Assembly (NCBI RefSeq): GCF_006483445.1
Contig: NZ_PPPT01000153.1
Span: forward strand, 1-64,000
From: Bradyrhizobium guangdongense
GTDB taxonomy: Bacteria; Pseudomonadota; Alphaproteobacteria; Rhizobiales; Xanthobacteraceae
Direction: 5' to 3'
DNA: 64,000 bases
In this document: in pieces, positions 1 to 64,000 of the stretch
Numbering within the stretch: position 1 is the stretch's first letter
How the letters are laid out: every line of letters begins with the position of its first letter
The notes under the pieces: model-generated
Seen by the model: the letters and a program-made list of their open reading frames with translations, nothing else
What the model was told of the DNA's origin: nothing
The model's database searches: none
Made by a program: the position numbers and the translations under genes

Positions 1-105
1 GAACATCGACAATTGCGAGCGTAGCGAAGCAATCCAGGATCTTTCCGCCGAGGCAGTCTGGATTGCTTCGTCGCAAGGGCTCCTCGCAATGACGGAGGTT
101 GTGGT
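1..105. repeat. Dispersed intergenic inverted repeat (Bradyrhizobium type)
   Basis: Two facing copies of an element of the form ATTGCGAGC...GAAGCAATCC are visible: the left arm at about 14-38, and a right arm at about 59-96 reading TGGATTGCTTCGTCGC then CTCCTCGCAATGACG. The arms can fold into a long hairpin. Elements of this shape are common between genes in Bradyrhizobium genomes. It lies downstream of the binding-protein gene that ends at 124 and has no coding potential. Confidence 0.6.
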
Positions 106-123
106 TGGCAGCTTGCGACGTAG

Positions 124-1125
124 CTACTGCACGTCCATCTGCAAACCTTCCTTCTGGATGATGCCGGCGAACTTCTTGGTCTCGGCATCGACGAAGTCGG
201 AAAACTGCTGCGGCGTGCCGTAGTCGGCGCGGGCGCCCATCGAGGCGATGTTCTTCTTGATGTCGTCGCGTTCGAGCAGCGCCTTGACCTGGAGATTGAG
301 CGCCTCGACCACGGGCGGCGGTGCGCTCTTCGGCAGGAAGACGCCGAACCAGGACGAGACGTCGAAATTCGCAAGCTCCGGCGCGCTCTCGCGCATGGTC
401 GGCAGGTTCGGCGCGGACGAGCTGCGCTCGGTCGTGGTGACGCAGAGGCCGTTGAGCGTGCCGCTCTGCACCTGCGGCAGGCTCGGAAACAGATTGTCGA
501 ACAGGATCTGGATGTCGCCGGCGAGCGCGGCCTGCAGCGCCGGGCCTGCACCGCGGAACGGAATATGCGTCATCTTCAACCCGGTGAGCTGGAGGAACCA
601 GGCGCCGGTGAGGTGAGGGCTCTGGCCGACGCCGGAAGAGGCGTAGCTGAGCTTGTCCGGGTTGGCCTTGAGGAAGGCGACCAACTCCGGGATCGACTTG
701 ATGCCCGTGCTCGGATGCGCCGAGACGATGTTCGGGATCCGGATCATGTTGGAGACCGGCTGGAGCTGATCCGCCTTGTAGCTGAGGTTCTTGAAGATGC
801 TGTAGGCGATCGCGTTCGGCCCGGGATTGCCGATCAGGATGGTGTGGCCGTCGCCCTTGGCGCGGATCGCTTCCGACGTGCCGATCGTGCCGCCGCCGCC
901 CGAGCGGTTTTCGACGACCGCGGACTGGCCCCAGGCCGTCTGCAGATGCGCTGCGAGCAGGCGCCCCATGACGTCGGTCGAGCCGCCGGCCGCCGCGGGA
1001 ACGATGAGACGCACGTTCTCGGTGGGTTTCCAGTCCGCGAGACTCGATCGGGGCAGGATGGCTGCCGTCGTTAAAGTCGCGGCACCTGCCAGCACGCGGC
1101 GGCGGGAAAACAAAGTTTTGGTCAC
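124..1125 (-). CDS. Tripartite tricarboxylate transporter substrate-binding protein (Bug/TctC family)
   Basis: A 333-residue periplasmic solute-binding protein. The N-terminus has a Tat-like signal (SRRRVLAGAATLTTAAIL) followed by WKPTENVRLIVPAAAGGSTD, the usual opening of the Bug fold, with later conserved GGTIGT and GNPGPNAI segments. A longer open frame reaches 1359, but a GTG at 1125 is preceded by GGGAG and puts the signal peptide at the very N-terminus, so I chose it. Family members bind carboxylates or related small acids and normally feed TctAB permeases, none of which is nearby. Orphan Bug genes are common in this group, and the ligand cannot be told from sequence. Confidence 0.9.
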   Translation of the reverse strand: MTKTLFSRRRVLAGAATLTTAAILPRSSLADWKPTENVRLIVPAAAGGSTDVMGRLLAAHLQTAWGQSAVVENRSGGGGTIGTSEAIRAKGDGHTILIGNPGPNAIAYSIFKNLSYKADQLQPVSNMIRIPNIVSAHPSTGIKSIPELVAFLKANPDKLSYASSGVGQSPHLTGAWFLQLTGLKMTHIPFRGAGPALQAALAGDIQILFDNLFPSLPQVQSGTLNGLCVTTTERSSSAPNLPTMRESAPELANFDVSSWFGVFLPKSAPPPVVEALNLQVKALLERDDIKKNIASMGARADYGTPQQFSDFVDAETKKFAGIIQKEGLQMDVQ

Positions 1126-1240
1126 GAATCTACTCCCTGCTTCTTGTTTTGCCGGGAGCGTAGGGAACTGCGCGCGTGGGGGCAAGCCACCCGCGACGGC
1201 AGTTGCCGCGCGCAGGGCGGCACGACGCCGCAGGGTAAGA

Positions 1241-1726
1241 TCAGTTGAAGCTGAGCAGCTTGAACAACGGCGTGAGGTAGCTGAGCTCCTGGCCCGACGT
1301 CGGCGTGGTGCGGCTGACGAAGTCGAAGATCCGGCCGTCCTGCAAGCCGTAATTCGCAAGACGCCGGACGCGGCGGTTCTTGTCGAAATAGATCGCGATT
1401 ACGCGCTGGTCGACGACCTGCTGATTCATAAAGGCGACTTTGCGCTCGGCGCGCTGCGAGATGTAGTAGAAGACTTCACCGTCCAGCGTCGCGACCGTCG
1501 AGGGCGTGCCCATCACGATCAGCACCTGGTCCTGGCTGGCGCCGATCGGAATCTGCTCCAGCGCGCCCGGCGGCAGGATGTAGCCCTTCTGGAATTGCTC
1601 GCCAGTGCAGGCGGCGAGCGCCACGCTGACCAAGGCGGCGGCCGCAACGGCGCGCAAGGTGCGCCAGCGCGCGTGAAGGCCGCGCGGTCTGGCTCCGCCG
1701 AGGCTGGTCTGGCTCAAATCGGTCAT
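1241..1726 (-). CDS. bamE: Outer membrane protein assembly factor BamE (SmpA/OmlA lipoprotein)
   Basis: A 161-residue lipoprotein. A hydrophobic segment at about 25-39 ends in the lipobox LAAC with Cys40 as the lipidation site. The mature part has the SmpA/OmlA pattern: GYILPPGALEQIPIGASQDQV, then a 'MGTPSTVATLDGEVFYY' strand region and a conserved RRVRRLANYG. BamE is a small subunit of the BAM complex that folds beta-barrels into the outer membrane. The ATG at 1726 was chosen because it places the signal peptide near the N-terminus; the frame extends further upstream to 1837. It is transcribed divergently from the cbp3-like gene at 1825, a layout common in rhizobia. Confidence 0.9.
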   Translation of the reverse strand: MTDLSQTSLGGARPRGLHARWRTLRAVAAAALVSVALAACTGEQFQKGYILPPGALEQIPIGASQDQVLIVMGTPSTVATLDGEVFYYISQRAERKVAFMNQQVVDQRVIAIYFDKNRRVRRLANYGLQDGRIFDFVSRTTPTSGQELSYLTPLFKLLSFN

Positions 1727-1824
1727 TCTCGGAACTATCCCGTCCCCTTGCGTCGCGCGAGGCGCTGAAGTACCGGGCAGCCACGGCGAACGCAACACGC
1801 GTGCGCCCGCTTGCGGAACCCACA

Positions 1825-2376
1825 ATGCTTTGGCCATTCAGTCAGTTCAGGAAACCCCGGCAAGCCCCGCGCGGCACCATTGAAGCCATCTATGGCATGA
1901 TCGTGACGCAGGCGCGAGAACCCATATTTTACCGGGACTTGGCCGTGTCCGATACGGTTAACGGCCGATTCGACCTGCTTCTCCTGCATTTGTGGCTCCT
2001 GCTCCGCCGGCTGCGGACCGTGGCCAAGGGTCCCGAATTGTCGCAGGCCCTGTTCGATCGCTTCTGCGAGGACATGGACGACAATCTGCGCGAGATGGGC
2101 ATCGGCGATCAGGTTGTCCCGAAGCGGATGCAGGCCTTTGGTGAGGCATTTTACGGCCGGACCAAGGCCTATGACGGGGCGCTCGAGGAGGGCGGCGAGG
2201 CGCTGGCGCTGGCCATCTGCAAGAATATCTTGAACGGGGCCCACATCGCCCAGGCGCAGCGGCTTGCGGCCTATGCCCGGGCCGTCGAAGCTGCTTTGGG
2301 CCACGCCGGCGAGGCGACGCTGCTCGATGCCTCCTTCGTGTTTCCGTCCCCGATTCGGGAGGAGATGACGCCATGA
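1825..2376 (+). CDS. Ubiquinol-cytochrome c chaperone family protein (Cbp3/UQCC1-like)
   Basis: A 183-residue all-helical protein with the Cbp3 signature: IYGMIVTQAREPIFYRDL, then a 'DTVNGRFDLLLLHLWLLLRRL' helix and the acidic MDDNLREMGIGD segment. In mitochondria Cbp3 helps cytochrome b synthesis and assembly of complex III, and the bacterial homologue is presumed to do the same at the inner membrane. The ATG at 1825 is preferred to the upstream GTG at 1801 because the family starts close to the FSQF/FRK segment. The stop overlaps the start of the DUF177 gene (ATGA), so the two are translationally coupled. Confidence 0.85.
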   Translation: MLWPFSQFRKPRQAPRGTIEAIYGMIVTQAREPIFYRDLAVSDTVNGRFDLLLLHLWLLLRRLRTVAKGPELSQALFDRFCEDMDDNLREMGIGDQVVPKRMQAFGEAFYGRTKAYDGALEEGGEALALAICKNILNGAHIAQAQRLAAYARAVEAALGHAGEATLLDASFVFPSPIREEMTP

Positions 2377-2942
2377 CCCGGCCCAACGCCACCTCCGCCG
2401 CCGATCCCTGGCGTTCACCCGTCGTCGTCGCCCAGATCCCCGACACCGGCGTGCATCGCGAGCTCGAGGCCTCGGCCCGCGAGCGGGAAGCGATCGCGGC
2501 GGATGCGGGCCTGCGCGAGGTGCTGTCGGCTCACGCCTCCTTCGATGTCACGCCCAGGAGCGGCGGCCGCGTCCATGTCGCAGGCCGCGTTCAGGCCAGG
2601 GTCGGCCAGACCTGCGTGGTGACGCTCGACCCCATCGAGAGCGACATCGACGAGGAGATCGACCTGATGTTCGCCCCCGAGGAGGAGGCCCGGAAGCTGG
2701 CCGACCTCATCGCGGAGGGGCAGGACAGCGACGTCGCACCTGAGGTGCCGGACCCGCCGGAGGCGATCAAGGGCGGCATCATCGACCTTGGCCGCCTCGC
2801 CACCGACGCGCTCTATCTCGCCATCGATCCCTATCCCCGTAAGCCAGGCGTGGTGTTCGAGTCCGAAGTGGAAGCCCTTGGTCCCGAGGATCACCCGTTT
2901 GCGGCCCTGAAAGCGCTTCAGGACAAGCCAAAAGGCAAGTGA
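2373..2942 (+). CDS. DUF177 (YceD-like) domain protein
   Basis: A 189-residue protein of the DUF177/YceD family. It has the central GRVQARVGQTCVVTLDPIES strand block (with the conserved Cys) and the acidic tail DEEIDLMFAPEEE. In many bacteria yceD sits before rpmF and plsX and is linked to 23S rRNA or ribosome maturation. Here, as in other alphaproteobacteria, rpmF is absent and plsX follows directly. The start overlaps the preceding stop by 4 bp. Confidence 0.85.
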   Translation: MTRPNATSAADPWRSPVVVAQIPDTGVHRELEASAREREAIAADAGLREVLSAHASFDVTPRSGGRVHVAGRVQARVGQTCVVTLDPIESDIDEEIDLMFAPEEEARKLADLIAEGQDSDVAPEVPDPPEAIKGGIIDLGRLATDALYLAIDPYPRKPGVVFESEVEALGPEDHPFAALKALQDKPKGK

Positions 2943-3241
2943 CGGCCGGCCTTTGTGCCGGGACGACTGGCAATGTGCATGAGCCGGTTGCCGTGCCGGA
3001 TCGAAAATCCGGTATATCTACTTGATTGAGCGCCATTTTCATTGCTGGTAGGAATTCCGGCGGGAGACGCCGCGGATGCAAAAGGCTGGGGTCAAGAGGT
3101 TGTGTCGGGGCGGGGAGACGCTATTGTCGCGGCCCGGTCCGGGTGCCGCGTGGCGTCTGGCCGATCGCCGCTGAGCATGGCGACTTCATTTTCGCGGGCC
3201 CCTAGCTCCAGACCGCACGAGACCAGGTTTCCGGGACGTTT
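2943..3241. other. Intergenic leader before plsX
   Basis: About 300 bp with no credible gene. An AT-richer patch near 3008-3022 (GGTATATCTACTTG) could hold a -10 element, so plsX probably has its own promoter as well as read-through from the DUF177 gene. Open frames crossing this segment have no protein-like composition. Confidence 0.4.
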
Positions 3242-4303
3242 ATGCCTCAAAAGGTAAGAATCGCGCTTGACGCCATGGGAGGCGACGTCGGCGCCCCCGT
3301 CGTCATTCCCGGCGCCGCCATCTCGCTCGCCCGCCACCGCGACACCGAGTTTTTGCTGGTCGGGGACCGAGCCCGGATCGAGCCCGAGCTCGACAAGCAT
3401 CCGAAGCTGAAGGCCGTCTCCAGGATCATCCATACCGACGTTGCCGTCAGCGGCTCGGACAAGCCGAGCCAGGCGCTGCGGCGCGGCCGCAAGACCTCCT
3501 CGATGTGGCTCGCCATCGACGCCGTGAAGAAGGGCGAGGCTGACGTCGCGGTCTCCGCCGGCAATACCGGCGCGCTGATGGCGATGGCGCGGTTCCATCT
3601 ACGCACGCTTCGCGGCATCGACCGCCCGGCCATCAGTGCAATATGGCCGACCCAGCGCGGCCAGTCTGTCGTGCTCGATCTCGGCGCCACGATCGGCGGC
3701 GATGCGCGCCATCTGGTGGCGCTCGCAGTGATGGGCGCGGCCATGGTCAGCGTGGTGTTCGACAAGAAGCGCCCGACAGTCGGCCTGCTCAACATCGGCA
3801 CCGAGGAGATCAAGGGGCACGAGGAGATCCGCGAGGCCGGCGAGCTCCTGCGTGGGATGAACCTGCCGGAGCTCGACTATATCGGCTTCGTCGAGGGTGA
3901 CGGCATCGGCAAGGGGCTGGCCGATGTGATCGTGACCGAGGGCTACAGCGGTAACATTGCGCTCAAGGCTGCCGAGGGAACCGCGCGCCAGATGGCGGAC
4001 TTACTCCGGAGCGAGATTCAGCGGAGCTGGCTGTCCAGGCTCGGTTACCTCTTTGCCCGCGATGCCTTCCAGGCGCTGCGGGACAAGATGGACCCGAACA
4101 AGTCGAACGGTGGCGTGCTGCTCGGGCTGAACGGACTTGTGGTCAAGAGCCATGGCGGAATCAACGCCGAAGGCTTTGCCTATGCGATCGATGTTGGCTA
4201 TGAGATGGCTCACTACGATCTCCTGAACAAGATCAATCAGATGCTCAACCGCGACGGTGGCGCGCTCAAATCCGTGCCGACCGCGCAGGAGGCTGTTTCG
4301 TGA
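3242..4303 (+). CDS. plsX: Phosphate acyltransferase PlsX
   Basis: A 353-residue peripheral membrane enzyme that converts acyl-ACP and phosphate into acyl-phosphate, the first step of the PlsX/PlsY route to phosphatidic acid. The hallmark ALDAMGGD lies at residues 9-15. [21 protein letters not shown] and the C-terminal '[17 protein letters not shown]' blocks follow. Length matches the family. The ATG at 3242 sits at the usual N-terminus ([14 protein letters not shown]). The stop overlaps the fabH start, so lipid head-group and chain initiation genes are co-translated. Confidence 0.97.
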
Positions 4304-5280
4304 CCAAGATTCGTTCGGTCGTGCTGGGCTGCGGCAGCTATCTGCCTGAGCAGGTCGTGACCAATGCCCAGTTGGCTGCGCGCATCGACACATCAGACGA
4401 GTGGATCGTGCAGCGGACGGGGATTCGCGAGCGGCATGTTGCCGCCGAGGGCGAGTTCACCTCGCATCTCGCGATCAAGGCGGCGCAGGCGGCACTCTCC
4501 AACGCCGGCATCGATGCCCAGTCGATCGAGCTGATCGTGCTGGCGACCTCGACGCCCGACAACACCTTCCCGGCATCCGCGGTCGCCGTGCAGCACGGGC
4601 TCGGCATCAACCACGGCGCGGCGTTCGATCTCCAGGCGGTGTGCTCCGGCTTCGTGTTTGCGCTTGCGACCGCCGACAACTTTTTGCGCACCGGCGCCTA
4701 CAAGCGCGCGCTGGTGATCGGCGCCGAGACGTTTTCGCGCATCCTCGACTGGAACGACCGCGGCACCTGCGTGCTGTTCGGCGACGGCGCCGGCGCGGTC
4801 GTGCTGGAAGCACAGGAGCAGCCGGGCAATGCCGCGACCGATCGCGGCGTGGTGACCACGCATCTGCGCTCGGACGGCCGGCACAAGTCAAAGCTGTTTG
4901 TCGATGGCGGACCTTCGTCGACCCAGACCGTCGGCCACCTGCGCATGGAGGGCCGCGAGGTCTTCAAGCACGCGGTCGGCATGATCACGGACGTCATCGT
5001 GGATGCCTTCAACGCCACCGGCCTCAATGCCGAAAGCATCGACTGGTTCGTGCCGCACCAGGCCAACAAGCGAATCATCGACGCATCCGCACACAAGCTG
5101 CATATCGCGCCGCAGAAGGTGGTGCTGACGGTCGATCGGCACGGCAACACGTCGGCAGCCTCGATCCCGTTGGCGCTTTCGGTAGCCGTGAAGGACGGCC
5201 GCATCAAGCGTGGCGACCTCGTACTGCTGGAAGCGATGGGCGGCGGCTTCACCTGGGGCTCGGCCCTCGTGCGCTGGTAG
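4300..5280 (+). CDS. fabH: Beta-ketoacyl-ACP synthase III (FabH)
   Basis: A 326-residue condensing enzyme that joins acetyl-CoA (or another short acyl-CoA) with malonyl-ACP to start fatty acid synthesis. The triad is visible: Cys115 in LQAVCSGF, His253 in VPHQAN and Asn283 in [10 protein letters not shown]. The [13 protein letters not shown] end is typical. GTG at 4300 is the start and overlaps the plsX stop codon. It is the third gene of the DUF177-plsX-fabH-ihfA run. Confidence 0.97.
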
Positions 5281-5411
5281 TGCGCCCGCTAAAATTTTGC
5301 CCGCATTGCAAGCAATATTCGATGCCGCTGCATTGATGAGCGCTGTTGACCATCGTCGCGTAACCTCATAATTTTAGACAACAATTGTTCGCCGTCGGGT
5401 GGGGCAGGGCG

Positions 5412-5750
5412 ATGACCGATCAAAGTAAAACCGTAACGCGTGTTGATCTCTGCGAAGCCGTCTACCAAAAGGTGGGCCTGTCGCGGACCGAGTCGTCCGC
5501 GTTCGTGGAACTGGTGCTGAAGGAAATCACCGACTGCCTCGAGCGGGGCGAGACGGTGAAACTGTCGTCGTTCGGCTCCTTCATGGTACGCAAGAAGGGC
5601 CAGCGTATCGGCCGCAATCCGAAGACCGGCACCGAGGTGCCGATCTCGCCGCGCCGGGTGATGGTGTTCAAGCCGTCGGCCATCCTCAAGCAGCGGATCA
5701 ACGCCCAGCACAGGGGCAATGGCGACGGCAGCGAGCAACCGGAGGCGTAA
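5412..5750 (+). CDS. ihfA: Integration host factor subunit alpha
   Basis: A 112-residue HU/IHF-fold DNA-bending protein. It has [13 protein letters not shown], the beta-arm with the GRNPKTG turn (Pro70, the residue that intercalates in DNA) and the downstream RRVMVFKPS block. IHF alpha pairs with IhfB and bends DNA at promoters, origins and recombination sites. ATG at 5412 is chosen over the frame opening at 5385 because the family begins with a short tail before TVTRVDL and a GGGCAGGGCG stretch precedes it. The 130-bp gap after fabH suggests an additional promoter. Confidence 0.95.
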
Positions 5751-5774
5751 TCGCCCTCCCTAAGGAGCCGGCTT

Positions 5775-6356
5775 TTGGACAAGTCGCCGGACGCATTCCG
5801 CACCATCAGCGAGGTCGCGCAGGACCTCGACATTCCCCAACACGTGCTGCGCTTCTGGGAGACCCGCTTCTCCCAGATCAAGCCCATGAAGCGGAGCGGC
5901 GGCCGCCGCTATTACCGCCCTGACGACGTCGACCTGCTCAAGGGCATCCGCCGTCTCCTCTACAGCGAGGGCTACACCATCCGCGGCGTGCAGCGGATCC
6001 TGAAAGAGCACGGCATCAAGTCCGTCCAGGGACTCGCCGATTCGTCGGCCGCGGTCTCCTTCGGCGCAATCGAGGACGCGATCGGGCGCAGCCTGATGGA
6101 GGAGGGCGACGAGGTTATCGCCGCGCCCCGCGGCGGCGTCGACAGCGACGACGACGACTTCCAGGGCGAGGAGGAGGAAGGCATCGACTTCCGCTTTGCC
6201 GAGATCGACGACGAGGAGGTGCTCACCACCTTCCGCAAGGGCGGCACCGCAGCGCCGGCCGGCCCCAGCGCCGCCGACCGCGAGCGGCTGGGACGGGTGC
6301 TGGCCGATCTGGTGGCCTGCCGCGAAATGCTCGACCAGGCGCTGAAGGACGGCTGA
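5775..6356 (+). CDS. MerR-family transcriptional regulator
   Basis: A 193-residue regulator. The winged helix-turn-helix is at about residues 9-80 ([20 protein letters not shown], then [20 protein letters not shown]). After it comes an acidic, low-complexity stretch of Asp/Glu and then a short helical tail, with no ligand-binding domain. The start is TTG at 5775, with TAAGGAG eight bases upstream. Conserved position immediately after ihfA is usual in Bradyrhizobium; the target genes are unknown. Confidence 0.88.
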
Positions 6357-6449
6357 TCGTCTCTGGAGCCGAGGAGGCTGTTCCCGCCTCAAAACGGGCT
6401 GCTCCTGCGCCTTGCGCAACGGCCTGATCGCGGCTAAGGGAACGGCATT

Positions 6450-6527
6450 CGGAGCGTGGCGCAGCCCGGTTAGCGCACTAGTCTGGGAGACTAGGGGTCG
6501 GAGGTTCAAATCCTCTCGCTCCGACCA
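6450..6527 (+). tRNA. tRNA-Pro (anticodon GGG)
   Basis: The cloverleaf can be drawn: acceptor arms CGGAGCG (6450-6456) and CGCTCCG (6517-6523), an anticodon stem ACTAG-like pair around the loop CTGGGAG (anticodon GGG), a TTCAAAT T-loop, discriminator A and an encoded CCA at 6525-6527. It decodes CCC/CCU proline codons. No integrase or element remnant follows it. Confidence 0.95.
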
Positions 6528-6777
6528 AAATTTCCAACCATTTCAATGTCGTTTTCGGGCGGTCGGTTGCCGGCGGACCGCCCGTGGCGGTTGGCTGGAA
6601 AAAGGGTCGAAAATAACCCCATGCACAGTAGGAGGCGCGGGGCGGGCTCGTCTCTGCGATTTTTCCGAAATTCTCCTTGACCCGTCGGGCAAATCAGTGG
6701 CATGTCGTCACGGTCGCAAGAGCCGGGCGCTCGTGAGGCGAGTTGCGCGGTAGTGCCTTCAATGAAGTGAAAAAGGC

Positions 6778-6912
6778 TTACGGCGAAATTTGGTGCGTCA
6801 TGATCATGACCGCGTCGACCGCCACGATGACCAGCACCGCGAAGAAGATCGTCCGCATGTCGCGCACGTAAAGCCGATGATGTTCTTGCTGGATGTCATG
6901 GTCTGGCGTCAT
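6778..6912 (-). CDS. Small membrane protein, 44 residues, unknown function
   Basis: The reverse strand reads ATG at 6912 to TAA at 6778. It encodes 44 residues: a polar, His-rich N-terminus (MTPDHDIQQEHHRLYVRD), one hydrophobic segment (about residues 21-38, IFFAVLVIVAVDAVMIM) and a short tail. GGAG lies about 8 bases upstream of the start. This pattern of ribosome site, charged N-terminus and single membrane span argues for a real small membrane protein. I do not recognise a named family. Confidence 0.6.
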   Translation of the reverse strand: MTPDHDIQQEHHRLYVRDMRTIFFAVLVIVAVDAVMIMTHQISP

Positions 6913-7021
6913 GGCTGGCTCCAACAGCATCCATTCCCGGACAGTTCCGGCAATAGGGCGACTGAATTGGAACGCGGGGCGTGGTGCTGCCGTTCCTTCC
7001 GCATGCAGAGGAGAAACGGAT

Positions 7022-7216
7022 ATGGCTGACGAACGCTTCGCTAGTCTGTTGGGTCGCGCGGCGATGGACGTGTGGGGCGATATGCCACGCGACGTTCAGG
7101 AGGCGCTGTTCGAGACGGCGATGAAGGGGCGCGACGAAGATCGGGAGCAGCTTGCACGCTTGCTGCACGACCGGCATCCGCGCACGTCTCACCCGGCAAA
7201 GCCGCCCAGGCGCTGA
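7022..7216 (+). CDS. Conserved small hypothetical protein, 64 residues
   Basis: A short acidic/basic helical protein with RFASLLGRAAMDVWGDMPRD and then QEALFETAMKGRDEDREQLA. An AGAGGAG ribosome site lies just before the ATG at 7022. There is no signal peptide or membrane segment. It resembles small uncharacterised rhizobial proteins; no function can be assigned. Confidence 0.6.
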   Translation: MADERFASLLGRAAMDVWGDMPRDVQEALFETAMKGRDEDREQLARLLHDRHPRTSHPAKPPRR

Positions 7217-7244
7217 GGTAGGCCTTGAAACGCAACAAGGAGGT

Positions 7245-9077
7245 TCAGTTGCAGACCTCTACGTTCGACCCTTTGATAAACTCCAGCCGGCAGCCGGCGC
7301 GAACCGGGCGACACCCAACTGTGGCGGCGCAAAAGATTTGCCCGCTGGTCTGCGGCTTCGCCGGTTTGGATTCGGTCTGCTTGCGCTCGGCATCCCGTCT
7401 GTTGGCGTCGTCGCGGGTCGCCACCGGCTTCTTGTCCTGAATCCTCTCGCATTCATTGTCGTCATTGACGCGGAAGCCGGCGCGGCACGTGATCTTGACG
7501 CAGGCATCGCCGTCGGCCTTGAAGCCGCGATCGCAGATCAGGGGACAGACGCGGCCTTGTTTGGCCTTGATCGCATCGAACGTATCGACGCTCGCAAGCT
7601 TGGTGTCGAGCTTCATGCCGGCATATTTGTTGAACAGCGTCAGCGAGCGTTGCGACGACGCGTTCCAGTCGCCGTCGGCCGGCGTCGTCAGGCAGCCAAC
7701 GCGGCGCAACTCCGATTGCACGAGCTTCGTCGTCTCCTGCGGTGAGAGGCCCGGCTGCAATGGAGTCGGGGCGAGGACGGCGATCTTCTGTTCGCCGTCA
7801 GGCTGCGCTTTTTGCTCGGCGGGTTGTTTGGCAGTCGCTTCCGCGGCCGCCTTCTCCTTCACGAGCTTGTCGGCCAATGCCTTCTCGGCGGCCTGCTTGT
7901 CGGCCTGCGCCTTTGCCGCTGCGGCCTCGGCGTCCTTACGGCGTTGCTCGGCGGCGGCTGCCTTGGCTTCTTCGGCCTGCTTGGCCTTCTCGGCGGCGAG
8001 CCGTGCATCTTCAGCCGCCTTTGCGGCCGCGGCGGCCTTCTCCTGGTCGGCCTTCCTGGCCCGGTCGGCCACAAGCCGTGCTTTCTCGTCCTCGGCCTGA
8101 CGAGCCTTCTCCGCGGCGGCCGCACGTGTTTCTTCGGCGGCGATCCGGTTCAACTGACCTTTGGCAAGGCTCGCGTAGAAGCCATCGGGATATTGCTCGA
8201 GGAAGGCCGTCCAGACCTCCCGGGAGCCGATCTGGAGCGCCAGCTCATAGTCCCGGCGTATCGCGTCCTGAGGGTTAGCCTGCGGCCCAGTCGCAGTCGC
8301 GACCGGCTTCAACGGAACCAGCGGAACGTCGTCGCCACCGAGGGAGCCATAAACATAGGGCTCCTGCTTGTAGGCGGTGGCCTTGAGGACGTCGTCGCGC
8401 ACGAAGCCAAAGGCCTTGCGCAGGTCGAGCCCCGGCGTTGGGAGGCGGTCAGCGAGAGCGACGGCAAACGGACTGTTCTTGCTGTCGCCGTCGGATGCGG
8501 TCGAGCCGGCTTTTGCCGCAAACGCGATCATGGTGTTCGGGCTCGTCGGCTCGACCTTTGCGAGACCGCGACCGATGGCACGAGAGGCCATCGTCCGTCG
8601 CATCGTCTTGGAAAAGGGATTGTCGCGACAGGCATCGAGGATGATGAGCCGAAGTTGCTTCGCAGGCTCCACGGCATAGAGGGCGCGATCCAGCGCGATG
8701 GTCTCGTCGAGCACGTCACCGTCCGACTCCAGGGACGCGTCGGTCGGGATCAGGTAATTCGTTCCGTCGAGTTCGATGCCGTGCCCTGCATAATAGATCA
8801 CGGCGACGTCCGCATCGCGCGTTCGGTTGCCGAACTCGCGGAACGCGCGTCGCATCTCGGATGCATTGACGTCCAGTTTGATCTCGACCAGGTCGAACCC
8901 GGCCTTCTTGAACATGCCCCCGATCAAGGTCGCGTCGTTGGTCGGATTCGAGAGTTTTGCCACGGTCTTGTAGGCGGAATTGCCGATCACCAAAGCGACC
9001 CGTTTTTCGGCGTGGGCCGAACCGCCGCTTAACCACAGAGCAATCAGAAAAGGAGCGAAAAACCGAAGTGCGCCCAT
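7245..9077 (-). CDS. Exported caspase-family (peptidase C14) protein with coiled-coil stalk
   Basis: A 610-residue protein. A signal peptide (residues 1-23) is followed by a p20-like caspase domain to about residue 240. The catalytic dyad is His99 in YYAGHGIE and Cys150 in ILDACRDNPF. Next comes a long Ala/Lys/Glu-rich helical stalk (about 310-420). A region around 450-490 (SELRRVGCLTTPADGDW) looks like a peptidoglycan-binding-type helical repeat, and the C-terminus is Cys-rich (VCPLICDRGF, KITCRAGFRVNDDNECE). Bacterial members cleave after Arg/Lys or Asp, but substrates are unknown. ATG at 9077 was chosen with GAGG upstream. No obvious partner gene is adjacent. Confidence 0.88.
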   Translation of the reverse strand: MGALRFFAPFLIALWLSGGSAHAEKRVALVIGNSAYKTVAKLSNPTNDATLIGGMFKKAGFDLVEIKLDVNASEMRRAFREFGNRTRDADVAVIYYAGHGIELDGTNYLIPTDASLESDGDVLDETIALDRALYAVEPAKQLRLIILDACRDNPFSKTMRRTMASRAIGRGLAKVEPTSPNTMIAFAAKAGSTASDGDSKNSPFAVALADRLPTPGLDLRKAFGFVRDDVLKATAYKQEPYVYGSLGGDDVPLVPLKPVATATGPQANPQDAIRRDYELALQIGSREVWTAFLEQYPDGFYASLAKGQLNRIAAEETRAAAAEKARQAEDEKARLVADRARKADQEKAAAAAKAAEDARLAAEKAKQAEEAKAAAAEQRRKDAEAAAAKAQADKQAAEKALADKLVKEKAAAEATAKQPAEQKAQPDGEQKIAVLAPTPLQPGLSPQETTKLVQSELRRVGCLTTPADGDWNASSQRSLTLFNKYAGMKLDTKLASVDTFDAIKAKQGRVCPLICDRGFKADGDACVKITCRAGFRVNDDNECERIQDKKPVATRDDANRRDAERKQTESKPAKPQTSGQIFCAATVGCRPVRAGCRLEFIKGSNVEVCN

Positions 9078-9387
9078 CAAGGCCTCAAATCACAATTCGC
9101 TGAGAGTATTGGGATATTCATCGATGGCAAAGACGCATTTTGCCCCATCGGCATAGCTAAAAGTCTCGCGGAGGTCATCCGACAGGGGGCCGGATCCTTA
9201 ACGTCGAGATGAAGGGCTTCCCATCGATCGGGAACAAGTGGCAATCGGCGCCGTTTTGGCTTTGCTGGGGCTCTGCCCCAGAGTGTCTGCCACTTGCGGT
9301 CCCGGCCATCCGGCTGGGGCCGCACTTTTGGATTGGCTGGCGAGCTGGTTGCGCAAGGACCCCACCACCATCCGCGTGCTCACGCGG
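9078..9387. other. Intergenic, no supported gene
   Basis: About 310 bp upstream of the caspase gene, presumably holding its promoter. A GGGGCTCTGCCCC hairpin lies near 9268-9281. Open frames crossing it have no family resemblance. One of them carries a short stretch (TRMVVGSL) similar to the C-terminus of the TetR protein encoded at 9804. Confidence 0.35.
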
Positions 9388-9624
9388 TCAGCACGGGCGA
9401 TCAGGGCACCGCGAGGGAACAGTCTTGTCACGGCCGCGCGTCCAGGCGGCGAGGGTGAGCCGGGGCTGGCTCATGGCGTCCACGATGGAGGCCTGCGTGG
9501 TCGCGACGCGTTTGGCGAGCCTGCCGGGGTTCAGGTCCACGACCGCATCGAGCGCCAGGACGGAGATTGAGAGCAGTGCAACCGACCCGGCGACAGCCAT
9601 TCTCTTCCAGTCAGCTGAGTGCAT
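9388..9624 (-). CDS. Hypothetical protein with N-terminal hydrophobic segment
   Basis: A 78-residue frame whose N-terminus (KRMAVAGSVALLSISVLALD) looks like a signal peptide or membrane anchor. A short polar region follows. A weak GAGAAAG lies upstream of the ATG at 9624. The C-terminal third is less convincing as protein. No family is recognised; it may be spurious. Confidence 0.35.
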   Translation of the reverse strand: MHSADWKRMAVAGSVALLSISVLALDAVVDLNPGRLAKRVATTQASIVDAMSQPRLTLAAWTRGRDKTVPSRCPDRPC

Positions 9625-9803
9625 CAATTAACTTTCTCAGGTAGTTCGTCGTGCTTGTGGGGATAGGTGGGGCTTCCATGCCCGGTTCAACACCCCACGC
9701 ACGCGTTCGTGAAGTGCGACGGATCAGTCGCGGGGGGCGCTGGTTACTCGGCTATGGACCGATTGTCCAGCGTCGAGTTCTCGAACAACGAACTGCCAAC
9801 GCG

Positions 9804-10472
9804 CTACTTCAAAAACCCCACCACCATCCGCGTCGTCTCGTCGACCAGCGTTTTCATCATCTTCTCCGACGGCATCTCGGCCCGGTTCAGCACCGTGTTG
9901 TGCGCGATCGCCTCGATGGTGCTGACGCAGACGAAGGCGGCCAGATCCAGATCGATCTTGCGCAGCTCCTCGGCGTGGCTTGCGAGATAGGCGCGGACGA
10001 GAGCATGGACCTCGCGGCTGGAGGCTTCGACATCGAGCTTACCGGCGCGCGGGATCTGCTCGTCGAGCACGCGGTGCAGTTTTGGATTGATGTGGTGGGA
10101 CTCGATCGCGACCGTGACCAGCCGGTGCACCGCCGCCTCGATCGGCATGTCTGCGACCTCGACAAACGCGGCACGGACGATCTTCATGATCTCGTCATTG
10201 TGACGATCGATCACGGCAGCGACCAGCGCCTCCTTGCCGGGAAAGTACTGGTAGAGCGAGCCGACGCTGACGCCCGCGACCTCGGCGATCCGGTTGGTCG
10301 AGGCCTTCTCAAAGCCTTCGCGGACCAGAATGCGAGCGGTCGCCTCGACCAAGGCGTCGACGGTCGCGCGCGATCGCGCCTGCGAAGCGTTTTTCCGCGG
10401 TTTTGTCGGCGGCTTGCGTGCCAGGGTCGGCGCTCCCGAATGCGAGTGGAAAAAGCGAGTGATCGCTCGCAT
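9804..10472 (-). CDS. TetR/AcrR-family transcriptional regulator
   Basis: A 222-residue repressor-type protein. The N-terminal helix-turn-helix is clear (RILVREGFEKASTNRIAEVA, then GVSVGSLYQYFPGKEALVAA). The ligand-binding half is of the TetR_C type with EAIAHNTVLNRAEM near the end. The ATG at 10472 gives an unusual polar extension; translation might start nearer the ARKPPTKPRK segment. It is divergent from the hydrolase at about 10550, which it probably controls. A 16-bp near-palindrome overlaps the start region. Confidence 0.88.
   Translation of the reverse strand: MRAITRFFHSHSGAPTLARKPPTKPRKNASQARSRATVDALVEATARILVREGFEKASTNRIAEVAGVSVGSLYQYFPGKEALVAAVIDRHNDEIMKIVRAAFVEVADMPIEAAVHRLVTVAIESHHINPKLHRVLDEQIPRAGKLDVEASSREVHALVRAYLASHAEELRKIDLDLAAFVCVSTIEAIAHNTVLNRAEMPSEKMMKTLVDETTRMVVGFLK
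10455..10470. promoter_or_regulatory. Candidate TetR operator (near-palindrome)
   Basis: GCGAGTGATCGCTCGC is an inverted repeat with one imperfect pair. It overlaps the 5' end of the TetR gene as annotated and lies about 80 bp before the divergent hydrolase start. Position and symmetry fit a self-regulatory operator, but this is inference only. Confidence 0.3.
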
Positions 10473-10549
10473 TATATCGGTGCGTTGCGGCGCCTCGGCA
10501 AGTCCTCCTCGTCGCCGCGTCGATGTCGATGCCTAACGGGATCGTGATC

Positions 10550-11521
10550 ATGAGCGTTGCAAAGATCGTCTCGTCCCTGCAGTTCTGCCCGGCCGTGCGC
10601 GCGGGGGCGCCGTCACCGCGCGATCCGGCGCCGAGCCTGCAGAGCCGCTGCTTCAACCTTCTGCTGCGGCGGATGCCTTTCAAGGCTCAGCTTGCCTCCG
10701 CCGAGGCCGTTCAGGCGCATGTGCAGAAGCTCGCCTTGCAGCCGGCGTCGTTTGAGCCGCCGAATCTCGGGCGCGGCGTCGAGGTGACGTTGACGAAGAT
10801 GGGGGGATGGCCGGTCTACTACACGGCGCCGTCGTCAGGCCACGAGGGCCGCAACTACGTCATGTTCCTGCATGGCGGCGGCTATATCAACGAGATCGTG
10901 CCGGCACATTGGCGCTTCGTCGGTCGGATGACGCGGAAAGCGCGCGTCGTTTGTGTCGTGCCGATCTATCCGCTGGCGCCGCGGGTCACCGCGAGGGACA
11001 CCGTGCCTGCGACGGCCGAGCTGTTGCGCATGCTGCTGGAGGACGCCGGGTCGGCGAAGGTGACCATTGTCGGCAATTCGGCCGGCGCGGGCCTGGCGCT
11101 CGCCGCCTGCCAATGGCTCAGGGATCGCGGGCATCGGCAACCGGACAGGATGGTTTTGATCTCGCCCGCAGCCGATGCTTCGGTCAGCCGTCCCGAGCAA
11201 ATGGCGATCGCGGCACGCGATCCGGTCCAGGACATTCCCGGCATCGTCGAGGCGGGGCGTCTCTATGCCGGCGAGCTCGAAGTCGGCCATCCCTTCGTCA
11301 GCCCGTTGAATGGTGCTTTCCGCTCGCTCGCACCGATGCTGATCTTCGCAGGGACGCGCGATCTGCTGTACCCCGACAGTGTCGATCTGGCCGCGCGGGC
11401 GCGGGCGATCGGCGTGCCGGTCGAACTTCATCTGCGCCGCGAGCAGCCGCACAATTACGCACTGATGCCGACGCCGGAGGGGCGGGAGGCGCGGAGGATC
11501 ATTTTGAAGGCAGTGGCCTGA
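10550..11521 (+). CDS. Alpha/beta hydrolase (hormone-sensitive lipase-like esterase)
   Basis: A 323-residue esterase. The oxyanion-hole motif HGGG is at about residues 108-111 and the nucleophile elbow GNSAGAG has Ser at about 177. A GTRDLLYPD acid loop and a QPHNYALMP His near the end complete the triad. There is no signal peptide. In-frame starts exist at 10523, 10529 and 10550; I chose 10550 because the upstream residues do not look like the family. It is divergent from the TetR gene, so it is probably TetR-regulated. Members hydrolyse short-chain esters; the true substrate is unknown. Confidence 0.85.
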   Translation: MSVAKIVSSLQFCPAVRAGAPSPRDPAPSLQSRCFNLLLRRMPFKAQLASAEAVQAHVQKLALQPASFEPPNLGRGVEVTLTKMGGWPVYYTAPSSGHEGRNYVMFLHGGGYINEIVPAHWRFVGRMTRKARVVCVVPIYPLAPRVTARDTVPATAELLRMLLEDAGSAKVTIVGNSAGAGLALAACQWLRDRGHRQPDRMVLISPAADASVSRPEQMAIAARDPVQDIPGIVEAGRLYAGELEVGHPFVSPLNGAFRSLAPMLIFAGTRDLLYPDSVDLAARARAIGVPVELHLRREQPHNYALMPTPEGREARRIILKAVA

Positions 11522-11800
11522 GGGGTTGACGCTGTCGATCGCGAACGCCCTCCTGATACCATCCCAGTGGAGCGGCACGGCTTGTCCGCTCCACTGTCGA
11601 CAAAAAGCAGGGGAGAGCTGATGGACGATGTGAATTTCCCGTCATCGTCCGACTTGACCGTAGCGTGCGGCTCGTAAAAGCTACAACCAGAGCATCTGCC
11701 GGCCTATTGATTTCATTCCGAGCACGGAAGCACGCGGCTTGAGACGCATTGACCGTCTCCAGCAGGCCGCTTGCACAAAAGCGCGAAAGTACCCGATCCA

Positions 11801-14662
11801 ATGATTGACGACGTTTCTTTCAGTCATCGACTTCTACCGGGATCGCTTTGGCTGCAAACCGCGATCTTGGCTGCCCTGCTGCTCCTCGGCTCTTCGGTCG
11901 TCGAGAGTGCCGCCAAGACGCGTCGAGTAAAGGACCAGACGACGGAGACGTGGGCATGGAGCCAGATCAAGTCGGGAAATGCGGTCGATTTCAACAGTCG
12001 TTGCCGAACGCCCAATCTCGAGTCTCACTCCCGCGACGAGGCAAACGATACCCTTTGGAAGAACGAGTGCCGGACCATTCGCGCTAGCTTTCTGGTCGAC
12101 CTGCTGACGCGAGCTCAATATGCGAACGGGATGAAGCCTCGCGGAGTCGAGCTGATTGGTGCGCGCATCGTCGGCGATGTCGGCCTTCAGAGCGCAAGGA
12201 TAAAGCAGGCCGTCCTCGTTCGAGGCGGTCGGGTTGAAGGTGACGTGGACTTAACGGGCGCTCGCATTGAAAGTCTTTTCGGGGTGACGGAGTCGCGCAT
12301 CACTGGCAGTTTTTTCGGAAGCAATCTTGAAAGTACCGCGTCGCTGGCGCTTGGAGACAACGACTTTGAAAAGTCGGTCTTGCTCGATAGCGCCAAGGTC
12401 GCCGCAAACGTCGATCTGAGCGGCGCGATCGTGGCCGAGGTGCTGAACGCAGATACAATCCAGGTTGGGTCACACTTCGTCCTGAGTGGCAGCGAGCTCA
12501 GGCGAGCCAAATTCAATTATGTAAATTTGGCGGGGGCCAGGATCAATGGCAACATCAGGTGTGAAGGCACGACCGTGACCGGCGAGTTCGATGCCAACTC
12601 TGCTCAGGTTGGCGCCAGCTTGATCATGGGTTCCCCGGATAATCTGCAAACGCAGTTTGAAACGATCAGAATCGACGGCGCGAGGATCGCCGGGCACGTG
12701 CTGCTGAGCGGCGCAACGATCAATGGAACCCTGAATGCCGAGGTGATCCAGGTCGGCGGAGATTTCCTGCTCGGAGCTACGAATACACGCGGAGCGGAAT
12801 TTCGTGACGTGGTCCTCAGGTCGGGCAGGATTGCCGGCGGCTTGGTGTTTGCAGGGACGCCCACTGATGCGACGCTTTACGCCGATCATATGCAGATCGG
12901 CGCGGATATGTCGATCATCAGTCCTCCGTGGGCGCCGCCGGTGCGCTTTAAAGCGGTGAACTTGAGATCCGCAAGAATTGCAGCAGAAATCGTGTTGAAC
13001 GCGATCCAGGTTGACGAAACCTTTGATGCCAGTTCGATGCAACTCGGCTCCCATCTCATCGTGGGGCCGGGGAGCGTTCTCGCGCAGTTGGAGCTCAATA
13101 GCTCGAAGATCGGAGGTAACCTCGAGTTTTCGGGTGTCACGCTGAGTGGCAGCCTAAACGCGGACGCGATCGAGGTTGGAGCTCACGTTCGCATGGTATC
13201 CAACGCGCTCAGGCAGACGACTCTAAAGCGGGCGAATCTGGCTCTGGCGAAGGTTGTCGGCGACCTTGATGCTCGTGGCACAACGTTCCAATCCCTGGAC
13301 GTTTCTGGCGCCACGATCTCCGGGAACGTTATCCTGGAAAGCGCGAACTTCGAGGAAGACGTCATCGCGGACTCCGCTCAAATCGGGGCGCGTTTTTTGA
13401 TGAGCTCCGACAAGAGCCGCGAGACGAGCGTGAGAAGCATATCGCTGACCAATGCTCGGGTCGCAGGATATGTTGATTTAAGCGGTGTGGGGCTCCGAGG
13501 AGACATTGACCTGACGTTGATTCAAGCCGGTTCTCACCTGGCGCTGAATTCAACGCACGTTCCAATATTGAACAGCACTTTTTTGGGAGGCGCCAAGATA
13601 GCTGGCAACCTCAACATCGCCAACTCGGCGTCGATTGGCTCATTGCTTGCGGCTTCGATGCAGGTGGGCGGAGATGTTCTGATACTGGGTTCTCAGGTCG
13701 CGGATCTGAATGTGACTGGCGCGAAAGTCGCCGGTCAGCTTGCAATGGATAACTCTACGTTGCGTGGCCGAATGGCTGCCAACACTGTTGATGTTGGCGG
13801 GTCAGTTAGCTTACGCGGGATCAAAAGCAGGCTGTCGATTGGCCTGATATCATCTCGGATTGCCAGCAATCTTGATGTGAAACGCGCCAAGCTCGCGCGG
13901 TTGGACCTTTCGGGTACGACGATAGGTGGAGACTTCCGGCTCGGGGGAAACCAGGACTCGGTGATTTGGGAGGATCCCTACTCCGACTCCGGGGACCTGG
14001 TGCTGCGGGATACAAGGGTCACAAATCTGGTGGATGCGCGCGATGCCTGGCCCAAGACCAAGCATTTGCACTTGGACGGATTTTCCTTTTCCCACTTGGG
14101 AGGCTTCGGAGCGAGCGGAAGCTCGACGAACGAGGAGAAGCGCGACTCGAAATGGTGGGACGAGTGGGCGAAACGCGATCCGAACTATAGCACCATGCCG
14201 TACGAGCAACTCGCGTTGGCAATGTCGGCCGCGGGGGATCGCGGTGCTGCCGACGACATGAGGTTTTTTAACCGACGGCGACAACACGAGACGGAAAAGA
14301 GCTGGTGGCCGTGGATCGGCTCCGGATTTGTCCAATATACGACCGGCTACGGCATTGGGGACTATACGTGGCGCGTCCTCTTCTGTGTGGCGTTCATCTC
14401 AGCGATTGGCGCAACGTATCTTCGTCTCTATGTCCCGAATGCACGGAGCCACGGTCTGACATGGTGCGTCTTTGCGACCGTCTCCCGATTGCTCCCGATC
14501 ATCGAGATCAACAAGGAGTTTACGGAATTCTTTGAGGATCCCCATCGGAAGAATCTGACCCGCCGGGAGATGTTTGCGTTCTCGCTGATCGGCATTGCCG
14601 GCTGGTTGCTAGGAGCCATGCTGATTGCCGCGGTGTCAGGATTGACGCAAAAGGGTGGCTGA
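11801..14662 (+). CDS. Large membrane-anchored beta-solenoid repeat protein
   Basis: A 953-residue protein. One hydrophobic segment near residues 16-34 may be a signal anchor. A long repetitive region (about 110-740) is full of ARIAG(H/N)(V/L) and LSGATI(N/S)G motifs, and a (Q/E)(V/I/L)G element recurs at residues 221, 269, 317, 365, 414, 458, 527, 575, 621 and 664, mostly 48 apart. The C-terminus has YEQLALAMSAAGDRGAADDM and then two or three membrane segments (about 856-876 and 922-946). The layout resembles the loosely named 'membrane-associated oxidoreductase' proteins, for which no activity is established. An alternative TTG start lies at 11771. Base composition is visibly less GC-rich than its neighbours, suggesting transfer. 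Confidence 0.8.
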   Translation: MIDDVSFSHRLLPGSLWLQTAILAALLLLGSSVVESAAKTRRVKDQTTETWAWSQIKSGNAVDFNSRCRTPNLESHSRDEANDTLWKNECRTIRASFLVDLLTRAQYANGMKPRGVELIGARIVGDVGLQSARIKQAVLVRGGRVEGDVDLTGARIESLFGVTESRITGSFFGSNLESTASLALGDNDFEKSVLLDSAKVAANVDLSGAIVAEVLNADTIQVGSHFVLSGSELRRAKFNYVNLAGARINGNIRCEGTTVTGEFDANSAQVGASLIMGSPDNLQTQFETIRIDGARIAGHVLLSGATINGTLNAEVIQVGGDFLLGATNTRGAEFRDVVLRSGRIAGGLVFAGTPTDATLYADHMQIGADMSIISPPWAPPVRFKAVNLRSARIAAEIVLNAIQVDETFDASSMQLGSHLIVGPGSVLAQLELNSSKIGGNLEFSGVTLSGSLNADAIEVGAHVRMVSNALRQTTLKRANLALAKVVGDLDARGTTFQSLDVSGATISGNVILESANFEEDVIADSAQIGARFLMSSDKSRETSVRSISLTNARVAGYVDLSGVGLRGDIDLTLIQAGSHLALNSTHVPILNSTFLGGAKIAGNLNIANSASIGSLLAASMQVGGDVLILGSQVADLNVTGAKVAGQLAMDNSTLRGRMAANTVDVGGSVSLRGIKSRLSIGLISSRIASNLDVKRAKLARLDLSGTTIGGDFRLGGNQDSVIWEDPYSDSGDLVLRDTRVTNLVDARDAWPKTKHLHLDGFSFSHLGGFGASGSSTNEEKRDSKWWDEWAKRDPNYSTMPYEQLALAMSAAGDRGAADDMRFFNRRRQHETEKSWWPWIGSGFVQYTTGYGIGDYTWRVLFCVAFISAIGATYLRLYVPNARSHGLTWCVFATVSRLLPIIEINKEFTEFFEDPHRKNLTRREMFAFSLIGIAGWLLGAMLIAAVSGLTQKGG

Positions 14663-14769
14663 CGGCAGCAGTCCGTTGAACGCTCGCTTATGCGGGCGAA
14701 TGTGACGGAAGTGACGCACCCGTTGACGAATTTGGCAGCCGCTGACCCCTCGCGGAAAACGGACCGCTG

Positions 14770-15852
14770 TCACCTGGTTTCGGGCAAAGGAAAGCGGCCT
14801 TTGCGCATGCCGAAACCGGATCGCGATCGGCGAAACGAGTTGCCGGGGGTAGGGGGCTCCTTGGGCGTTGCCGCCCCCTTAGGCGTGACCCTTGACCCGT
14901 GCATGTCGCGGAATAGCCGCGGCGGCATGCCGAACCTTCGCTCGAATGCATTGTTGAGGCGGATCGGCGACAGGCCGACCTTGGCGGCAATCTGCTTTAG
15001 CGGGAGCCGCTCGTCGATGAGGATGCGCGCCTGCTCCAGCCGCAGAGCCTCGACGAAATGCGCCGGCGATCGTCCGGTCGCCGACAGGAAGCGGCGATGG
15101 AAGGTCCGCTCGGTCAGACCGGCGCGCTCGGCCAGTGTCGGCACGTCGAGCGGGGCATCGAGGTTGCCCTGCATCCAGGCGATCAAATCCGAGAACGGGC
15201 TCTTGGCCTCGATCTGCGCGTTGAGCAGCGGGCTGAATTGCGATTGATAGCCCGGCCGTCGTGCGTAGAGCACGAGGCGACGCGCGATGGCATTGGCGAG
15301 ATCGGGGCCAAAATCTTCCTCCACCATGGCTAGCGCCATGTCGATGCCGGTCGTGACGCCCGCCGAGGTCCAGACCTTTCCGTCCGTGACGTAGAGCGCC
15401 TCGGGATCGACGGTGATTCCGGGATAGCGCGCCGCGAGCGACGCGCAGGCTTCCCAATGCGTGGCCACGCGGCGCCCCTCGATGAGGCCGAGCGCGGCGA
15501 GGACGAAGGTGCCCGAGCACACCGATCCGAAGCGCCGTACCTTGCTGGCGCAGAGCGGGACCCAGCGGCGAAGCGCGGGATCCGATATCGCGCGTCGCAG
15601 CGCCGGCTCCTCGGCACCTGCGATCAGGAGCGTGTCGATGCGACCGGCCGGCAGGCGCGACAGCGCACGCGTCGAGAGGGCGACGCCGCTGTCGCTCGCC
15701 GTCTCGCCGCCGGCAGGTGACAGCACGGCCACCTCATAGGCCTTGCGTGCGAGCGCGCGGCTCGCCGCGGCGAACACCGCGGCGGGCCCGGTGACGTCGA
15801 GAAGCTGAAAGCCGTCATAGGCGAGCAGCGCGATGGTGCGGGTTTTGGCCAT
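14770..15852 (-). CDS. GlxA-family AraC-type regulator with DJ-1/PfpI domain
   Basis: A 360-residue regulator. An N-terminal DJ-1/PfpI-like sensor domain (IALLAYDGFQLLDVTGPAAV; SVCSGTFVLAALGL with the nucleophile-elbow Cys) leads to a C-terminal AraC helix-turn-helix pair (LAERAGLTERTFHRRFLSAT; QIAAKVGLSPIRLNNAFERR). The tail after 'FRDMHGSRVTPKG' is a non-conserved extension. It is divergent from the stand-alone DJ-1 protein at 15949 with under 100 bp between starts, so it probably senses a small molecule and controls that gene pair. Confidence 0.92.
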   Translation of the reverse strand: MAKTRTIALLAYDGFQLLDVTGPAAVFAAASRALARKAYEVAVLSPAGGETASDSGVALSTRALSRLPAGRIDTLLIAGAEEPALRRAISDPALRRWVPLCASKVRRFGSVCSGTFVLAALGLIEGRRVATHWEACASLAARYPGITVDPEALYVTDGKVWTSAGVTTGIDMALAMVEEDFGPDLANAIARRLVLYARRPGYQSQFSPLLNAQIEAKSPFSDLIAWMQGNLDAPLDVPTLAERAGLTERTFHRRFLSATGRSPAHFVEALRLEQARILIDERLPLKQIAAKVGLSPIRLNNAFERRFGMPPRLFRDMHGSRVTPKGAATPKEPPTPGNSFRRSRSGFGMRKGRFPLPETR

Positions 15853-15948
15853 GTGGCAGAAAATAGCAGTTCTTTGTCATTACTGACAAGGCGAGGAGCG
15901 GTTTAGGGTGTCGCCACCAGCCACCATCAATCCGGAGACCAACACCCC

Positions 15949-16635
15949 ATGCGGCTTTCTATTGTGATCTTCGACGGACTGACCACGCTTGACGCTATCG
16001 GCGGCTATGAGGTGTTGGCGCGCCTTCCCGGCGTGGAAGCGGAGTTCGTGGCGGCCTCGCGCGGCATCGTCGCTGCCGACACAAGGCGGCTCGGGCTGGT
16101 CGCCTGGCGGGGCTTCGACGAGGTCGCGGCCACCGATATCCTCTACGTGCCCGGCGGTCCCGGCGCCTTCGCGCTGGAGAAGGACGAAGGCTTTCTGGAA
16201 AAGCTTCGTCAGCTCGACAACAGCTCGACCTGGACGGTGGGCATCTGCAACGGTGTCGGCCTGCTTGGCGCGGCCGGGATGCTGAGGGGCCGCAGCGTGA
16301 CCACCAACTGGTTCTATCAGGATCGCCTTGCGGCATTCGGCGCGAGCTTCAACGGCGAGCGCTACAGCCGCGACGGCAAATACGTGACGGGCGCCGGCGT
16401 TTCCGCGAGCATCGACACTGGCCTGTTCCTGGCGTCCCTGATCGCAGGCGAACGGGTGGCGAAGGCGCTGCAACTCGGCATCGAATATTACCCCGCGCCG
16501 CCGTTTCCCGAACGCGGTCCCAACGACGTGCCGCAGGAGTTGATGGAGCGTGTGCGCAAGGCGGATGGCAGCACCGAGAGCTTGCGCCTGCAGGCGCCGT
16601 TCCACGGCATGTTCGTGCCGGCGGGTACGACATGA
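15949..16635 (+). CDS. DJ-1/PfpI-family protein (isonitrile hydratase-like)
   Basis: A 228-residue single-domain DJ-1-fold protein. The elbow Cys is Cys100 in TVGICNGVGLLGAAGML, followed by GRSVTTNWFYQD and a GAGVSASIDTGLFL block. This arrangement resembles isocyanide hydratases and other PfpI-like hydrolases. The assignment to isonitrile chemistry is only by similarity of motif order. Its stop overlaps the MAPEG start (ATGA), and it is divergent from the GlxA-type regulator. Confidence 0.85.
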   Translation: MRLSIVIFDGLTTLDAIGGYEVLARLPGVEAEFVAASRGIVAADTRRLGLVAWRGFDEVAATDILYVPGGPGAFALEKDEGFLEKLRQLDNSSTWTVGICNGVGLLGAAGMLRGRSVTTNWFYQDRLAAFGASFNGERYSRDGKYVTGAGVSASIDTGLFLASLIAGERVAKALQLGIEYYPAPPFPERGPNDVPQELMERVRKADGSTESLRLQAPFHGMFVPAGTT

Positions 16636-17054
16636 TCCCGTCACACTCGGCCGCGGTCCTCGCCGCTACCGCGTTCGCGCTTTTCCTGAAGGGGTTCGTC
16701 TTGTCCTACATCCAGGTGGTGTCGCGCTATCGTGCGCGGAGCTTCAACCGGCCGGAAGACGCGCAGCTATTGGGTCTCAAACCCGGAGAGGAGCCCGACA
16801 TCGCGGTCCGGGCCGCTGGCGCGTTGCGCAATGAAGCGGAAAACAGCCCGTTCTTCCTTGCCCTGGCCGCGGCCTACGCGTTGCTCGGCGGCGCGCCGCT
16901 GCCGCTCGCCGTCGTATCGTCGCTCTACGTGGCGGCGCGAATGCTCCAGGGTTACGCGCAGGTGAGGGCGCTGCAGCCGCAGCGAATGATCTTCTACCTG
17001 TCCGGGGTGGCTGCGACGCTCGCGCTCGCCGGGCTGATTGCCGCGCGGGTCTGA
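16632..17054 (+). CDS. MAPEG-family membrane protein
   Basis: A 140-residue protein with four predicted membrane spans. It has the MAPEG landmarks RYRARSFNRPEDAQ, then RNEAENSPFFLALAAAYALL and ARMLQGYAQ. The family includes membrane glutathione transferases, which could detoxify electrophiles. It is coupled to the DJ-1 protein by a 4-bp overlap, suggesting a joint role in electrophile or reactive-compound handling. Confidence 0.88.
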   Translation: MIPSHSAAVLAATAFALFLKGFVLSYIQVVSRYRARSFNRPEDAQLLGLKPGEEPDIAVRAAGALRNEAENSPFFLALAAAYALLGGAPLPLAVVSSLYVAARMLQGYAQVRALQPQRMIFYLSGVAATLALAGLIAARV

Positions 17055-17172
17055 ATGCGATTCGGATGCTCGCGGGCAAGGGCGCCTGCCCAGGCGGAGC
17101 ACTTTGCAGGCCCGTCGGGAGGACAGGGGCGGCCTCCGGGGCGTTTCCTCGATGTTGGGTCTTGCCGCCCCC

Positions 17173-17412
17173 TCAGGCGTGACCCTTGATCTCGTAATGG
17201 CCCGGCACGCATTTGTAGCGGTCGATGCGCCAGTTGGTGCGGTAGATCGGGTGTTCGCCCATCCATTTCGCCACCGGCGCCTGAGCCCCGATTGCACACT
17301 GCATCATCGAGATTTCGGGTGTCATGTTGCTATCGGTCACGATCTCCTCGACACAACTGCCAGTGGCAGCGGTGCCCAGTCGGCAGAGTACGGCAACGAC
17401 GGTCACAAACAT
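17173..17412 (-). CDS. Small exported Cys-containing hypothetical protein
   Basis: A 79-residue protein with a short hydrophobic N-terminus (MFVTVVAVLCRLGTAATG) and three further cysteines in the mature part (SCVEEIV, MMQCAIG, YKCVPGHYEIKGHA). Its start at 17412 follows AGAGGTG, which decides it over the longer open frame. Probably periplasmic. Function unknown. Confidence 0.6.
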   Translation of the reverse strand: MFVTVVAVLCRLGTAATGSCVEEIVTDSNMTPEISMMQCAIGAQAPVAKWMGEHPIYRTNWRIDRYKCVPGHYEIKGHA

Positions 17413-17763
17413 TCTGTTCACCTCTTCGGCTGCTTCACACCACGAGGAGGATGCAAGGGGAATGCCACACCACGGTCGAACCCCACCCGACCAACGGCAT
17501 ACACGACCTGCTTCCCAGCCCCATTTGACGAATCTAAGTGTAAAAAATTCCCCCTCGGAGCGGAGCCGGACAACTACGGGCGTACTGCTACGGCCTGCCA
17601 TGCCAGGTGCTGACTGCGTGCTGACTGCCATGCCGTGTCCTCAGGGCAGCCGCGCCAAGGCGCCGCTTTGACCCGGGAGCCGCAATCGTTAGGCTTCACG
17701 CCCACGGATACTCGCCGCGAGAGCGAGGCCGATCGGGGTTTTGGGAAACGCGAGGGCAAAGCC
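17413..17763. other. Divergent promoter region
   Basis: About 350 bp between a minus-strand small exported protein and the plus-strand aldolase gene. An AT-richer patch near 17527-17550 may hold promoter elements. No gene or clear repeat seen. Confidence 0.35.
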
Positions 17764-18672
17764 ATGAAAGTGCGTCCGACCGGCGTGATACCGCCGATGA
17801 CCACGCCGTTCCGCAAAGATGGCGAGATCGACTACAAGCTCGTGGCGCCCCAGGTCGACTGGATGATCGGTGCCGGTGCGCATGGCGTCGCGGCCGGCGG
17901 CTCGACGGGCGAGGGCCACACGCTCGACCACGAGGAGTATCGCGACCTCTTGGCGGCGACCGTCGAGGCCGCGAAGGGCCGCATTCCCGTGATCGCCGGC
18001 ATCATCGTGGACTCCACGCGCGATGCGATCCGCCGCGGCAAGCTCGTGCGCGACATGAACGTCGCCGCACTCCAGGTGACGCCGGTGCATTATCTGTTCA
18101 AGCCGGACGAGGAGGCGATGGTCTCGCATTTCCGCGCCATGGCGGACGAGACCGGCATGCCCATCATCATCTACAACGTGGTGCCGTGGTCGTACCTGTC
18201 GCCCGCGCTGCTGACGCGCATCATGACCGAGGTGCCGCTGGTGGTCGGAGTCAAGCAGAGCGCCGGCGATCTCAAGCTGTTCGCCGACCTCATGATGATG
18301 GCGCCGGACAAGCTGATCTACAGCGCCGTCGATGCGCTGATGTATCCCTCCTACACGCTGGGCGCTCACGGCTCGATCGCGGCGATCCTCACCGCGGCTC
18401 CGCATGCCTCCGTTGCATTGTGGGATGCGGTGAAGGCGAACGATCATCCGCGCGCGCTCGACTTGCACAAGAAGCTGCTGACGTTGTGGAACGCCGTGAT
18501 CGCCGACAATTTGCCGGCCTGCACGCGCTATGCCCAGACGCTTCAGGGCCTGCCAAAAACCTATCCGCGCGCGCCGATGCCGGAAGCGTCGCCTGCGCAG
18601 CAGGCCGCGATCCGCAGGGCGCTCGAAGGGCTCGGCATATCCAGCGCACAGCACTCGCAGGCGGCGGAATAG
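17764..18672 (+). CDS. Dihydrodipicolinate synthase/N-acetylneuraminate lyase family aldolase
   Basis: A 302-residue class I aldolase. It has the GGSTGE motif (residues 45-50), the catalytic Tyr137 in IIIYNVVP and the Schiff-base Lys164 in VGVKQSAGDL. The C-terminus is longer than a typical DapA and the setting (SDR neighbour, no lysine genes) suggests catabolism of a keto-acid or sugar acid rather than lysine synthesis. GAGGG lies upstream of the ATG at 17764. It probably shares a transcript with the SDR gene that follows. Confidence 0.88.
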   Translation: MKVRPTGVIPPMTTPFRKDGEIDYKLVAPQVDWMIGAGAHGVAAGGSTGEGHTLDHEEYRDLLAATVEAAKGRIPVIAGIIVDSTRDAIRRGKLVRDMNVAALQVTPVHYLFKPDEEAMVSHFRAMADETGMPIIIYNVVPWSYLSPALLTRIMTEVPLVVGVKQSAGDLKLFADLMMMAPDKLIYSAVDALMYPSYTLGAHGSIAAILTAAPHASVALWDAVKANDHPRALDLHKKLLTLWNAVIADNLPACTRYAQTLQGLPKTYPRAPMPEASPAQQAAIRRALEGLGISSAQHSQAAE

Positions 18673-18826
18673 TCCGTCAGCCGAAATAACCTGACTTGTC
18701 GTGAGGCAGCGCCGATCCGCTTTCACCGCGGATACGGCGCTGCTACATTTTGCGCGTGGTCCGGCATGTCGCGTGCGGACGAACAACACGAAGAAACAGA
18801 CCGACGAGGGGAGGGACACAAGTCCC

Positions 18827-19795
18827 ATGAAAGACTTTTCTGGCAAGATCGCAGTCATCACGGGTGGCGGCACGGGCATGGGGCGGGAGCTGGCGCGCCA
18901 GCTCGTCGCCGAAGGCTGTCACGTCGCGATGTGCGACGTTTCGGAAGCCGCGATGGCCGAAACCAAACGTTTGTGCGAGATCGAGAAGCCGCAAGGGTTG
19001 CGCGTCACGACGCATGTCGCCGACGTCTCGATCGAGGATCATCTGAAGCGCTTCCGCGACGAACTCGTCGAGCAGCAGCAGACCGACAAGATCCACCTGC
19101 TGTTCAACAATGCCGGCATCGGCGGTGGCGGCAGCCTGTTCACCAACACGCGCGAACAGTGGGAGCGCACCTTCAACATCTGCTGGGGCGGCGTTTATCT
19201 CGGCGTCCGCACCTTCCTGCCGATGCTGGTGAAGGCGGACGAGGCCCACATCGTCAACACATCGAGCGTCAACGGGTTCTGGGCCTCGATCGGCATGGGC
19301 CAGGCCCACACCGCCTACAGCTCGGCAAAATTTGCGGTGAAGGGATTTTCGGAGGCGCTGATCAACGATCTCCGCCTGCACGCGCCGCACGTCAAATGCT
19401 CGGTCGTGATGCCCGGCCATATCGGCACCTCGATCGTCACCAACTCGCGCAAGGTGCAGAGCGGCGACGGCTCCGTGCGGCTCAATCCGGACGAGGTTGC
19501 GCTGACGCGCAAGCGCATGGTCGCGAACGGTGTGCCCGATGCGGAGAAGATGTCGGACGAGGATATCCAGGCCGCGTTTGCCGAGCGCGCCCGCAGCTTC
19601 CTCGAGGATGCCCCAACGACGGCCGCGCAGGCCGCAAAGATCATCCTCGACGGCGTCAAGGCCGAGCGCTGGCGCATCCTGGTCGGCGAGGACGCCAAGC
19701 GTCTCGACGAGCGCGTGCGGCAAAACCCTGAAAAGGCCTATGAGCGCGAGTTCTACGAGAGCTTTACGCAGGAGGTCGGCTGGCGGCTGGGATGA
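18827..19795 (+). CDS. SDR-family NAD(P)-dependent oxidoreductase
   Basis: A 322-residue short-chain dehydrogenase. The cofactor loop is TGGGTGMG (residues 12-19), with NNAG at 94-97. The catalytic residues are Ser147, Tyr164 and Lys168 (AYSSAKFAVKG). The extra 60 or so residues at the C-terminus are common in SDRs annotated from environmental alcohols. GAGGGGAGGG precedes the ATG at 18827. An 11-bp-arm inverted repeat at 19855 may end this transcript. Confidence 0.9.
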   Translation: MKDFSGKIAVITGGGTGMGRELARQLVAEGCHVAMCDVSEAAMAETKRLCEIEKPQGLRVTTHVADVSIEDHLKRFRDELVEQQQTDKIHLLFNNAGIGGGGSLFTNTREQWERTFNICWGGVYLGVRTFLPMLVKADEAHIVNTSSVNGFWASIGMGQAHTAYSSAKFAVKGFSEALINDLRLHAPHVKCSVVMPGHIGTSIVTNSRKVQSGDGSVRLNPDEVALTRKRMVANGVPDAEKMSDEDIQAAFAERARSFLEDAPTTAAQAAKIILDGVKAERWRILVGEDAKRLDERVRQNPEKAYEREFYESFTQEVGWRLG

Positions 19796-19854
19796 GCGGC
19801 GCTGTTGCAGGAAATAATCCTGTTGCGCGGGTGCCTAAAAAGGAAACGTCATGT

Positions 19855-19878
19855 CACGCGCACGACATCGTGCGCGTG
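19855..19878 (+). terminator. GC-rich inverted repeat, possible terminator
   Basis: Two perfect 11-base arms (CACGCGCACGA and TCGTGCGCGTG) separated by CA. It lies 60 bp after the SDR stop. There is no T-run after it, so a Rho-independent role is weak; it could equally be a protein site. Confidence 0.4.
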
Positions 19879-19989
19879 TTCAAGCGATGGTGATCGTAAG
19901 CAGCCGCCGTTTGATCGTCGCCTCGCTTGGTCATCGAACCAGAATAAGTTATTCGGTCAACTGTCGATGTCAGCAATGAAGCGTCGCAG

Positions 19990-21108
19990 ATGATACCCGC
20001 ATGCCTCTCGGACGAATGGGCGTTCTGGCCCGAGAGAGAGGATCTTTCCGCCGAATTCACCAGGCTCCTGACTGCTGCCCAGGAAGGCGGCGCGACGATC
20101 GCCGAATGCCTGCTGATGGCGCGCCGGATCAGGCGCGGCGACGAACTGTCCTGGCATCGGGAGTGGAAGAGCCTCGCGGAGGCAAATCGCGAGCGCGGGG
20201 ATACGGCGTTCGCGGCCGGTCATCTCGCAACGGCCCGCCGCAACTGGCTTCGCGCCATCAACTATTACAACGCGGCCGCGCTGCCGCTTGACGTATCCGA
20301 CAAGGAGCGGGGCGCACTGGTCGTCGCGATGAAAGGCTGCGCGCGCAGCGTACTGCGGACCAGCAGCCCCGTTGCCGAGGTCGTGACCTTGCCCTGGCTG
20401 AGCGGTCATGCCTTGCAGGGCTATTTCGTGCCGGCGCCGATGACGGGCGGGCCCGCGCCGACCGTGATCTGCATCGGCGAGCCCGGCCATCGCAAGGAGG
20501 AGTTTCTGTTCAAGCTCGCGCCTTATGCGCGCGAGCGCGGCCTGTCGATGCTGGCGGTCGACCTCCTGGGCGATCGCGGCGACGATGTTCTCGATGAGAT
20601 CGTCAGGCGGCGGGACATCGAGACATCGGTGACGACAATCATGGACTATCTGTCGGCGCGTACGGATGTCGATTTCGGCCGTGTCGCGATCCTGGCCGAC
20701 GGATGGAGCTCGTCCTTCGTGGCGCGCGCGGTGGTGCAGGAGCCCAGGCTTGCAGCGGCGGTCTGCGATGGCGGCCTGTGGGACCTGCACGAGCGCAGCT
20801 TCATGGCCAACCGGATCATGCTGCACGATGCGGGGCTGGCACCGGGACCGGAGGCGAGCTTGCTCGCCCGCGACATCGGTTGTCCGGTGCTGATCACGCT
20901 CGGCGACGACGGCTGGCTGAAGCCGGATCGCGCTAGGCGCATGGTTCAGCAGGTGACGAGCCACCGGCCCGGCGTGACGCTCAAGGTGTTCACCGCGGCG
21001 GAAACCGGGGCAGCCCAGGGGCATGCCGACAATCCGAGCCTTGCCAACGAGTACATCTTTGACTGGCTGGCCTCGCAGCTCGGCGCCCAGCCCGCGAGGT
21101 ACGCCTAG
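19990..21108 (+). CDS. Alpha/beta-hydrolase-fold protein with altered nucleophile elbow
   Basis: A 372-residue protein of the type with an N-terminal helical lid (WHREWKSLAEANRERGDTAF) and a C-terminal hydrolase fold, as in 2,6-dihydropseudooxynicotine hydrolase. The oxyanion region is GEPGHRKEE. At the nucleophile elbow the family pattern is ILGRSLGG-like, but this sequence has ILADGWSSSF (residues 234-243), so the usual Ser position is Gly238. The acid-loop (LGDDGW) and a His (GHADN) remain. It may be a pseudoenzyme, or use one of Ser240-242. It ends one base before the convergent MarR stop. Confidence 0.72.
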   Translation: MIPACLSDEWAFWPEREDLSAEFTRLLTAAQEGGATIAECLLMARRIRRGDELSWHREWKSLAEANRERGDTAFAAGHLATARRNWLRAINYYNAAALPLDVSDKERGALVVAMKGCARSVLRTSSPVAEVVTLPWLSGHALQGYFVPAPMTGGPAPTVICIGEPGHRKEEFLFKLAPYARERGLSMLAVDLLGDRGDDVLDEIVRRRDIETSVTTIMDYLSARTDVDFGRVAILADGWSSSFVARAVVQEPRLAAAVCDGGLWDLHERSFMANRIMLHDAGLAPGPEASLLARDIGCPVLITLGDDGWLKPDRARRMVQQVTSHRPGVTLKVFTAAETGAAQGHADNPSLANEYIFDWLASQLGAQPARYA

Positions 21109-21109
21109 G

Positions 21110-21616
21110 TCAGAGATCCAGCGCGACGCGCTGGCAGGCTTTCTCGAGCCGGTTCTTCAGCGTGGCGAGGCGCGCGGTAAACTCGGTCAACTCCCGCTCG
21201 CCGAATTCCTCGAACACGTATTCCCGGATCGCCTTGTACTGCTCGTGGAGGCTCGCGACGTGCTTCTGCGTCTTGTCGGTGAGCGACATCCGCACCACGC
21301 GCGCGTCGGTCGGAGAGGGCTTGCGGCGGAGCAGGCCCTTCTTCTCCAGGAGCTTCGACTGCGTGGTGACGAAGGACGGGTCGACGTGAAGCAGCTTCGA
21401 GACCACGTTGACGGGGACGCCGTCGTCCTTGTCGAGGTCCGAGATCGCCATCAGGATCATCCATTGCGGGCCGCTGATGCCGAGCGTGCGGGCCCAGAGC
21501 TGGCGCAGCTCCTCCAGGTAGATGTTGATCGAGGAGATTTCCCAGGTGAAGCGCTTGATGATGTCCAGATTGCCGGTGGGTCGCGCACGCGCTCCCTCCT
21601 TCCTCGACATGGACAT
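21110..21616 (-). CDS. MarR-family transcriptional regulator
   Basis: A 168-residue winged-helix regulator with LLHVDPSFVTTQSKLLEKKG and the wing region KPSPTDARVVRMSLTDKTQK. The start at 21616 is preferred; the frame goes further upstream without conserved features. It converges with the hydrolase gene, stops one base apart. Targets unknown. Confidence 0.9.
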   Translation of the reverse strand: MSMSRKEGARARPTGNLDIIKRFTWEISSINIYLEELRQLWARTLGISGPQWMILMAISDLDKDDGVPVNVVSKLLHVDPSFVTTQSKLLEKKGLLRRKPSPTDARVVRMSLTDKTQKHVASLHEQYKAIREYVFEEFGERELTEFTARLATLKNRLEKACQRVALDL

Positions 21617-22028
21617 TGCTTCACTCCCGGTTTGACGTTCGCAAATGACGCTTTGGTGATCCATTGTTCACGCAAGTCTGCCCTGACGCAAGTGCAGAGC
21701 AAGGTAATTATGTCAGCCATTTTACAAATATGAGCCGATCAGCATTTTGATCTGCGGCGACTACGGTGTGGCCGGCGCGACACAATGTGACCGCAATCGA
21801 ATAGCTGATCTAATAAACTATTTTAATTAGGAAAGTCGTGCATGCATAGTGGAACCGGCGAGAGGGAGAATCCCGATCGTCCCGTTTGCAGGTGGTTGGC
21901 ATCGAGTCCCCGTATAGATGCGGGCGTCCGAAGGCGCGAAGCCCCCGAGAAGCGGTTTTGAAAGCGAAGGAGCGCACGGGCCGTGGATGGCCCGGCTCCC
22001 TTGCAAATGAGCAACTTGGAGGTTGACT
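21617..22028. other. Long upstream region of the porin gene
   Basis: About 410 bp between the MarR gene and the porin. AT-rich around 21720-21835 (for example AATAAACTATTTTAATTAGG), consistent with a strong promoter. The stretch from about 21840 to the porin start would be a leader of roughly 190 bases. No open frame looks real. Confidence 0.45.
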
Positions 22029-23528
22029 ATGAAATTCGTAAAGAGCCTTTTGCTCGGCTCGGCGGCGGGTCTGATCGCCGTCGGCGGAGCGCAGGCGGCC
22101 GATCTTCCCGTGAAGGCCAAGGCGGTCGAATACGTGAAGATCTGCTCGCTGTACGGTGCCGGATTCTACTACATGCCGGGTACTGACACCTGCATCAAGT
22201 TCGGCGGCTATCTGCGCGCCGACACCATTCTTGGTGGCGCCGGCGACTATAATTTCCAGCAGGGTGCGAATGCCGGGTCGAACAATCGTCTGACCAACTA
22301 CTATTTCAGCCGCGCTCGCTTCGACTTCAACGTCGATACGCGCACGGCGACCGAATACGGCGTGGTGCGCACCTACGCCGATATGATCTTCTCCTGGGAT
22401 ACGCAGTCGGTGACCGGCAGCAACCCGTCCGCCAATCCGAACGTGCTCGGTGGTTCGGCCACGCTTGGCCTCTACCACGCGTTCATCCAGTTCGCCGGCT
22501 TCACCTTCGGCCGGACGGTTTCGATCTTCGACGCTCCCTGGCAGAGCTATCCGGCTGGCGGTCCCGACACCCTTCCGGGCGGCTCCAACCACGTCAACGG
22601 CGTGAACCAGGTTGCCTACACGGCCGACTTCGGCCAGGGCATCACCGCTTCGGTGGCGTTGCAGGATGAAACCTCGGCGAACGGCGGTCAGTCGAACCTC
22701 TGGAACGTGTCGTCGGGTACGGCCGCTGGGTTCGTGACGGGCGTGTACGGTGCCAACGATTGGGGTGCAACGCGCTCGCCCGACATCATCGGCCAGGTTC
22801 GCGTCGACCAGGCCTGGGGCCTCGCCCAGTTGTCGGTTGCCGGACATGAACTCCATTCCGCCTATTACGGTGCGACGGAAGTCACCGGTCATCCCTCCGA
22901 CAAGTGGGGCTTCGCGGTCGCGGGTGCCTTGACGATCAAGAACATCCCGACGGGTGCCGGCGACGTCATCAACCTGCAGGCCGTCTACACCGACGGTGCG
23001 ACGCGCTACAACTTCCAGAGCCTGTTCCCGCAGAGCTTCTTCATGTTCAGCGGCACGGGCGTGGCTGGTGCCTACCAGAGCGTTGGTATCGCCGGTCTCT
23101 CCGACGGCGTCTTCGGTGCTGCTACCGGCATCGACACCGTCAAGACCTGGGGCTTCCGCGGCGGCTACACCCACAACTGGTCGCCGAACTGGGCGAGCAG
23201 CCTGTACGGTGCTTATGCCCAGTTGAAATACGGCGATACGGGCAAGGCCCTGATCTGTGCCAACTTCGTCGCGCTGCTCGCCCCGTCGGCCGGTGCGGCT
23301 GGTTGCAACCCGAACTTCAACTTCGGGGTCATCGGCGGCAACGTGGTCTGGACTCCGGTCAAGGGCCTGGCCTTCACGGCCGACCTGAGCTGGTCGCATC
23401 TGGACCAGAAGTACTCGGGCACGATCGCGAGCCCGGGCATTGCCACCGCTGCAAAGCCGGCGGCCGTGTACGAGCTGAAGGACCAGAACTCGGTCAGCAT
23501 GATGCTGCGCGCGCAGCGCAACTTCTGA
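22029..23528 (+). CDS. Alphaproteobacterial porin (Omp2b-like)
   Basis: A 499-residue outer membrane barrel. A 20-residue signal peptide (MKFVKSLLLGSAAGLIAVGG) is followed by the rhizobial porin opening AADLPVKAKAVEYVKICSLY and a Cys pair (Cys in YVKICSLY and DTCIKFGGY). The C-terminus ends in Phe (MMLRAQRNF), the BAM signal. TTGGAGG lies directly before the ATG at 22029. Biased codon use and a strong terminator immediately after the stop suggest high expression. It lets small polar solutes through the outer membrane. Confidence 0.95.
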   Translation: MKFVKSLLLGSAAGLIAVGGAQAADLPVKAKAVEYVKICSLYGAGFYYMPGTDTCIKFGGYLRADTILGGAGDYNFQQGANAGSNNRLTNYYFSRARFDFNVDTRTATEYGVVRTYADMIFSWDTQSVTGSNPSANPNVLGGSATLGLYHAFIQFAGFTFGRTVSIFDAPWQSYPAGGPDTLPGGSNHVNGVNQVAYTADFGQGITASVALQDETSANGGQSNLWNVSSGTAAGFVTGVYGANDWGATRSPDIIGQVRVDQAWGLAQLSVAGHELHSAYYGATEVTGHPSDKWGFAVAGALTIKNIPTGAGDVINLQAVYTDGATRYNFQSLFPQSFFMFSGTGVAGAYQSVGIAGLSDGVFGAATGIDTVKTWGFRGGYTHNWSPNWASSLYGAYAQLKYGDTGKALICANFVALLAPSAGAAGCNPNFNFGVIGGNVVWTPVKGLAFTADLSWSHLDQKYSGTIASPGIATAAKPAAVYELKDQNSVSMMLRAQRNF

Positions 23529-23536
23529 GATCGACG

Positions 23537-23567
23537 AAACCCCGGCAGGCAACTGCCGGGGTTTTGT
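23537..23567 (+). terminator. Rho-independent terminator of the porin gene
   Basis: AAACCCCGGCAG, loop GCAA, CTGCCGGGGTTTT, then more T's. It is 9 bp after the porin stop codon: a strong hairpin with a T-tract. Confidence 0.9.
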
Positions 23568-23642
23568 TTGAAGCCGGTGTCGCGGTTTGGGACATGACGC
23601 TTCGGTGCAGAAGAGCCATGCACCGCCTGCGGAACCGATTAA

Positions 23643-23757
23643 TTTACTTACCTGAGCTACTCAGCTATATAGATCGGGCCGACGATGAAGGTCGGCGGCT
23701 CCTGGCTTCATGCTAGGCCTCCAAGACCTCCGGCAATGCCCCTGCCGGAGGTTTTTC
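23643..23757 (+). ncRNA. Candidate small RNA with its own promoter and terminator
   Basis: After the porin terminator there is a second terminator hairpin (ACCTCCGGCA, loop, TGCCGGAGGTTTTT; 23727-23757) with no gene in front of it. Upstream is a possible promoter: TTTACT (23643) and TATATA (23666) spaced 17 bases. A transcript from about 23677 would be near 80 nt. It would hold one further hairpin (GCCGAC/GTCGGC, 23678-23696) and then the terminator. No open frame is present. This is inference from structure; it could instead be a decayed gene end. Confidence 0.4.
23727..23757 (+). terminator. Second Rho-independent terminator
   Basis: A ten-base perfect stem ACCTCCGGCA/TGCCGGAGGT with loop ATGCCCC followed by TTTT. 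It lies just before the convergent gcrA stop and may serve both directions. See the candidate small RNA. Confidence 0.8.
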
Positions 23758-23777
23758 ATTTCTGAGGGGCGGAGAGG

Positions 23778-24269
23778 CTAGACGCCCACCACACGCGCGC
23801 GCGAGTTCGGCCGGTAAGCGAGGCGGCTGTGGCCCTGGCAATAGGGCTGACCGTCGGGCGAGGCGTTGCCGCAGAAGCAGAAATCATCGGCTCCCGGCGT
23901 CGAGATCGGCCAGCGGCAGCGGTTCTCGGTGAGATCCAGCAGCGAGCAGCGGTTGGCATCGTCGATTGGCTCATAAGAGAGCCGCGTATCCTGTTCGCCA
24001 TAGATCGTCGCCAGCATTTCATATTGCAGCCGCGGCACCGCCTTGACGATGCGCGCGCCGCCGTTGCGCTGGGTATCGTTGCGCCGCTCCTCGCGCTTGG
24101 GGCCGCGGGTGAGGTTGAGGCGGGAGAGCTTTCCGATGACGGCGTTGCGGCTGACGCCGATGTCGGCGGCGATCTCGCGGCAGGAGAGGCCGGCGTCAAA
24201 ATGGCTTTTCAAAAGCGCGATGCGTTCGTCGGTCCAGGTCGGGGAAATGGTCGGCGAGGTCGATGGCAT
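23778..24269 (-). CDS. gcrA: GcrA-family cell cycle regulator
   Basis: A 163-residue protein with the GcrA N-terminal helix-turn-helix (WTDERIALLKSHFDAGLSCR, then IGVSRNAVIGKLSRLNL). A middle linker leads to the Cys-rich C-terminal region (NRCSLLDLTENRCRWPI, then FCFCGNASPDGQPYC). In Caulobacter GcrA binds sigma-70 and activates promoters methylated by CcrM. The ATG at 24269 was preferred to the upstream frame because the family starts just before the SPTWTDE segment. A dose-linked cell-cycle role is established for the family; paralogues exist in rhizobia, so this may not be the main copy. Confidence 0.88.
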   Translation of the reverse strand: MPSTSPTISPTWTDERIALLKSHFDAGLSCREIAADIGVSRNAVIGKLSRLNLTRGPKREERRNDTQRNGGARIVKAVPRLQYEMLATIYGEQDTRLSYEPIDDANRCSLLDLTENRCRWPISTPGADDFCFCGNASPDGQPYCQGHSRLAYRPNSRARVVGV

Positions 24270-24340
24270 GTGACGGTCCCAGGTTGCAGTGTTGTCCGGC
24301 CGCCGGGCCAAGAACCGTCCGCAAGGGCGTCAGCGCATTG

Positions 24341-24538
24341 TCACGTCCTGCCGTTGTCGCGAATCGACAGCAGGCCATCCTTGATCGCGAGGCGGATGCC
24401 TTCCTCGATCAAGGTTCGTGCAACGCCTGGAACGCTGGTGCCGTGGGTGCCCTGTCTCACCAGTTTTTCGAGATAGGTGATGGTCGAGAGCGCCAAGGTT
24501 ACGGGAATGCGGTCAGTCTCGGCTTTTTCGGTGGCCAT
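24341..24538 (-). CDS. Small ribbon-helix-helix-like protein
   Basis: A 65-residue protein (MATEKAETDRIPVTLALSTI start) with one beta-strand-like segment and two helices (TYLEKLVRQGTHGTSVPGVA; RTLIEEGIRLAIKDG). This fits the ribbon-helix-helix/CopG pattern of DNA-binding proteins or antitoxins. No toxin-like neighbour. Conserved short proteins like this are common in Bradyrhizobium. Confidence 0.65.
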   Translation of the reverse strand: MATEKAETDRIPVTLALSTITYLEKLVRQGTHGTSVPGVARTLIEEGIRLAIKDGLLSIRDNGRT

Positions 24539-24677
24539 GACCCAAACGCTAGCCTCTTACTCGGGTACATAAAAGTAACGATTAAGACTCTATTTAGGTT
24601 TGGGGCCGGAAGTCAATTCGGCTGCGAGCGGGCCCGTGAGATGATTGGAATCGCTGAATAAAATGCGCGAGCATGTT

Positions 24678-24700
24678 CGCGCGCGGCAAGACCGCGCGCG
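24678..24700. terminator. Inverted repeat between convergent genes
   Basis: Arms CGCGCGCGG and CCGCGCGCG with loop CAAGA, within the 200-bp gap between the ribbon-helix-helix gene and the acetamidase end. It is GC-rich without a clear T-run. A second, shorter hairpin (GGCCG/CGGCC) lies directly at the acetamidase stop. Confidence 0.4.
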
Positions 24701-24740
24701 TTCTGCTGACGGGCAAGCTAAGGAAAGGGCCGCTCCGGCC

Positions 24741-25682
24741 TTAGCCGTGCACGACCGATTTCGCGATCATGCAGTGGATGCCCTTGGAGCCGTTGACGGT
24801 CTGCGTGACCCGCAAATCGGCGGCCAGGCTGCAAAGCGTGTAGGCGTCTTCGCGCGACAGGTTTCGTTTCTCGCCCAAGAGTACGATCATGTCGCGCAGC
24901 GCCCGCACCACGCATTGGTCGAGATCGGGATCCATCGCCATGGTCATGTAGTGCGATGCCGTTTCCGCGCGGGGATAGGTGAGACGAAGATCCTTGCGCA
25001 GCGTGAAGCGGAAGCGGCCCTGCAGCGCGGTTTCGATCGCGGTGACGCAGACCTCGCCGTCGCCCTGCACGCCGTGGCCGTCGCCGCAGGAGAACAGCGC
25101 GCCCGGCACGAACACCGGCAGATAGAGCTTTGCGCCGGCACCGAGCTCCTTGTTGTCGAGATTGCCGCCCATCGCGCGCGGGATCAGCGAAGTGATGCGG
25201 CCCCAGGCCGGCGGCGGCGCGGTGCCCATCACGCCGAAGAACGGCTTGAGGGGCAGGTCGAGCCCCCAGGGCAGCCGGCCGACCATGCGCTTGAGATCCA
25301 GCGGGATGTTGAGGATGCGCATCTCGTGAAAATCGTCGGGCAGGGTGCCCGACAGCGGCTTGATCAGGTTGTAGCCCCAGTCCTGCCGCAGGGAGACGTC
25401 GAGGATGTCGACCTCGAGCACGTCGCCGGGCTCCGCGCCCTTGATCGCAATCGGGCCGGTGAGGATGTGGCCGGGCAGCATCCGCTCATTGGTCGCGTGC
25501 ACCTCGAACAATTCAGGGGGAACGTGAAACCGGTTGCGATCCGGCACCACGTCCGGCCCGCCGCTGATCGTGTCGATCGTCACCTCGTCGCCGCTGTCGA
25601 TCGCGAGCACCGGCGTGAGTTTGGCTTCAAAAAAGCCCCAATGGCAGGTTTTTGGGCTGGAATGCAGGTGATGATGGGCCAT
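24741..25682 (-). CDS. Acetamidase/formamidase family protein
   Basis: A 313-residue amidohydrolase. Family blocks: HHHLHSSPKTCHWGFF at the start, SGDEVTIDTISGGPD, HATNERMLPGHILTGPIAIK, EPGDVLEVDILD, and GDGHGVQGDGEVCVTAIE with the metal-site residues. These enzymes release ammonia from small amides. ATG at 25682 begins MAHHHLHSS, the usual N-terminus; a longer open frame continues antisense to ydcF and is ignored. Divergent from the YdcF gene. Confidence 0.9.
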   Translation of the reverse strand: MAHHHLHSSPKTCHWGFFEAKLTPVLAIDSGDEVTIDTISGGPDVVPDRNRFHVPPELFEVHATNERMLPGHILTGPIAIKGAEPGDVLEVDILDVSLRQDWGYNLIKPLSGTLPDDFHEMRILNIPLDLKRMVGRLPWGLDLPLKPFFGVMGTAPPPAWGRITSLIPRAMGGNLDNKELGAGAKLYLPVFVPGALFSCGDGHGVQGDGEVCVTAIETALQGRFRFTLRKDLRLTYPRAETASHYMTMAMDPDLDQCVVRALRDMIVLLGEKRNLSREDAYTLCSLAADLRVTQTVNGSKGIHCMIAKSVVHG

Positions 25683-25802
25683 TTGGCGACCTCTGAATGC
25701 ACGTGGAATGCACGTGAAATGCTCTTGTAATTCTCTTGGGCTCGCGGCGGAGACAGCGTATGAGGCTGTACCAAAATTTCCACGAGGCTTCCCCTGTTTT
25801 TC

Positions 25803-26597
25803 GTGCTCTCCAAAACCCTCGGCATCGCCTTCATGCCGATCAATCTCCTGATCGAGCTCGGCGTCCTGGGGATCCTGCTGCTCGCCACGCGCTTTGCTTC
25901 GCTCGGCCGCAAGTTGCTCGTCGTGACAATGGCGCTGATCGCGCTGTGCGGCTTTTCGCCGTTCGGCAACATTCTGATCTATCCGCTGGAACAGCGCTTT
26001 CCGGCGTGGGACGCCTCGCGCGGCGCGCCTGACGGCATCATCGTGCTGGGCGGGCCGATCGACCCTGATCTCTCGCAGGCGCGCAACACGCCTGTCGTGC
26101 GCAACGCCGCCGACCGGCTGTTCGCCACCGCCGCACTCGCGCGGCGCTATCCCAATGCGCGCGTCGTCTTCACCGGCGGCAGCGCCAACCTGGTCGCGAT
26201 CGAGGCCAAGGAAGGCGACTATGCCGCGACCATCCTCGAAGAGCTCGGCGTGCCCAAGGAGCGGCTGATCATCGAGCGGCAGTCGCGCAACACCCAGGAG
26301 AACGCGACCTTCACCAAGGCGATGGTCAATCCGAAGCCGGGCGAGCGCTGGCTGCTGGTGACGTCGGCCTATCACATGCCGCGCTCGATGGGCCTGTTTC
26401 GCAAGGCGGGATTTCCGGTCGAGGCCTATCCGGTGGATTGGCGCGTCGGCGGCAACGGCGATCTCTTCACCTTCAACAAGATGTCGACCGACGGTCTTGC
26501 GCGCACCGAGACCGCCGCGCGCGAATGGCTCGGGCTCCTGGCATATCGCGTGACCGGGCGGATCGACGAGTTGCTTCCGGGCCCGGGCAAGGACTAG
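25803..26597 (+). CDS. YdcF/DUF218-family membrane protein
   Basis: A 264-residue protein with two N-terminal membrane segments (about 8-27 and 38-58) and a DUF218 domain: DGIIVLGGPID, RYPNARVVFTGGSAN, RQSRNTQENATF and LLVTSAYHMPRSMGLFRKAG. Relatives act in cell-envelope or vancomycin-sensitivity processes (SanA, ElyC). GTG at 25803 is the formal start, but family members usually begin MFFVLSK. The upstream codons here are CTG TTT TTC GTG, and GAGG sits at the right distance from that CTG (25794). A 43-bp gap leads to the DUF169 gene. Confidence 0.85.
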   Translation: MLSKTLGIAFMPINLLIELGVLGILLLATRFASLGRKLLVVTMALIALCGFSPFGNILIYPLEQRFPAWDASRGAPDGIIVLGGPIDPDLSQARNTPVVRNAADRLFATAALARRYPNARVVFTGGSANLVAIEAKEGDYAATILEELGVPKERLIIERQSRNTQENATFTKAMVNPKPGERWLLVTSAYHMPRSMGLFRKAGFPVEAYPVDWRVGGNGDLFTFNKMSTDGLARTETAAREWLGLLAYRVTGRIDELLPGPGKD

Positions 26598-26640
26598 ATA
26601 AGGGTTAGAACAGAACAACAGCCCTGATCGGGAGGACAGC

Positions 26641-27423
26641 ATGCAACAAGCGGTCAACGAGGCGATCGACCTCGCCGCCATCGTCGCCGATCTCAACACG
26701 CTGTTGCGGCTGAAGACGAGCGTGATCGGCATGAAGCTGTTCGCGCGCGTCGAGGACATGGAGGCGATCCCGAAAATACGCCGGCCGAATGCGGTCCACA
26801 CCACCGACCAGATCGTCAGCATGGCCTCACGCCTGGGGTGGACCGTCGGCATCACGGGCGACGATCTCGTCGGCGCGCAGTGCCGCGCCGTGATCGGGCT
26901 CGCGCCGCAGGACGACAAATGGCTCTCCGGCGAGAATTATGTCGGCGTCTGGCACGGCACGGCGGAGGACGCGCGCAAGCGCCAGGAGGCGCTCGACGTC
27001 GTGCCGTTCGGCCAATACAAGGCGCTCGCTGTGAGCCCGCTTGCGAGCGGCCGCCTCAATCCTCCGGACATTTGCCTCGTCTATGCGACGCCGGGGCAGA
27101 TGATCATCCTGATCAACGGGCTGCAATATACCGGCTACAAGAAGTTCGAGTGGGGCGTGGTCGGCGAGACCGCGTGCGCGGATTCCTGGGGGCGGGCGCT
27201 CAAGACCGGCGAGCCCAGTCTGTCCTTGCCATGCTATGCCGAGCGGCGCTATGGCGGCGTGCCGGACGAAGAGATGCTGATGGCGTTGAAGCCCGAGCAT
27301 CTCGCCAAGGCGATCGTGGGCATGAAGGCGCTGGCCAAGAATGGACTGCGCTATCCGATCCCGCCTTACGGGATCCAGAGCGATGTCCGCGCGGGCATGG
27401 GCGTGAGTTACGGAAAGAAGTAG
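26641..27423 (+). CDS. DUF169 domain protein
   Basis: A 260-residue protein with DUF169 features: LNTLLRLKTSVIGMKLFARV, YATPGQMIILINGLQY, and SLPCYAERRYGGVPDEEM near the end. Cys residues lie at QCRAVIG, ICLVYAT, CADSWG and LPCYAE. The family is uncharacterised and found in many bacteria and archaea. GGGAGGAC precedes the ATG. Followed 12 bp later by the saccharopine-dehydrogenase-like gene. Confidence 0.87.
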   Translation: MQQAVNEAIDLAAIVADLNTLLRLKTSVIGMKLFARVEDMEAIPKIRRPNAVHTTDQIVSMASRLGWTVGITGDDLVGAQCRAVIGLAPQDDKWLSGENYVGVWHGTAEDARKRQEALDVVPFGQYKALAVSPLASGRLNPPDICLVYATPGQMIILINGLQYTGYKKFEWGVVGETACADSWGRALKTGEPSLSLPCYAERRYGGVPDEEMLMALKPEHLAKAIVGMKALAKNGLRYPIPPYGIQSDVRAGMGVSYGKK

Positions 27424-27435
27424 AGGTTTTGGACC

Positions 27436-28626
27436 ATGAGCTCCAAGAACAGCTCCAAGCAGTTCGACATCGTCGTCTATGGCGCGACCGGTTTTACCGG
27501 TCAGCTCGTCGCCGAATATCTCGCCGCGCATTACAAGGGCGACAGGGATTTGAAATGGGCGATGGCGGGGCGCAGCCTCGACAAGCTGAAATCGGTGCGC
27601 GACGCGATCGGCGCGCCCGCCGAGACGCCCTTGATCGTTGCAGATGCCTCCGATGCGGCGTCGCTGAAGGCGATGGTGGACCAGACCAGGTCTGTCATCA
27701 CGACCGTTGGTCCCTATCAATGGTACGGCGAGGACCTGCTGGCGGCCTGCGTCGCCGGCGGCGTCGATTATTTCGATCTCTGCGGCGAGCCGGTGTGGAT
27801 GCGGCAGATGATCGACAAGTATGAGGCGGCAGCCAAGGCGAGCGGCGCGCGCATCGTGTTCTCCTGCGGCTTCGACTCGGTGCCGTTCGAGCTCGGTGCG
27901 TTCTTCGTGCAGGAGGAAGCCAAGCGGGTGTTCGGTGCCGCGGCAGCGCGCGTCAAGGGCCGCGTGCGCGACATGCGCGGCACGCTCTCCGGCGGTACGG
28001 CTGCGAGCGCGAAGGCGACCTTCGATGCGGTGGCCAAGGACATCAGCCTGGTCGCGATCCTCAACGACGCTTTTGCGCTGACGCCCGGCTTCACCGGCCC
28101 GAAGCAGCCGCGCGGCAACAGGGCGGCCTATGAGGAAGACCTGGGCTCCTGGGCAGCGCCGTTCATGATGGCGCTGATCAATACGCGCAACGTCCACCGC
28201 TCCAACATGCTGATGGGTTTTCCCTACGGCAAGGAGTTCGTCTACGACGAGATGGTGCTGACCGGTCCGGGCGAGAAGGGCGAGGCCAACGCCAAGAAGG
28301 TGATGGCTGTCAATTCCGAGAAGACCGGCCCCAACGCGCCGAAGCCGGGCGAGGGCCCTTCGAAAGAAGAGCGCGAGAACGGCCGCTACGATCTGCTCTA
28401 TGTCGCGATCGCGCCCGACGGACGGCAAGTGCGCGCCGGCGTGACCGGCGACCGCGATCCCGGCTACGGCTCGACCTCGAAGATGATCTCGGAATGCGCG
28501 ATCTGCATGCTGCGCGACACGAAGGACGTGGCAGCCGGCTTCTGGACGCCGGGCGCGGCGATGCAGAACAGCCTGATCAAGCGGTTGCAGGATCATGCCG
28601 GGCTGACGTTCCGGGTCGAGAGCTAG
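27436..28626 (+). CDS. Saccharopine dehydrogenase-like / trans-acting enoyl reductase family protein
   Basis: A 396-residue oxidoreductase. N-terminal Rossmann motif: VYGATGFTGQLVAEYL. Then a 'TVGPYQWYGEDLLAACVAGG' stretch and DYFDLCGEP, matching the family that includes the mycobacterial trans-acting enoyl reductase. The C-terminal half holds the substrate domain. Natural substrate unknown; lysine metabolism is unlikely here. Co-transcribed with DUF169. Confidence 0.88.
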   Translation: MSSKNSSKQFDIVVYGATGFTGQLVAEYLAAHYKGDRDLKWAMAGRSLDKLKSVRDAIGAPAETPLIVADASDAASLKAMVDQTRSVITTVGPYQWYGEDLLAACVAGGVDYFDLCGEPVWMRQMIDKYEAAAKASGARIVFSCGFDSVPFELGAFFVQEEAKRVFGAAAARVKGRVRDMRGTLSGGTAASAKATFDAVAKDISLVAILNDAFALTPGFTGPKQPRGNRAAYEEDLGSWAAPFMMALINTRNVHRSNMLMGFPYGKEFVYDEMVLTGPGEKGEANAKKVMAVNSEKTGPNAPKPGEGPSKEERENGRYDLLYVAIAPDGRQVRAGVTGDRDPGYGSTSKMISECAICMLRDTKDVAAGFWTPGAAMQNSLIKRLQDHAGLTFRVES

Positions 28627-28637
28627 CCGTATTCTTC

Positions 28638-28781
28638 GCCTCTCCCCGCGTGCGGGGAGAGGCCGGATTGCGAAGCAATCCGGGTGAGGGGGGCTCTCCG
28701 CGAGTCCAAGTGTTACCGTGGTTGCGGCAGAAGCCCCTCACCTCACCCCAACCCTCTCCCCGTAAGAACGGGGAGAGGGAG
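28638..28781. repeat. Intergenic palindromic repeat (CTCTCCCC...GGGGAGAG type)
   Basis: Four related arms: CCTCTCCCCGCG/TGCGGGGAGAGG (28639-28662), a GATTGCGAAGCAATC core, CCCCTCACC, and CCTCTCCCCGTAAG/AACGGGGAGAGG (28753-28779). Elements of this mosaic form are scattered between genes in Bradyrhizobium. It separates convergent genes and may act as a transcription end. Confidence 0.7.
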
Positions 28782-28812
28782 TAGAGAGGCGCGATCGCGC
28801 GGCGGGCGGAAA

Positions 28813-29439
28813 CTAGTTCCTGACGAAGTACCAGCGCTCGCCGTAGCGGATCGCCTCTCGCGGGGGCGCGTCGTCGAACTCGAAGAACTTTGCGGGATCG
28901 CCACCTGCGGGCACATGCAGGAAGCCGGAGAAGGTGTGGCGGAAGCCGCGTGACGTCAGGAACAGCACGTAAGCGCCGTCGTCGTCCTCATCTACAACGA
29001 TCTCGCCGCCGGCCGATACGTCTGCAGCATCGGGCTTGAGCGCGATCAGCCGCCCATTGTGCGCGACGTTGGGAATGAGCTCGCCGGCTTCGACCCTCGC
29101 TACGATCTGCTCGCGCACCGCACGGTGCCACCAGAAATTCGTGTTCAGCCAGATTGGCGTGAACGGCACATAAGCGAGTGCGGTAAGCGTCGCCACGCAG
29201 ACGACGAAGGGCAGGGCGAATTTGGCGCCGCCCGTGCGGATGCGCGTCAGCAGAAACAGCGACCACAAACCGCAGACGGGAAACGCCACCGCGAGCAGCG
29301 GCAGCACCGTGAACTCGAGGCCCGAGGGAAAGTCCGACATCGGCATCACGAACCCGGCGAGTGCGAGCGCCAGCGCTGATGTGGCGAGGCAGGCCAGGAG
29401 CGGAATGCGGACCGATACCGTGCGCGCGGTTGCTATCAT
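28813..29439 (-). CDS. Hypothetical membrane protein, 208 residues
   Basis: Three membrane segments (about 12-32, 43-64 and 75-93) are followed by a soluble C-terminal domain of about 115 residues with TPIWLNTNFWWHRAVREQIV, EIVVDEDDDGAYVLFLTSRG and EAIRYGERWYFVRN. ATG at 29439 is chosen because the upstream frame is not membrane-like and lies under the divergent 82-residue gene. I do not recognise a family. Confidence 0.65.
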   Translation of the reverse strand: MIATARTVSVRIPLLACLATSALALALAGFVMPMSDFPSGLEFTVLPLLAVAFPVCGLWSLFLLTRIRTGGAKFALPFVVCVATLTALAYVPFTPIWLNTNFWWHRAVREQIVARVEAGELIPNVAHNGRLIALKPDAADVSAGGEIVVDEDDDGAYVLFLTSRGFRHTFSGFLHVPAGGDPAKFFEFDDAPPREAIRYGERWYFVRN

Positions 29440-29565
29440 GCGGCTTGGTCGCAGGCCCCATGCCGCGCGTTCGAGCCGCCGCCTCGTGCCATTTAACGGC
29501 ACATTAACCATGGCGATCCCAGAATCCCCTTTGAGGCCGCCGATCAGGACCAGAGGGGTTGCGCG

Positions 29566-29814
29566 ATGGACTACGATTTTCTCAGCACCAAGACGCCCGC
29601 AACGCTCGACGAAATCCGCGTTCGCGTGGCGCATGCACTCGCCCGCCATCCGCTGTGCCGCAAGGTGCGCTTCGACATCGTCAGCGTCCCCCGCACCCGC
29701 AGGGGCGGCAACTGGACCGTCACCCTGCAATCGGTCGAGCCGCGCGCGGTCTGGGAAGCCTCCGAGATCGTCGCCGACATCCAGGACGCCTACGACCTCG
29801 CTGCAGCAGCCTGA
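29566..29814 (+). CDS. Small hypothetical protein, 82 residues
   Basis: Soluble, alternating alpha/beta composition: a helix (ATLDEIRVRVAHALARHPL), a strand (KVRFDIVSVPRTRRGGNWTV), and a C-terminal helix (WEASEIVADIQDAYDLAAAA). Good AGAGGGG upstream of the ATG. Divergent from the membrane protein. Conserved-looking but of unknown function. Confidence 0.65.
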   Translation: MDYDFLSTKTPATLDEIRVRVAHALARHPLCRKVRFDIVSVPRTRRGGNWTVTLQSVEPRAVWEASEIVADIQDAYDLAAAA

Positions 29815-29949
29815 TTTCATTGAACTTTTAGACCGATGTCGCCGCAATCCCGCCGGATGTCGCCTCGCACGCAGGGGCGTGCCTTAATTCCCGCTCAGTT
29901 TCCGGGCACGTCTAACAGGAACGTGAAGAGCGGGCCTGCGGAGAGACGT

Positions 29950-30636
29950 TTGTCGAAAGCCATCACCATCGTCGTCCTGACCTGCATCCTCGTCCTCGGC
30001 GCCGCCACCACCGCCATTCTCGGCCGCGACAGCGTGCCTGAAGTGACCGCCGAAATGGTGGCCGCCCAGCCCGCACCGAAGCCGCTGGCGACCAACCGCG
30101 CCGCCAAGGCCGACCGGCTCAACATTCCGACCCTTGCTCTCGCCTCGGCCGCGATCGAGCCCATCCAGACCCAGTCCCAGCCGCTCTTCACCGACCCGCT
30201 GCGCCAGGCCTTTGCCGCCGCCACGCCGTCCGATTTCCCGATGCCGAAGGCGAGCGCATCCGAGGCGCCGGCCCAGGCTGCCGAGGCACAAGCCAGGCCG
30301 AAGCCGGTTGCAAAACCGCAGCCGCAGAAGGCCTACTCGCTGCTGTCGGACGTGCAGATCGCCGGTATCAAGGACCGTCTGAAGCTGTCCTCGTCGCAGG
30401 AATATTACTGGCCATCCGTCGAAACCGCGCTGCGCAACGTCGCGCGAAAAATCCAGGCGAACAAGCTCAGCAATCCGCAGGCGCAGGGCGTGCCGATCGA
30501 TGCGGACAGCCAGGAAGTGCAGCAGTTGAAGTCGGCCGCGATGCCGCTGCTGTTTCAGTTGCGTGAGGACCAGAAGGAAGAGGTCCGCAAGCTCGCCCGC
30601 ATCATCGGGCTCGAGAAGGTCGCGCAGCAGATCTGA
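29950..30636 (+). CDS. Single-span membrane protein with Pro/Ala-rich linker, unknown function
   Basis: About 228 residues from a TTG at 29950 that follows GGAG. An N-terminal membrane segment (ITIVVLTCILVLGAATTAIL) leads to a Pro/Ala/Gln-rich linker (about 50-130), then a helical domain with SLLSDVQIAGIKDRLKLSSS, YWPSVETALRNVARKIQ and LFQLREDQKEEVRKLAR. The start could also lie at 29836. Likely periplasmic. Related proteins in Bradyrhizobium are annotated hypothetical. Confidence 0.68.
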   Translation: MSKAITIVVLTCILVLGAATTAILGRDSVPEVTAEMVAAQPAPKPLATNRAAKADRLNIPTLALASAAIEPIQTQSQPLFTDPLRQAFAAATPSDFPMPKASASEAPAQAAEAQARPKPVAKPQPQKAYSLLSDVQIAGIKDRLKLSSSQEYYWPSVETALRNVARKIQANKLSNPQAQGVPIDADSQEVQQLKSAAMPLLFQLREDQKEEVRKLARIIGLEKVAQQI

Positions 30637-30758
30637 CACCGCGCTTTTGTTCCGCGCGCGGTTCGCGACGGAACTGCCGGTTTTTCCCGAACAAATATCC
30701 CGTCCAGGGAACGTCAAATTGCGCCATGCGTTGCCCGCTCCAAAGAGGGAGTGGATCA

Positions 30759-31439
30759 ATGCGCGCCTCGACAGCCTATTTCGTTGGCGCCGGAACGATC
30801 GTCGCGGCCATTGCCATTGGTCTTGGCGGCGGCCTCATCGCCGGCAACATCATGCATCCCGTTACGCCCAAGCAGGGACCCGACACCGCCAAATATGAGC
30901 GACGCACGGAACCGGCTGGAGTCGAAGCTGCGGCGAGCGCGCCGTCCGAACGCGTGCAGTATCTGACTGGCACGCAAGCCTTCGGTGCGGTGGTTGCTCC
31001 ACCCGCGCAAGCCGAGCCGCAGACCAGGACCGCGAGCACCGAGCCGCCGGCGCCTGCACAAGCGATCAACGACTCCAATAAGGACACCACCAAAGACACC
31101 AAGACGGCCAACGCCGCCGCAGCGGTACCTGCAGCTCCGGTAGCGGCAAGACCCGCCGAGCAGCAGGCTGCTCGCGAGACGTCGTCCGCGCCTGAAAATG
31201 CCAACGCCAGGGCAAGCGACGCCGATGTCAAGCGTAGCGCGGCTGATCGCCGCCGCGCCGAGCGGCGGCAGCATTGGTCGGAGCGGCGCCGTCAGGAGAT
31301 GCGTGAGCCGCGCGACCGGACCGATTGGGACGACATCGCGCGCAGTGTGCGCGAGGATTCGCGAGATCGCGAATTCATCGCCACCCGCCGTTCCGGTTTC
31401 CCGCAAATCAGGCTGTTCGGATCTGATGACGACGATTAG
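30759..31439 (+). CDS. Single-span membrane protein with low-complexity tail, unknown function
   Basis: 226 residues. The N-terminal hydrophobic segment (AGTIVAAIAIGLGGGLIAGN) anchors it. The rest is Ala/Pro-rich, followed by an Arg/Glu-rich stretch (SAADRRRAERRQHWSERRRQ) and an acidic end. AGAGGGAG lies before the ATG at 30759. No enzymatic motif seen. The charge pattern (positive block then acidic tail) suggests binding to cell-wall or nucleic-acid polymers, but that is speculative. Confidence 0.6.
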   Translation: MRASTAYFVGAGTIVAAIAIGLGGGLIAGNIMHPVTPKQGPDTAKYERRTEPAGVEAAASAPSERVQYLTGTQAFGAVVAPPAQAEPQTRTASTEPPAPAQAINDSNKDTTKDTKTANAAAAVPAAPVAARPAEQQAARETSSAPENANARASDADVKRSAADRRRAERRQHWSERRRQEMREPRDRTDWDDIARSVREDSRDREFIATRRSGFPQIRLFGSDDDD

Positions 31440-31457
31440 TGCTTGAGGTGCGCGCTT

Positions 31458-31660
31458 CCCCTCTCCCCTTGTGGGAGAGGGTGGCTCGCCGCGATAGCGG
31501 CGAGACGGGTGAGGGGTCTCTATCCACGTGTGAATCTCCTGCAGTTTAGACCGCAGAAGCAACCCCTCATCCGGCGCCATAGCCGATGCAAAGCATCGGC
31601 GTTCTAAGTGAACGGCGGCCGGAGGCCGCCTACGCCACCTTCTCCCACAAGGGGAGAAGG
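31458..31660. repeat. Intergenic palindromic repeat with long inverted arms
   Basis: CCCCTCTCCCCTTGTGGGAG (31458) and its near complement CTCCCACAAGGGGAGAAGG (31642) frame inner pairs (GTGAGGGGTCTC/ACCCCTCAT and GATGCAAAGCATC). Same class as the element near 28700. It lies between convergent genes. Confidence 0.7.
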
Positions 31661-31671
31661 AAGAAAGAAGA

Positions 31672-31896
31672 TCAGCCGCCGTGGGACTCGATGACCTTGC
31701 GGCATGAGTCCGACAGCTTTGTCTTGTTCTCGCGCAGGCAGGCGTTCATCTGCGGCGGCCTGCCGATATGGTCCGCGCAGAATTTGCTGGCATCGCCGCG
31801 GCAGGCCATCTGCTCCTGCGGCGTAGGACCGGATTGCGCCGACGCGGGCAGGATGGTCGATGCAAGCAGCAGCGCGGCGATGACTGAGATCTTCAT
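31672..31896 (-). CDS. Small secreted Cys-rich protein
   Basis: 74 residues: signal peptide (MKISVIAALLLASTILPASA) then a mature part with four cysteines (MACRGDASKFCADH, NACLRENKTKLSDSCRK), a pattern like the Cys-rich GLG1 repeat. GAGG lies before the ATG at 31896. Probably periplasmic, function unknown. Confidence 0.72.
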   Translation of the reverse strand: MKISVIAALLLASTILPASAQSGPTPQEQMACRGDASKFCADHIGRPPQMNACLRENKTKLSDSCRKVIESHGG

Positions 31897-32138
31897 GATG
31901 GGCCTCGTTGAAGGTTCGTTGTCCGGCTTGAAATCAAGCGGTCGGACTTTTCGCACGCGTCTCCTTCAGGTCCATGCCATGTTCATGGCATCGCGAAAGC
32001 GCTTCTCAATCCGCGCACGCGTCGCACCCCATCTTCATGGCATGTATCTGCGCGCCGTCTTTTGGCATCTCACCTGCACGTCGGCTGCGGGAACCGTTGG
32101 TTCGCATCGCAAGCCGCACGCCAATAAGGAGCGGAGAG

Positions 32139-32414
32139 ATGCTGAAAAAAGGACAGGCGCTGAGCGCTGGGCTGATGGTTGCGGCGCTGGTGACGTTGGC
32201 GAGCGCGCCGGCGCAGGCGGTGGTCTATTGCAAGACGGTCGGCGTGCCCAAGGGTTGCGTGGTGCGGCCGACTGCGGCCGTGGTGGTGGCGCCGGTCGCG
32301 CCGGTTGCCGCGGCGGCTGTCGTCACGCCGGGTGTCGGCGCACCCGGCGTCGGCGTTCGCGCCGGCACGCCGATGAATCGCGGCGGCCCGGTAAACCGCG
32401 TCGGCGTGCGCTGA
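32139..32414 (+). CDS. Small secreted hypothetical protein
   Basis: 91 residues with a signal peptide (LSAGLMVAALVTLASAPAQA), a short YCKTVGVPKGCVVRP pair of cysteines, then a Val/Ala/Gly/Pro-rich low-complexity tail. AAGGAGCGGAG precedes the ATG. Members of this kind are frequent in Bradyrhizobium. Function unknown. Confidence 0.68.
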   Translation: MLKKGQALSAGLMVAALVTLASAPAQAVVYCKTVGVPKGCVVRPTAAVVVAPVAPVAAAAVVTPGVGAPGVGVRAGTPMNRGGPVNRVGVR

Positions 32415-32534
32415 GCGTCGTTCCTTTCGGGTGAAGGGATCGCCTGCGATCGACCCCCGTCCCTCCGCAGGACCGCACATCCCGCCCCGACCTCTCTCCG
32501 TGCGTCCCACACGCGCGGGGAGAGGATCTTTTTG

Positions 32535-34463
32535 TTAGCGCGACGCCGCATCCGTATCGGGAAAGCGCTGTGGCAATTGCAGCCGCACCCGCGTGCCGGT
32601 CGTCCCGGAGCCGATGTCGAGCACGGCGCCGCAGCGCGCGGCGCGGCTCTTCATGTTGCGCAAGCCGCGTGCGGCCTGGCCGGACGCGGGCGCTTCGGCA
32701 TTGTCCGCGAGCGCAAAACCCTTGCCGTCGTCTTCGATGCGGATGACGCCGTGCTGGCCGTCGGCGCCATCGAGCGTCTCGATCGTCACGCTGACATGGC
32801 GGGCGGCGGCATGCTTGACCGCGTTGGTCACGGCTTCGTCGAGAATGCGTATGATCTGGATGACGTGCCAGGGCCGCAGCTCCGGGTGCAGCGGCAGGCC
32901 CTGCTGCGAGGTGATACGCCAGTCGAGCGCGATGTCGTGCGGCCGGAGTTGCGCGGCTGCGCGCTCGCGCCAGGAGCCGAGCGCCAGCATCAGATCGCCG
33001 CCGATATCGTCCATGGAATCGATGACCAGCCGCAAATCCTTCAGCGCGGCCCGCGCCGCGTCGGTGATGGTGGCGCCGGTATTGCCGCGCTCCGACAGCG
33101 CGACGATGCTGATGAGCTGGCCGCCGAGGCCGTCATGCAGGTCGCGCATCAGCCTGGTGCGCTCGTCGGCGAGTGCGGCGGCGCGTGCGCGCGCTTCCTC
33201 GCGGACGAAGCTCGCCTTCAGCCGCTCCTCGGCTTCGCGGACGCGCGCCACGAGCTGGCCGGCAAAGCTGTCGACCTGGTTCAGCGCCCGCGCAAAGCGC
33301 CAGGTGAGGCCGGCGCCGATCGCGACCAGCATCGCCGAATAGGACAGGCGGGAGACGAAGGTGCGCTCGTTCGGCATGATCTCGAACACCGAGAGCATGT
33401 CGTGGCCCCAGCAGGTCAGCACGATGGTCACGGCGCAGCCCAGCGTAAAGCTCGCCGCGTCTTGCCGCCGCACCACCGCTGTTGCCGTGATGCAGGCCAT
33501 CAGCAGCAGGCACAGGCCGACGGTGGGAATGCCGAGCGCGAGAAACAGGATGCGCGGCAGCGGCGGGCCCGCGACCAGGCCGGCCACGAAGACGATCACG
33601 CCAGGCGCGAACAGCAGCAGGCCGTAACGCGGCCAGCGCCAGCCGAAGAACAGCACGGCGAACACCACGATCAGCGCGCTCTCGATCGGTGCGGATGCCA
33701 GCAGCACGGCGGCCAGCCGCGAATAGGACAGCGGCGGCACCGGCGGCGGCAGGAAGGCCTGGATCACGCCGAGCACCATGGCGACGGCCAGCACGCCATA
33801 GACCGGCTCGTGCCGCCGCATCAGCCACATGATCGCGAGGATCACGGCCAGGATCGCCTGCCAGGCGGAGAACACCACCGGCAGCGTGACGAACAGTAGC
33901 GCACGCCGCTCATAGGCGGGCCGCAGCGCCTCGTCCGGCCCGACATAGACGGTGTCGAGAAAGCCCTTCAGGGGACCCCAGACGAACAGCCGCACCGTGA
34001 TCCCGTTGGTCCCCTCGCGCAGCAGCGAGGACGGGATCAGCGCGATCTGCGGCGTGTTGCGGTCGGGCCGGTTCGCGGCGTCGTCGCGCCGGCTGTCGAG
34101 AATCACGACGCCATTGACCGCGACCTCGACCGCATTGCTGAAACGCGGCAGGAACACCGACCATGCCGATTTGGCGTCGGCGCCGGTGAGCATGAAGCTG
34201 CCGCTATAGAGAGGCGGATCGTCGAGCGAATAGCGCGACGAGGTGAAGTGTGGCAACGCCACCGTTTTGGTTGCGCCGTTCTCCTGCTGCGTGAACTCGG
34301 AGACCGCGTAATCCTCGGGGTCGCTGGGCTGCAGCAGCCGCAGCACGAGCAGGCTGGCGATCACGATCAGCGCCTGGAGCAGCAGATAGGGCACGAGCCG
34401 CGACAGCCGCAGCCGCCGTCGCGTCCAGCTTGAGACGATCGGCTTCGCCGCGACTTCGCTCAC
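32535..34463 (-). CDS. Sensor histidine kinase (NarL-type, HisKA_3), membrane-bound
   Basis: 642 residues. One N-terminal membrane segment and a periplasmic domain (to about 185) come before six or seven further membrane segments (about 186-392), then a coiled linker. The phospho-acceptor is His443 in LMRDLHDGLGGQL. The HATPase has an N-box (DEAVTNAVKHAAARH) and GDGKGF-like EDDGKGFAL. It overlaps the response regulator gene by 4 bp (ATGA), so the two form one system. The signal is unknown; the periplasmic part resembles ligand domains of 7TM-type kinases. Confidence 0.92.
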   Translation of the reverse strand: MSEVAAKPIVSSWTRRRLRLSRLVPYLLLQALIVIASLLVLRLLQPSDPEDYAVSEFTQQENGATKTVALPHFTSSRYSLDDPPLYSGSFMLTGADAKSAWSVFLPRFSNAVEVAVNGVVILDSRRDDAANRPDRNTPQIALIPSSLLREGTNGITVRLFVWGPLKGFLDTVYVGPDEALRPAYERRALLFVTLPVVFSAWQAILAVILAIMWLMRRHEPVYGVLAVAMVLGVIQAFLPPPVPPLSYSRLAAVLLASAPIESALIVVFAVLFFGWRWPRYGLLLFAPGVIVFVAGLVAGPPLPRILFLALGIPTVGLCLLLMACITATAVVRRQDAASFTLGCAVTIVLTCWGHDMLSVFEIMPNERTFVSRLSYSAMLVAIGAGLTWRFARALNQVDSFAGQLVARVREAEERLKASFVREEARARAAALADERTRLMRDLHDGLGGQLISIVALSERGNTGATITDAARAALKDLRLVIDSMDDIGGDLMLALGSWRERAAAQLRPHDIALDWRITSQQGLPLHPELRPWHVIQIIRILDEAVTNAVKHAAARHVSVTIETLDGADGQHGVIRIEDDGKGFALADNAEAPASGQAARGLRNMKSRAARCGAVLDIGSGTTGTRVRLQLPQRFPDTDAASR

Positions 34464-35131
34464 AGCTTGATCAGGCCCTGCTGCACCGCCTCGAACACGG
34501 CTTCGCTGCGCGTGTGCACCTCGAGCTTGCGGTAGATGTTCTTGATGTGCCCGGGCACGGTCTGGCGCGACAGGCCGAGATGGCCTGCGATCTCGGCGTA
34601 GCTGAAGCCTTTGGCGATACCCCAGAGGATGTCGATCTCGCGCGGGGTCAGCTTTGCCGTGTTGAGCGCGGGCCCGGGGGGCGGCTCGACGGAAGTTTGG
34701 GTTCGCCGCACGATGAAGCGCGCGATCGAGGCCGAGATCGGCGAATGCCCGGCGACGAGGTCGCGCACGGTGGTGGCGATGTCGGTCGGGAAGGCGTCCT
34801 TGAGGAGATAGCCGGTGGCGCCCACGGTGATCGCGGAGATCACGCTCTCCTCGTCGCCGAGCGCCGAGATCACCATGATCTCGGTCTCAGGGAAGCGCCG
34901 CCGGGTCTCGCGGATCAACTCGATGCCGTGCCCGTCGGGCAGCCGCAGATCGGTCAGCAGCACGCGGGGAGCGGCGTCATTGAGGGCGCTGCGGGCCTCG
35001 CCAAGCGTGCCGGCGGTCCGCACCTCGTAACCCGCCTTCACCAGCGCATCCTGCAGCCGCCAGCAGGTCGGTGCATCGTCCTCGACCAGCAGGATGGTGA
35101 TGGTGCCCGCCGTCTCGCCCTGATCCGTCAT
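34460..35131 (-). CDS. NarL/LuxR-type response regulator
   Basis: 223 residues. The receiver domain has acidic residues Asp18 and Asp19 and the phospho-site Asp61 in LLTDLRLPDGHG. The GerE-type helix-turn-helix is at the C-terminus (LTPREIDILWGIAKGFSYAE; HLGLSRQTVPGHIKNIYRKL). It is upstream of, and overlaps, the kinase gene. A CCCAT-N4-ATGGG inverted repeat at 35204-35217 lies in the upstream region. Targets unknown. Confidence 0.93.
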   Translation of the reverse strand: MTDQGETAGTITILLVEDDAPTCWRLQDALVKAGYEVRTAGTLGEARSALNDAAPRVLLTDLRLPDGHGIELIRETRRRFPETEIMVISALGDEESVISAITVGATGYLLKDAFPTDIATTVRDLVAGHSPISASIARFIVRRTQTSVEPPPGPALNTAKLTPREIDILWGIAKGFSYAEIAGHLGLSRQTVPGHIKNIYRKLEVHTRSEAVFEAVQQGLIKL

Positions 35132-35284
35132 CGCAAAAACCCCGGCCGCGCGTCCCTCGCGGCGTGCGATGCCAAGCTTAGCCGCGCGGCTCGGGTTGCA
35201 ACACCCATAATCATGGGATCATGGGGCGGGATGCTCTGTCGATACGGACGGTCTTGCGGGGTTGGCACCCTACAGGAGCCCTTC

Positions 35285-35533
35285 CTACTTCCCATTCCCC
35301 TTGCAGGCGCCGCCGGGGCCGATGTGATAGCCGCGCGGGCAGGCATGGGCCGCGGGGTTGGCGTAGTTCTTCAGGCATCCGCCATAGGGGCCGCGGTGCC
35401 AGCCTTTGCCGCAGCCGCCGGCCACCGCAATGACATCGCCATTCGCCGGGCTATAGGGCGCGACGGGCATCGCCTGCACCGAGCCGGCGAGCGTGCCGAG
35501 CAGGAAGGCCGTCGCAAGGATATTTCGCATCAT
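35285..35533 (-). CDS. GCG_CRPN-type small secreted protein
   Basis: 82 residues: signal peptide (ILATAFLLGTLAGSVQA) then a Gly/Cys-rich mature part: AGGCGKGWHRGPYGGCLKNY and CPRGYHIGPGGACKGNGK. The GCG start and CPRG/GGC pattern match the GCG_CRPN domain family found in Bradyrhizobium. Four cysteines could form two disulfides. It is followed in the minus direction by the two-component system; no functional link is known. Confidence 0.82.
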   Translation of the reverse strand: MMRNILATAFLLGTLAGSVQAMPVAPYSPANGDVIAVAGGCGKGWHRGPYGGCLKNYANPAAHACPRGYHIGPGGACKGNGK

Positions 35534-35548
35534 CGCTCGCTCCAGGCT

Positions 35549-35791
35549 CTAATGCGTGGCCGCGAAGGCGATGCCGGCGCGCACTTCCGCGATCGCCTGG
35601 TCGATCAGGCCGAGCGCCTTCTCGCGATGGCCGCCCTTGTTGGGCGTCGCCTGGGCGAGTTCGGTGCGGGCCGATTGCAGCAGCCCGATTGATGCGTCCA
35701 TGTGTGGCTGCGCACCGAGCGCGTAGCCGATGCAAAGGCAGCCGGCGAGGGCGCCGCCGAGCAGAACGCTGCGGGTCAGAGAGGTCGTCAT
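35549..35791 (-). CDS. Small exported hypothetical protein, 80 residues
   Basis: A hydrophobic N-terminus (LLGGALAGCLCIGYALG) is followed by helices (MDASIGLLQSARTELAQATP; ALGLIDQAIAEVRAGI). GGAGGACC lies before the ATG at 35791. It may be co-transcribed with the GCG_CRPN gene 16 bp downstream. Conserved in appearance; function unknown. Confidence 0.72.
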   Translation of the reverse strand: MTTSLTRSVLLGGALAGCLCIGYALGAQPHMDASIGLLQSARTELAQATPNKGGHREKALGLIDQAIAEVRAGIAFAATH

Positions 35792-36034
35792 GTCCTGGTC
35801 CTCCAGCGGGCGTTCGAGGTCTTGGCCGCCCGATTGCCGCGATGCGCCGTAAATCGCAACAAGCGCATCCGTCGTCTGAATAAAGCGGGCGGGTGCGCGC
35901 CGTCTTGGACTGTCCGGCGTCGGGCAAATCCGCGCTTGGACTGATCGGCGCTGTTTAAATCACCTTGCGGTGTTGCTAGCCTCTGTTGCCGCGCAATGTG
36001 TCCTTGCCAGAATTTCCCGGTTCATCCCGCCTCG

Positions 36035-36994
36035 ATGCCCGTCGTCCGGAAAACGCTCTCGACCGACATGCTGCCGCCGGGTCTCTCGGAGCGGCAGCGC
36101 TTCATGCGCTTTGCGGAATTGTTCGAGCATTTTTCCAACACCGGCGAGCTCGATCCTGCCTCCGACGTCCCGTTCCAGGCCGCGATGAATTCGATCCATA
36201 TCGGCACCACCATGCTCGGGCGCTGCGACGGCAGCTTTGTCACGGTGCGGCGCGAGAAGCGCCAGGTGATCGAGACCGGCGACGACCGCTATTGCCTGGC
36301 GCGAAACACCGGCGACCGTCCGTCGCGCGTCATCCATCGCGGCCGCGAATTCACCATGCGGCCGGGTGCGATGGTGCTGCTCAAGCTCGACGAGCCGTTC
36401 TTTGTGGCCGACGGCGCCAGCCACAAGCGCTTCACCAATGTGCACCTGCCGATCGCCACGCTGCGCGCGATGGTCGCCGATGTCGACCAGCTCGTCGGCC
36501 GCGAGCTCGAGCCCGGCGGCGCGCTGTCGCTCGCGATGGACTACAGCGACCTGCTCTTGCGCCATCCGACCGCAGTGGACGAGGCCGGGATGGCGATCGC
36601 GGCCCATCTGCTCGACCTCGCCGCACTCGGTCTTGGCGCCCGAAGTGATGTCGTGCTCGCTGCTAAACGTGGTGGCCTCCGCGCGGTGCGCCTGCAAGCG
36701 GTGCTAGCCATTCTCGAGCAGCGCTATCACGAGCCGGATTTTTCCGCGCATAAGCTCGCGAGTGCCGCTGGTCTCTCCGAGCGCTACGTCAACGAGCTTC
36801 TGTTCGAGGCCGGCGCCAGCTTCACCACGCGCCTGACCGAGCTGCGGCTGCGCAAGGCGGCCGACATGCTCGCCCGCGCTGACGGCCGCATCAGCGACAT
36901 CGCGTTCGCCTGCGGCTTCAACGATCTTTCCTATTTCAATCGCTGTTTCCGCAGGCGGTTCGGCATGACGCCGACCGTGGCCCGGGGGAGGTGA
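36035..36994 (+). CDS. AraC-family transcriptional regulator
   Basis: About 319 residues. The N-terminal cupin-like AraC-binding domain (YCLARNTGDRPSRVI, then RPGAMVLLKLDEPFFV) leads to a C-terminal double helix-turn-helix (KLASAAGLSERYVNELLFEA; ISDIAFACGFNDLSYFNRCF). The frame opens at 35996, but I prefer ATG 36035 because the residues before it are not family-like; neither start has a strong ribosome site. It probably responds to a small aromatic or amide compound and may govern the downstream amidase/ABC genes. Confidence 0.85.
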   Translation: MPVVRKTLSTDMLPPGLSERQRFMRFAELFEHFSNTGELDPASDVPFQAAMNSIHIGTTMLGRCDGSFVTVRREKRQVIETGDDRYCLARNTGDRPSRVIHRGREFTMRPGAMVLLKLDEPFFVADGASHKRFTNVHLPIATLRAMVADVDQLVGRELEPGGALSLAMDYSDLLLRHPTAVDEAGMAIAAHLLDLAALGLGARSDVVLAAKRGGLRAVRLQAVLAILEQRYHEPDFSAHKLASAAGLSERYVNELLFEAGASFTTRLTELRLRKAADMLARADGRISDIAFACGFNDLSYFNRCFRRRFGMTPTVARGR

Positions 36995-37046
36995 ACGCGT
37001 ATGGCCGAGCATGGCAGGTTGGCGACCGGACCCCTGGAGGCCGATC

Positions 37047-37856
37047 GTGGAGATTAGGCGGGCATTTCCTCACCCCGAACTCCGCACCATCGTTCGCTCC
37101 TTCGAGGAAAGACGCGTGAACCTCGGGAGCGGATCCCTGTATTGGCCCGTTGCTCCGCGGCCCGACCAGATTATCGACATTTATCTTTGCGAACCATTCA
37201 GGGTTCGGGCGGGCGATGGTGACTTCAAGGCGCTGCCGGAGATCGTCGTGGTTGGACCGCAAACCCACTGCCACGCCGAAGTGTGTCTGTCGGGCGAAAT
37301 TCATGTCTTCAATATTCTCTTTCAACCCGCCGGCTTCAGTCGCTTGACGGGAATGGACATGACATCGCTGGTCAACAGAGATCCGTCGGCAGCCGACATA
37401 CTTGGCAGGCAGGCTCATGTCCTCAACCATTCCGTGCGCGTGGCTGGAGATTTTTTCGGGCGAGTTGCGGCGGCGGAACGCTGGTTTGACCGGATGCTGG
37501 AAGGGCGTCGTCCGGCGGGATCGTTCGACTACGCATCCTGTCATATGATGGATGTCGGTGGTCGGGTCAGGGTCGATGCCCTTGCCAGAAGATCCGACCT
37601 CAGCCCCCGCCAGTTTCAGCGCTGCTTCACGACGCGGGTCGGCATGACACCAAAGGCCTATGCTCGAACAATTCGGTTTGATCAGGCGATCCGCGCCCAC
37701 AACGAAGCGCCGTCGAGGCCCTGGACCGACATTGTCCATGACGCCGGATATTTCGATCAGGCCCATTTCATCCGGGAGTGCCACACGTTGGTCGGCATTC
37801 CGCCAAGCCGCTTCGGCGAGGACTGGAGGAGCATCTTCTTTCCGGCGCGTGGCTGA
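37047..37856 (+). CDS. AraC-type helix-turn-helix protein (DUF6597-like N-terminus)
   Basis: 269 residues. The start is GTG at 37047: TGGAGG lies six bases before it, whereas the longer frame from 37011 has no such site. The N-terminal domain (PRPDQIIDIYLCEPFRV; GPQTHCHAEVCLSG) is of the DUF6597 type. The C-terminal AraC half has ALARRSDLSPRQFQRCFTTR and WTDIVHDAGYFDQAHFIREC. It lies in tandem with the preceding AraC gene and directly before the amidase, so it is the likeliest local regulator of that cluster. Confidence 0.85.
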   Translation: MEIRRAFPHPELRTIVRSFEERRVNLGSGSLYWPVAPRPDQIIDIYLCEPFRVRAGDGDFKALPEIVVVGPQTHCHAEVCLSGEIHVFNILFQPAGFSRLTGMDMTSLVNRDPSAADILGRQAHVLNHSVRVAGDFFGRVAAAERWFDRMLEGRRPAGSFDYASCHMMDVGGRVRVDALARRSDLSPRQFQRCFTTRVGMTPKAYARTIRFDQAIRAHNEAPSRPWTDIVHDAGYFDQAHFIRECHTLVGIPPSRFGEDWRSIFFPARG

Positions 37857-37919
37857 AATATACAATCGCAGGCGAACGGTCTGTTGCGAGCATCCACCCC
37901 GCCAATCCGAGGTGTGATG

Positions 37920-39410
37920 ATGCGGCACGACGACGATAGCAACTCGCCAGCGTATTTGAGCGTGCGCGAGCTGAGGGCCCTTCTCAAAGGTGGAGAATTG
38001 TCTGCGGTTGAGCTCCTCGAGAGTCTGATTTGCCGCATCGAGGAGCTGGACGGGCCGATCAACGCTGTGGTGGTGCGCGACTTCGAACGGGCTCGGACAG
38101 CCGCGCGCCTCGCGGATGATATGCGCAGACGCGGTGACGATCGTCCGCTGCTGGGAATTCCGATGACGGTGAAGGAGTCCTTCAATGTTGCCGGGCTACC
38201 GACGACTTGGGGCTTTCCCGCAGCCAGGGACTTCGTGGCCGACGATGATGCCGCCGCCGTTGAGCGCCTCAAGGGCGCCGGCGCGATCATCATCGGCAAG
38301 ACGAATATTCCGGTCGCCATATCGGACTGGCAGAGCTTCAATCCGATTTACGGCACGACCAATAATCCTTGGGACCTGTCGCGATCTCCGGGTGGTTCGT
38401 CCGGTGGCTCGGCGGCGGCGCTGGCCGCTGGCTTTGTGCCGCTCGAGCTGGGGAGCGATCTGAGGGGCTCGCTAAGGGTCCCCGCCCATTACTGCGGCGT
38501 GTACGGCCACAAGCCAACTCACGGCATCATCCCGTTACGCGGTCACGTTCCTCCCGGGGCTGAAGCGTTGCCGACAACCCGCGATCTGGCTGTCGCCGGG
38601 CCGTTGGCCCGCTGTGCGGAAGACCTGGGTTCAGCCCTCGAGGTGTTGGCAGGGCCGGATGATCCGGAACGCGAGGGATTCAGTCTGAATTTGCCTGCCG
38701 CACGGCACAAAAGGCTGCGGGACTTTCGCATCCTCGTCTTGAAGACGCATCCATTGATAGCGACCTCGACAGCGACGGTCGGCGCGTTAACCCGGTTTGT
38801 CGATCAGCTCATGCATGCGGGGGTATCAGTATCGGACGATCACACGCTTGTCCCCGATTTGGAGCGAACGGCAGTTGTTTACACAAAGCTCTTCATGTCG
38901 TTGATCGCGGCTTATTGGCCAGCCGAGGTGTACGACCGGATCAAGACGACGATAGCCGCCGCCCCTGCGCATATCGATGGGGCACGGATCAGAAGGGGGC
39001 GCGCCGCTGTACTCAGCCACCGTGACTGGATTCTCGCAGATCAGGTGAGAGCGAGCTTGCGAAAGAGCTGGCACGCCGTCTTTCGGCAATTCGATGTCGT
39101 GCTCTGTCCAACCATGCCGACGCCCGCACTTGCACACGACCATCTGCCGGACCAGGAGGAGCGCCGGATTTCAATTGATGGCGTGGAGATGAGCTATGAG
39201 GATCAGGATCCCTGGCTGTCCATCGCAAGCTTGTCCGGCCTGCCATCGACCGTTGCTCCCATCGGACGGTCAAGCTCGGGGCTTCCGATCGGAGTGCAAA
39301 TCATCGGTCCATATCTTGGGGATCGAACCACGATCGCTTTTGCCGATCTGATCGAACGCGAATTCGGTGGCTTCTCGCCGCCGCGACTCGGCAGCCGATC
39401 GACGGCGTAA
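37920..39410 (+). CDS. Amidase (amidase signature family)
   Basis: About 496 residues. The Ser-cisSer-Lys triad can be placed: Lys85 (PMTVKESFN), cis-Ser160 (PGGSSGGSAAALAAG) and nucleophile Ser184 in LGSDLRGSLRVPA. The usual GG before that Ser is RG here, a small difference. Start options are ATG 37917 and 37920 after CCGAGG. It releases ammonia and an acid from an amide. Followed by the ABC importer, which could bring in its substrate. Confidence 0.92.
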   Translation: MRHDDDSNSPAYLSVRELRALLKGGELSAVELLESLICRIEELDGPINAVVVRDFERARTAARLADDMRRRGDDRPLLGIPMTVKESFNVAGLPTTWGFPAARDFVADDDAAAVERLKGAGAIIIGKTNIPVAISDWQSFNPIYGTTNNPWDLSRSPGGSSGGSAAALAAGFVPLELGSDLRGSLRVPAHYCGVYGHKPTHGIIPLRGHVPPGAEALPTTRDLAVAGPLARCAEDLGSALEVLAGPDDPEREGFSLNLPAARHKRLRDFRILVLKTHPLIATSTATVGALTRFVDQLMHAGVSVSDDHTLVPDLERTAVVYTKLFMSLIAAYWPAEVYDRIKTTIAAAPAHIDGARIRRGRAAVLSHRDWILADQVRASLRKSWHAVFRQFDVVLCPTMPTPALAHDHLPDQEERRISIDGVEMSYEDQDPWLSIASLSGLPSTVAPIGRSSSGLPIGVQIIGPYLGDRTTIAFADLIEREFGGFSPPRLGSRSTA

Positions 39411-39556
39411 GAAAGCGACTGCGGCAGTGAAATCGGTTGTCGTTGACATCGGGAAGGGGAGGCACAATAGTTCCTAAAGTACGAACGAGTGTTCAATAGG
39501 CGAACAAGACTAAGAATGGTTGTGCGCGCCCTGTGCTTCAAAACGGAAGAGGCGAT

Positions 39557-40366
39557 GTGAGCGAAAGACTAGGGTTCGACCATGTGACGAAGGTCTTCGA
39601 AGGCCAGCGAGGTGAGGCGGACTTCGTCGCGTTCGACGACGTCACGCTGCAAGCCGGTCCTTCCGAGTTTCTCGCCGTCGTCGGCCCATCGGGGTGCGGG
39701 AAATCGACTTTGTTGCGAATGGCGGCCGGGCTTGTCAGCCCTACGGCGGGCAAGGTCCTGCTCGGCGATCAGCCGGTTCAGGAGCCGCCGCCCGGAGTGA
39801 TCTATCTCTTCCAGCAATATGCGAAATCTCTCTTTGCCTGGCGCAACGTCATCGACAATGTCATGTTTCCGCTGGAGAGTGCGCCTCGCGCTCGCCGTGG
39901 CGAATTGCGACGACAGTGCCAGGATTATCTGCGGCAAGTCGGGCTCGCGGGTTTCGAGGAAAAGTATCCCTGGCAGTTGTCGGGCGGAATGCAGCAACGC
40001 GTTGCCATCGCGCGGGCGTTGGCAGCAAACCCGCGTGTTCTGCTTCTCGACGAGCCATTCAGCGCCGTCGATGCGCTCACGCGCATGGAGTTGCAATCCC
40101 TGCTGCTCCAGCTATGGGAGCGTCGAAGGTTCACTGCGATCCTCGTGACGCATGACGTCGAGGAGGCGATTTTCCTTGCCGATCGCGTTGCCGTGCTCAG
40201 CGCCAGGCCGACGGCGCTGAAGGAGATCATCGACGTCGACCTTCCGCGACCGCGCGACCAACTCGCAACCCGTGAACATCCGCGCTTCCTCAGCCTTCGC
40301 CATCACATCACCGCGTCCCTGCTCGGTCCGAACGAGAAGACCAACGAACATGCCGCGCTCGTCTGA
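39557..40366 (+). CDS. ABC transporter ATP-binding protein (nitrate/sulfonate/taurine type)
   Basis: 269 residues. Walker A GPSGCGKST (residues about 44-52), ABC signature LSGGMQQR and Walker B VLLLDEPFSAVDALT are all present, as is the switch His in THDVEEA. It starts at GTG 39557 after AAGAGG. The first gene of a four-gene import operon; the permease start overlaps its 3' end. Confidence 0.93.
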   Translation: MSERLGFDHVTKVFEGQRGEADFVAFDDVTLQAGPSEFLAVVGPSGCGKSTLLRMAAGLVSPTAGKVLLGDQPVQEPPPGVIYLFQQYAKSLFAWRNVIDNVMFPLESAPRARRGELRRQCQDYLRQVGLAGFEEKYPWQLSGGMQQRVAIARALAANPRVLLLDEPFSAVDALTRMELQSLLLQLWERRRFTAILVTHDVEEAIFLADRVAVLSARPTALKEIIDVDLPRPRDQLATREHPRFLSLRHHITASLLGPNEKTNEHAALV

Positions 40367-41120
40367 GCCAGACGGAATCGGATATTGGGCCGGCGTTTCG
40401 CCGGCGATCGTTCTGTGCATCTGGGAACTTGCGGGACGACTTGGCTGGACCAACCCGATTCTACTGCCCAACCCAACACAGATCGTGGCGGCGCTGGCCG
40501 CGCTCGTGGCCTCCGGCGGCATTCTCACGCCGCTCGTGCATACGGTTGGGCTCTTTGTCGTCGGCTTCACGCTGGCCGCTGTTATCGGAACCGGTATCGG
40601 GATTGCGATGGCGACAAGCCGGAGGCTCTACGGACTCCTCGAGCCCCTGGTTGAAATGCTGCGGCCGATCCCGAAGCCCGCGCTCGTCCCGGTCCTGTTC
40701 CTGTTCCTCGGTATCGGAAAAGCGACGATGATCGCACTTGTCGTCCTCGCCGGCATGTTTCCCGTCCTGATCTCGACGTACCAGGGCGTCAGAGGACTCG
40801 ATCCCGTTCTTTTGGAGACGGCGCGAACGTTCCAGATATCGCGCTCGCGTATGATCGCGTCGATCATTCTTCCGGCATCGCTTCCGATGATCCTCGCCGG
40901 GATGCGGGTCGCGCTCGGCCTTGGGCTCGTGCTCGTCATCCTCGCAGAGATGCTCGCCGCTCAGGAAGGCATTGGTTTTCGCATTCTTGACCTCGAGCGG
41001 TCATTCCAGATCCGCGACATGTTCGCGTGGATCGTCGTCCTGGTTCTGCTCGGGGCTGCGATGATGAAAGTTTTTGACGTCGCCGAACGAAACCTTGTGC
41101 CTTGGCGGGGCAGAAGCTGA
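40350..41120 (+). CDS. ABC transporter permease (first of two)
   Basis: 256 residues with about six membrane spans and the EAA-type cytoplasmic loop (ETARTFQISRSRMIASIILP). It starts at 40350 inside the ATPase stop region, overlapping by 17 bp. The loop matches permeases of the SsuC/TauC group. Confidence 0.9.
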   Translation: MPRSSEPDGIGYWAGVSPAIVLCIWELAGRLGWTNPILLPNPTQIVAALAALVASGGILTPLVHTVGLFVVGFTLAAVIGTGIGIAMATSRRLYGLLEPLVEMLRPIPKPALVPVLFLFLGIGKATMIALVVLAGMFPVLISTYQGVRGLDPVLLETARTFQISRSRMIASIILPASLPMILAGMRVALGLGLVLVILAEMLAAQEGIGFRILDLERSFQIRDMFAWIVVLVLLGAAMMKVFDVAERNLVPWRGRS

Positions 41121-41132
41121 AAAGGATGAAAC

Positions 41133-42092
41133 ATGCGCAGGAGCTTGTTGTCGATTGGACTGGCCATGATCTGGCTTCTCGCGGTGCCGGTGTCGCGAAC
41201 GCAAGCAGCCGATCTCGAAAAGATCCGCGTCAGCATCATTCCGATCGGTGATGTGGCGCCGCTCTTTGCGGCCATTCAAAACGGCTATTTCCGCGAGCTG
41301 GGGCTGGAGATCGACACCACCCCGTCGGCCGGCGGCGCTGCCGGAATTCCGGGCCTCGTCGGCGGCAGCTTCGATATCGCCTACGGCAACGTCGTATCGG
41401 CCCTTTTGGCCGCCCAGCAAGGACTCGACGTCAAGGTCATCGCGGCGGGGACGAACGTCACCGATCCGAAGCTCGACGCCACGGGAATTTTCGTCAAGAG
41501 TGACGGCGGCATCAAGAGCGGCAAGGATCTCGAAGGCAAGAGCATCGGCGTCAACACCCGAAACAACGTGATCTGGCTCTACGCGCGCGCCTGGGTCAAG
41601 GCGACGGGTGGCGATCCCGAGCGGGTCACGTTCAAGGAGGTGCCCTTTCCGCAAATGGAAGATGCGCTCCGCCAACAGCGCGTCGACGCAGCTTTCATGG
41701 TTCCTCCCTTCTCCGCGGTCGCCGAGCAGAAGGGCGGATTGAGCAAGGTCGGGTCTCCCTATTCGGACATTCAGCCCGGCGTCGACGTCGGGCAATACAT
41801 CACGACCGGAAAGGTGCTCGCGGCAAAGCCGGAGGCGGTCCGGAAATTCGTCACGGGTCTGCGCAAGGGCGTCGAATGGTACAATGCCAACCTGACGAAC
41901 GAAGCCCTGTTGACCCTGATCAGCGGCTACACCAAGGCGGACGTCGCGCTGCTCAAGCTGGTCCCCGTCCCCACGGCACCGCTCCGTACAGACGTCTCGC
42001 AGGTCAGGAAGACGATGGACATGATGATCGACAGCAAGCTGCTGCCGGCGCCGCTCGATCTCGACAAGATCATCGATTCCCAGGCTCTCTGA
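41133..42092 (+). CDS. ABC transporter substrate-binding protein (NMT1/THI5-like)
   Basis: 319 residues. A Sec signal peptide (LLSIGLAMIWLLAVPVSRTQ) is followed by KIRVSIIPIGDVAPLFAAIQ and NGYFRELGLEI, with GGSFDIAYGNVVSALLAAQ. This is the SsuA/NMT1 fold that binds sulfonates, nitrate, pyrimidines or small amides. Ligand not assignable, but the amidase beside it argues for an amide-like compound. Confidence 0.9.
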   Translation: MRRSLLSIGLAMIWLLAVPVSRTQAADLEKIRVSIIPIGDVAPLFAAIQNGYFRELGLEIDTTPSAGGAAGIPGLVGGSFDIAYGNVVSALLAAQQGLDVKVIAAGTNVTDPKLDATGIFVKSDGGIKSGKDLEGKSIGVNTRNNVIWLYARAWVKATGGDPERVTFKEVPFPQMEDALRQQRVDAAFMVPPFSAVAEQKGGLSKVGSPYSDIQPGVDVGQYITTGKVLAAKPEAVRKFVTGLRKGVEWYNANLTNEALLTLISGYTKADVALLKLVPVPTAPLRTDVSQVRKTMDMMIDSKLLPAPLDLDKIIDSQAL

Positions 42093-42110
42093 ACGGCGGT
42101 TGGAGGGGCA

Positions 42111-42929
42111 GTGTCGGCGGTTGACCGTCTGAACGTTTCCGATCGCGAGCGGAGCGAACCTCGTTCCTCTCGCGAATGGCTTGGCGGCCGCGCATCCGGC
42201 GTCCTCTTGATCGTCGCCCTGCTGTCGCTTTGGGAACTGTCTTCGCGGCTGGGCTGGGTCGTCAGCGCCTACTGGCCGCCCGTTTCGCAAATCCTGGCGG
42301 CGGCGTTCGCGCAATTGATGGGCGGGGAGATCCTGCTTTCGCTGGCTGCCACGATGCGAAGGGCTGCGATCGGTTACGCTGCCGCCTCGGCGGCGGGGAT
42401 CGTGCTCGGGATTGTTCTGGCCAGAAGTCGGCTGCTACGCTGCGGCCTCCTCCCGCTTATCGAGATCGTCCGGCCGATGCCGACGCCGGCCATCATCCCG
42501 CCGCTGATCCTGTTTCTCGGGGTCGATGATGCGCTCAAGATATTTATCGTGGCGCTCGCGAGCTTTTTCCCCATTTTCACCACCACATACGCAGGGGTTG
42601 CGGCTGTCGACGACACGCTGATCCAAACCGCTCGGACGTTCCGAACGTCGTGGGCGCGGACACTCTACGCCGTGGTCCTGCCTGCCGTCGTGCCTGCGAT
42701 TGCGGCGGGGCTGCGGACCGCCACCGGCCTTTGTATCGTGGTCGCGGTGCTGTCGGAGATGATCGCCGGCTCAAGCGGTATCGGGTATTATTTGATCGAG
42801 ACGCAGTATGCGATGCGGCCTGACCTGATGTATGCCGCCGTCCTCTATCTCGCCTTGACGGGCTATGCCCTGAACAGGGTTTTCCTCGCAATTGAAATGC
42901 GGGCAATCCCCTGGATGGGGAAGTCGTGA
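42111..42929 (+). CDS. ABC transporter permease (second of two)
   Basis: 272 residues with about six spans and the EAA-type loop (QTARTFRTSWARTLYAVVLP). GTG at 42111 with TGGAGGGG upstream. It is clearly a diverged paralogue of the first permease (similar RPMP/RPIPKPA and FRTSW/FQISRS segments), so the importer may use a heterodimeric membrane channel. Confidence 0.9.
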   Translation: MSAVDRLNVSDRERSEPRSSREWLGGRASGVLLIVALLSLWELSSRLGWVVSAYWPPVSQILAAAFAQLMGGEILLSLAATMRRAAIGYAAASAAGIVLGIVLARSRLLRCGLLPLIEIVRPMPTPAIIPPLILFLGVDDALKIFIVALASFFPIFTTTYAGVAAVDDTLIQTARTFRTSWARTLYAVVLPAVVPAIAAGLRTATGLCIVVAVLSEMIAGSSGIGYYLIETQYAMRPDLMYAAVLYLALTGYALNRVFLAIEMRAIPWMGKS

Positions 42930-42972
42930 TACTTTTCGACGGCGTCTCCGTGGCGGAGATCGCCAACATTGG

Positions 42973-43206
42973 CTAACTGCCGTTCTCCACCCGCGGCGGC
43001 GGATAGCGCCGCGCCAGCATCGACAGCGCAAGATGCCGTTCGTCCTGCGGCAGCTCCAGATAGGCCAGCACCTGCGACCGCTTCCAGCCGTCGACGCCAA
43101 AATCCAGCGACGCCCATTTCTGTGGCTCAGGCCCGTCGAGCCCGCGCACCCACACGAAGTAGCGGGGCAGGTTGTCCGGCGTCTCGGTCGCGCGTCGTTT
43201 CGCCAT
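42973..43206 (-). CDS. Small hypothetical protein, 77 residues
   Basis: A basic, soluble protein with LPRYFVWVRGLDGPEPQKWA, then GWKRSQVLAYLELPQDERHL and SMLARRYPPP. No signal or membrane segment. Converges with the permease gene. Small proteins of this kind are conserved among Bradyrhizobium; function unknown. Confidence 0.65.
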   Translation of the reverse strand: MAKRRATETPDNLPRYFVWVRGLDGPEPQKWASLDFGVDGWKRSQVLAYLELPQDERHLALSMLARRYPPPRVENGS

Positions 43207-43265
43207 GCGGGCAGCGTAACCCGCCGGCGCCCGAACGCAAAATCAGTGCGACGTGGCGACGGCGC

Positions 43266-43568
43266 TCAACGCCAGAGATCGCAGGTCGCCACCCGATTGA
43301 TGTCGGCGAGCCGGCGATCGGCGTTGCCACTGATGTCGAGGCTGCCGACGAGAGCGAGCAGGCGGCGATGGGCGGCGTCGGCCACCGCGACCGGCAGCGG
43401 CGCCTCGTCATAGGCCTCGATGTAGCGGCCGACGAGACCAGAGAGCAGACGGCAAAGACCCCGCTGCTCGGGATCGTCAGCGCTCAGCGCATCGAGTTTT
43501 TGCTGGAAGGTTTTGTAGGTCCGCAGGCCGTGATGCTGCTGCGATAGCCAGTCGTGCAGGTCGTTCAT
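43266..43568 (-). CDS. Hypothetical protein, 100 residues
   Basis: An all-helical soluble protein: DLHDWLSQQHHGLRTYKTFQ, LSGLVGRYIEAYDEAPLPVA and AAHRRLLALVGSLDISG. ATG at 43568 follows AAGGAG. Function unknown; the tail is rich in Asp/Arg. Confidence 0.65.
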   Translation of the reverse strand: MNDLHDWLSQQHHGLRTYKTFQQKLDALSADDPEQRGLCRLLSGLVGRYIEAYDEAPLPVAVADAAHRRLLALVGSLDISGNADRRLADINRVATCDLWR

Positions 43569-43709
43569 GTCAGCTCCTTCAGTGATGAGAAGAAGCTGCC
43601 GGTTTATACAGTGGAACGATGATAGATGGTAGCGCGGGACGTGCAGAGCGTCCATGCGGAGCGGGTCTGCCTTCGCCGCTACTTCATCTCCGTTGTTGCT
43701 GCAAACCAG

Positions 43710-44999
43710 CTACTGAGTGCAATACGCAATGAGCGTCTTGAGCACCTCGGGTGCGCGCTCTCCAGGGATCGAATACTGCGCCCTCGGCGCATCGCTTTGA
43801 TCTCTGCGCGTTCCGGGTTCTGCGACCGGCCATTCGGCGACGGTCACGGCGGATGCGCCGAGCAACGTCCAGGCCATCCCGAGTGTGGCTGACCGCTGTC
43901 GAATTTCGAACAGATCGTTCTTGTGCCACGCCAGGAACGAATTGGCAGGCGTCAATGTCACACCGATCTTGCCGGCGCTCACGCGCAGCTCATTAGCCGG
44001 CCGGTCGGACGAACTGGCGACCTGTTGCAGTGCAGACAGCGTGAAATTGCCGCGCTGGCGGCTGCCACAGGAGAGGATTAATACAATGCGCTTCGCAGCA
44101 GTTCCGCCGTTGGCCTCGATTCTGAGAACCGCGGAGGCCGCGTTGCCGACCGCCGGAATCGGCTGATAACCGAAGTGCCACCCGGCTCCGACGGGCTCAC
44201 GGCGGTCGATTCCGAGATCGAACATCTCCGCGCGGGTGAGGAAATATGCGTGCTCGAATTTGGTTTGCAGAGAAAGGTCAAGCAGCGCGCGGTCAATCTT
44301 CATTTCCGCGAGATACGCCAGGATATGGCGCTGGAATCCCTTTTCGGCAGCTCTTGCGAACAGATCGCGTTGCCGCTGGCTGGTCGATTGGCCCAATGCC
44401 GAATCGTCAAAATGCGGCGCGTGCACGCCGATAAGTGCAGTCGGCGCGATCTCTCGCTTGACCGCGCCCAGAATGGCGTAGGCACATGCGGAGTTGCAGC
44501 CCACGTCTTTCGTCCACAGCGTGGCCTCGTTGTCGGGTTTCTCGCGCAGCTCTTTGCCGCAGTCGCTGAGTGATTTTGCCGGCATGCAGTTGGCAAGGAC
44601 CGCACGTCCGATGCCGGCCGTCATTCTACGCTGCCGCAGCATCCTGCCGATCTCCAGGCCTTCGTTTGTCTTGCCGCCCGGCGAGGCGAAAAAGATCGGC
44701 AGGTTGCGCTTGCCTAGCTTATCGAGCACCGCGCGGAGGCGAGCCGGGGTGCCGGGCACGATGCGGCCTTCCGCAGCGATCCAACTGTCGCAGCCGGTGC
44801 CGCAAGCGTCCGGTGCGCCCTTGGCGATCATGAACTCCATCGGTGGGATCTTGTTGAGTGCGGCCAGCGCCAGCTCGGCTTCGGAGGCGGCCCATGCAGA
44901 CGCCGCCGAACCTACGAGGAATACGGCGGCTGTGCGCCCAATCGAGTTGACCGCTCGTGCCAGACACACTCGGTGAAGCTCCCCCGCAAACCCACCCAT
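43710..44999 (-). CDS. ClpP/SppA-fold periplasmic protein (COG3904-like)
   Basis: About 429 residues. An N-terminal hydrophobic segment (SIGRTAAVFLVGSAASAWA) is followed by a ClpP/crotonase-type core: IFFASPGGKTNEGLEIGRML, then DVGCNSACAYAILGAVKREI with a candidate nucleophile Ser in CNSAC, and GVHAPHF with a possible catalytic His. The C-terminal half is unrecognised. The longer open frame upstream runs through the tRNA-Leu gene, so it cannot be coding there; ATG 44999 is chosen but lacks a good ribosome site. Substrate unknown. Confidence 0.7.
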   Translation of the reverse strand: MGGFAGELHRVCLARAVNSIGRTAAVFLVGSAASAWAASEAELALAALNKIPPMEFMIAKGAPDACGTGCDSWIAAEGRIVPGTPARLRAVLDKLGKRNLPIFFASPGGKTNEGLEIGRMLRQRRMTAGIGRAVLANCMPAKSLSDCGKELREKPDNEATLWTKDVGCNSACAYAILGAVKREIAPTALIGVHAPHFDDSALGQSTSQRQRDLFARAAEKGFQRHILAYLAEMKIDRALLDLSLQTKFEHAYFLTRAEMFDLGIDRREPVGAGWHFGYQPIPAVGNAASAVLRIEANGGTAAKRIVLILSCGSRQRGNFTLSALQQVASSSDRPANELRVSAGKIGVTLTPANSFLAWHKNDLFEIRQRSATLGMAWTLLGASAVTVAEWPVAEPGTRRDQSDAPRAQYSIPGERAPEVLKTLIAYCTQ

Positions 45000-45133
45000 T
45001 CTTGCCACGACGCCGAAACCGCGCGCAACCTGAAGTTGGGAATTTGTCGCACGACCGATACGCAAGCAGCTTCGACCGGAGTAGACAGGGGAGACTGGCC
45101 TGCCAAGCCGTAGCTCGCAAAGCGAGCGAAGGC

Positions 45134-45218
45134 TGGTGCCCCTGGCCGGAATCGAACCAGCACTCCTTGCGGAACTCGATTTTGAGTCGAGCGCGTCTAC
45201 CAGTTCCGCCACAGGGGC
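45134..45218 (-). tRNA. tRNA-Leu (anticodon CAA)
   Basis: On the minus strand: acceptor GCCCCTG pairing with CAGGGGC, an anticodon stem CTCGA/TCGAG around the loop CTCAAAA (anticodon CAA), a long variable arm, a GGTTCGATTCC T-arm, and CCA encoded at 45134-45136. 85 nt including CCA. It decodes UUG. Confidence 0.95.
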
Positions 45219-45373
45219 CCTCGGGACGGCCCTGAGACCGGGCGTCGCGAAGCCGGCGGACTATAGCCATGGAAAGAGCGGGGTCAACCCGCGCCAAAGT
45301 GATCCGGTGCGTTCTCGACAGGGGCGTGGACCGGGGCTAGAGGCTTGTCACCGTCTCGTTCGAAGAGGTCGTC

Positions 45374-45916
45374 GTGACCGCCGATAGTGCCGCGATACCA
45401 GTGCTAAAACCCGCAACCGCCAGTCCCGCGCTGACCGCGTCGCTGGCGGTGAGCCTGATCGCGGCGGCGACGATCGCAGGCGCCTGGTTCTTCCAGCTCG
45501 TGCTGGAAATCCTGCCCTGTCCGCTCTGCCTGGAGCAGCGCTACGCCTACTATCTCGCGATCCCGCTCGGTGCGGTCACGGCGCTGGCCGCCAGAGGCGA
45601 GGCGCCGCGGCCGTTGCTGCTCGCCGGGCTTGCTATTCTCGCGCTGGCCACGCTCGCCAATGCCGGCCTCGGCGCCTACCACTCCGGCGTCGAATGGGGC
45701 TTTTGGAAAGGCCCGACCGATTGCTCGGGACCGGTAGTCAATCTCGGCAGTGCCAAGGATCTGTTGTCGCGGCTCGACACGACGAAAGTGGTCCGCTGCG
45801 ACGAGGTGCAGTGGCGCTTCCTCGGCCTTTCGCTTGCCGGCTACAACGTGCTGATCTCGCTCCTGATGGCGGCCATCGCGGCCTGGGGATTTGCGGCGAC
45901 GGCGAAGCGAGCGTAG
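45374..45916 (+). CDS. Disulfide bond formation protein B (DsbB family)
   Basis: 180 residues, four membrane spans. Cys49 and Cys52 form the CPLC pair (LEILPCPLCLEQRYAYY) and Cys117 and Cys142 form the second pair (GPTDCSGP; RCDEVQWRF). DsbB passes electrons from DsbA to quinones. GTG at 45374 follows GAAGAGGTC. The DsbA-like protein at 49930 is a possible partner. Confidence 0.92.
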   Translation: MTADSAAIPVLKPATASPALTASLAVSLIAAATIAGAWFFQLVLEILPCPLCLEQRYAYYLAIPLGAVTALAARGEAPRPLLLAGLAILALATLANAGLGAYHSGVEWGFWKGPTDCSGPVVNLGSAKDLLSRLDTTKVVRCDEVQWRFLGLSLAGYNVLISLLMAAIAAWGFAATAKRA

Positions 45917-45917
45917 C

Positions 45918-46020
45918 TGCCGTAGGGTGGGCAAAGGCGCTCTTGCGCCGTGCCCACCATCTTTCCACGCTTGTGACAGAAGTGGTGGGCACGCTTTCGC
46001 TTTGCCCACCCTACGGCAGC
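45918..46020. repeat. Intergenic inverted repeat (CCGTAGGGTGGGCAAAG type)
   Basis: CCGTAGGGTGGGCAAAG at about 45920 and its complement CTTTGCCCACCCTACGG near 46000 frame an inner GTGCCCACC/GGTGGGCAC pair. This hairpin class is common between Bradyrhizobium genes. A fragment (ACCCACCCTACGG) also occurs near 61704. Confidence 0.7.
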
Positions 46021-46051
46021 TCGCTACGGCAGCTCGCTAGGGCAGCTCGTG
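46013..46051. repeat. Three tandem 13-bp repeats
   Basis: ACGGCAGCTCGCT, ACGGCAGCTCGCT, AGGGCAGCTCGTG follow one another directly, the last with three changes. They extend the preceding hairpin element up to the stop of the AbrB-type gene and look like slippage or a repair product. Confidence 0.7.
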
Positions 46052-46056
46052 ATTGG

Positions 46057-47142
46057 TTAGTCGTCCACGTCGTCCTGCGGGCGTCCGAACAGGTGCACGA
46101 TGCCGGGGGTCGCGATGGTCACGAACACGAAGCGCGACAGATGATGCGCGCCGACGAAGATCGGATCGATGTGCAAGGTGAGCGCCAGCGCCAGCATGGC
46201 GTCCATCGCGCCCGGTGCAAAGGCGACGACCACGTCGGAAAACTTCACCTGCGTCGTCGCGACCACGATGCCGACGAAGATCGCCGAGACCAGGATCGCC
46301 ACGGCGAATGAGCCGAGTGCGGCGTTGATGTGGCCGGCGAGCGTCTTCACCTTCATCCGCGCAAAGCGGCTGCCGATCAGGGCGCCGATGCCGATCAGCG
46401 CGACGCCGCGCACCCAGTTCGGCAGGCCGCCTTCGATCCAGCCGCCGCCATGCAGCACGCTGGAGGCGATCATCGCACCGAACATCCAGCTCGCCGGAAA
46501 TTTGATCAGCCGCAGCACCAGCGAGAGTGCCAGCGATGCGATCACGAGGACGAATAGTTCTGATGGCGAGGCGATCGTCGTCGTCATCGACGGGGCGGCC
46601 GAGGGCGCAACGCCGGCCAGCGCCAGCACCAGCGGCAGCGCCGCGGTGAGGATGATGACGCGCATGGTCTGCACCACGGCGATGCCCGGCAGATCCGCGC
46701 CGCGCTCGACCGCCAGAATCGTGATCTGCGACAGCGCGCCGGGGCTGCCGGCGAGGAGCGCCGAGGTACGGTCCCAACCATGGACGCGCTGCAGATAATA
46801 GCTCGAGCCGAAGGTCGCGCAGAACGTGGCGGCGGCGAGTAGCGCAATGGTGAAGGGATAGGCGCTGACCTGCTGTATCAGGTGCTTTGACACCACCGAG
46901 CCGATCGAGATGCCGAGCAGAACCAGCACGGTCTGGGTCAGGATCGCCGGCATGGCGAGCTGGCGGCCGGCAATCGCCGCGATCCCGACCGCGATCATCG
47001 CCCCCGAAATCAGCCCGCCCGGCAGGTTGGCGAACAGGAACACGAGGCCGCCAATCGTGCCGATGACGAGCGTCTCGACCGCGCTGCGGATCGCGGCACG
47101 GGAGGGCAGCTCAAAGGGCAGGGAGGCGGTGATTTGCTTCAC
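46057..47142 (-). CDS. AbrB-family membrane protein (COG3180)
   Basis: 361 residues with about ten spans in two similar halves: PGGLISGAMIAVGIAAIAGR and PASWMFGAMIASSVLHGGGW carry the duplicated AbrB-duplication signature. 'MGAM' loops and GSPGALSQITILAVERGADL fit the family, often loosely named ammonia monooxygenase or transcriptional regulator. It is more likely a transporter or regulator of a transporter. Function not established. Confidence 0.88.
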   Translation of the reverse strand: MKQITASLPFELPSRAAIRSAVETLVIGTIGGLVFLFANLPGGLISGAMIAVGIAAIAGRQLAMPAILTQTVLVLLGISIGSVVSKHLIQQVSAYPFTIALLAAATFCATFGSSYYLQRVHGWDRTSALLAGSPGALSQITILAVERGADLPGIAVVQTMRVIILTAALPLVLALAGVAPSAAPSMTTTIASPSELFVLVIASLALSLVLRLIKFPASWMFGAMIASSVLHGGGWIEGGLPNWVRGVALIGIGALIGSRFARMKVKTLAGHINAALGSFAVAILVSAIFVGIVVATTQVKFSDVVVAFAPGAMDAMLALALTLHIDPIFVGAHHLSRFVFVTIATPGIVHLFGRPQDDVDD

Positions 47143-47244
47143 GCCGCCTTATGGCAAATCGCACCCGCGCGCACAATTGCGGCCAGCGAATGCCGCAAAT
47201 GCGCAGCCCTCCCCGCAGCGCGAGGGCGGGGAATTGCAATGGGA

Positions 47245-47532
47245 TTACTTCGCCTTGTCGGCGGGAGCAGCGGTGCCAGCCGTCGCGGTCTTGATGCATT
47301 CGGAGCGGAATTTCTTGCGCTCCTTGCCATGCAGGCCCTTGGCATCCGCCTGCTTGGAGCATTCGAGCGACTCGGCCGAGCGCTCCTTCGCCGGCTTCTT
47401 CTCGGTGGTGGCCGCCGTGGCGGTGGTCTTTGTATCAGTCTTGGCGGCCGGCGCGGCGGTCTGGGCGAATGCGGTGCCGGTGGCAAGGAGCGAAGCGAGG
47501 GCGACGGCGGCGAGGCGCGAAGTGAAGGTCAT
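47245..47532 (-). CDS. PsiF-family small secreted protein
   Basis: 95 residues: signal peptide (LAAVALASLLATGTAFA), a Thr/Ala/Lys linker, then a PsiF-like repeat (ECSKQADAKGLHGKERKKFR, then SECIK) with two cysteines. PsiF is phosphate-starvation induced in E. coli. Start ATG 47532. Role here unknown. Confidence 0.8.
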   Translation of the reverse strand: MTFTSRLAAVALASLLATGTAFAQTAAPAAKTDTKTTATAATTEKKPAKERSAESLECSKQADAKGLHGKERKKFRSECIKTATAGTAAPADKAK

Positions 47533-47732
47533 GGCGTTGAACTCTTTTTCTTCGGAATAACGAGGCGCGCGAGGCTCGGCCCGCGATGCTGAACGCCACA
47601 TGAATGATCGACGCCGCGCGATCACTAAATTTTGGTACCGAAAAGCATCGCTTCCTTGTCGGGAGCCGCCGACACGCTAGGATAGTGATCTCAATTTGCT
47701 TCCCTTTGGGGGAGCCAAGGAGGAGACCAGGG

Positions 47733-48224
47733 ATGACCATTCAAGCAAAGTTGTTGTGCGCGGTTGCGGTGTCGGGTTTTGCGGCGTTGATCGTCACGGC
47801 CCCGGCGCAGGCGCTGACCTCGCAGGAATGCAGTGCGAAGTACCAGGCGGCCAAGAAGGACGGCACGCTCGGCACCATGAAGTGGAATGACTTCCGCAAG
47901 GCCCAGTGCGGCGCGGATGCGACGGCTGCTACGCCAGCCGCCGCCCCGGCTGCGCCCGCGGCTCCCGCCGAGCCGAAGCAGGCCAAGAAGGAAGCGGCGC
48001 CGGCTGCGGCTCCCGCGCCGACGCTGCCGGCCGGCCCCGCGATCTATCCGAACGCGGTCGATCCGAAATACGCCAAGGAGACCGCCGGCAAGGCCCGCCT
48101 CCACACCTGCGTCGACCAGTACAATGCCAACAAGGCGACCAACGGCAATGGTGGCATGAAGTGGATCGAGAAGGGCGGCGGCTACTATTCGGAATGCAAC
48201 AAGAAGCTCAAGGGCTCTGCTTAA
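47733..48224 (+). CDS. Small secreted protein with two Cys-pair repeats
   Basis: 163 residues: signal peptide (LLCAVAVSGFAALIVTAPAQA-type), a first motif (QECSAKYQAAKKDGTLGTM, then KWNDFRKAQC), an Ala/Pro-rich linker, and a second related motif (TCVDQYNANKATNGNG, then KWIEKGGGYYSEC). AAGGAGGAG lies before the ATG. The duplicated C-x3-Y-x-AxK...KW...C form is frequent in Bradyrhizobium secreted proteins. Function unknown. Confidence 0.75.
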   Translation: MTIQAKLLCAVAVSGFAALIVTAPAQALTSQECSAKYQAAKKDGTLGTMKWNDFRKAQCGADATAATPAAAPAAPAAPAEPKQAKKEAAPAAAPAPTLPAGPAIYPNAVDPKYAKETAGKARLHTCVDQYNANKATNGNGGMKWIEKGGGYYSECNKKLKGSA

Positions 48225-48247
48225 GCCCTGACGTGGTCCAGTGATGC

Positions 48248-48280
48248 AATGGCCGGAGCAACGCTCCGGCCATTCGTTTT
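48248..48280. terminator. Bidirectional hairpin terminator
   Basis: AATGGCCGGAG, loop CAACG, CTCCGGCCATT, then CGTTTT. It sits between two converging genes and can serve either. Confidence 0.85.
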
Positions 48281-48824
48281 AGTCCAACAGCTTCTCGGCA
48301 GACTTCGCCACGAGCTGCGCGCGCTTGCGCGGGCTGCGCTCGAACAAGAGGCCTTGGCCGAAGATGAAGCAGTAGAACAGGAACGCCTGCGCATCGGCTT
48401 CCTCGGGTGCGAGCCCGGTGGCGCGATAGAGCTCGGCGACGTTCTTCAGGCGCGCCGCGTCCACGCTCGCGACCGCTGCCGCGGCATTGTCGTCCGAGCG
48501 CGCCCATTGCCGGATCGCGAGCTCGATCGCCATGCCTTCCGGGTTCATCCGTTCCGAGTAGAGTTGGATCAGCGCCTTCAGCCGGTCGCGAGCGGTTTGA
48601 CCCTCGAGGCTCGTCTGCTGCGCGATCGCGGCCGTTCGTCCCTCCCGCCAGCGCTCCAGCATTGCCGCGAGCAGCGCCGCACGGTCGGCGAAACGGCGGT
48701 AGAAGCCACCCTTGGTGACGCCGAGATTCTTGGCGAGCACCTCGACCCGCACCCCCTCGACGCCTGACGCCGCGAGCTCCCTGAAGCCGGCCTCGACCCA
48801 GACATCGCCCCTGCCGTCGCTCAT
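48279..48824 (-). CDS. TetR-family transcriptional regulator
   Basis: 181 residues. Helix-turn-helix: AASGVEGVRVEVLAKNLGVT then KGGFYRRFADRAALLAAML. The C-terminal domain (RLKALIQLYSERMNPEGMAI; FLFYCFIFGQGLLFERS) is of the TetR ligand type. Divergent from two thioesterase genes, with two palindromic sites between (48844 and 48876). Likely represses both directions and responds to an acyl compound. Confidence 0.92.
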   Translation of the reverse strand: MSDGRGDVWVEAGFRELAASGVEGVRVEVLAKNLGVTKGGFYRRFADRAALLAAMLERWREGRTAAIAQQTSLEGQTARDRLKALIQLYSERMNPEGMAIELAIRQWARSDDNAAAAVASVDAARLKNVAELYRATGLAPEEADAQAFLFYCFIFGQGLLFERSPRKRAQLVAKSAEKLLD

Positions 48825-48843
48825 GAAGCCTCACCGATTCTTG

Positions 48844-48857
48844 ATACGGTACCGTAT
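48844..48857. promoter_or_regulatory. TetR operator site 1
   Basis: ATACGGTACCGTAT, a perfect 14-bp palindrome within TTGATACGGTACCGTATT. It is about 20 bp upstream of the TetR start. Shares the GATACG/CGTAT core with site 2, centres 35 bp apart. Confidence 0.75.
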
Positions 48858-48875
48858 TGCTAACGCGCCGGACGC

Positions 48876-48895
48876 TTGATACGCTACCGTATCAA
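48876..48895. promoter_or_regulatory. TetR operator site 2
   Basis: TTGATACG CTAC CGTATCAA: perfect 8-bp arms around CTAC, about 24 bp before the thioesterase start. The likely binding site for the TetR protein at 48279, controlling the thioesterase operon. Confidence 0.78.
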
Positions 48896-48918
48896 CAGTG
48901 ATAAGGGCGGGAATTGCG

Positions 48919-49347
48919 ATGCGGGAGGAGGCGACCTATCGCGGCACGGTCTATCCGTGGCAGTGCGATCACGTCGGCCACATGAACATCATGTGGTATG
49001 TCGGCAAATTCGACGAGGCGAACTGGAATCTGTTCGCGCGCCTCGGCCTGACACCAAGTTATTTGCGCACGTCCGGCCGCGGCATGGCGGCGGTGCAGCA
49101 GAACATCAGCTACAAGCGCGAGCTGCTCGCCGGTGACATTGTCGAGGTCAGAAGCGTGCTTCTCGAGGTCCGCGAAAAACTGATCCGCTTCCGGCACGAC
49201 ATGAGCAATGTCGAAACCAGCGAGATCGCCGCGAGCTGCGAGATCACCGCCGTCCACATGGACCGTGCCGCGCGCAAATCGGCGCCGTTTGAAGCCTTCA
49301 TCAGCGAGACCGCGCTCGGGCTGCTCGCCGAACCCGCCATGGCGTAA
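48919..49347 (+). CDS. Acyl-CoA thioesterase (4HBT hot-dog fold)
   Basis: 142 residues. The core YPWQCDHVGHMNIMWYVGKF carries the catalytic Asp (CDHVGHMN), as in 4-hydroxybenzoyl-CoA thioesterases. AAGGGCGGG precedes the ATG at 48919; GTG 48898 is an alternative that would overlap the operator. It hydrolyses acyl-CoA to free acid. First gene of a TetR-controlled pair. Confidence 0.88.
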   Translation: MREEATYRGTVYPWQCDHVGHMNIMWYVGKFDEANWNLFARLGLTPSYLRTSGRGMAAVQQNISYKRELLAGDIVEVRSVLLEVREKLIRFRHDMSNVETSEIAASCEITAVHMDRAARKSAPFEAFISETALGLLAEPAMA

Positions 49348-49350
49348 GCG

Positions 49351-49812
49351 ATGGCCGCGTTCGAGCCGAAGAACCCGGATTACCGCACCGCCGCGGCCAC
49401 GCTGTTCGCGGCGCAGCCGGCGATGAACACGCTCGGCATTTCGCTCACAAAGCTTGCACCGGGCGAAGCGGAGCTGGCGATGAGCCATTCGCCGGCTTTC
49501 ACCCAGCAGAACGGCTTTATCCATGCCGGTATCGTGACGGCGGCGCTCGACAATGCCTGCGGTGTCGCCGCCTTCACGCTGATGCCGCGCGAGGCCGACA
49601 TCCTCACCGTCGAGTTCAAGACCAATCTGCTCGCACCGGCGCGCGGCAGCCGCTTCATCTTCAGGGCCGAGGTGGTCAAGCCCGGCCGCACGCTCACCTT
49701 TTGCGAGGCAAAAGCCTTCGCCGAGCGGGACGGCGCGGCGACGCTGATCGCCACCATGACGGGCACGCTGATGGCGCTGTTGCCACGGACGCCGGGCGCG
49801 GCCGCGGCATAG
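49351..49812 (+). CDS. PaaI-family thioesterase
   Basis: 153 residues. Hot-dog fold with QQNGFIHAGIVTAALDNACG (the HAGIV active-site helix) and AREADILTVEFKTN-like motif. It begins 4 bp after the preceding stop, so both thioesterases are made together, presumably acting on related acyl-CoA thioesters. Confidence 0.9.
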   Translation: MAAFEPKNPDYRTAAATLFAAQPAMNTLGISLTKLAPGEAELAMSHSPAFTQQNGFIHAGIVTAALDNACGVAAFTLMPREADILTVEFKTNLLAPARGSRFIFRAEVVKPGRTLTFCEAKAFAERDGAATLIATMTGTLMALLPRTPGAAAA

Positions 49813-49929
49813 GCGGTCCAATCTCATCCCGCGCGCGATGACATCGCACCTTTGACCCTCTATATGAGGCGTAACAATTCGCAGGCCGGAGCCGTATCAG
49901 GCGATGATGGGACCGAAACGGGACGAGAT

Positions 49930-50607
49930 ATGACCAAATTCAGGAACGACGGCGGCCGGACGCCGACGCGACGCGGAGCCCTGACGCTGATCGGCGCGAG
50001 CGCGCTCCTTGCAGGCCTGTCCGCCCGGCCGGGGCTTGCGGCGACCAGCGACGATGACGAGGTGCTGACCGAAGCAAAAGTGCTGCGCGATCCTGATGTG
50101 CCGGTGGCCGGCAATGCCGACGGCGACATCACCATCGTCGAGTGGTCGGACTACAATTGTCCCTATTGCCGGAAGCTCGAGCCCGAGCTGCGCCAGGTCA
50201 TCCAGGACGACGGCAAGGTGCGGCTGGTGATGAAGGACTGGCCGATCCTCGGTCCGGTCTCGGTGACGGCGGCGCGGATGGCGCTCGCCGCGAAATTCCA
50301 GGACAAGTACAATCAGGCGCATGACGCCATGATCGGCGTCAGCTCGCGACTGACCGAGGCGCGCATCAACGAGCTTTTGGCAGGCGCGGGCGTCGACATG
50401 GACCGCCTCAAGCGCGACCTCCCGGCGCGCGCCAAGGACATCGACGCGATCCTCAAGCGCAACAACGATCAGGCCGAGGCCTTTGGCTTCCGCGGCACGC
50501 CCTCGTTCATCGTCGGAAAATTCCGCGTCCCGGGCGTGCTCTCGATGGCGGATTTCGAGCATGCGATCGCCGACGCGCGCAAGGCGAAGGCGACCAAGAG
50601 CAACTGA
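49930..50607 (+). CDS. DsbA-family thiol oxidoreductase/isomerase
   Basis: 225 residues. A Tat-like signal (TPTRRGALTLIGASALLAGL) is followed by a thioredoxin fold with Cys77 and Cys80 (NCPYC) and a cis-Pro loop (RGTPSFIVGKFRVPG). Periplasmic; introduces or rearranges disulfides. ATG at 49930 after GGACGAG. Its transcript ends at a strong hairpin 18 bp downstream. Confidence 0.9.
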   Translation: MTKFRNDGGRTPTRRGALTLIGASALLAGLSARPGLAATSDDDEVLTEAKVLRDPDVPVAGNADGDITIVEWSDYNCPYCRKLEPELRQVIQDDGKVRLVMKDWPILGPVSVTAARMALAAKFQDKYNQAHDAMIGVSSRLTEARINELLAGAGVDMDRLKRDLPARAKDIDAILKRNNDQAEAFGFRGTPSFIVGKFRVPGVLSMADFEHAIADARKAKATKSN

Positions 50608-50624
50608 GCTCGACGAGACATGAC

Positions 50625-50659
50625 AGAGGCGCCGTCGCTCATCACGACGGCGCCTCTTT
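50625..50659. terminator. Bidirectional hairpin terminator
   Basis: AGAGGCGCCGTCG, loop CTCATCA, CGACGGCGCCTCT, TTC. It lies between the DsbA-like gene and the converging small membrane protein. Confidence 0.85.
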
Positions 50660-50675
50660 CATTTGCGACAGCGAC

Positions 50676-50882
50676 TTACTTCGACGAAATCCTCACCCAG
50701 TCCTTGTGCGCGCGATCACGCAGCGCATCGAAATCGGCCTTGGCGACGTCCCAGTTGACGATGGTGCGATTGCTGGTCGCGACCTGGCCATTGGCGACCG
50801 ACGAGGTCTGCATGGAATCGTAGATATAGACGCCGACGCCAAGCAGCAGGGCGCCAAGGATCATTCCAAGAAACATTCTCAT
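50676..50882 (-). CDS. Small single-span membrane protein, 68 residues
   Basis: A hydrophobic N-terminus (MFLGMILGALLLGVGVYIYD) and a polar periplasmic tail (SVANGQVATSNRTIVNWDVA). GGAGG lies 7 bases before the ATG at 50882. Function unknown. Confidence 0.72.
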   Translation of the reverse strand: MRMFLGMILGALLLGVGVYIYDSMQTSSVANGQVATSNRTIVNWDVAKADFDALRDRAHKDWVRISSK

Positions 50883-50974
50883 AGCAAGCCTCCGGTGACC
50901 GGCAACAACGCCGGCCCTCAGCGATGGTTCCCACGGCACTGCGGCGAGTATGAGGTGAACCCGTTCATCCGCCA

Positions 50975-51022
50975 TTCAACCATTGCAGCAACTCCGCATT
51001 GATCTCGCGCGGATAGCAATGG
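50975..51022. repeat. 48-bp direct repeat, copy A (left boundary)
   Basis: Matches copy B at 52076-52123 at 47 of 48 positions (C at 50997 versus G). Read on the minus strand it encodes HCYPREINAELLQWLN and then reaches a TGA at 50965, i.e. a second, severed 3' end for the esterase gene. It bounds the toxin module on the left. Confidence 0.9.
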
Positions 51023-51104
51023 CGCGCTGCCGATGTCGGCAAATTCAAGTCAAGGCAGCCGGCAATCGTGGCTAAAGCGGTGCACATCGGCTATAATCAT
51101 GGGG

Positions 51105-51419
51105 ATGACCAACGATGCTTCCAAGAACCTGATCGACAGCCTCGGTCGCAAATATCTGTGGTGGCGTCCGGTGGACGGCCAGGCGTTTCCCGACGATCGC
51201 ATTATTGCGCAGGTCATGAACCTCGGCACATATGACGACATTCTCGCGCTCGAGACGGCATTCGGCCAGGCACGCCTCGCTGCCATCATGGTTCATGCGG
51301 GGCCAGGTTGGTTCAACGACCGCTCCTGGGAATTTTGGCGTGGGCGACTGACGTTTGCGATTGGAGCAGCGATTCCCGCCAGAGCGCCGCGAAGGGCGTT
51401 TGATGCAGCAACGTCTTGA
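51105..51419 (+). CDS. Putative antitoxin partner of AbiEii-type protein (DUF6922-like)
   Basis: 104 residues with SLGRKYLWWRPVDGQAFPDD, then RIIAQVMNLGTYDDILALET. This small protein type typically precedes AbiEii/AbiGii-like nucleotidyltransferases. ATG at 51105 and a second at 51099 are possible. It overlaps the toxin gene by 17 bp. Presumed antitoxin, by position. Confidence 0.72.
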   Translation: MTNDASKNLIDSLGRKYLWWRPVDGQAFPDDRIIAQVMNLGTYDDILALETAFGQARLAAIMVHAGPGWFNDRSWEFWRGRLTFAIGAAIPARAPRRAFDAATS

Positions 51420-52059
51420 ACCGAATTTTGCCGTTTTGCCGGCGGCACAGCGCGAACTCTGGCCGTTGCTTGCCCCGTCGCCCGGATTCAACTTCGTCCT
51501 CTACGGCGGAACGGCGGTTGCGCTTCAGCTCGGCCATCGCGAATCGCTCGACTTCGACTTCTTTCGCTCCGGTCCGCTGGACAAGGATGAAATCCGTGCG
51601 CAATTCGGTTTCGTGAGCGGAGCAGCCATCCTTCAGGATGCTCCAAACACATTGGTTGTTCTTGCGCAGATGCCGTCCGGGTCGGTGAAGGTTTCTTTCT
51701 TCGGAAGCATCAGGTTTGGCCGCATCAACAACCCGCTGCAAAGTGCTGACGGGACGTTGTTAGTGGCCTCGCTTGAGGATCTCCTGGCGACGAAGTTGAA
51801 AGCAACGCTCGATCGGGCGGAGGCCAAAGACTACCGGGACATTGCCGAGATGATTTCCGCCGGGGTGTCGCTGCCGCGTGCGCTCTCCGCATTCTCCCAG
51901 ATGTTCGCAGGTGAGCCGGCGCAAGTGTTGCGAGCGATCGGTTTTTTCGAGGACGGCGATCTGAGCAGTCTGAATGACGTCGATCGGAAGACCTTGCGGG
52001 ATGCCAGAGATCGCGTCGGCCAGTTACCCGAGGTGCTCATCAAGAAAGGGCTCCGATAA
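51403..52059 (+). CDS. AbiEii/AbiGii-type nucleotidyltransferase toxin
   Basis: 218 residues. The nucleotidyltransferase core is visible: VLYGGTAVALQLGHRESLDF, then DFFRSGPLDKDEI, with the DFDFF acid pair that binds Mg-NTP. A later VASLEDLLATKLKATLDRAE and KDYRDIAEMI block is typical of the family. Related toxins block growth by modifying tRNA or proteins; some act in phage defence. Located between two 48-bp direct repeats. Confidence 0.85.
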   Translation: MQQRLEPNFAVLPAAQRELWPLLAPSPGFNFVLYGGTAVALQLGHRESLDFDFFRSGPLDKDEIRAQFGFVSGAAILQDAPNTLVVLAQMPSGSVKVSFFGSIRFGRINNPLQSADGTLLVASLEDLLATKLKATLDRAEAKDYRDIAEMISAGVSLPRALSAFSQMFAGEPAQVLRAIGFFEDGDLSSLNDVDRKTLRDARDRVGQLPEVLIKKGLR

Positions 52060-52065
52060 CGACGA

Positions 52066-53136
52066 TCAGGTCCCGTTCAACCATTGCAGCAACTCCGGAT
52101 TGATCTCGCGCGGATAGCAATGGCTGAGATCGTCGATCTCGCGGTAGCTGACTTTGGCGCCGGCGGCGGACAGCGCGCTCTGCGTCTGGCGTGCGACCTG
52201 CACCGGAAACATCCAGTCGAGCTTGCCGTGGGTGATGAAGACCGGCAGGCCCTGCAGCCGCGAGGCGTCTGCCATTTCAGCCATCAGCGGATGAAAGGTC
52301 GCCGAGACAGGTGCGAGATGCGTGAAGGGCGAGGCGGCATCGAGCCCGCTGACATAGCAGAAGGTGCCGCCGTCGCTCATGCCTGACATCAGCATCCTCG
52401 CGGGATCCACGTTGTAGCGGCTGCGGACGTTTTCGAGGATTCGTGTCAGATTGGGCGTATCGGTGTCGTCGCCCATCAGCGCCCAGGTCGGCCCTGTCGC
52501 GGTGGGTGCGACCAGGATCGTGCCAAAACTGCGGGCGTCGCGCAGCCAGCTCCACAGAAAGCCGCGGCCATTGCCGCTGCCGCCATGCAGCGCCATCACC
52601 AGCGGCCAGGCGCGATCGTCGCTGTAGTACTCCGGCACGTAAAGCGAAAACCCGCCGCGGCTGCCGGGCTCGTTGGCATCGTGGAAAATGCCGGCCTGCT
52701 CGCCGGCTGTCTCCGCAAGCCGTGTCAGCAATGCTTCGTCGTCGCGTGTCGCGGCATTGAGGAAGAAGCTGCTGATCGGCGGGAATTTTTGCGCGAGCGG
52801 ATAGAGCGCCTCCTGCGCGCGGGGGACATGGCGCAACGCGCGGAACACCGCGACGAGGTCGCCCTGGCCGCGCTGGACCGTGCGCAGCCCGGCGAAGGCC
52901 GCGAGCGTCTCGTCGCAGGCCCGATCGATCCGGCCGCGCATCTCCGCAAAGGCCGGCGGCCATTCGCCGAGGCGCGAACGCGCCGCTTGCAGCGCGTCGT
53001 CAGGCGCTTCGATCGCCTGCATGACGGAGTCGAACGCCGGCGGATGCAAATTGCGCGCGACGAAGCCGAGCCCTTCCAGCGCGTTGAGCAAAGGCGGCAG
53101 GATGGCCACGATGTCGTCAACCACGGCCTCGCTCAT
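52066..53136 (-). CDS. Serine esterase (phospholipase/carboxylesterase-like)
   Basis: 356 residues. N-terminal 150 residues form a helical domain (VVDDIVAILPPLLNALEGLG). The hydrolase part has MALHGGSGNGRG as oxyanion loop, the nucleophile elbow SGMSDGGTFC and, near the end, a His in DLSHCYPREI. The final codons (from about 52123 inward) lie in the 48-bp repeat, and the very last residues (GT, then stop) come from the adjacent toxin-module DNA. A catalytic triad seems intact. It may be co-transcribed with the protease-like gene 43 bp upstream. Confidence 0.82.
   Translation of the reverse strand: MSEAVVDDIVAILPPLLNALEGLGFVARNLHPPAFDSVMQAIEAPDDALQAARSRLGEWPPAFAEMRGRIDRACDETLAAFAGLRTVQRGQGDLVAVFRALRHVPRAQEALYPLAQKFPPISSFFLNAATRDDEALLTRLAETAGEQAGIFHDANEPGSRGGFSLYVPEYYSDDRAWPLVMALHGGSGNGRGFLWSWLRDARSFGTILVAPTATGPTWALMGDDTDTPNLTRILENVRSRYNVDPARMLMSGMSDGGTFCYVSGLDAASPFTHLAPVSATFHPLMAEMADASRLQGLPVFITHGKLDWMFPVQVARQTQSALSAAGAKVSYREIDDLSHCYPREINPELLQWLNGT
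52076..52123. repeat. 48-bp direct repeat, copy B (right boundary)
   Basis: The functional copy inside the esterase 3' end: covers codons for HCYPREINPELLQWLN. Copy A is at 50975-51022. The 1,101-bp spacing holds the AbiEii-type pair, with only about 16 bp between the toxin stop and this repeat. Confidence 0.9.
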
Positions 53137-53179
53137 GACGGCTCCTCCGCGGTTCGGCCGTGACCGGCGCTCTGGCGAT

Positions 53180-54151
53180 TCAATGCAGTTTCGGCTGCTT
53201 CAGCAGCTTGAAGCGGTCGGTCGACGTCACTGTCACGTCGAAGGTGACACCTTCATGATGGACGGTGAGCGGCACATCGACGCCGGCGTCGCCGAGCGAC
53301 CACATCCTGCGATAAAAGTCCGTCTGGCTCGTCACCTTCTCGCCGTCGACGGCCAGGATCACGTCGCCGGTCTTGAGCTCGGCGCGCGCCGCAGGGCCAT
53401 TGGAGGAGATGCCGATCACCACGACGCGGTTGTCGACCTCGGTCGAGAACAGGCCGAGCCAGGGGCGCGAGGGCTTGTTGACGCGGCCATATTTACGCAG
53501 ATCGTCGAGGATCGGCTTCAACAGGTCGATCGGCACGATCATGTTGACATTCTCGGCCTTGCCGTCGCGCTCGCGCTCGAGCTGCAGGGAGCCGATGCCG
53601 ATCAGCTCGCCGCGCTCGTTGATCAGCCCGGTGCCGCCCCAGTTCGGATGCCCGGGGAAGGTGAAGAGCGCCTCGTCCAGCAGATATTCCCAATAGCCGG
53701 CAAACTCCTGCTTCGCCACGATCTGGCTCGCGACCGAGCGCGTGCGTCCGCCGGCGCCGCCGATCACGACGCGATCGCCGATCCGCGTCGCCGCGGACGA
53801 GCCGAGCGGGATCGGCTCGAGGTCGAGACGGCCGAGCGCCTGCACCAGGCCGAAACCGGTGACCGAATCGAAGCCGAGCGCATGCCCTTGCACGACGCGT
53901 CCGTCGCCGAGGTGCAGCCACACCGCCTCAGCCTCGGTGATGAGGTAGCCGATGGTGAGCACCAGCCCTTCATCGATCACGACGCCGTTGCCGGCGCGCT
54001 CGGTGCCGAGCGTCTCGGCGCTGAAGGCGTCCGACGGGACGATGGAATGCAGGCCGACGACGGAGGACAGCACGCGGTCGAGATCGAAGGCGTACTCGCT
54101 CGCGCGGGGCTGATGTGCCGGCGGCACTCTCCATTCGGTCATGGCGGGCAT
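53180..54151 (-). CDS. HtrA-like (S1C) protein lacking the catalytic triad, with PDZ domain
   Basis: 323 residues. The trypsin-like fold is recognisable: GNGVVIDEGLVLTIGYLI (residues 54-71), a DSVTGFGLVQAL strand (95-106) and FPGHPNWGGTGLINERGELI (165-184). The expected His (TNNHV) is Tyr69, the Asp (TDLAV) is Gly99, and the Ser (GNSGGP) is Trp171. A PDZ domain follows (about 220-300; ELKTGDVILAVDGEKV). No signal peptide is evident with the ATG at 54151, which follows AGGAG. This is probably a pseudoprotease acting as a binding or scaffold protein. Confidence 0.85.
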   Translation of the reverse strand: MPAMTEWRVPPAHQPRASEYAFDLDRVLSSVVGLHSIVPSDAFSAETLGTERAGNGVVIDEGLVLTIGYLITEAEAVWLHLGDGRVVQGHALGFDSVTGFGLVQALGRLDLEPIPLGSSAATRIGDRVVIGGAGGRTRSVASQIVAKQEFAGYWEYLLDEALFTFPGHPNWGGTGLINERGELIGIGSLQLERERDGKAENVNMIVPIDLLKPILDDLRKYGRVNKPSRPWLGLFSTEVDNRVVVIGISSNGPAARAELKTGDVILAVDGEKVTSQTDFYRRMWSLGDAGVDVPLTVHHEGVTFDVTVTSTDRFKLLKQPKLH

Positions 54152-54395
54152 GGAGTTCTCCTGGGCCTGTTGTTCATGTGACGCGACCTGCGACGCGCGA
54201 ACGATTGATAATCTAAGCCGCGAACCGCCGTCTTGAAAGACCGCCGGAACCGTTGCCCCTGCGAATTGATGAGCCATCACATGTCCTGGCGTGCAGCCCC
54301 AGCCGCATGGCTGATGCTCCAGCGGGCGCTAGGCGCGGCCAATCGAAGCTGCTAACCGTTGTTGCTTCGTTTTGACTGGGATCACGGACCGAAGC

Positions 54396-55814
54396 ATGGA
54401 CAACCGCAGTGACATCTGGCGCGGCATTGACACGATCAAGGCGCGCTTCATCGACTTGAGCGACAAGGTCTGGGGCATGCCGGAGGTGTGCTACACCGAG
54501 GCGCGCTCCGCCGCCGAGCATCTCGCCGAGCTGCGGCATCAGGGCTTTCGCATCACCGAGAACGTTGCCGGCATTCCCACCGCGCTGATGGGCGAATGGG
54601 GCGCGGGCGGGCCGGTCATTGCCTTTCTCGGCGAATATGATGCGTTGCCGGGGTTGAGCCAGGAGGCAGGCGTTGCCGAGCATCGTCCGGTCGAGACCGG
54701 CGGCCACGGCCATGGCTGCGGCCATAATTTGCTGGGTTCGGCGGCGCTGCTTGCCGCCACGGCCGTGAAGGACTGGCTCGCCGAGAACAAGGTGCCCGGC
54801 CGCGTCCGTTACTATGGCTGTCCCGCCGAAGAGGGCGGCGCGGCCAAGGCCTTCATCGTCCGCAGCGGCGGTTTTGAGGACGCCGACATCGCCATCACCT
54901 GGCATCCGCACAGTTTTTGGGAAGTGGCGGTGACGCCGTCGCTGGCCAACACGCGCGCCGACTTCATCTTCACCGGCCGCACCTCGCATGCGGCGGCCTC
55001 GCCGCATCTCGGCCGTTCCGCGCTCGACGCAGTCGAGCTGATGAATGTCGGCGTCAACTACATGCGCGAGCACATGCCGAGCGATGCGCGCGTGCATTAC
55101 GCGCTGCTCGATACCGGCGGCATCGCGCCCAACGTGGTGCAGGCCCATGCGCGCGTGCGCTATTCGATCCGCGCCCGCGACCTGCCGGGCATGAACGAGC
55201 TGGTCGGCCGCGTCAGGAAGATCGCGGAGGGCGCCGCGCTGATGACCGAGACCAAGGTCGAGATGAAGATCATCTCCGCGGTCTCCAACATCATGCCCAA
55301 CGCTCCCCTGGAGCACGCGCTGCACGAGGTGATGGAAGAGCTCGGCCCGCCGCATTTCGACGAGGCGGACAAGGCTTTTGCCTCCGACATCCGCGCGACC
55401 TTGAGCGACAAGGACATCGCGTCGGTCTACTACGCGATCGGCATGGAGCCGACCGAGCGGCCGCTCGCCGACTTCCTGGTGCCGCTCGATGCCAAGCGCA
55501 ATCCGCTGGTCGGCTCGACCGATGTGGGTGACGTGAGCTGGGTCGTCCCGACCGTGCAGGTCCATGCACCGACGGTTGCAATCGGCACGCCGTTCCACAC
55601 CTGGCAGGTGGTGGCGCAGGGCAAGAGCCCGCATGCCCACAAGGCCATGGTGCAGGCCGCCAAGGCGATGGCCGGTCTCGGCATCAAGGCGCTGACCGAG
55701 CCGGACCTGATCGCGGCCGCCAAGGCGGACCTGAAGAATCGCACGGCCCGCACGCCCTATGTCTGCCCGATGCCGGACAATGTTGCACCGCCGCTGGATA
55801 TGTCCATTGCCTGA
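54396..55814 (+). CDS. M20-family amidohydrolase (AbgB-like)
   Basis: 472 residues. Metal-binding Cys108 and His110 in GHGHGCGHNLLG, and the Glu pair at 145-146 (CPAEEGG), are typical of the amidohydrolase branch that includes p-aminobenzoyl-glutamate hydrolase subunit B. A dimerisation-domain insert lies around 190-310. It cleaves N-acyl or peptide-like amides. Immediately upstream of a peptide-type ABC importer that probably supplies its substrate. Confidence 0.9.
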   Translation: MDNRSDIWRGIDTIKARFIDLSDKVWGMPEVCYTEARSAAEHLAELRHQGFRITENVAGIPTALMGEWGAGGPVIAFLGEYDALPGLSQEAGVAEHRPVETGGHGHGCGHNLLGSAALLAATAVKDWLAENKVPGRVRYYGCPAEEGGAAKAFIVRSGGFEDADIAITWHPHSFWEVAVTPSLANTRADFIFTGRTSHAAASPHLGRSALDAVELMNVGVNYMREHMPSDARVHYALLDTGGIAPNVVQAHARVRYSIRARDLPGMNELVGRVRKIAEGAALMTETKVEMKIISAVSNIMPNAPLEHALHEVMEELGPPHFDEADKAFASDIRATLSDKDIASVYYAIGMEPTERPLADFLVPLDAKRNPLVGSTDVGDVSWVVPTVQVHAPTVAIGTPFHTWQVVAQGKSPHAHKAMVQAAKAMAGLGIKALTEPDLIAAAKADLKNRTARTPYVCPMPDNVAPPLDMSIA

Positions 55815-56083
55815 GATCGAGCGGAAGCGGTCTCGATACTTCGTCTGATCCGGCGAACAAATTTTTCGCAGTGCAGCGCGGCGGGAAGCGATTTTTCCCG
55901 CCGTATTGCTGAACCGGTAGGCGCCGGATCGCGATTTTGCCCAACAGACAGCCAGAAGACCGTTTGCATACACACAGTCGCAGTTGACGCGCAGCCCATT
56001 CGGTGTGCCATCTATTGCCAGCCAACCCGGCGGCCGGCCATCGGCCGCCTGCATCCATTCAGGGAACCAGACGGGGGACAACC

Positions 56084-57874
56084 ATGCTGGACAAAGAACT
56101 GCGTTCGATGATCGGAAAAGTGAAGGACGGGCGGATGGATCGCCGCGCCTTCATCAAGCGTCTGGCGGCGATCGGCCTGACTGCGCCGATGGCGAACCAG
56201 CTCCTTGCCATCGGCGGCGTTGCCATGGCCCAGAGCCCCGCGCCCTATCCGCCGACCAAGCGTGGCGGCGGCGGTCCGCTGAAGCTGTTGTGGTGGCAGG
56301 GGCCGACCCTGCTCAATCCGCATTTTGCCACCGGCACCAAGGACCAGGACGGCTCGCGCCTGTTCTACGAGCCGCTTGCGAGCTGGGACGCCGATGGCAA
56401 CCTCAATCCCATTCTTGCCGCCCAAATTCCGTCGGTCCAGAACGGCGGCCTCGCCGCCGACGCCAAGTCGGTGACCTGGAAGATCAAGCCCGGCGTCAAA
56501 TGGCACGACGGCAAGCCGCTGACGGCCGACGACTTCGTGTTCACCTGGGCCTATGCCAGCGATCCCGCCACGGCGGCCGTGTCCGTCAGCACCTACGCCG
56601 ACATGACCGTCGAAAAGATCGACGACCTTACCATCCGCATCCTGTTCAAGAATCCCACGCCGTTCTGGGCCAATGCCTTCGTCGGCGCCTATGGCTGCGT
56701 TCTCCCGAAGCATTTGTTTGCGGACTTCAAGGGCGGTAAATCCCGCGAGGCGCCGAACAATCTGGCGCCGGTTGGTACCGGCCCCTACAAGTTCGTCGAG
56801 TTCAAACCGGGCGACGTCGTCCGCGGCGAGCTCAACCCCGACTATCACATGCCGAACCGTCCGTATTTCGACACGATCGAGATGAAGGGCGGCGGCGATG
56901 CCGTCTCGGCGGCGCGCGCGGTGATCCAGACCGGCGAATATGATTTCGGCTGGAACATGCAGGTCGAAGACGACGTGCTGCTGCGCCTGGAGAAGGGCGG
57001 CAAGGGCAAGACCTCATACGCCGTGGGCGGCGATATCGAATTCATCGCGCTCAACTTCACCGACCCCAACACCGAGGTCGACGGTGAGCGGTCCTCGATG
57101 AAGACCAAGCATCCCATCCTCTCGGATCCGGCGGTGCGCAAGGCGCTTGCCATGTTGGTCGACCGCGACTCCGTCAAGAAGGCGATCTACGGTCGCGCCG
57201 GACGCACCACCGCGAACTATCTCAACGGTCCGGAGAAGTTCGCCTCGAAGAACACCACCTGGGAGTTCAACGTCGAGAAGGCCGCGAAGATGCTGGACGA
57301 CGCCGGGTGGAAGGTCGGTTCCGACGGCATCCGGGAAAAGGACGGCAAGAAGTTCAAGCTGCTCTATCAAACCTCGACCAACGGTCCGCGACAGAAGACC
57401 CAGGCCATCGTCAAGCAGGCCTGTCAGAAGGCCGGCATCGACGTCGAGCTGAAGTCGGTCGTGGCCTCCGTGTTCTTTTCCTCCGACGTCGCCAACCCCG
57501 ACACCTATTCCAAGTTCTATGCCGACATCGAGGAGTTCCAGATCCCGATGACCCAGCCGGATCCCGCTCTGCACATGCGGCGGTATATCTCGGCCAACGT
57601 CGCCACCAAGGAGAACAAGTGGCAGGGTCAGAACTTCCCGCGCTACGTCAACAAGGACTATGACGCGGCGATCGCGGCGGCGGAAACCGAAACCGATCCG
57701 GTCAAGCGCGCGGCGCTCTACATCAAGTGCAACGACATGCTGTGGCAGGACACGGTGTTCATTCCGGTGATGCACCGCCTCAAGGTGGAGGCCGCTTCGA
57801 ACTCGCTGCGCCCGGCTATCAGCGGCTGGGCCAACGAGACCGACAACATCCAGGACTGGTACCGCGAAGCCTGA
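56084..57874 (+). CDS. ABC peptide/opine-type substrate-binding protein
   Basis: 596 residues, family 5 (DppA/OppA) binding protein. A Tat-like signal (MDRRAFIKRLAAIGLTAPMA) precedes KLLWWQGPTLLNPHFATGTK, and VTWKIKPGVKWHDGKPLTAD is the family signature. Start ATG at 56084 after an AT-poor, GGGGGAC-containing leader. Feeds the permeases downstream. Confidence 0.93.
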   Translation: MLDKELRSMIGKVKDGRMDRRAFIKRLAAIGLTAPMANQLLAIGGVAMAQSPAPYPPTKRGGGGPLKLLWWQGPTLLNPHFATGTKDQDGSRLFYEPLASWDADGNLNPILAAQIPSVQNGGLAADAKSVTWKIKPGVKWHDGKPLTADDFVFTWAYASDPATAAVSVSTYADMTVEKIDDLTIRILFKNPTPFWANAFVGAYGCVLPKHLFADFKGGKSREAPNNLAPVGTGPYKFVEFKPGDVVRGELNPDYHMPNRPYFDTIEMKGGGDAVSAARAVIQTGEYDFGWNMQVEDDVLLRLEKGGKGKTSYAVGGDIEFIALNFTDPNTEVDGERSSMKTKHPILSDPAVRKALAMLVDRDSVKKAIYGRAGRTTANYLNGPEKFASKNTTWEFNVEKAAKMLDDAGWKVGSDGIREKDGKKFKLLYQTSTNGPRQKTQAIVKQACQKAGIDVELKSVVASVFFSSDVANPDTYSKFYADIEEFQIPMTQPDPALHMRRYISANVATKENKWQGQNFPRYVNKDYDAAIAAAETETDPVKRAALYIKCNDMLWQDTVFIPVMHRLKVEAASNSLRPAISGWANETDNIQDWYREA

Positions 57875-57896
57875 GGAACCGGGTCAAGGTCCCCTC

Positions 57897-58856
57897 ATGA
57901 GTCAGTTCATCCTGCGTCGCCTCCTGATCGCGGTGCCGAGCCTGCTCGGCATTTCGCTCGTGCTGTTCGTCGTGCTGGCGCTCGCGCCGGGCGACCCGTT
58001 CTCGGAGCTGGCGACCAATCCGAACGTCCCGCCCGAAGTGCAGGCCGCGCTTCGGGCCAAGTTCGGCCTCGACGATCCCATCTATCTTCGCTACCTGAGC
58101 TGGCTCAACGCCATGGTGCACGGCGACTGGGGCTTCTCCTTCGTCAGCCGGATGAACGTCGACACGCTGATCCTCCAGCGCCTGCCGACCACGCTCTACG
58201 TGATCGGCTCCTCGCAGATCCTGGCGCTGTGCGTCGCGATTCCCGTCGGGGTCTATGCGGCGACGAAGCCCTATTCGGTGTTCGACCAGATCGCCAACGC
58301 ACTTGCGTTCATCGGCTTCTCGCTGCCGACCTTCTTCACCGGCATCCTGTTCATCCTGATCTTCTCGGTGACGCTGGACTGGCTGCCCTTCGTCTACTCG
58401 ACCGACATCAAGGCGTCGGGCTTCCGCTGGGTGCTCGAGATGATCCGGCAGGCGATCATGCCGGTGATGGTGCTCGGCCTGTTCCAGGCCGCGTCCATGA
58501 CGCGCTTCGTGCGCTCGGCCATGCTCGACGTCATCAGGCTCGACTATGTCACCACGGCGCGGGCCAAGGGCCTCGGCCAGGCCAAGGTGATCGTCAAGCA
58601 TGTGATGCGCAACGCCATGATTCCGGTGGTCACCCTCATCGCGCTCCAGCTGCCCGCGGTGTTCGGCGGCGCCATCGTCACCGAGCAGATCTTTCGCATC
58701 CCGGGTATCGGCTCCCTGCTGATCTCCTCGATCCTTTCCAACGACACGCCGGTGGTGATGGCCGTGGCCTTCGTCTTCTCGTGTCTGGTGGTGGCCTTCA
58801 ACCTCATCGCGGACATCCTTTATGGCTGGCTTGACCCTCGCATCTCCCTCCGCTGA
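57897..58856 (+). CDS. Peptide-type ABC permease (DppB-like)
   Basis: 319 residues with six spans: FILRRLLIAVPSLLGISLVL at the start, PGDPFSELATNPNVP periplasmic loop, and the EAA loop (TTARAKGLGQAKVIVKHVMR). It overlaps the next permease by 35 bp. Confidence 0.93.
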   Translation: MSQFILRRLLIAVPSLLGISLVLFVVLALAPGDPFSELATNPNVPPEVQAALRAKFGLDDPIYLRYLSWLNAMVHGDWGFSFVSRMNVDTLILQRLPTTLYVIGSSQILALCVAIPVGVYAATKPYSVFDQIANALAFIGFSLPTFFTGILFILIFSVTLDWLPFVYSTDIKASGFRWVLEMIRQAIMPVMVLGLFQAASMTRFVRSAMLDVIRLDYVTTARAKGLGQAKVIVKHVMRNAMIPVVTLIALQLPAVFGGAIVTEQIFRIPGIGSLLISSILSNDTPVVMAVAFVFSCLVVAFNLIADILYGWLDPRISLR

Positions 58857-59739
58857 GCGGGGCGTCTACTCGCCCTGGCGCGAGATGTGGCGGCGCTATC
58901 GCCGCCACAAGCTCGCCGTCGTCAGTGCGTTCCTGCTGCTGGTGCTGATCCTGGCGGTGGTGGTCGGTCCCTTCGTCTGGCGCGTCAAGATCAACGACAT
59001 CGACATCGTCGCCGGCATGCAGGGGCCGTCGTTCGCCCATCCCTTCGGCACCGACGATCTCGGCCAGGACATTCTGGCACGCATGATCTATGGCGGGCGC
59101 ATCTCGCTCGCGGTCGGCCTCGCCGCGATGCTGGTCTCCGTGATCGTCGGCGTGCTGGTCGGCGCGCTCGCCGGCATGTCGCGCGGTGCGCTCGGTCACG
59201 GGTTGATGTGGATGACGGATTTGTTCCTGTCGCTACCGCAACTGCCGCTGCTGCTCCTGCTCATCTATCTCTTCCGCGACGGCCTGAAGTCGGCGTTCGG
59301 CCCCGAGGGCGGCATCTTCATCCTGATCGTGCTGGTCATCGGCGGCTTGCGCTGGATGCCGGTCGCCCGTCTGGTGCGCGCGCAATTCCTCTCGCTGCGC
59401 GAAAAGGAGTTCGTCGAAGCCGCGCGCGCGCTCGGCGCCAGTCCGCTGCGCCAGGTGGTGCGGCACATCCTGCCCAATGCCGTCGGCCCGGTGATCATCG
59501 CGGGCACGATCGACGTCGCGGCCGCCATCATCGCGGAATCGACGCTGTCCTTCCTCGGCCTCGGCTTCCCGCCGGACACCCCGACCTGGGGACGGCTGCT
59601 GTTCGACGCCAAGGATTTTCTCGACATCGGTCCGCACTGGGCGCTGTTCCCGGGCGGCGCGATCTTCATCGCGGTCGTCGCCATCAACTTCATCGGCGAC
59701 GGCCTGCGTGACGCGCTCGACGCACGGCGGGTCATCTGA
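58822..59739 (+). CDS. Peptide-type ABC permease (DppC-like)
   Basis: 305 residues. An N-terminal cytoplasmic segment ([20 protein letters not shown]), [20 protein letters not shown] and the EAA loop ([20 protein letters not shown]) identify the family. The start overlaps the preceding gene; the stop overlaps the ATPase start by 1 bp. Confidence 0.93.
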
Positions 59740-60737
59740 TGGCCCCGCTGCTCGAGATCAGGGGCCTGAAAACCCACTTCGCCACCGACGACGGCATTCT
59801 CCAGGCCGTCGACGGCGTCGACATCTCCATCAACAAGGGCGAGACGCTCTGCGTCGTCGGCGAATCCGGCTGCGGCAAGACCGTGACGGCGATGTCGATC
59901 CTGAAGCTGATCGCGATGCCGCCCGGCCGCATTGTTGCCGGCGAGATCAAGTTCGAGGGCCGCGACCTCGTGCCGCTCACGAGCAACCAGCTCGACGACA
60001 TCAGGGCCAAGGAGATCGGCTTCATCTTCCAGGAGCCGATGACCTCGCTCAATCCGGTGCTCACCGTCGGCGAGCAGATCGCCGAGAGCCTGCGTCGCCA
60101 CGAAGGCCTGTCGCAAAAGGACGCGATCGCCCGCACCGTCGAGATGTTGAAGCTGGTGCAGATCCCCAACGCCGAAGGCCGCGTGCACAATTATCCGCAC
60201 CAGTTCTCCGGCGGCATGCGCCAGCGCGTCATGATCGCCATGGCGCTCGCCTGCAAGCCAAAGCTCATCATCGCCGACGAGCCGACCACCGCGCTCGACG
60301 TCACCATCCAGGCGCAGATCCTCGATCTGCTCCAGGACATGAAGGATCGCTTCGGCATGGCGGTGATGCTGATCACCCACGCCATGGGCGTCGTCGCCGA
60401 GACCGCGCAGCGCGTCGTCGTGATGTATGCCGGCAAGGTGGTGGAGGAAGCGGCCGTCGACGATCTCTTCGGCGATCCCCGTCATCCCTACACGCAGGGC
60501 CTGATCCGCTCGATCCCGCGCATCGATCTCGACAGCGCGCACAAGACGCGGCTCGAGACGATCGGCGGCACGGTGCCGATCCTGATCGATCCGCCGGTCG
60601 GCTGCCGCTTCGCGCCGCGCTGCAAGTTCGCGATGGATGTCTGCACCGAGAAGGAGCCGCTGCTGCGCGAGGTCACGCCCGGCCACCGCATGGCCTGTCA
60701 TCTCGGAGACGTTACGGTGACGGGAGTTGCGTCATGA
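59739..60737 (+). CDS. Peptide-type ABC ATPase (DppD-like)
   Basis: 332 residues. Walker A GESGCGKT, signature [16 protein letters not shown], Walker [14 protein letters not shown] and the C-terminal oligopeptide-binding Cys cluster ([15 protein letters not shown], and MACHLGD). Overlaps the next ATPase by 4 bp (ATGA). Confidence 0.95.
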
Positions 60738-61702
60738 GCGAACCCCTGCTGCGCGTCTCCGGCCTGAAGAAGCACTTTCCCGTGCTCGGCGGCATCCTGT
60801 CGCGCCAGGTCGGCAGCGTCTATGCCGTGGACGGCGTCTCGTTCTCCGTCAATCGCGGCGAGACACTCGGGCTGGTCGGCGAATCCGGCTGCGGAAAATC
60901 CACCACGGGCCGCTGCGTGCTGCGCCTGATCGAGCCGACCGAAGGCGAGGTGGTGTTCGACGGCCAGGACGTGCGCGGCCTCAGCGGGAACGATCTGCGC
61001 GCGCTGCGGCGCCAGATGCAGATCGTGTTCCAGGATCCGTTCGCCTCGCTCAATCCGCGCATGACGGTCGGTGCGATCCTTGGCGAGGCCTTCATCATCC
61101 ACAATCTGGCGTCCTCGGCGCAGGAGCGCGACGATCGCGTCGCGAGCCTCCTCGTCAAGGTCGGGCTGAAGGCGGATCACATGCGCCGCTACCCGCATGA
61201 ATTCTCCGGCGGCCAGCGCCAGCGCATCGTCATCGCCCGCGCGCTCGCGGTCGAACCGAAGCTGATCGTCTGCGACGAGCCGGTCTCGGCGCTCGACGTC
61301 TCGATCCAGGCCCAGGTCATCAATTTGCTGGAAGACCTGCAGGCCGAGCTGAACCTGACCTATCTGTTCGTCGCGCACGATCTTTCCGTCGTCGAGCACA
61401 TCTCCGACCGTGTCGCGGTGATGTATCTCGGCCGCATCGTCGAGATCGCCAAGGCGAGCGACCTCTACCGCAACCCGCAGCATCCCTACACCAAGGCGCT
61501 GCTGTCGGCGGTGCCGGTGCCCGATCCCAAGCTGAAGCGCGAGCGCATCCGTTTGAAGGGCGACGTGCCGAGCCCGATGAAGCCGCCGCAGGGATGTCAC
61601 TTCCACACCCGCTGCCCGATCGCCCAGCCGCAATGCTCGCAGAGCGCCCCGGTGCTCCGGGAAGGCGCCGGCGGCCACGCCGTGGCCTGCCATCTCGCGT
61701 AA
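60734..61702 (+). CDS. Peptide-type ABC ATPase (DppF-like)
   Basis: 322 residues. Walker [10 protein letters not shown], signature [16 protein letters not shown], Walker [14 protein letters not shown] and the same Cys-containing C-terminus ([15 protein letters not shown]). ATG at 60734 overlaps the preceding stop; a longer frame from 59708 is an artefact of the same strand in another gene. Confidence 0.95.
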
Positions 61703-61736
61703 CCCACCCTACGGGACCCAGCTTGGCGGAAGCGCC

Positions 61737-61961
61737 TCACGCCTCCAGCGTGAAGCCGACGCGCAGCGTGACCTGGTAGTGGCGGACGGTGCCATTCTCG
61801 ATATGGCCGCGTGTCTGGACGACCTCGAACCACTTCATCTCGCGAATGGTTTTTGCGGCGCGGCTGACCGCGTTCTGGATCGCGTCCTCGATCGATTTCT
61901 CCGACGACCCGACGAGTTCGAGGATCTTGTAGACGTGGTCCTTCTCGGACGAAGCAGGCAT
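61737..61961 (-). CDS. Dodecin-family flavin-binding protein
   Basis: 74 residues with [40 protein letters not shown] and a [17 protein letters not shown] end, the dodecin pattern. Dodecins form 12-subunit shells that store or buffer flavins. GGAGG before the ATG at 61961. Confidence 0.92.
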
Positions 61962-62150
61962 GGCGAACCTCCGTTGCAGGTGGGTAGCGCGGGCGGGATT
62001 ATCGCTCCGCAGGGGAGGTCGAGTCCATCGCGCCGGACGCCGGGGGTGAACGGGTGTCGTGCCGCTCCGGTTCCTCGCGGCGCATTTGCGAAATGCCCGC
62101 ATGCATCGCGACAGGTGGAGCGATAGCCCGTTGCCTGCTAAGCGCTCCGC

Positions 62151-63032
62151 ATGGACGCGACCGGGCGCGACAGATCGATCGGCTTCATCTGCTTGGGCGT
62201 GACGGCTTGCGGCTGGGCGCTGAACTGGCCGCTGATGAAGCTGTTGCTGCAGCAATGGCCGCCCCTGTTTGCCCGCGGCCTCGCCGGGGTCTGCGCCGCG
62301 CTGATCCTGGCCATGCTGGCACGGAGCAGGGGTGAGTCGCTCAGCGTTCCACGCGAGGCGGTGCCGCGGCTGCTGTTTGCCACCTTCACCAACGTGTTCG
62401 CCTGGATGGGGTTTGGCACCATGGCGATGAAGTACGTCACGGTGGGGGAGGGCGCGTTGCTCGCCTACACCATGCCGATCTGGGCCATGCTGTTCGCCTG
62501 GCCGGTGCTGCAGATGCGGCCGACGGTGCGAGACATTCTGGCGCTGGTGCTCGGCGTCACCGGTGTGGCGCTGCTGCTCAGCGGCAACGGCTTTGCGTTC
62601 GGAGCGGACAAGCTGTTCGGCATCGCGCTGGCGCTGTCCTGCGCCATCCTGTTCGCGCTCGGCAACGTGCTCAATCGCAAGCAATTGCCGATGCCGCCGC
62701 TCGCTGTCGTCACCTGGCAGGTCGGGCTCGGGTGCCTGGCGATGCTGATCCTCGGCGTGCTGTTCGAGCAGCCGAACGTCACGGCGATCACGCCGCTCGG
62801 CATCGGCTGCTTCGTCTACATGACGCTGGTCCCGATGGGCGTCTGCTACGTCACCTGGTTCGAGACGCTGCGCCGCCTGCCGCCGACATCGGCCTCAACC
62901 GGCATGCTGCTCGTGCCCGTGATCGGCGTCGTCTCGGCCGCGATCATCCTCGGCGAACCCTTGGGCGTGCGCGAGATCGCGGCCATGGTGCTGACGCTCG
63001 GCGGCGTCACGCTGGCGCTACAGAAGACGTAA
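62151..63032 (+). CDS. EamA/DMT-family transporter
   Basis: 293 residues with ten spans in two EamA repeats ([36 protein letters not shown]). Exports metabolites or amino acids in relatives. Substrate unknown. ATG at 62151. Confidence 0.92.
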
Positions 63033-63078
63033 GATTATTCGGCGGGCTTGCCGGAGCGGCCGCGTTTGGCGGCTTGGA

Positions 63079-63273
63079 CTAGCTATCCTGGGCTTGCGCC
63101 TCACGCGCCAGCCGTTCGGCTCTTAGCCGTTCCTTGTTGGCATAGAAGGCCTTCTGAGCGGCCTCGTGATCGCGCATCGCCTTCTCGGCGTCGGCGCGAC
63201 GTTGCTCGTCACGGGCCTTGCGCTGTTCGGGGGTGAGGATGCGAGGGGAATGTGCCAAGGTTTCATTTGTCAT
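63079..63273 (-). CDS. Small charged coiled-coil hypothetical protein
   Basis: 64 residues, very rich in Arg, Glu, Lys and Ala: LTPEQRKARDEQRRADAEKA and KAFYANKERLRAERLAREAQ. Predicted single helix. ATG at 63273 is the last Met before the helix. Function unknown. Confidence 0.62.
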   Translation of the reverse strand: MTNETLAHSPRILTPEQRKARDEQRRADAEKAMRDHEAAQKAFYANKERLRAERLAREAQAQDS

Positions 63274-63520
63274 GGCCTGATAACGCCCGAGCGGCCAAAA
63301 GGTTGCCCGCCGGTGTTCCCGGTTACCTTTCGCCGGTTCGATTTGTTTCGGGCGACGTGGAATAAATCGCAACGCGAGTTTTCATCCCTCTGCACGCGAT
63401 CCGCGTCGAAGCGTCGCAGCGGGCGGAACTTCCTTGCTAAAGCCGGGCGCAAGTCTTTGTCTTCTCCCCACAAAAATGGCGTGATCCGCAATGGATCGCG
63501 CTGAAAAACGGGAGGACATC

Positions 63521-64000
63521 ATGACCAAGACGAGCAAGGACGGCGCGTCCACGCGTCGCCGTTTCCTCAAGACTGCGGCCGCAGGCGCCGCCGCCACGGT
63601 CGCCGCGCCGACCATCGTCAGCGCGCAAGGTGCCATCAGCATGCGCTGGCAGAGCACCTGGCCGGCGAAAGACATCTTCCACGAATACGCGCTCGACTTC
63701 GCCAAGAAGGTCAACGACATGACCGGCGGCGACCTCAAGATTGAGGTGCTGCCGGCTGGCGCCGTGGTGCCGGCCTTCGGCCTGCTCGACGCCGTCTCCA
63801 AGGGCACGCTCGACGGCGGCCATGGCGTGCTCGCCTATCACTACGGCAAGCAGAACGCGCTCGCGCTCTGGGGCTCGGGCCCCGGCTATGCGATGGACGC
63901 CAACATGCTGCTGTCCTGGCACAAATACGGCGGTGGCAAGGAGCTGCTGGAAAAGCTCTACGCCTCGATCGGCGCCAACGTCGTCTCGTTCCCTTATGGG
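63521..64000 (+). CDS. TRAP transporter substrate-binding protein (DctP family), partial
   Basis: 160 codons visible, running off the window. A Tat signal (TRRRFLKTAAAGAAATVAAP) is followed by ISMRWQSTWPAKDIFHEYAL and DLKIEVLPAGAVVPAFGLLD, the DctP-type opening. GGGAGG is directly before the ATG at 63521. The partner permease genes would be expected beyond the window. Confidence 0.9.
   Translation, partial: MTKTSKDGASTRRRFLKTAAAGAAATVAAPTIVSAQGAISMRWQSTWPAKDIFHEYALDFAKKVNDMTGGDLKIEVLPAGAVVPAFGLLDAVSKGTLDGGHGVLAYHYGKQNALALWGSGPGYAMDANMLLSWHKYGGGKELLEKLYASIGANVVSFPYG

Follow-up and report, generated by a model that had tools for sequence, protein, structure and literature searches.

A predicted, probably exported beta-solenoid protein encoded in a genomic insert of Bradyrhizobium guangdongense, and its putative pore-loop-like membrane module

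An open reading frame of 953 codons plus stop, located at 11801..14662 on the forward strand (+) of the 64,000-nucleotide stretch of Bradyrhizobium guangdongense DNA analyzed here (the window), encodes a 953-residue solenoid-membrane protein, referred to below as P0001. The explanation that best fits its characteristics, and which we hold with slightly less than even confidence, is that of a laterally acquired inner-membrane protein whose solenoid lies in the periplasm and is carried by a pore-loop-like module in inverted orientation. The solenoid, the export and the insertion of the gene are well supported, and the pore fold is moderately supported.

The repeat of P0001 is real, and its periodicity was computed directly. 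The (Q/E/D)(V/I/L/A)G(S/A/G) element, which the first-pass annotation had reported as (Q/E)(V/I/L)G at residues 221, 269, 317, 365, 414 and onward, is found at these positions as well as at 458, 527, 575, 621 and 664, with spacings of 48, 48, 48, 49, 44, 69, 48, 46 and 43. Similarity autocorrelation over residues 101-720 confirmed the recurrence, with peaks at lags 48 (z 7.2), 22 (z 7.2), 11 (z 7.1) and 5 (z 4.9), the observed maximum being attained at any lag from 1 to 150 by 0/500 shuffles. As the spacings range from 43 to 69, 48 is the most frequent step of a repeat that is not strictly periodic, and the 69-residue step appears to hold one extra coil. The starts of the G-A-R-I-like units, from residue 197 onward, are also 43-69 apart, leaving aside an intra-unit match at 304. 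The proposal that each unit of ~48 residues comprises two solenoid coils fits the lag of 22 and, on visual inspection, the strands predicted by AlphaFold2.

Structure prediction of the repeat region gave a confident solenoid, in line with the fold initially proposed. The full-length AlphaFold2 model of P0001, built on an alignment of 7 sequences (A3), has a mean pLDDT of 81.2 with 420 residues at 90 or more, and displays a beta-solenoid over residues ~115-765 followed by helices. P0001 almost certainly contains a beta-solenoid, whose limits we set at aa 115-767 (12143..14101, +) from the periodicity, the AlphaFold2 model, in which the 10-residue blocks of this region have pLDDT values of 67-97, mostly above 80, and the matches obtained with VIA to beta-helices and pentapeptide proteins. 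The predicted solenoid would contain ~27 coils (estimated as length / 24) and form a rod ~13 nm long (estimated at 4.8 A per coil). The fold is predicted to be a right-handed beta-helix, the handedness being taken from the matched structures and not from the model itself. With the full model, beta-helices were the best VIA matches (Sf6 tailspike, Z 21.0), and the matches listed also include pentapeptide proteins of solved structure and the synthetic ‘Beta1’ solenoids, the latter pentapeptide-derived, at Z 12.8-15.5. Since VIA places non-pentapeptide beta-helices above pentapeptide proteins and Foldseek gave no match at E 0.001 with the same model, the predicted fold does not by itself discriminate one class of solenoid from another.

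On the Pfam evidence, the solenoid class is one already known, since Pfam places the repeat in Pentapeptide_3 (PF13576), the sole match of P0001 above cut-off (43.8 bits vs 27). The related PF00805 profile remained below its cut-off (17.8 bits vs 20.2), an NCBIfam search of P0001 gave no match, and the only sequence match in the PDB was a weak one to the pentapeptide protein NP275 (E 0.018). A strict 5-residue repeat, with four repeats per 20-residue coil, is absent in P0001: the periodicity of Gly and of Leu/Ile/Val/Phe/Met peaks at 5.4 and the autocorrelation is flat at lags 10 and 20. This counts against the classic pentapeptide kind, while the PF13576 match stands. P0001 thus resembles pentapeptide repeat proteins (PF13576 / PF00805; NP275, QnrB1, MfpA) by its Pentapeptide_3 match, its beta-solenoid fold matches and its weak NP275 match, and differs from them by a mean repeat step of 5.4 and coils of ~22-26 residues, compared with the four pentapeptides per coil given in the passages concerned of PMC8145042, as well as by its probable export and its fusion to a module with two transmembrane segments (TM). 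The Knotted Solenoid proteins of Brevundimonas are also bacterial beta-solenoids near pentapeptide proteins; in the passages of PMC13123833 concerned they are typically 100-160 residues long, three-sided and knotted, and no membrane module like that of P0001 is described there.

At its N-terminus, P0001 has a hydrophobic stretch (aa 1-37, 11801..11911, +; 16-residue hydropathy maximum 1.94) in which AlphaFold2 places a low-confidence helix at residues 15-44. The stretch had been noted from the outset as a possible membrane segment; its presence holds, and it is now best read, from sequence features, as a Sec signal peptide, a signal-peptide-like N-terminus being found in 14/15 members of P0001's side of the family described below. 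It could otherwise be an uncleaved N-terminal anchor. AxA-like sites were seen by eye in many relatives, the site of P0001 itself being less clear. The stretch is followed by a conserved N-domain made of helices, which contains Cys68 and Cys90 (aa 46-114, 11936..12142, +), delineated from alignments A1 and A2 and the model helices. Altogether, P0001 is very probably exported.

Downstream of the solenoid, a helical linker (aa 783-848, 14147..14344, +) is modeled with low to moderate confidence and is partly TPR-like (PYEQLA...G...A), with weak TPR matches in single members (Pfam, best E 0.015) and matches to designed helical repeats in a PDB profile search (E 0.012 and worse). It leads to TM1 (aa 852-877, 14354..14431, +), in front of which a conserved G-Y-G is found (TTGYG in P0001), then to a putative re-entrant, pore-helix-like helix (aa 886-898, 14456..14494, +) followed by P899 and ‘IIEIN’, and finally to TM2 (aa 921-945, 14561..14635, +) with a conserved Gly934. 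These limits come from alignment A4, the models and, for the re-entrant helix, the fold matches; in the full-length AlphaFold2 model the two C-terminal helices span 854-877 and 921-945. Among the 24 sequences aligned in A4, conservation of P899 reaches at least 90%, and ‘IIEIN’ lies where a selectivity filter would sit. The C-terminal membrane segments announced by the first-pass annotation are present in the models, and they probably amount to more than a plain anchor, the TM1 / re-entrant helix / TM2 module having a pore-loop-like predicted fold.

This fold was recovered with a separate C-terminal model, built on an alignment of 7 sequences, with a mean pLDDT of 62.6, blocks at 70-87 over model residues 131-220 and a value of 58 at the start of TM1. 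Foldseek matched it to NaK (3k0d, prob 0.99) and KcsA (4lcu, prob 0.96), at E 0.26 or worse, and all the 50 matches listed by VIA, which re-aligns only Foldseek candidates, are pore-loop cation channels (Z 9.4-11.0), entries that are very redundant and over-represented in the PDB. Among these 50, 44 superpose at rmsd 2.1-4.0 A, for example NaK 2ahy_B (Z 10.8, rmsd 2.2 A, 83 residues) and 3fb8_C (Z 9.5, rmsd 2.1 A, 82 residues), and 6, including five of the six best, at rmsd over 11 A; a Z near 10 can reflect a common helical arrangement. With the full-length model, Foldseek retrieved the MthK pore (3ous) at prob 0.80, but only at rank 48 and E 4.6. A conserved Y-S-L-D-x-L-L-P segment aligns by eye with the channel pore helix, as in KcsA, and TM2 keeps a glycine (Gly934).

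Sequence methods did not add to this likeness. Ion_trans_2 (Pfam) was found in 0/24 C-modules at E up to 10, a PDB profile search with the C-module gave 12 weak matches, none of them a channel or an oxidoreductase, and hhalign of the C-module against 25 Ion_trans_2 pores gave a probability of 0.6%, unchanged in a longer register; in the control, this score was equalled or exceeded by 2/100 column shuffles, the highest probability among the shuffles being 99.6%. The TVGYG motif is absent from the loop between the two TMs of P0001, which reads LLPIIEIN (P-I-I-x-I/L). A T(V/I/T/L)G(Y/F)G motif does precede TM1 in 13/39 C-modules; we considered it as a K+ filter and rejected it, no hydrophobic helix preceding it in the model and hhalign pairing TM2 with the channel inner helix and not GYG with GYG, in an alignment that is not significant. 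Because sequence methods do not confirm channel homology, the C-module is not filed as a member of the pore-loop channels, and is described as one that, according to the models, probably folds like them. P0001 would thus share the predicted TM1 / re-entrant helix / TM2 fold with the two-TM pore-loop channels NaK, KcsA and MthK, and differs from them by the lack of detectable sequence similarity and of TVGYG in the loop and by the predicted inverted orientation of its branch. That the module is a conducting pore is doubtful.

By the A4 profile, the C-terminal module is carried by 41 uncut ORFs, ORFs truncated at the end of a locus or lacking part of the C-module (L026, L119 and L127 among them) having been excluded beforehand; apart from one 204-codon fragment, they range from 436 to 969 codons stop-to-stop. 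Removal of the fragments L124 and L131 left 39 C-modules, the near copies L085 and L086 both being counted. A maximum-likelihood tree of these, built after removal of the last 8 residues, is split into two sides of 15 and 24 members (ultrafast bootstrap 94, just under 95; SH-aLRT 99), which define the tallies given here. The two-sided family and its charge and Cys asymmetry were computed directly. A signal-peptide-like N-terminus occurs in 14/15 members on P0001's side (13 by a hydropathy threshold set after the values had been seen and L136 by eye, its value, 1.60, being exceeded on the other side by two members, at 1.74 and 1.64; L074 has no visible signal) and in 0/24 on the other. The C-tail has at least two K/R in its last 6 residues in 2/15 vs 20/24 members (p 2.9e-5) and contains (R/K)(R/K)(D/E) in 0/15 vs 12/24, the mean net charge of the loop is +1.3 vs -3.1 (p 1.6e-5) and the median number of solenoid Cys per 100 aa is 0.16 vs 1.57 (p 0.002), related sequences being counted that are not independent, so that the p-values compare two branches whose difference may go back to a single event. 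Two or more Cys in the N-domain distinguish the sides weakly (15/15 vs 16/24). The exceptions on P0001's side are L092 and L074 with charged tails, L070 and L074 with negative loops, and L092 and L136 with Cys-rich solenoids. Because signal peptides, tail charge, loop charge and solenoid Cys differ in the expected direction, we lean towards opposite membrane orientations of the two sides, the solenoid lying outside on P0001's side and inside on the other.

A mechanism consistent with these characteristics can be proposed. The Sec signal would export the N-cap domain and the ~27-coil pentapeptide-like beta-solenoid to the periplasm, and the helical linker would connect them to the C-terminal module, a pore-loop cation-channel fold without a K+ filter inserted in an inverted manner, with its loop towards the cytoplasm and its C-tail outside. 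The module might oligomerise into a pore or a pore-like hub, and the solenoid could sense or dock a periplasmic partner and couple it to the module; conduction, a ligand and gating are here pure conjecture. The module of the sister branch would be inserted in the opposite sense, its solenoid being cytoplasmic. By its topology, the arrangement of P0001 may be compared with GluR0 and the ionotropic glutamate receptors, which, in the passages of PMC6385376 concerned, likewise combine an outside sensor-like domain with an inverted pore-loop module; unlike in these receptors, a solenoid takes the place of the substrate-binding domain, and the comparison concerns topology only, with no claim of homology.

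A broader reading, which we regard as rather unlikely, is that of an undescribed and widespread family of solenoid-coupled pore-loop proteins using one two-TM module in both orientations, the solenoid gating a pore whose filter is hydrophobic and not of the K+ type. By analogy, P0001's branch would then be inverted, with a periplasmic solenoid, and glutamate-receptor-like, and the ‘membrane-associated oxidoreductase’ branch upright, with a cytoplasmic solenoid, and K+-channel-like. A literature search found no description of this family in the titles or abstract openings among the matches listed. If the pore-like reading is right, proteins under an empty ‘oxidoreductase’ label would be solenoid-coupled, pore-like membrane proteins. 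Nature would then supply an example of a single pore-loop module that works in either orientation, of interest for how the glutamate-receptor-like inversion can arise.

It is also quite possible that P0001 is a solenoid scaffold, or an adhesin-like rod, whose C-module only anchors it in the membrane or dimerises it; two TM helices and one amphipathic helix would then resemble a pore loop by chance. The lack of a channel signature by sequence (Pfam, PDB profile, hhalign) and the wide variation in length among the 41 ORFs, as in scaffolds, are in keeping with such a role. However, the C-module is alignable in both branches and across phyla, with an invariant G-x-G before TM1 and a conserved loop proline, and its listed VIA matches all belong to one superfamily. 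Even if only the anchor reading holds, the annotation is corrected and the gene is a case of an exported solenoid transferred among bacteria.

The gene is almost certainly laterally acquired, as had been suspected. Its GC of 0.573 is the lowest of the 55 genes that a crude gene caller found in the window, and its GC3 is 0.67, the remaining 54 genes averaging 0.81 (sd 0.07), 1/54 being lower. Two of its 1-kb bins are the two lowest in GC of 64; the low GC relative to the surroundings was thus borne out by measurement. Direct comparison delimited an insert of ~5.6 kb (11526..17108, ends +/- 70 bases) absent from congeners: 8/8 congeneric loci run from window positions 11493-11525 to 17109-17173, with a gap of 54-154 bases in 7 and of 826 in one. 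The upstream hydrolase gene was matched in 18/41 genomes (own included), and 8 of the 11 other strong-match genomes were compared. The insert also carries a DJ-1/PfpI + HTH_18 regulator (GlxA-like; 14770..15852, -), a DJ-1/PfpI protein (15949..16635, +) and a MAPEG family protein (16632..17054, +), all assigned by Pfam. The GC3 of these three genes is 0.82-0.84 and only the solenoid gene has an unusual composition, which suggests that the insert may have a composite origin. In 20/27 loci of the family, the gene has a lower GC3 than its neighbours (Wilcoxon 0.0015, sign test 0.019; one contig counted twice as L029 = L071, L131 counted, L026 without usable target); as it is not lower in 7/27, low GC3 was rejected as a family-wide mark.

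The distribution of the gene is consistent with such transfers. P0001 or a relative occurs in 2/146 Bradyrhizobium genomes, own included, and P0001 gave matches in 1/248 genomes of a family-wide draw (own only) and 10/385 of a class-wide draw (own included); the only match in its own genome is the gene itself. The A2 alignment matched 20/398 genomes of a phylum-wide draw and the A4 C-module query 17/385 class genomes. In named contigs, A2 retrieved relatives at 8 loci (two fragments), from Microvirga, B. elkanii, an Acetobacteraceae MAG, a Desulfurellaceae MAG and others, the single-protein P0001 search giving no match in the same contigs. Plasmid records matched P0001 in 4 cases and a signal-less relative in 36, the hosts of the latter including Streptomyces, Rhodococcus, Rhizobium, Shinella, Acaryochloris and others; 13 of these records were examined.

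This patchy, partly plasmid-borne distribution would also suit a protease-linked conflict or immunity system in which the solenoid is a recognition surface and the membrane module an effector, an improbable alternative to which protease-type genes near L025 (Trypsin_2+Exo_endo_phos) and L136 (a caspase and an annotated C1 peptidase) and the Trypco1 and caspase-nSTAND1 near L135 lend some weight. Against it, the insert neighbours in the window are DJ-1 and MAPEG genes, PADLOC has no match for P0001 and two signal-less members (L036, L037), and, by eye, the neighbours in 11 loci look ordinary (L025 apart) and are not conserved. A conserved operon was not seen by eye in these loci, the Pfam scan of neighbours covering 10 genes, and was rejected. 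A PADLOC match of L024 to Cas7 (E 0.005) was taken as solenoid noise, and a defence family was rejected as well. Neither P0001 nor a signal-less member matched phage records, which counts against this alternative, and no relative was confirmed in viral contigs; a phage origin was likewise rejected.

Finally, the first-pass annotation had placed P0001 in a ‘membrane-associated oxidoreductase’ family without demonstrated chemistry; no support for the label was found here either, and the name itself belongs to distant Streptomyces relatives (Streptomyces anulatus members), not to P0001. That P0001 is an oxidoreductase, which the name alone favours, is extremely improbable given that no such domain is found in P0001 by Pfam or NCBIfam, that 0/7 relatives reach the NCBIfam cut-off, and that PDB sequence searches yield one pentapeptide protein for P0001 and no oxidoreductase for its C-module. 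One Streptomyces protein bearing this name (WP_331764204, L129) has a C-module homologous to that of P0001, at E 9e-38 with an A4 profile built without L129; unlike P0001, it has no signal peptide by hydropathy and carries two Arg in its C-tail (RNLNRQ), and its predicted topology is the opposite one.

The portion of the insert that carries the two DJ-1/PfpI genes and the MAPEG gene is flanked by two copies of a 35-base repeat (14861-14895 and 17155-17189, 91% identity), the second of which is located at the right junction of the insert. This arrangement suggests an insertion in two steps, or a recombination mediated by the repeat. Across the family of the solenoid-membrane protein encoded within the insert, GC3 of the family gene was below the weighted mean of its neighbours in 20 of the 27 loci compared.

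Immediately N-terminal of TM1, the first membrane segment of the C-terminal module, a G-(Y/H/F)-G motif is present in 31 of the 39 family members compared, namely the solenoid-membrane protein itself (14345-14353 in its gene) and 30 relatives; 13 of the 39 carry the complete form T(V/I/T/L)G(Y/F)G. The motif resembles a K+ filter, yet its position before TM1 is wrong for one. Two Methylocystis copies (L076 and L077) are decayed, their matches being confined to C-terminal fragments surrounded by stops.

Upstream of the insert, a caspase-like gene on the reverse strand (7245-9080, domain assigned by eye) encodes a long linker rich in Ala and Glu. Protease-type genes were observed near plasmid-borne relatives, with a Trypsin_2 and Exo_endo_phos fusion protein encoded immediately upstream in Mesorhizobium (L025:4629-7643), and Trypco1 and caspase-nSTAND1 genes nearby in Acaryochloris (L135:6651-13125).
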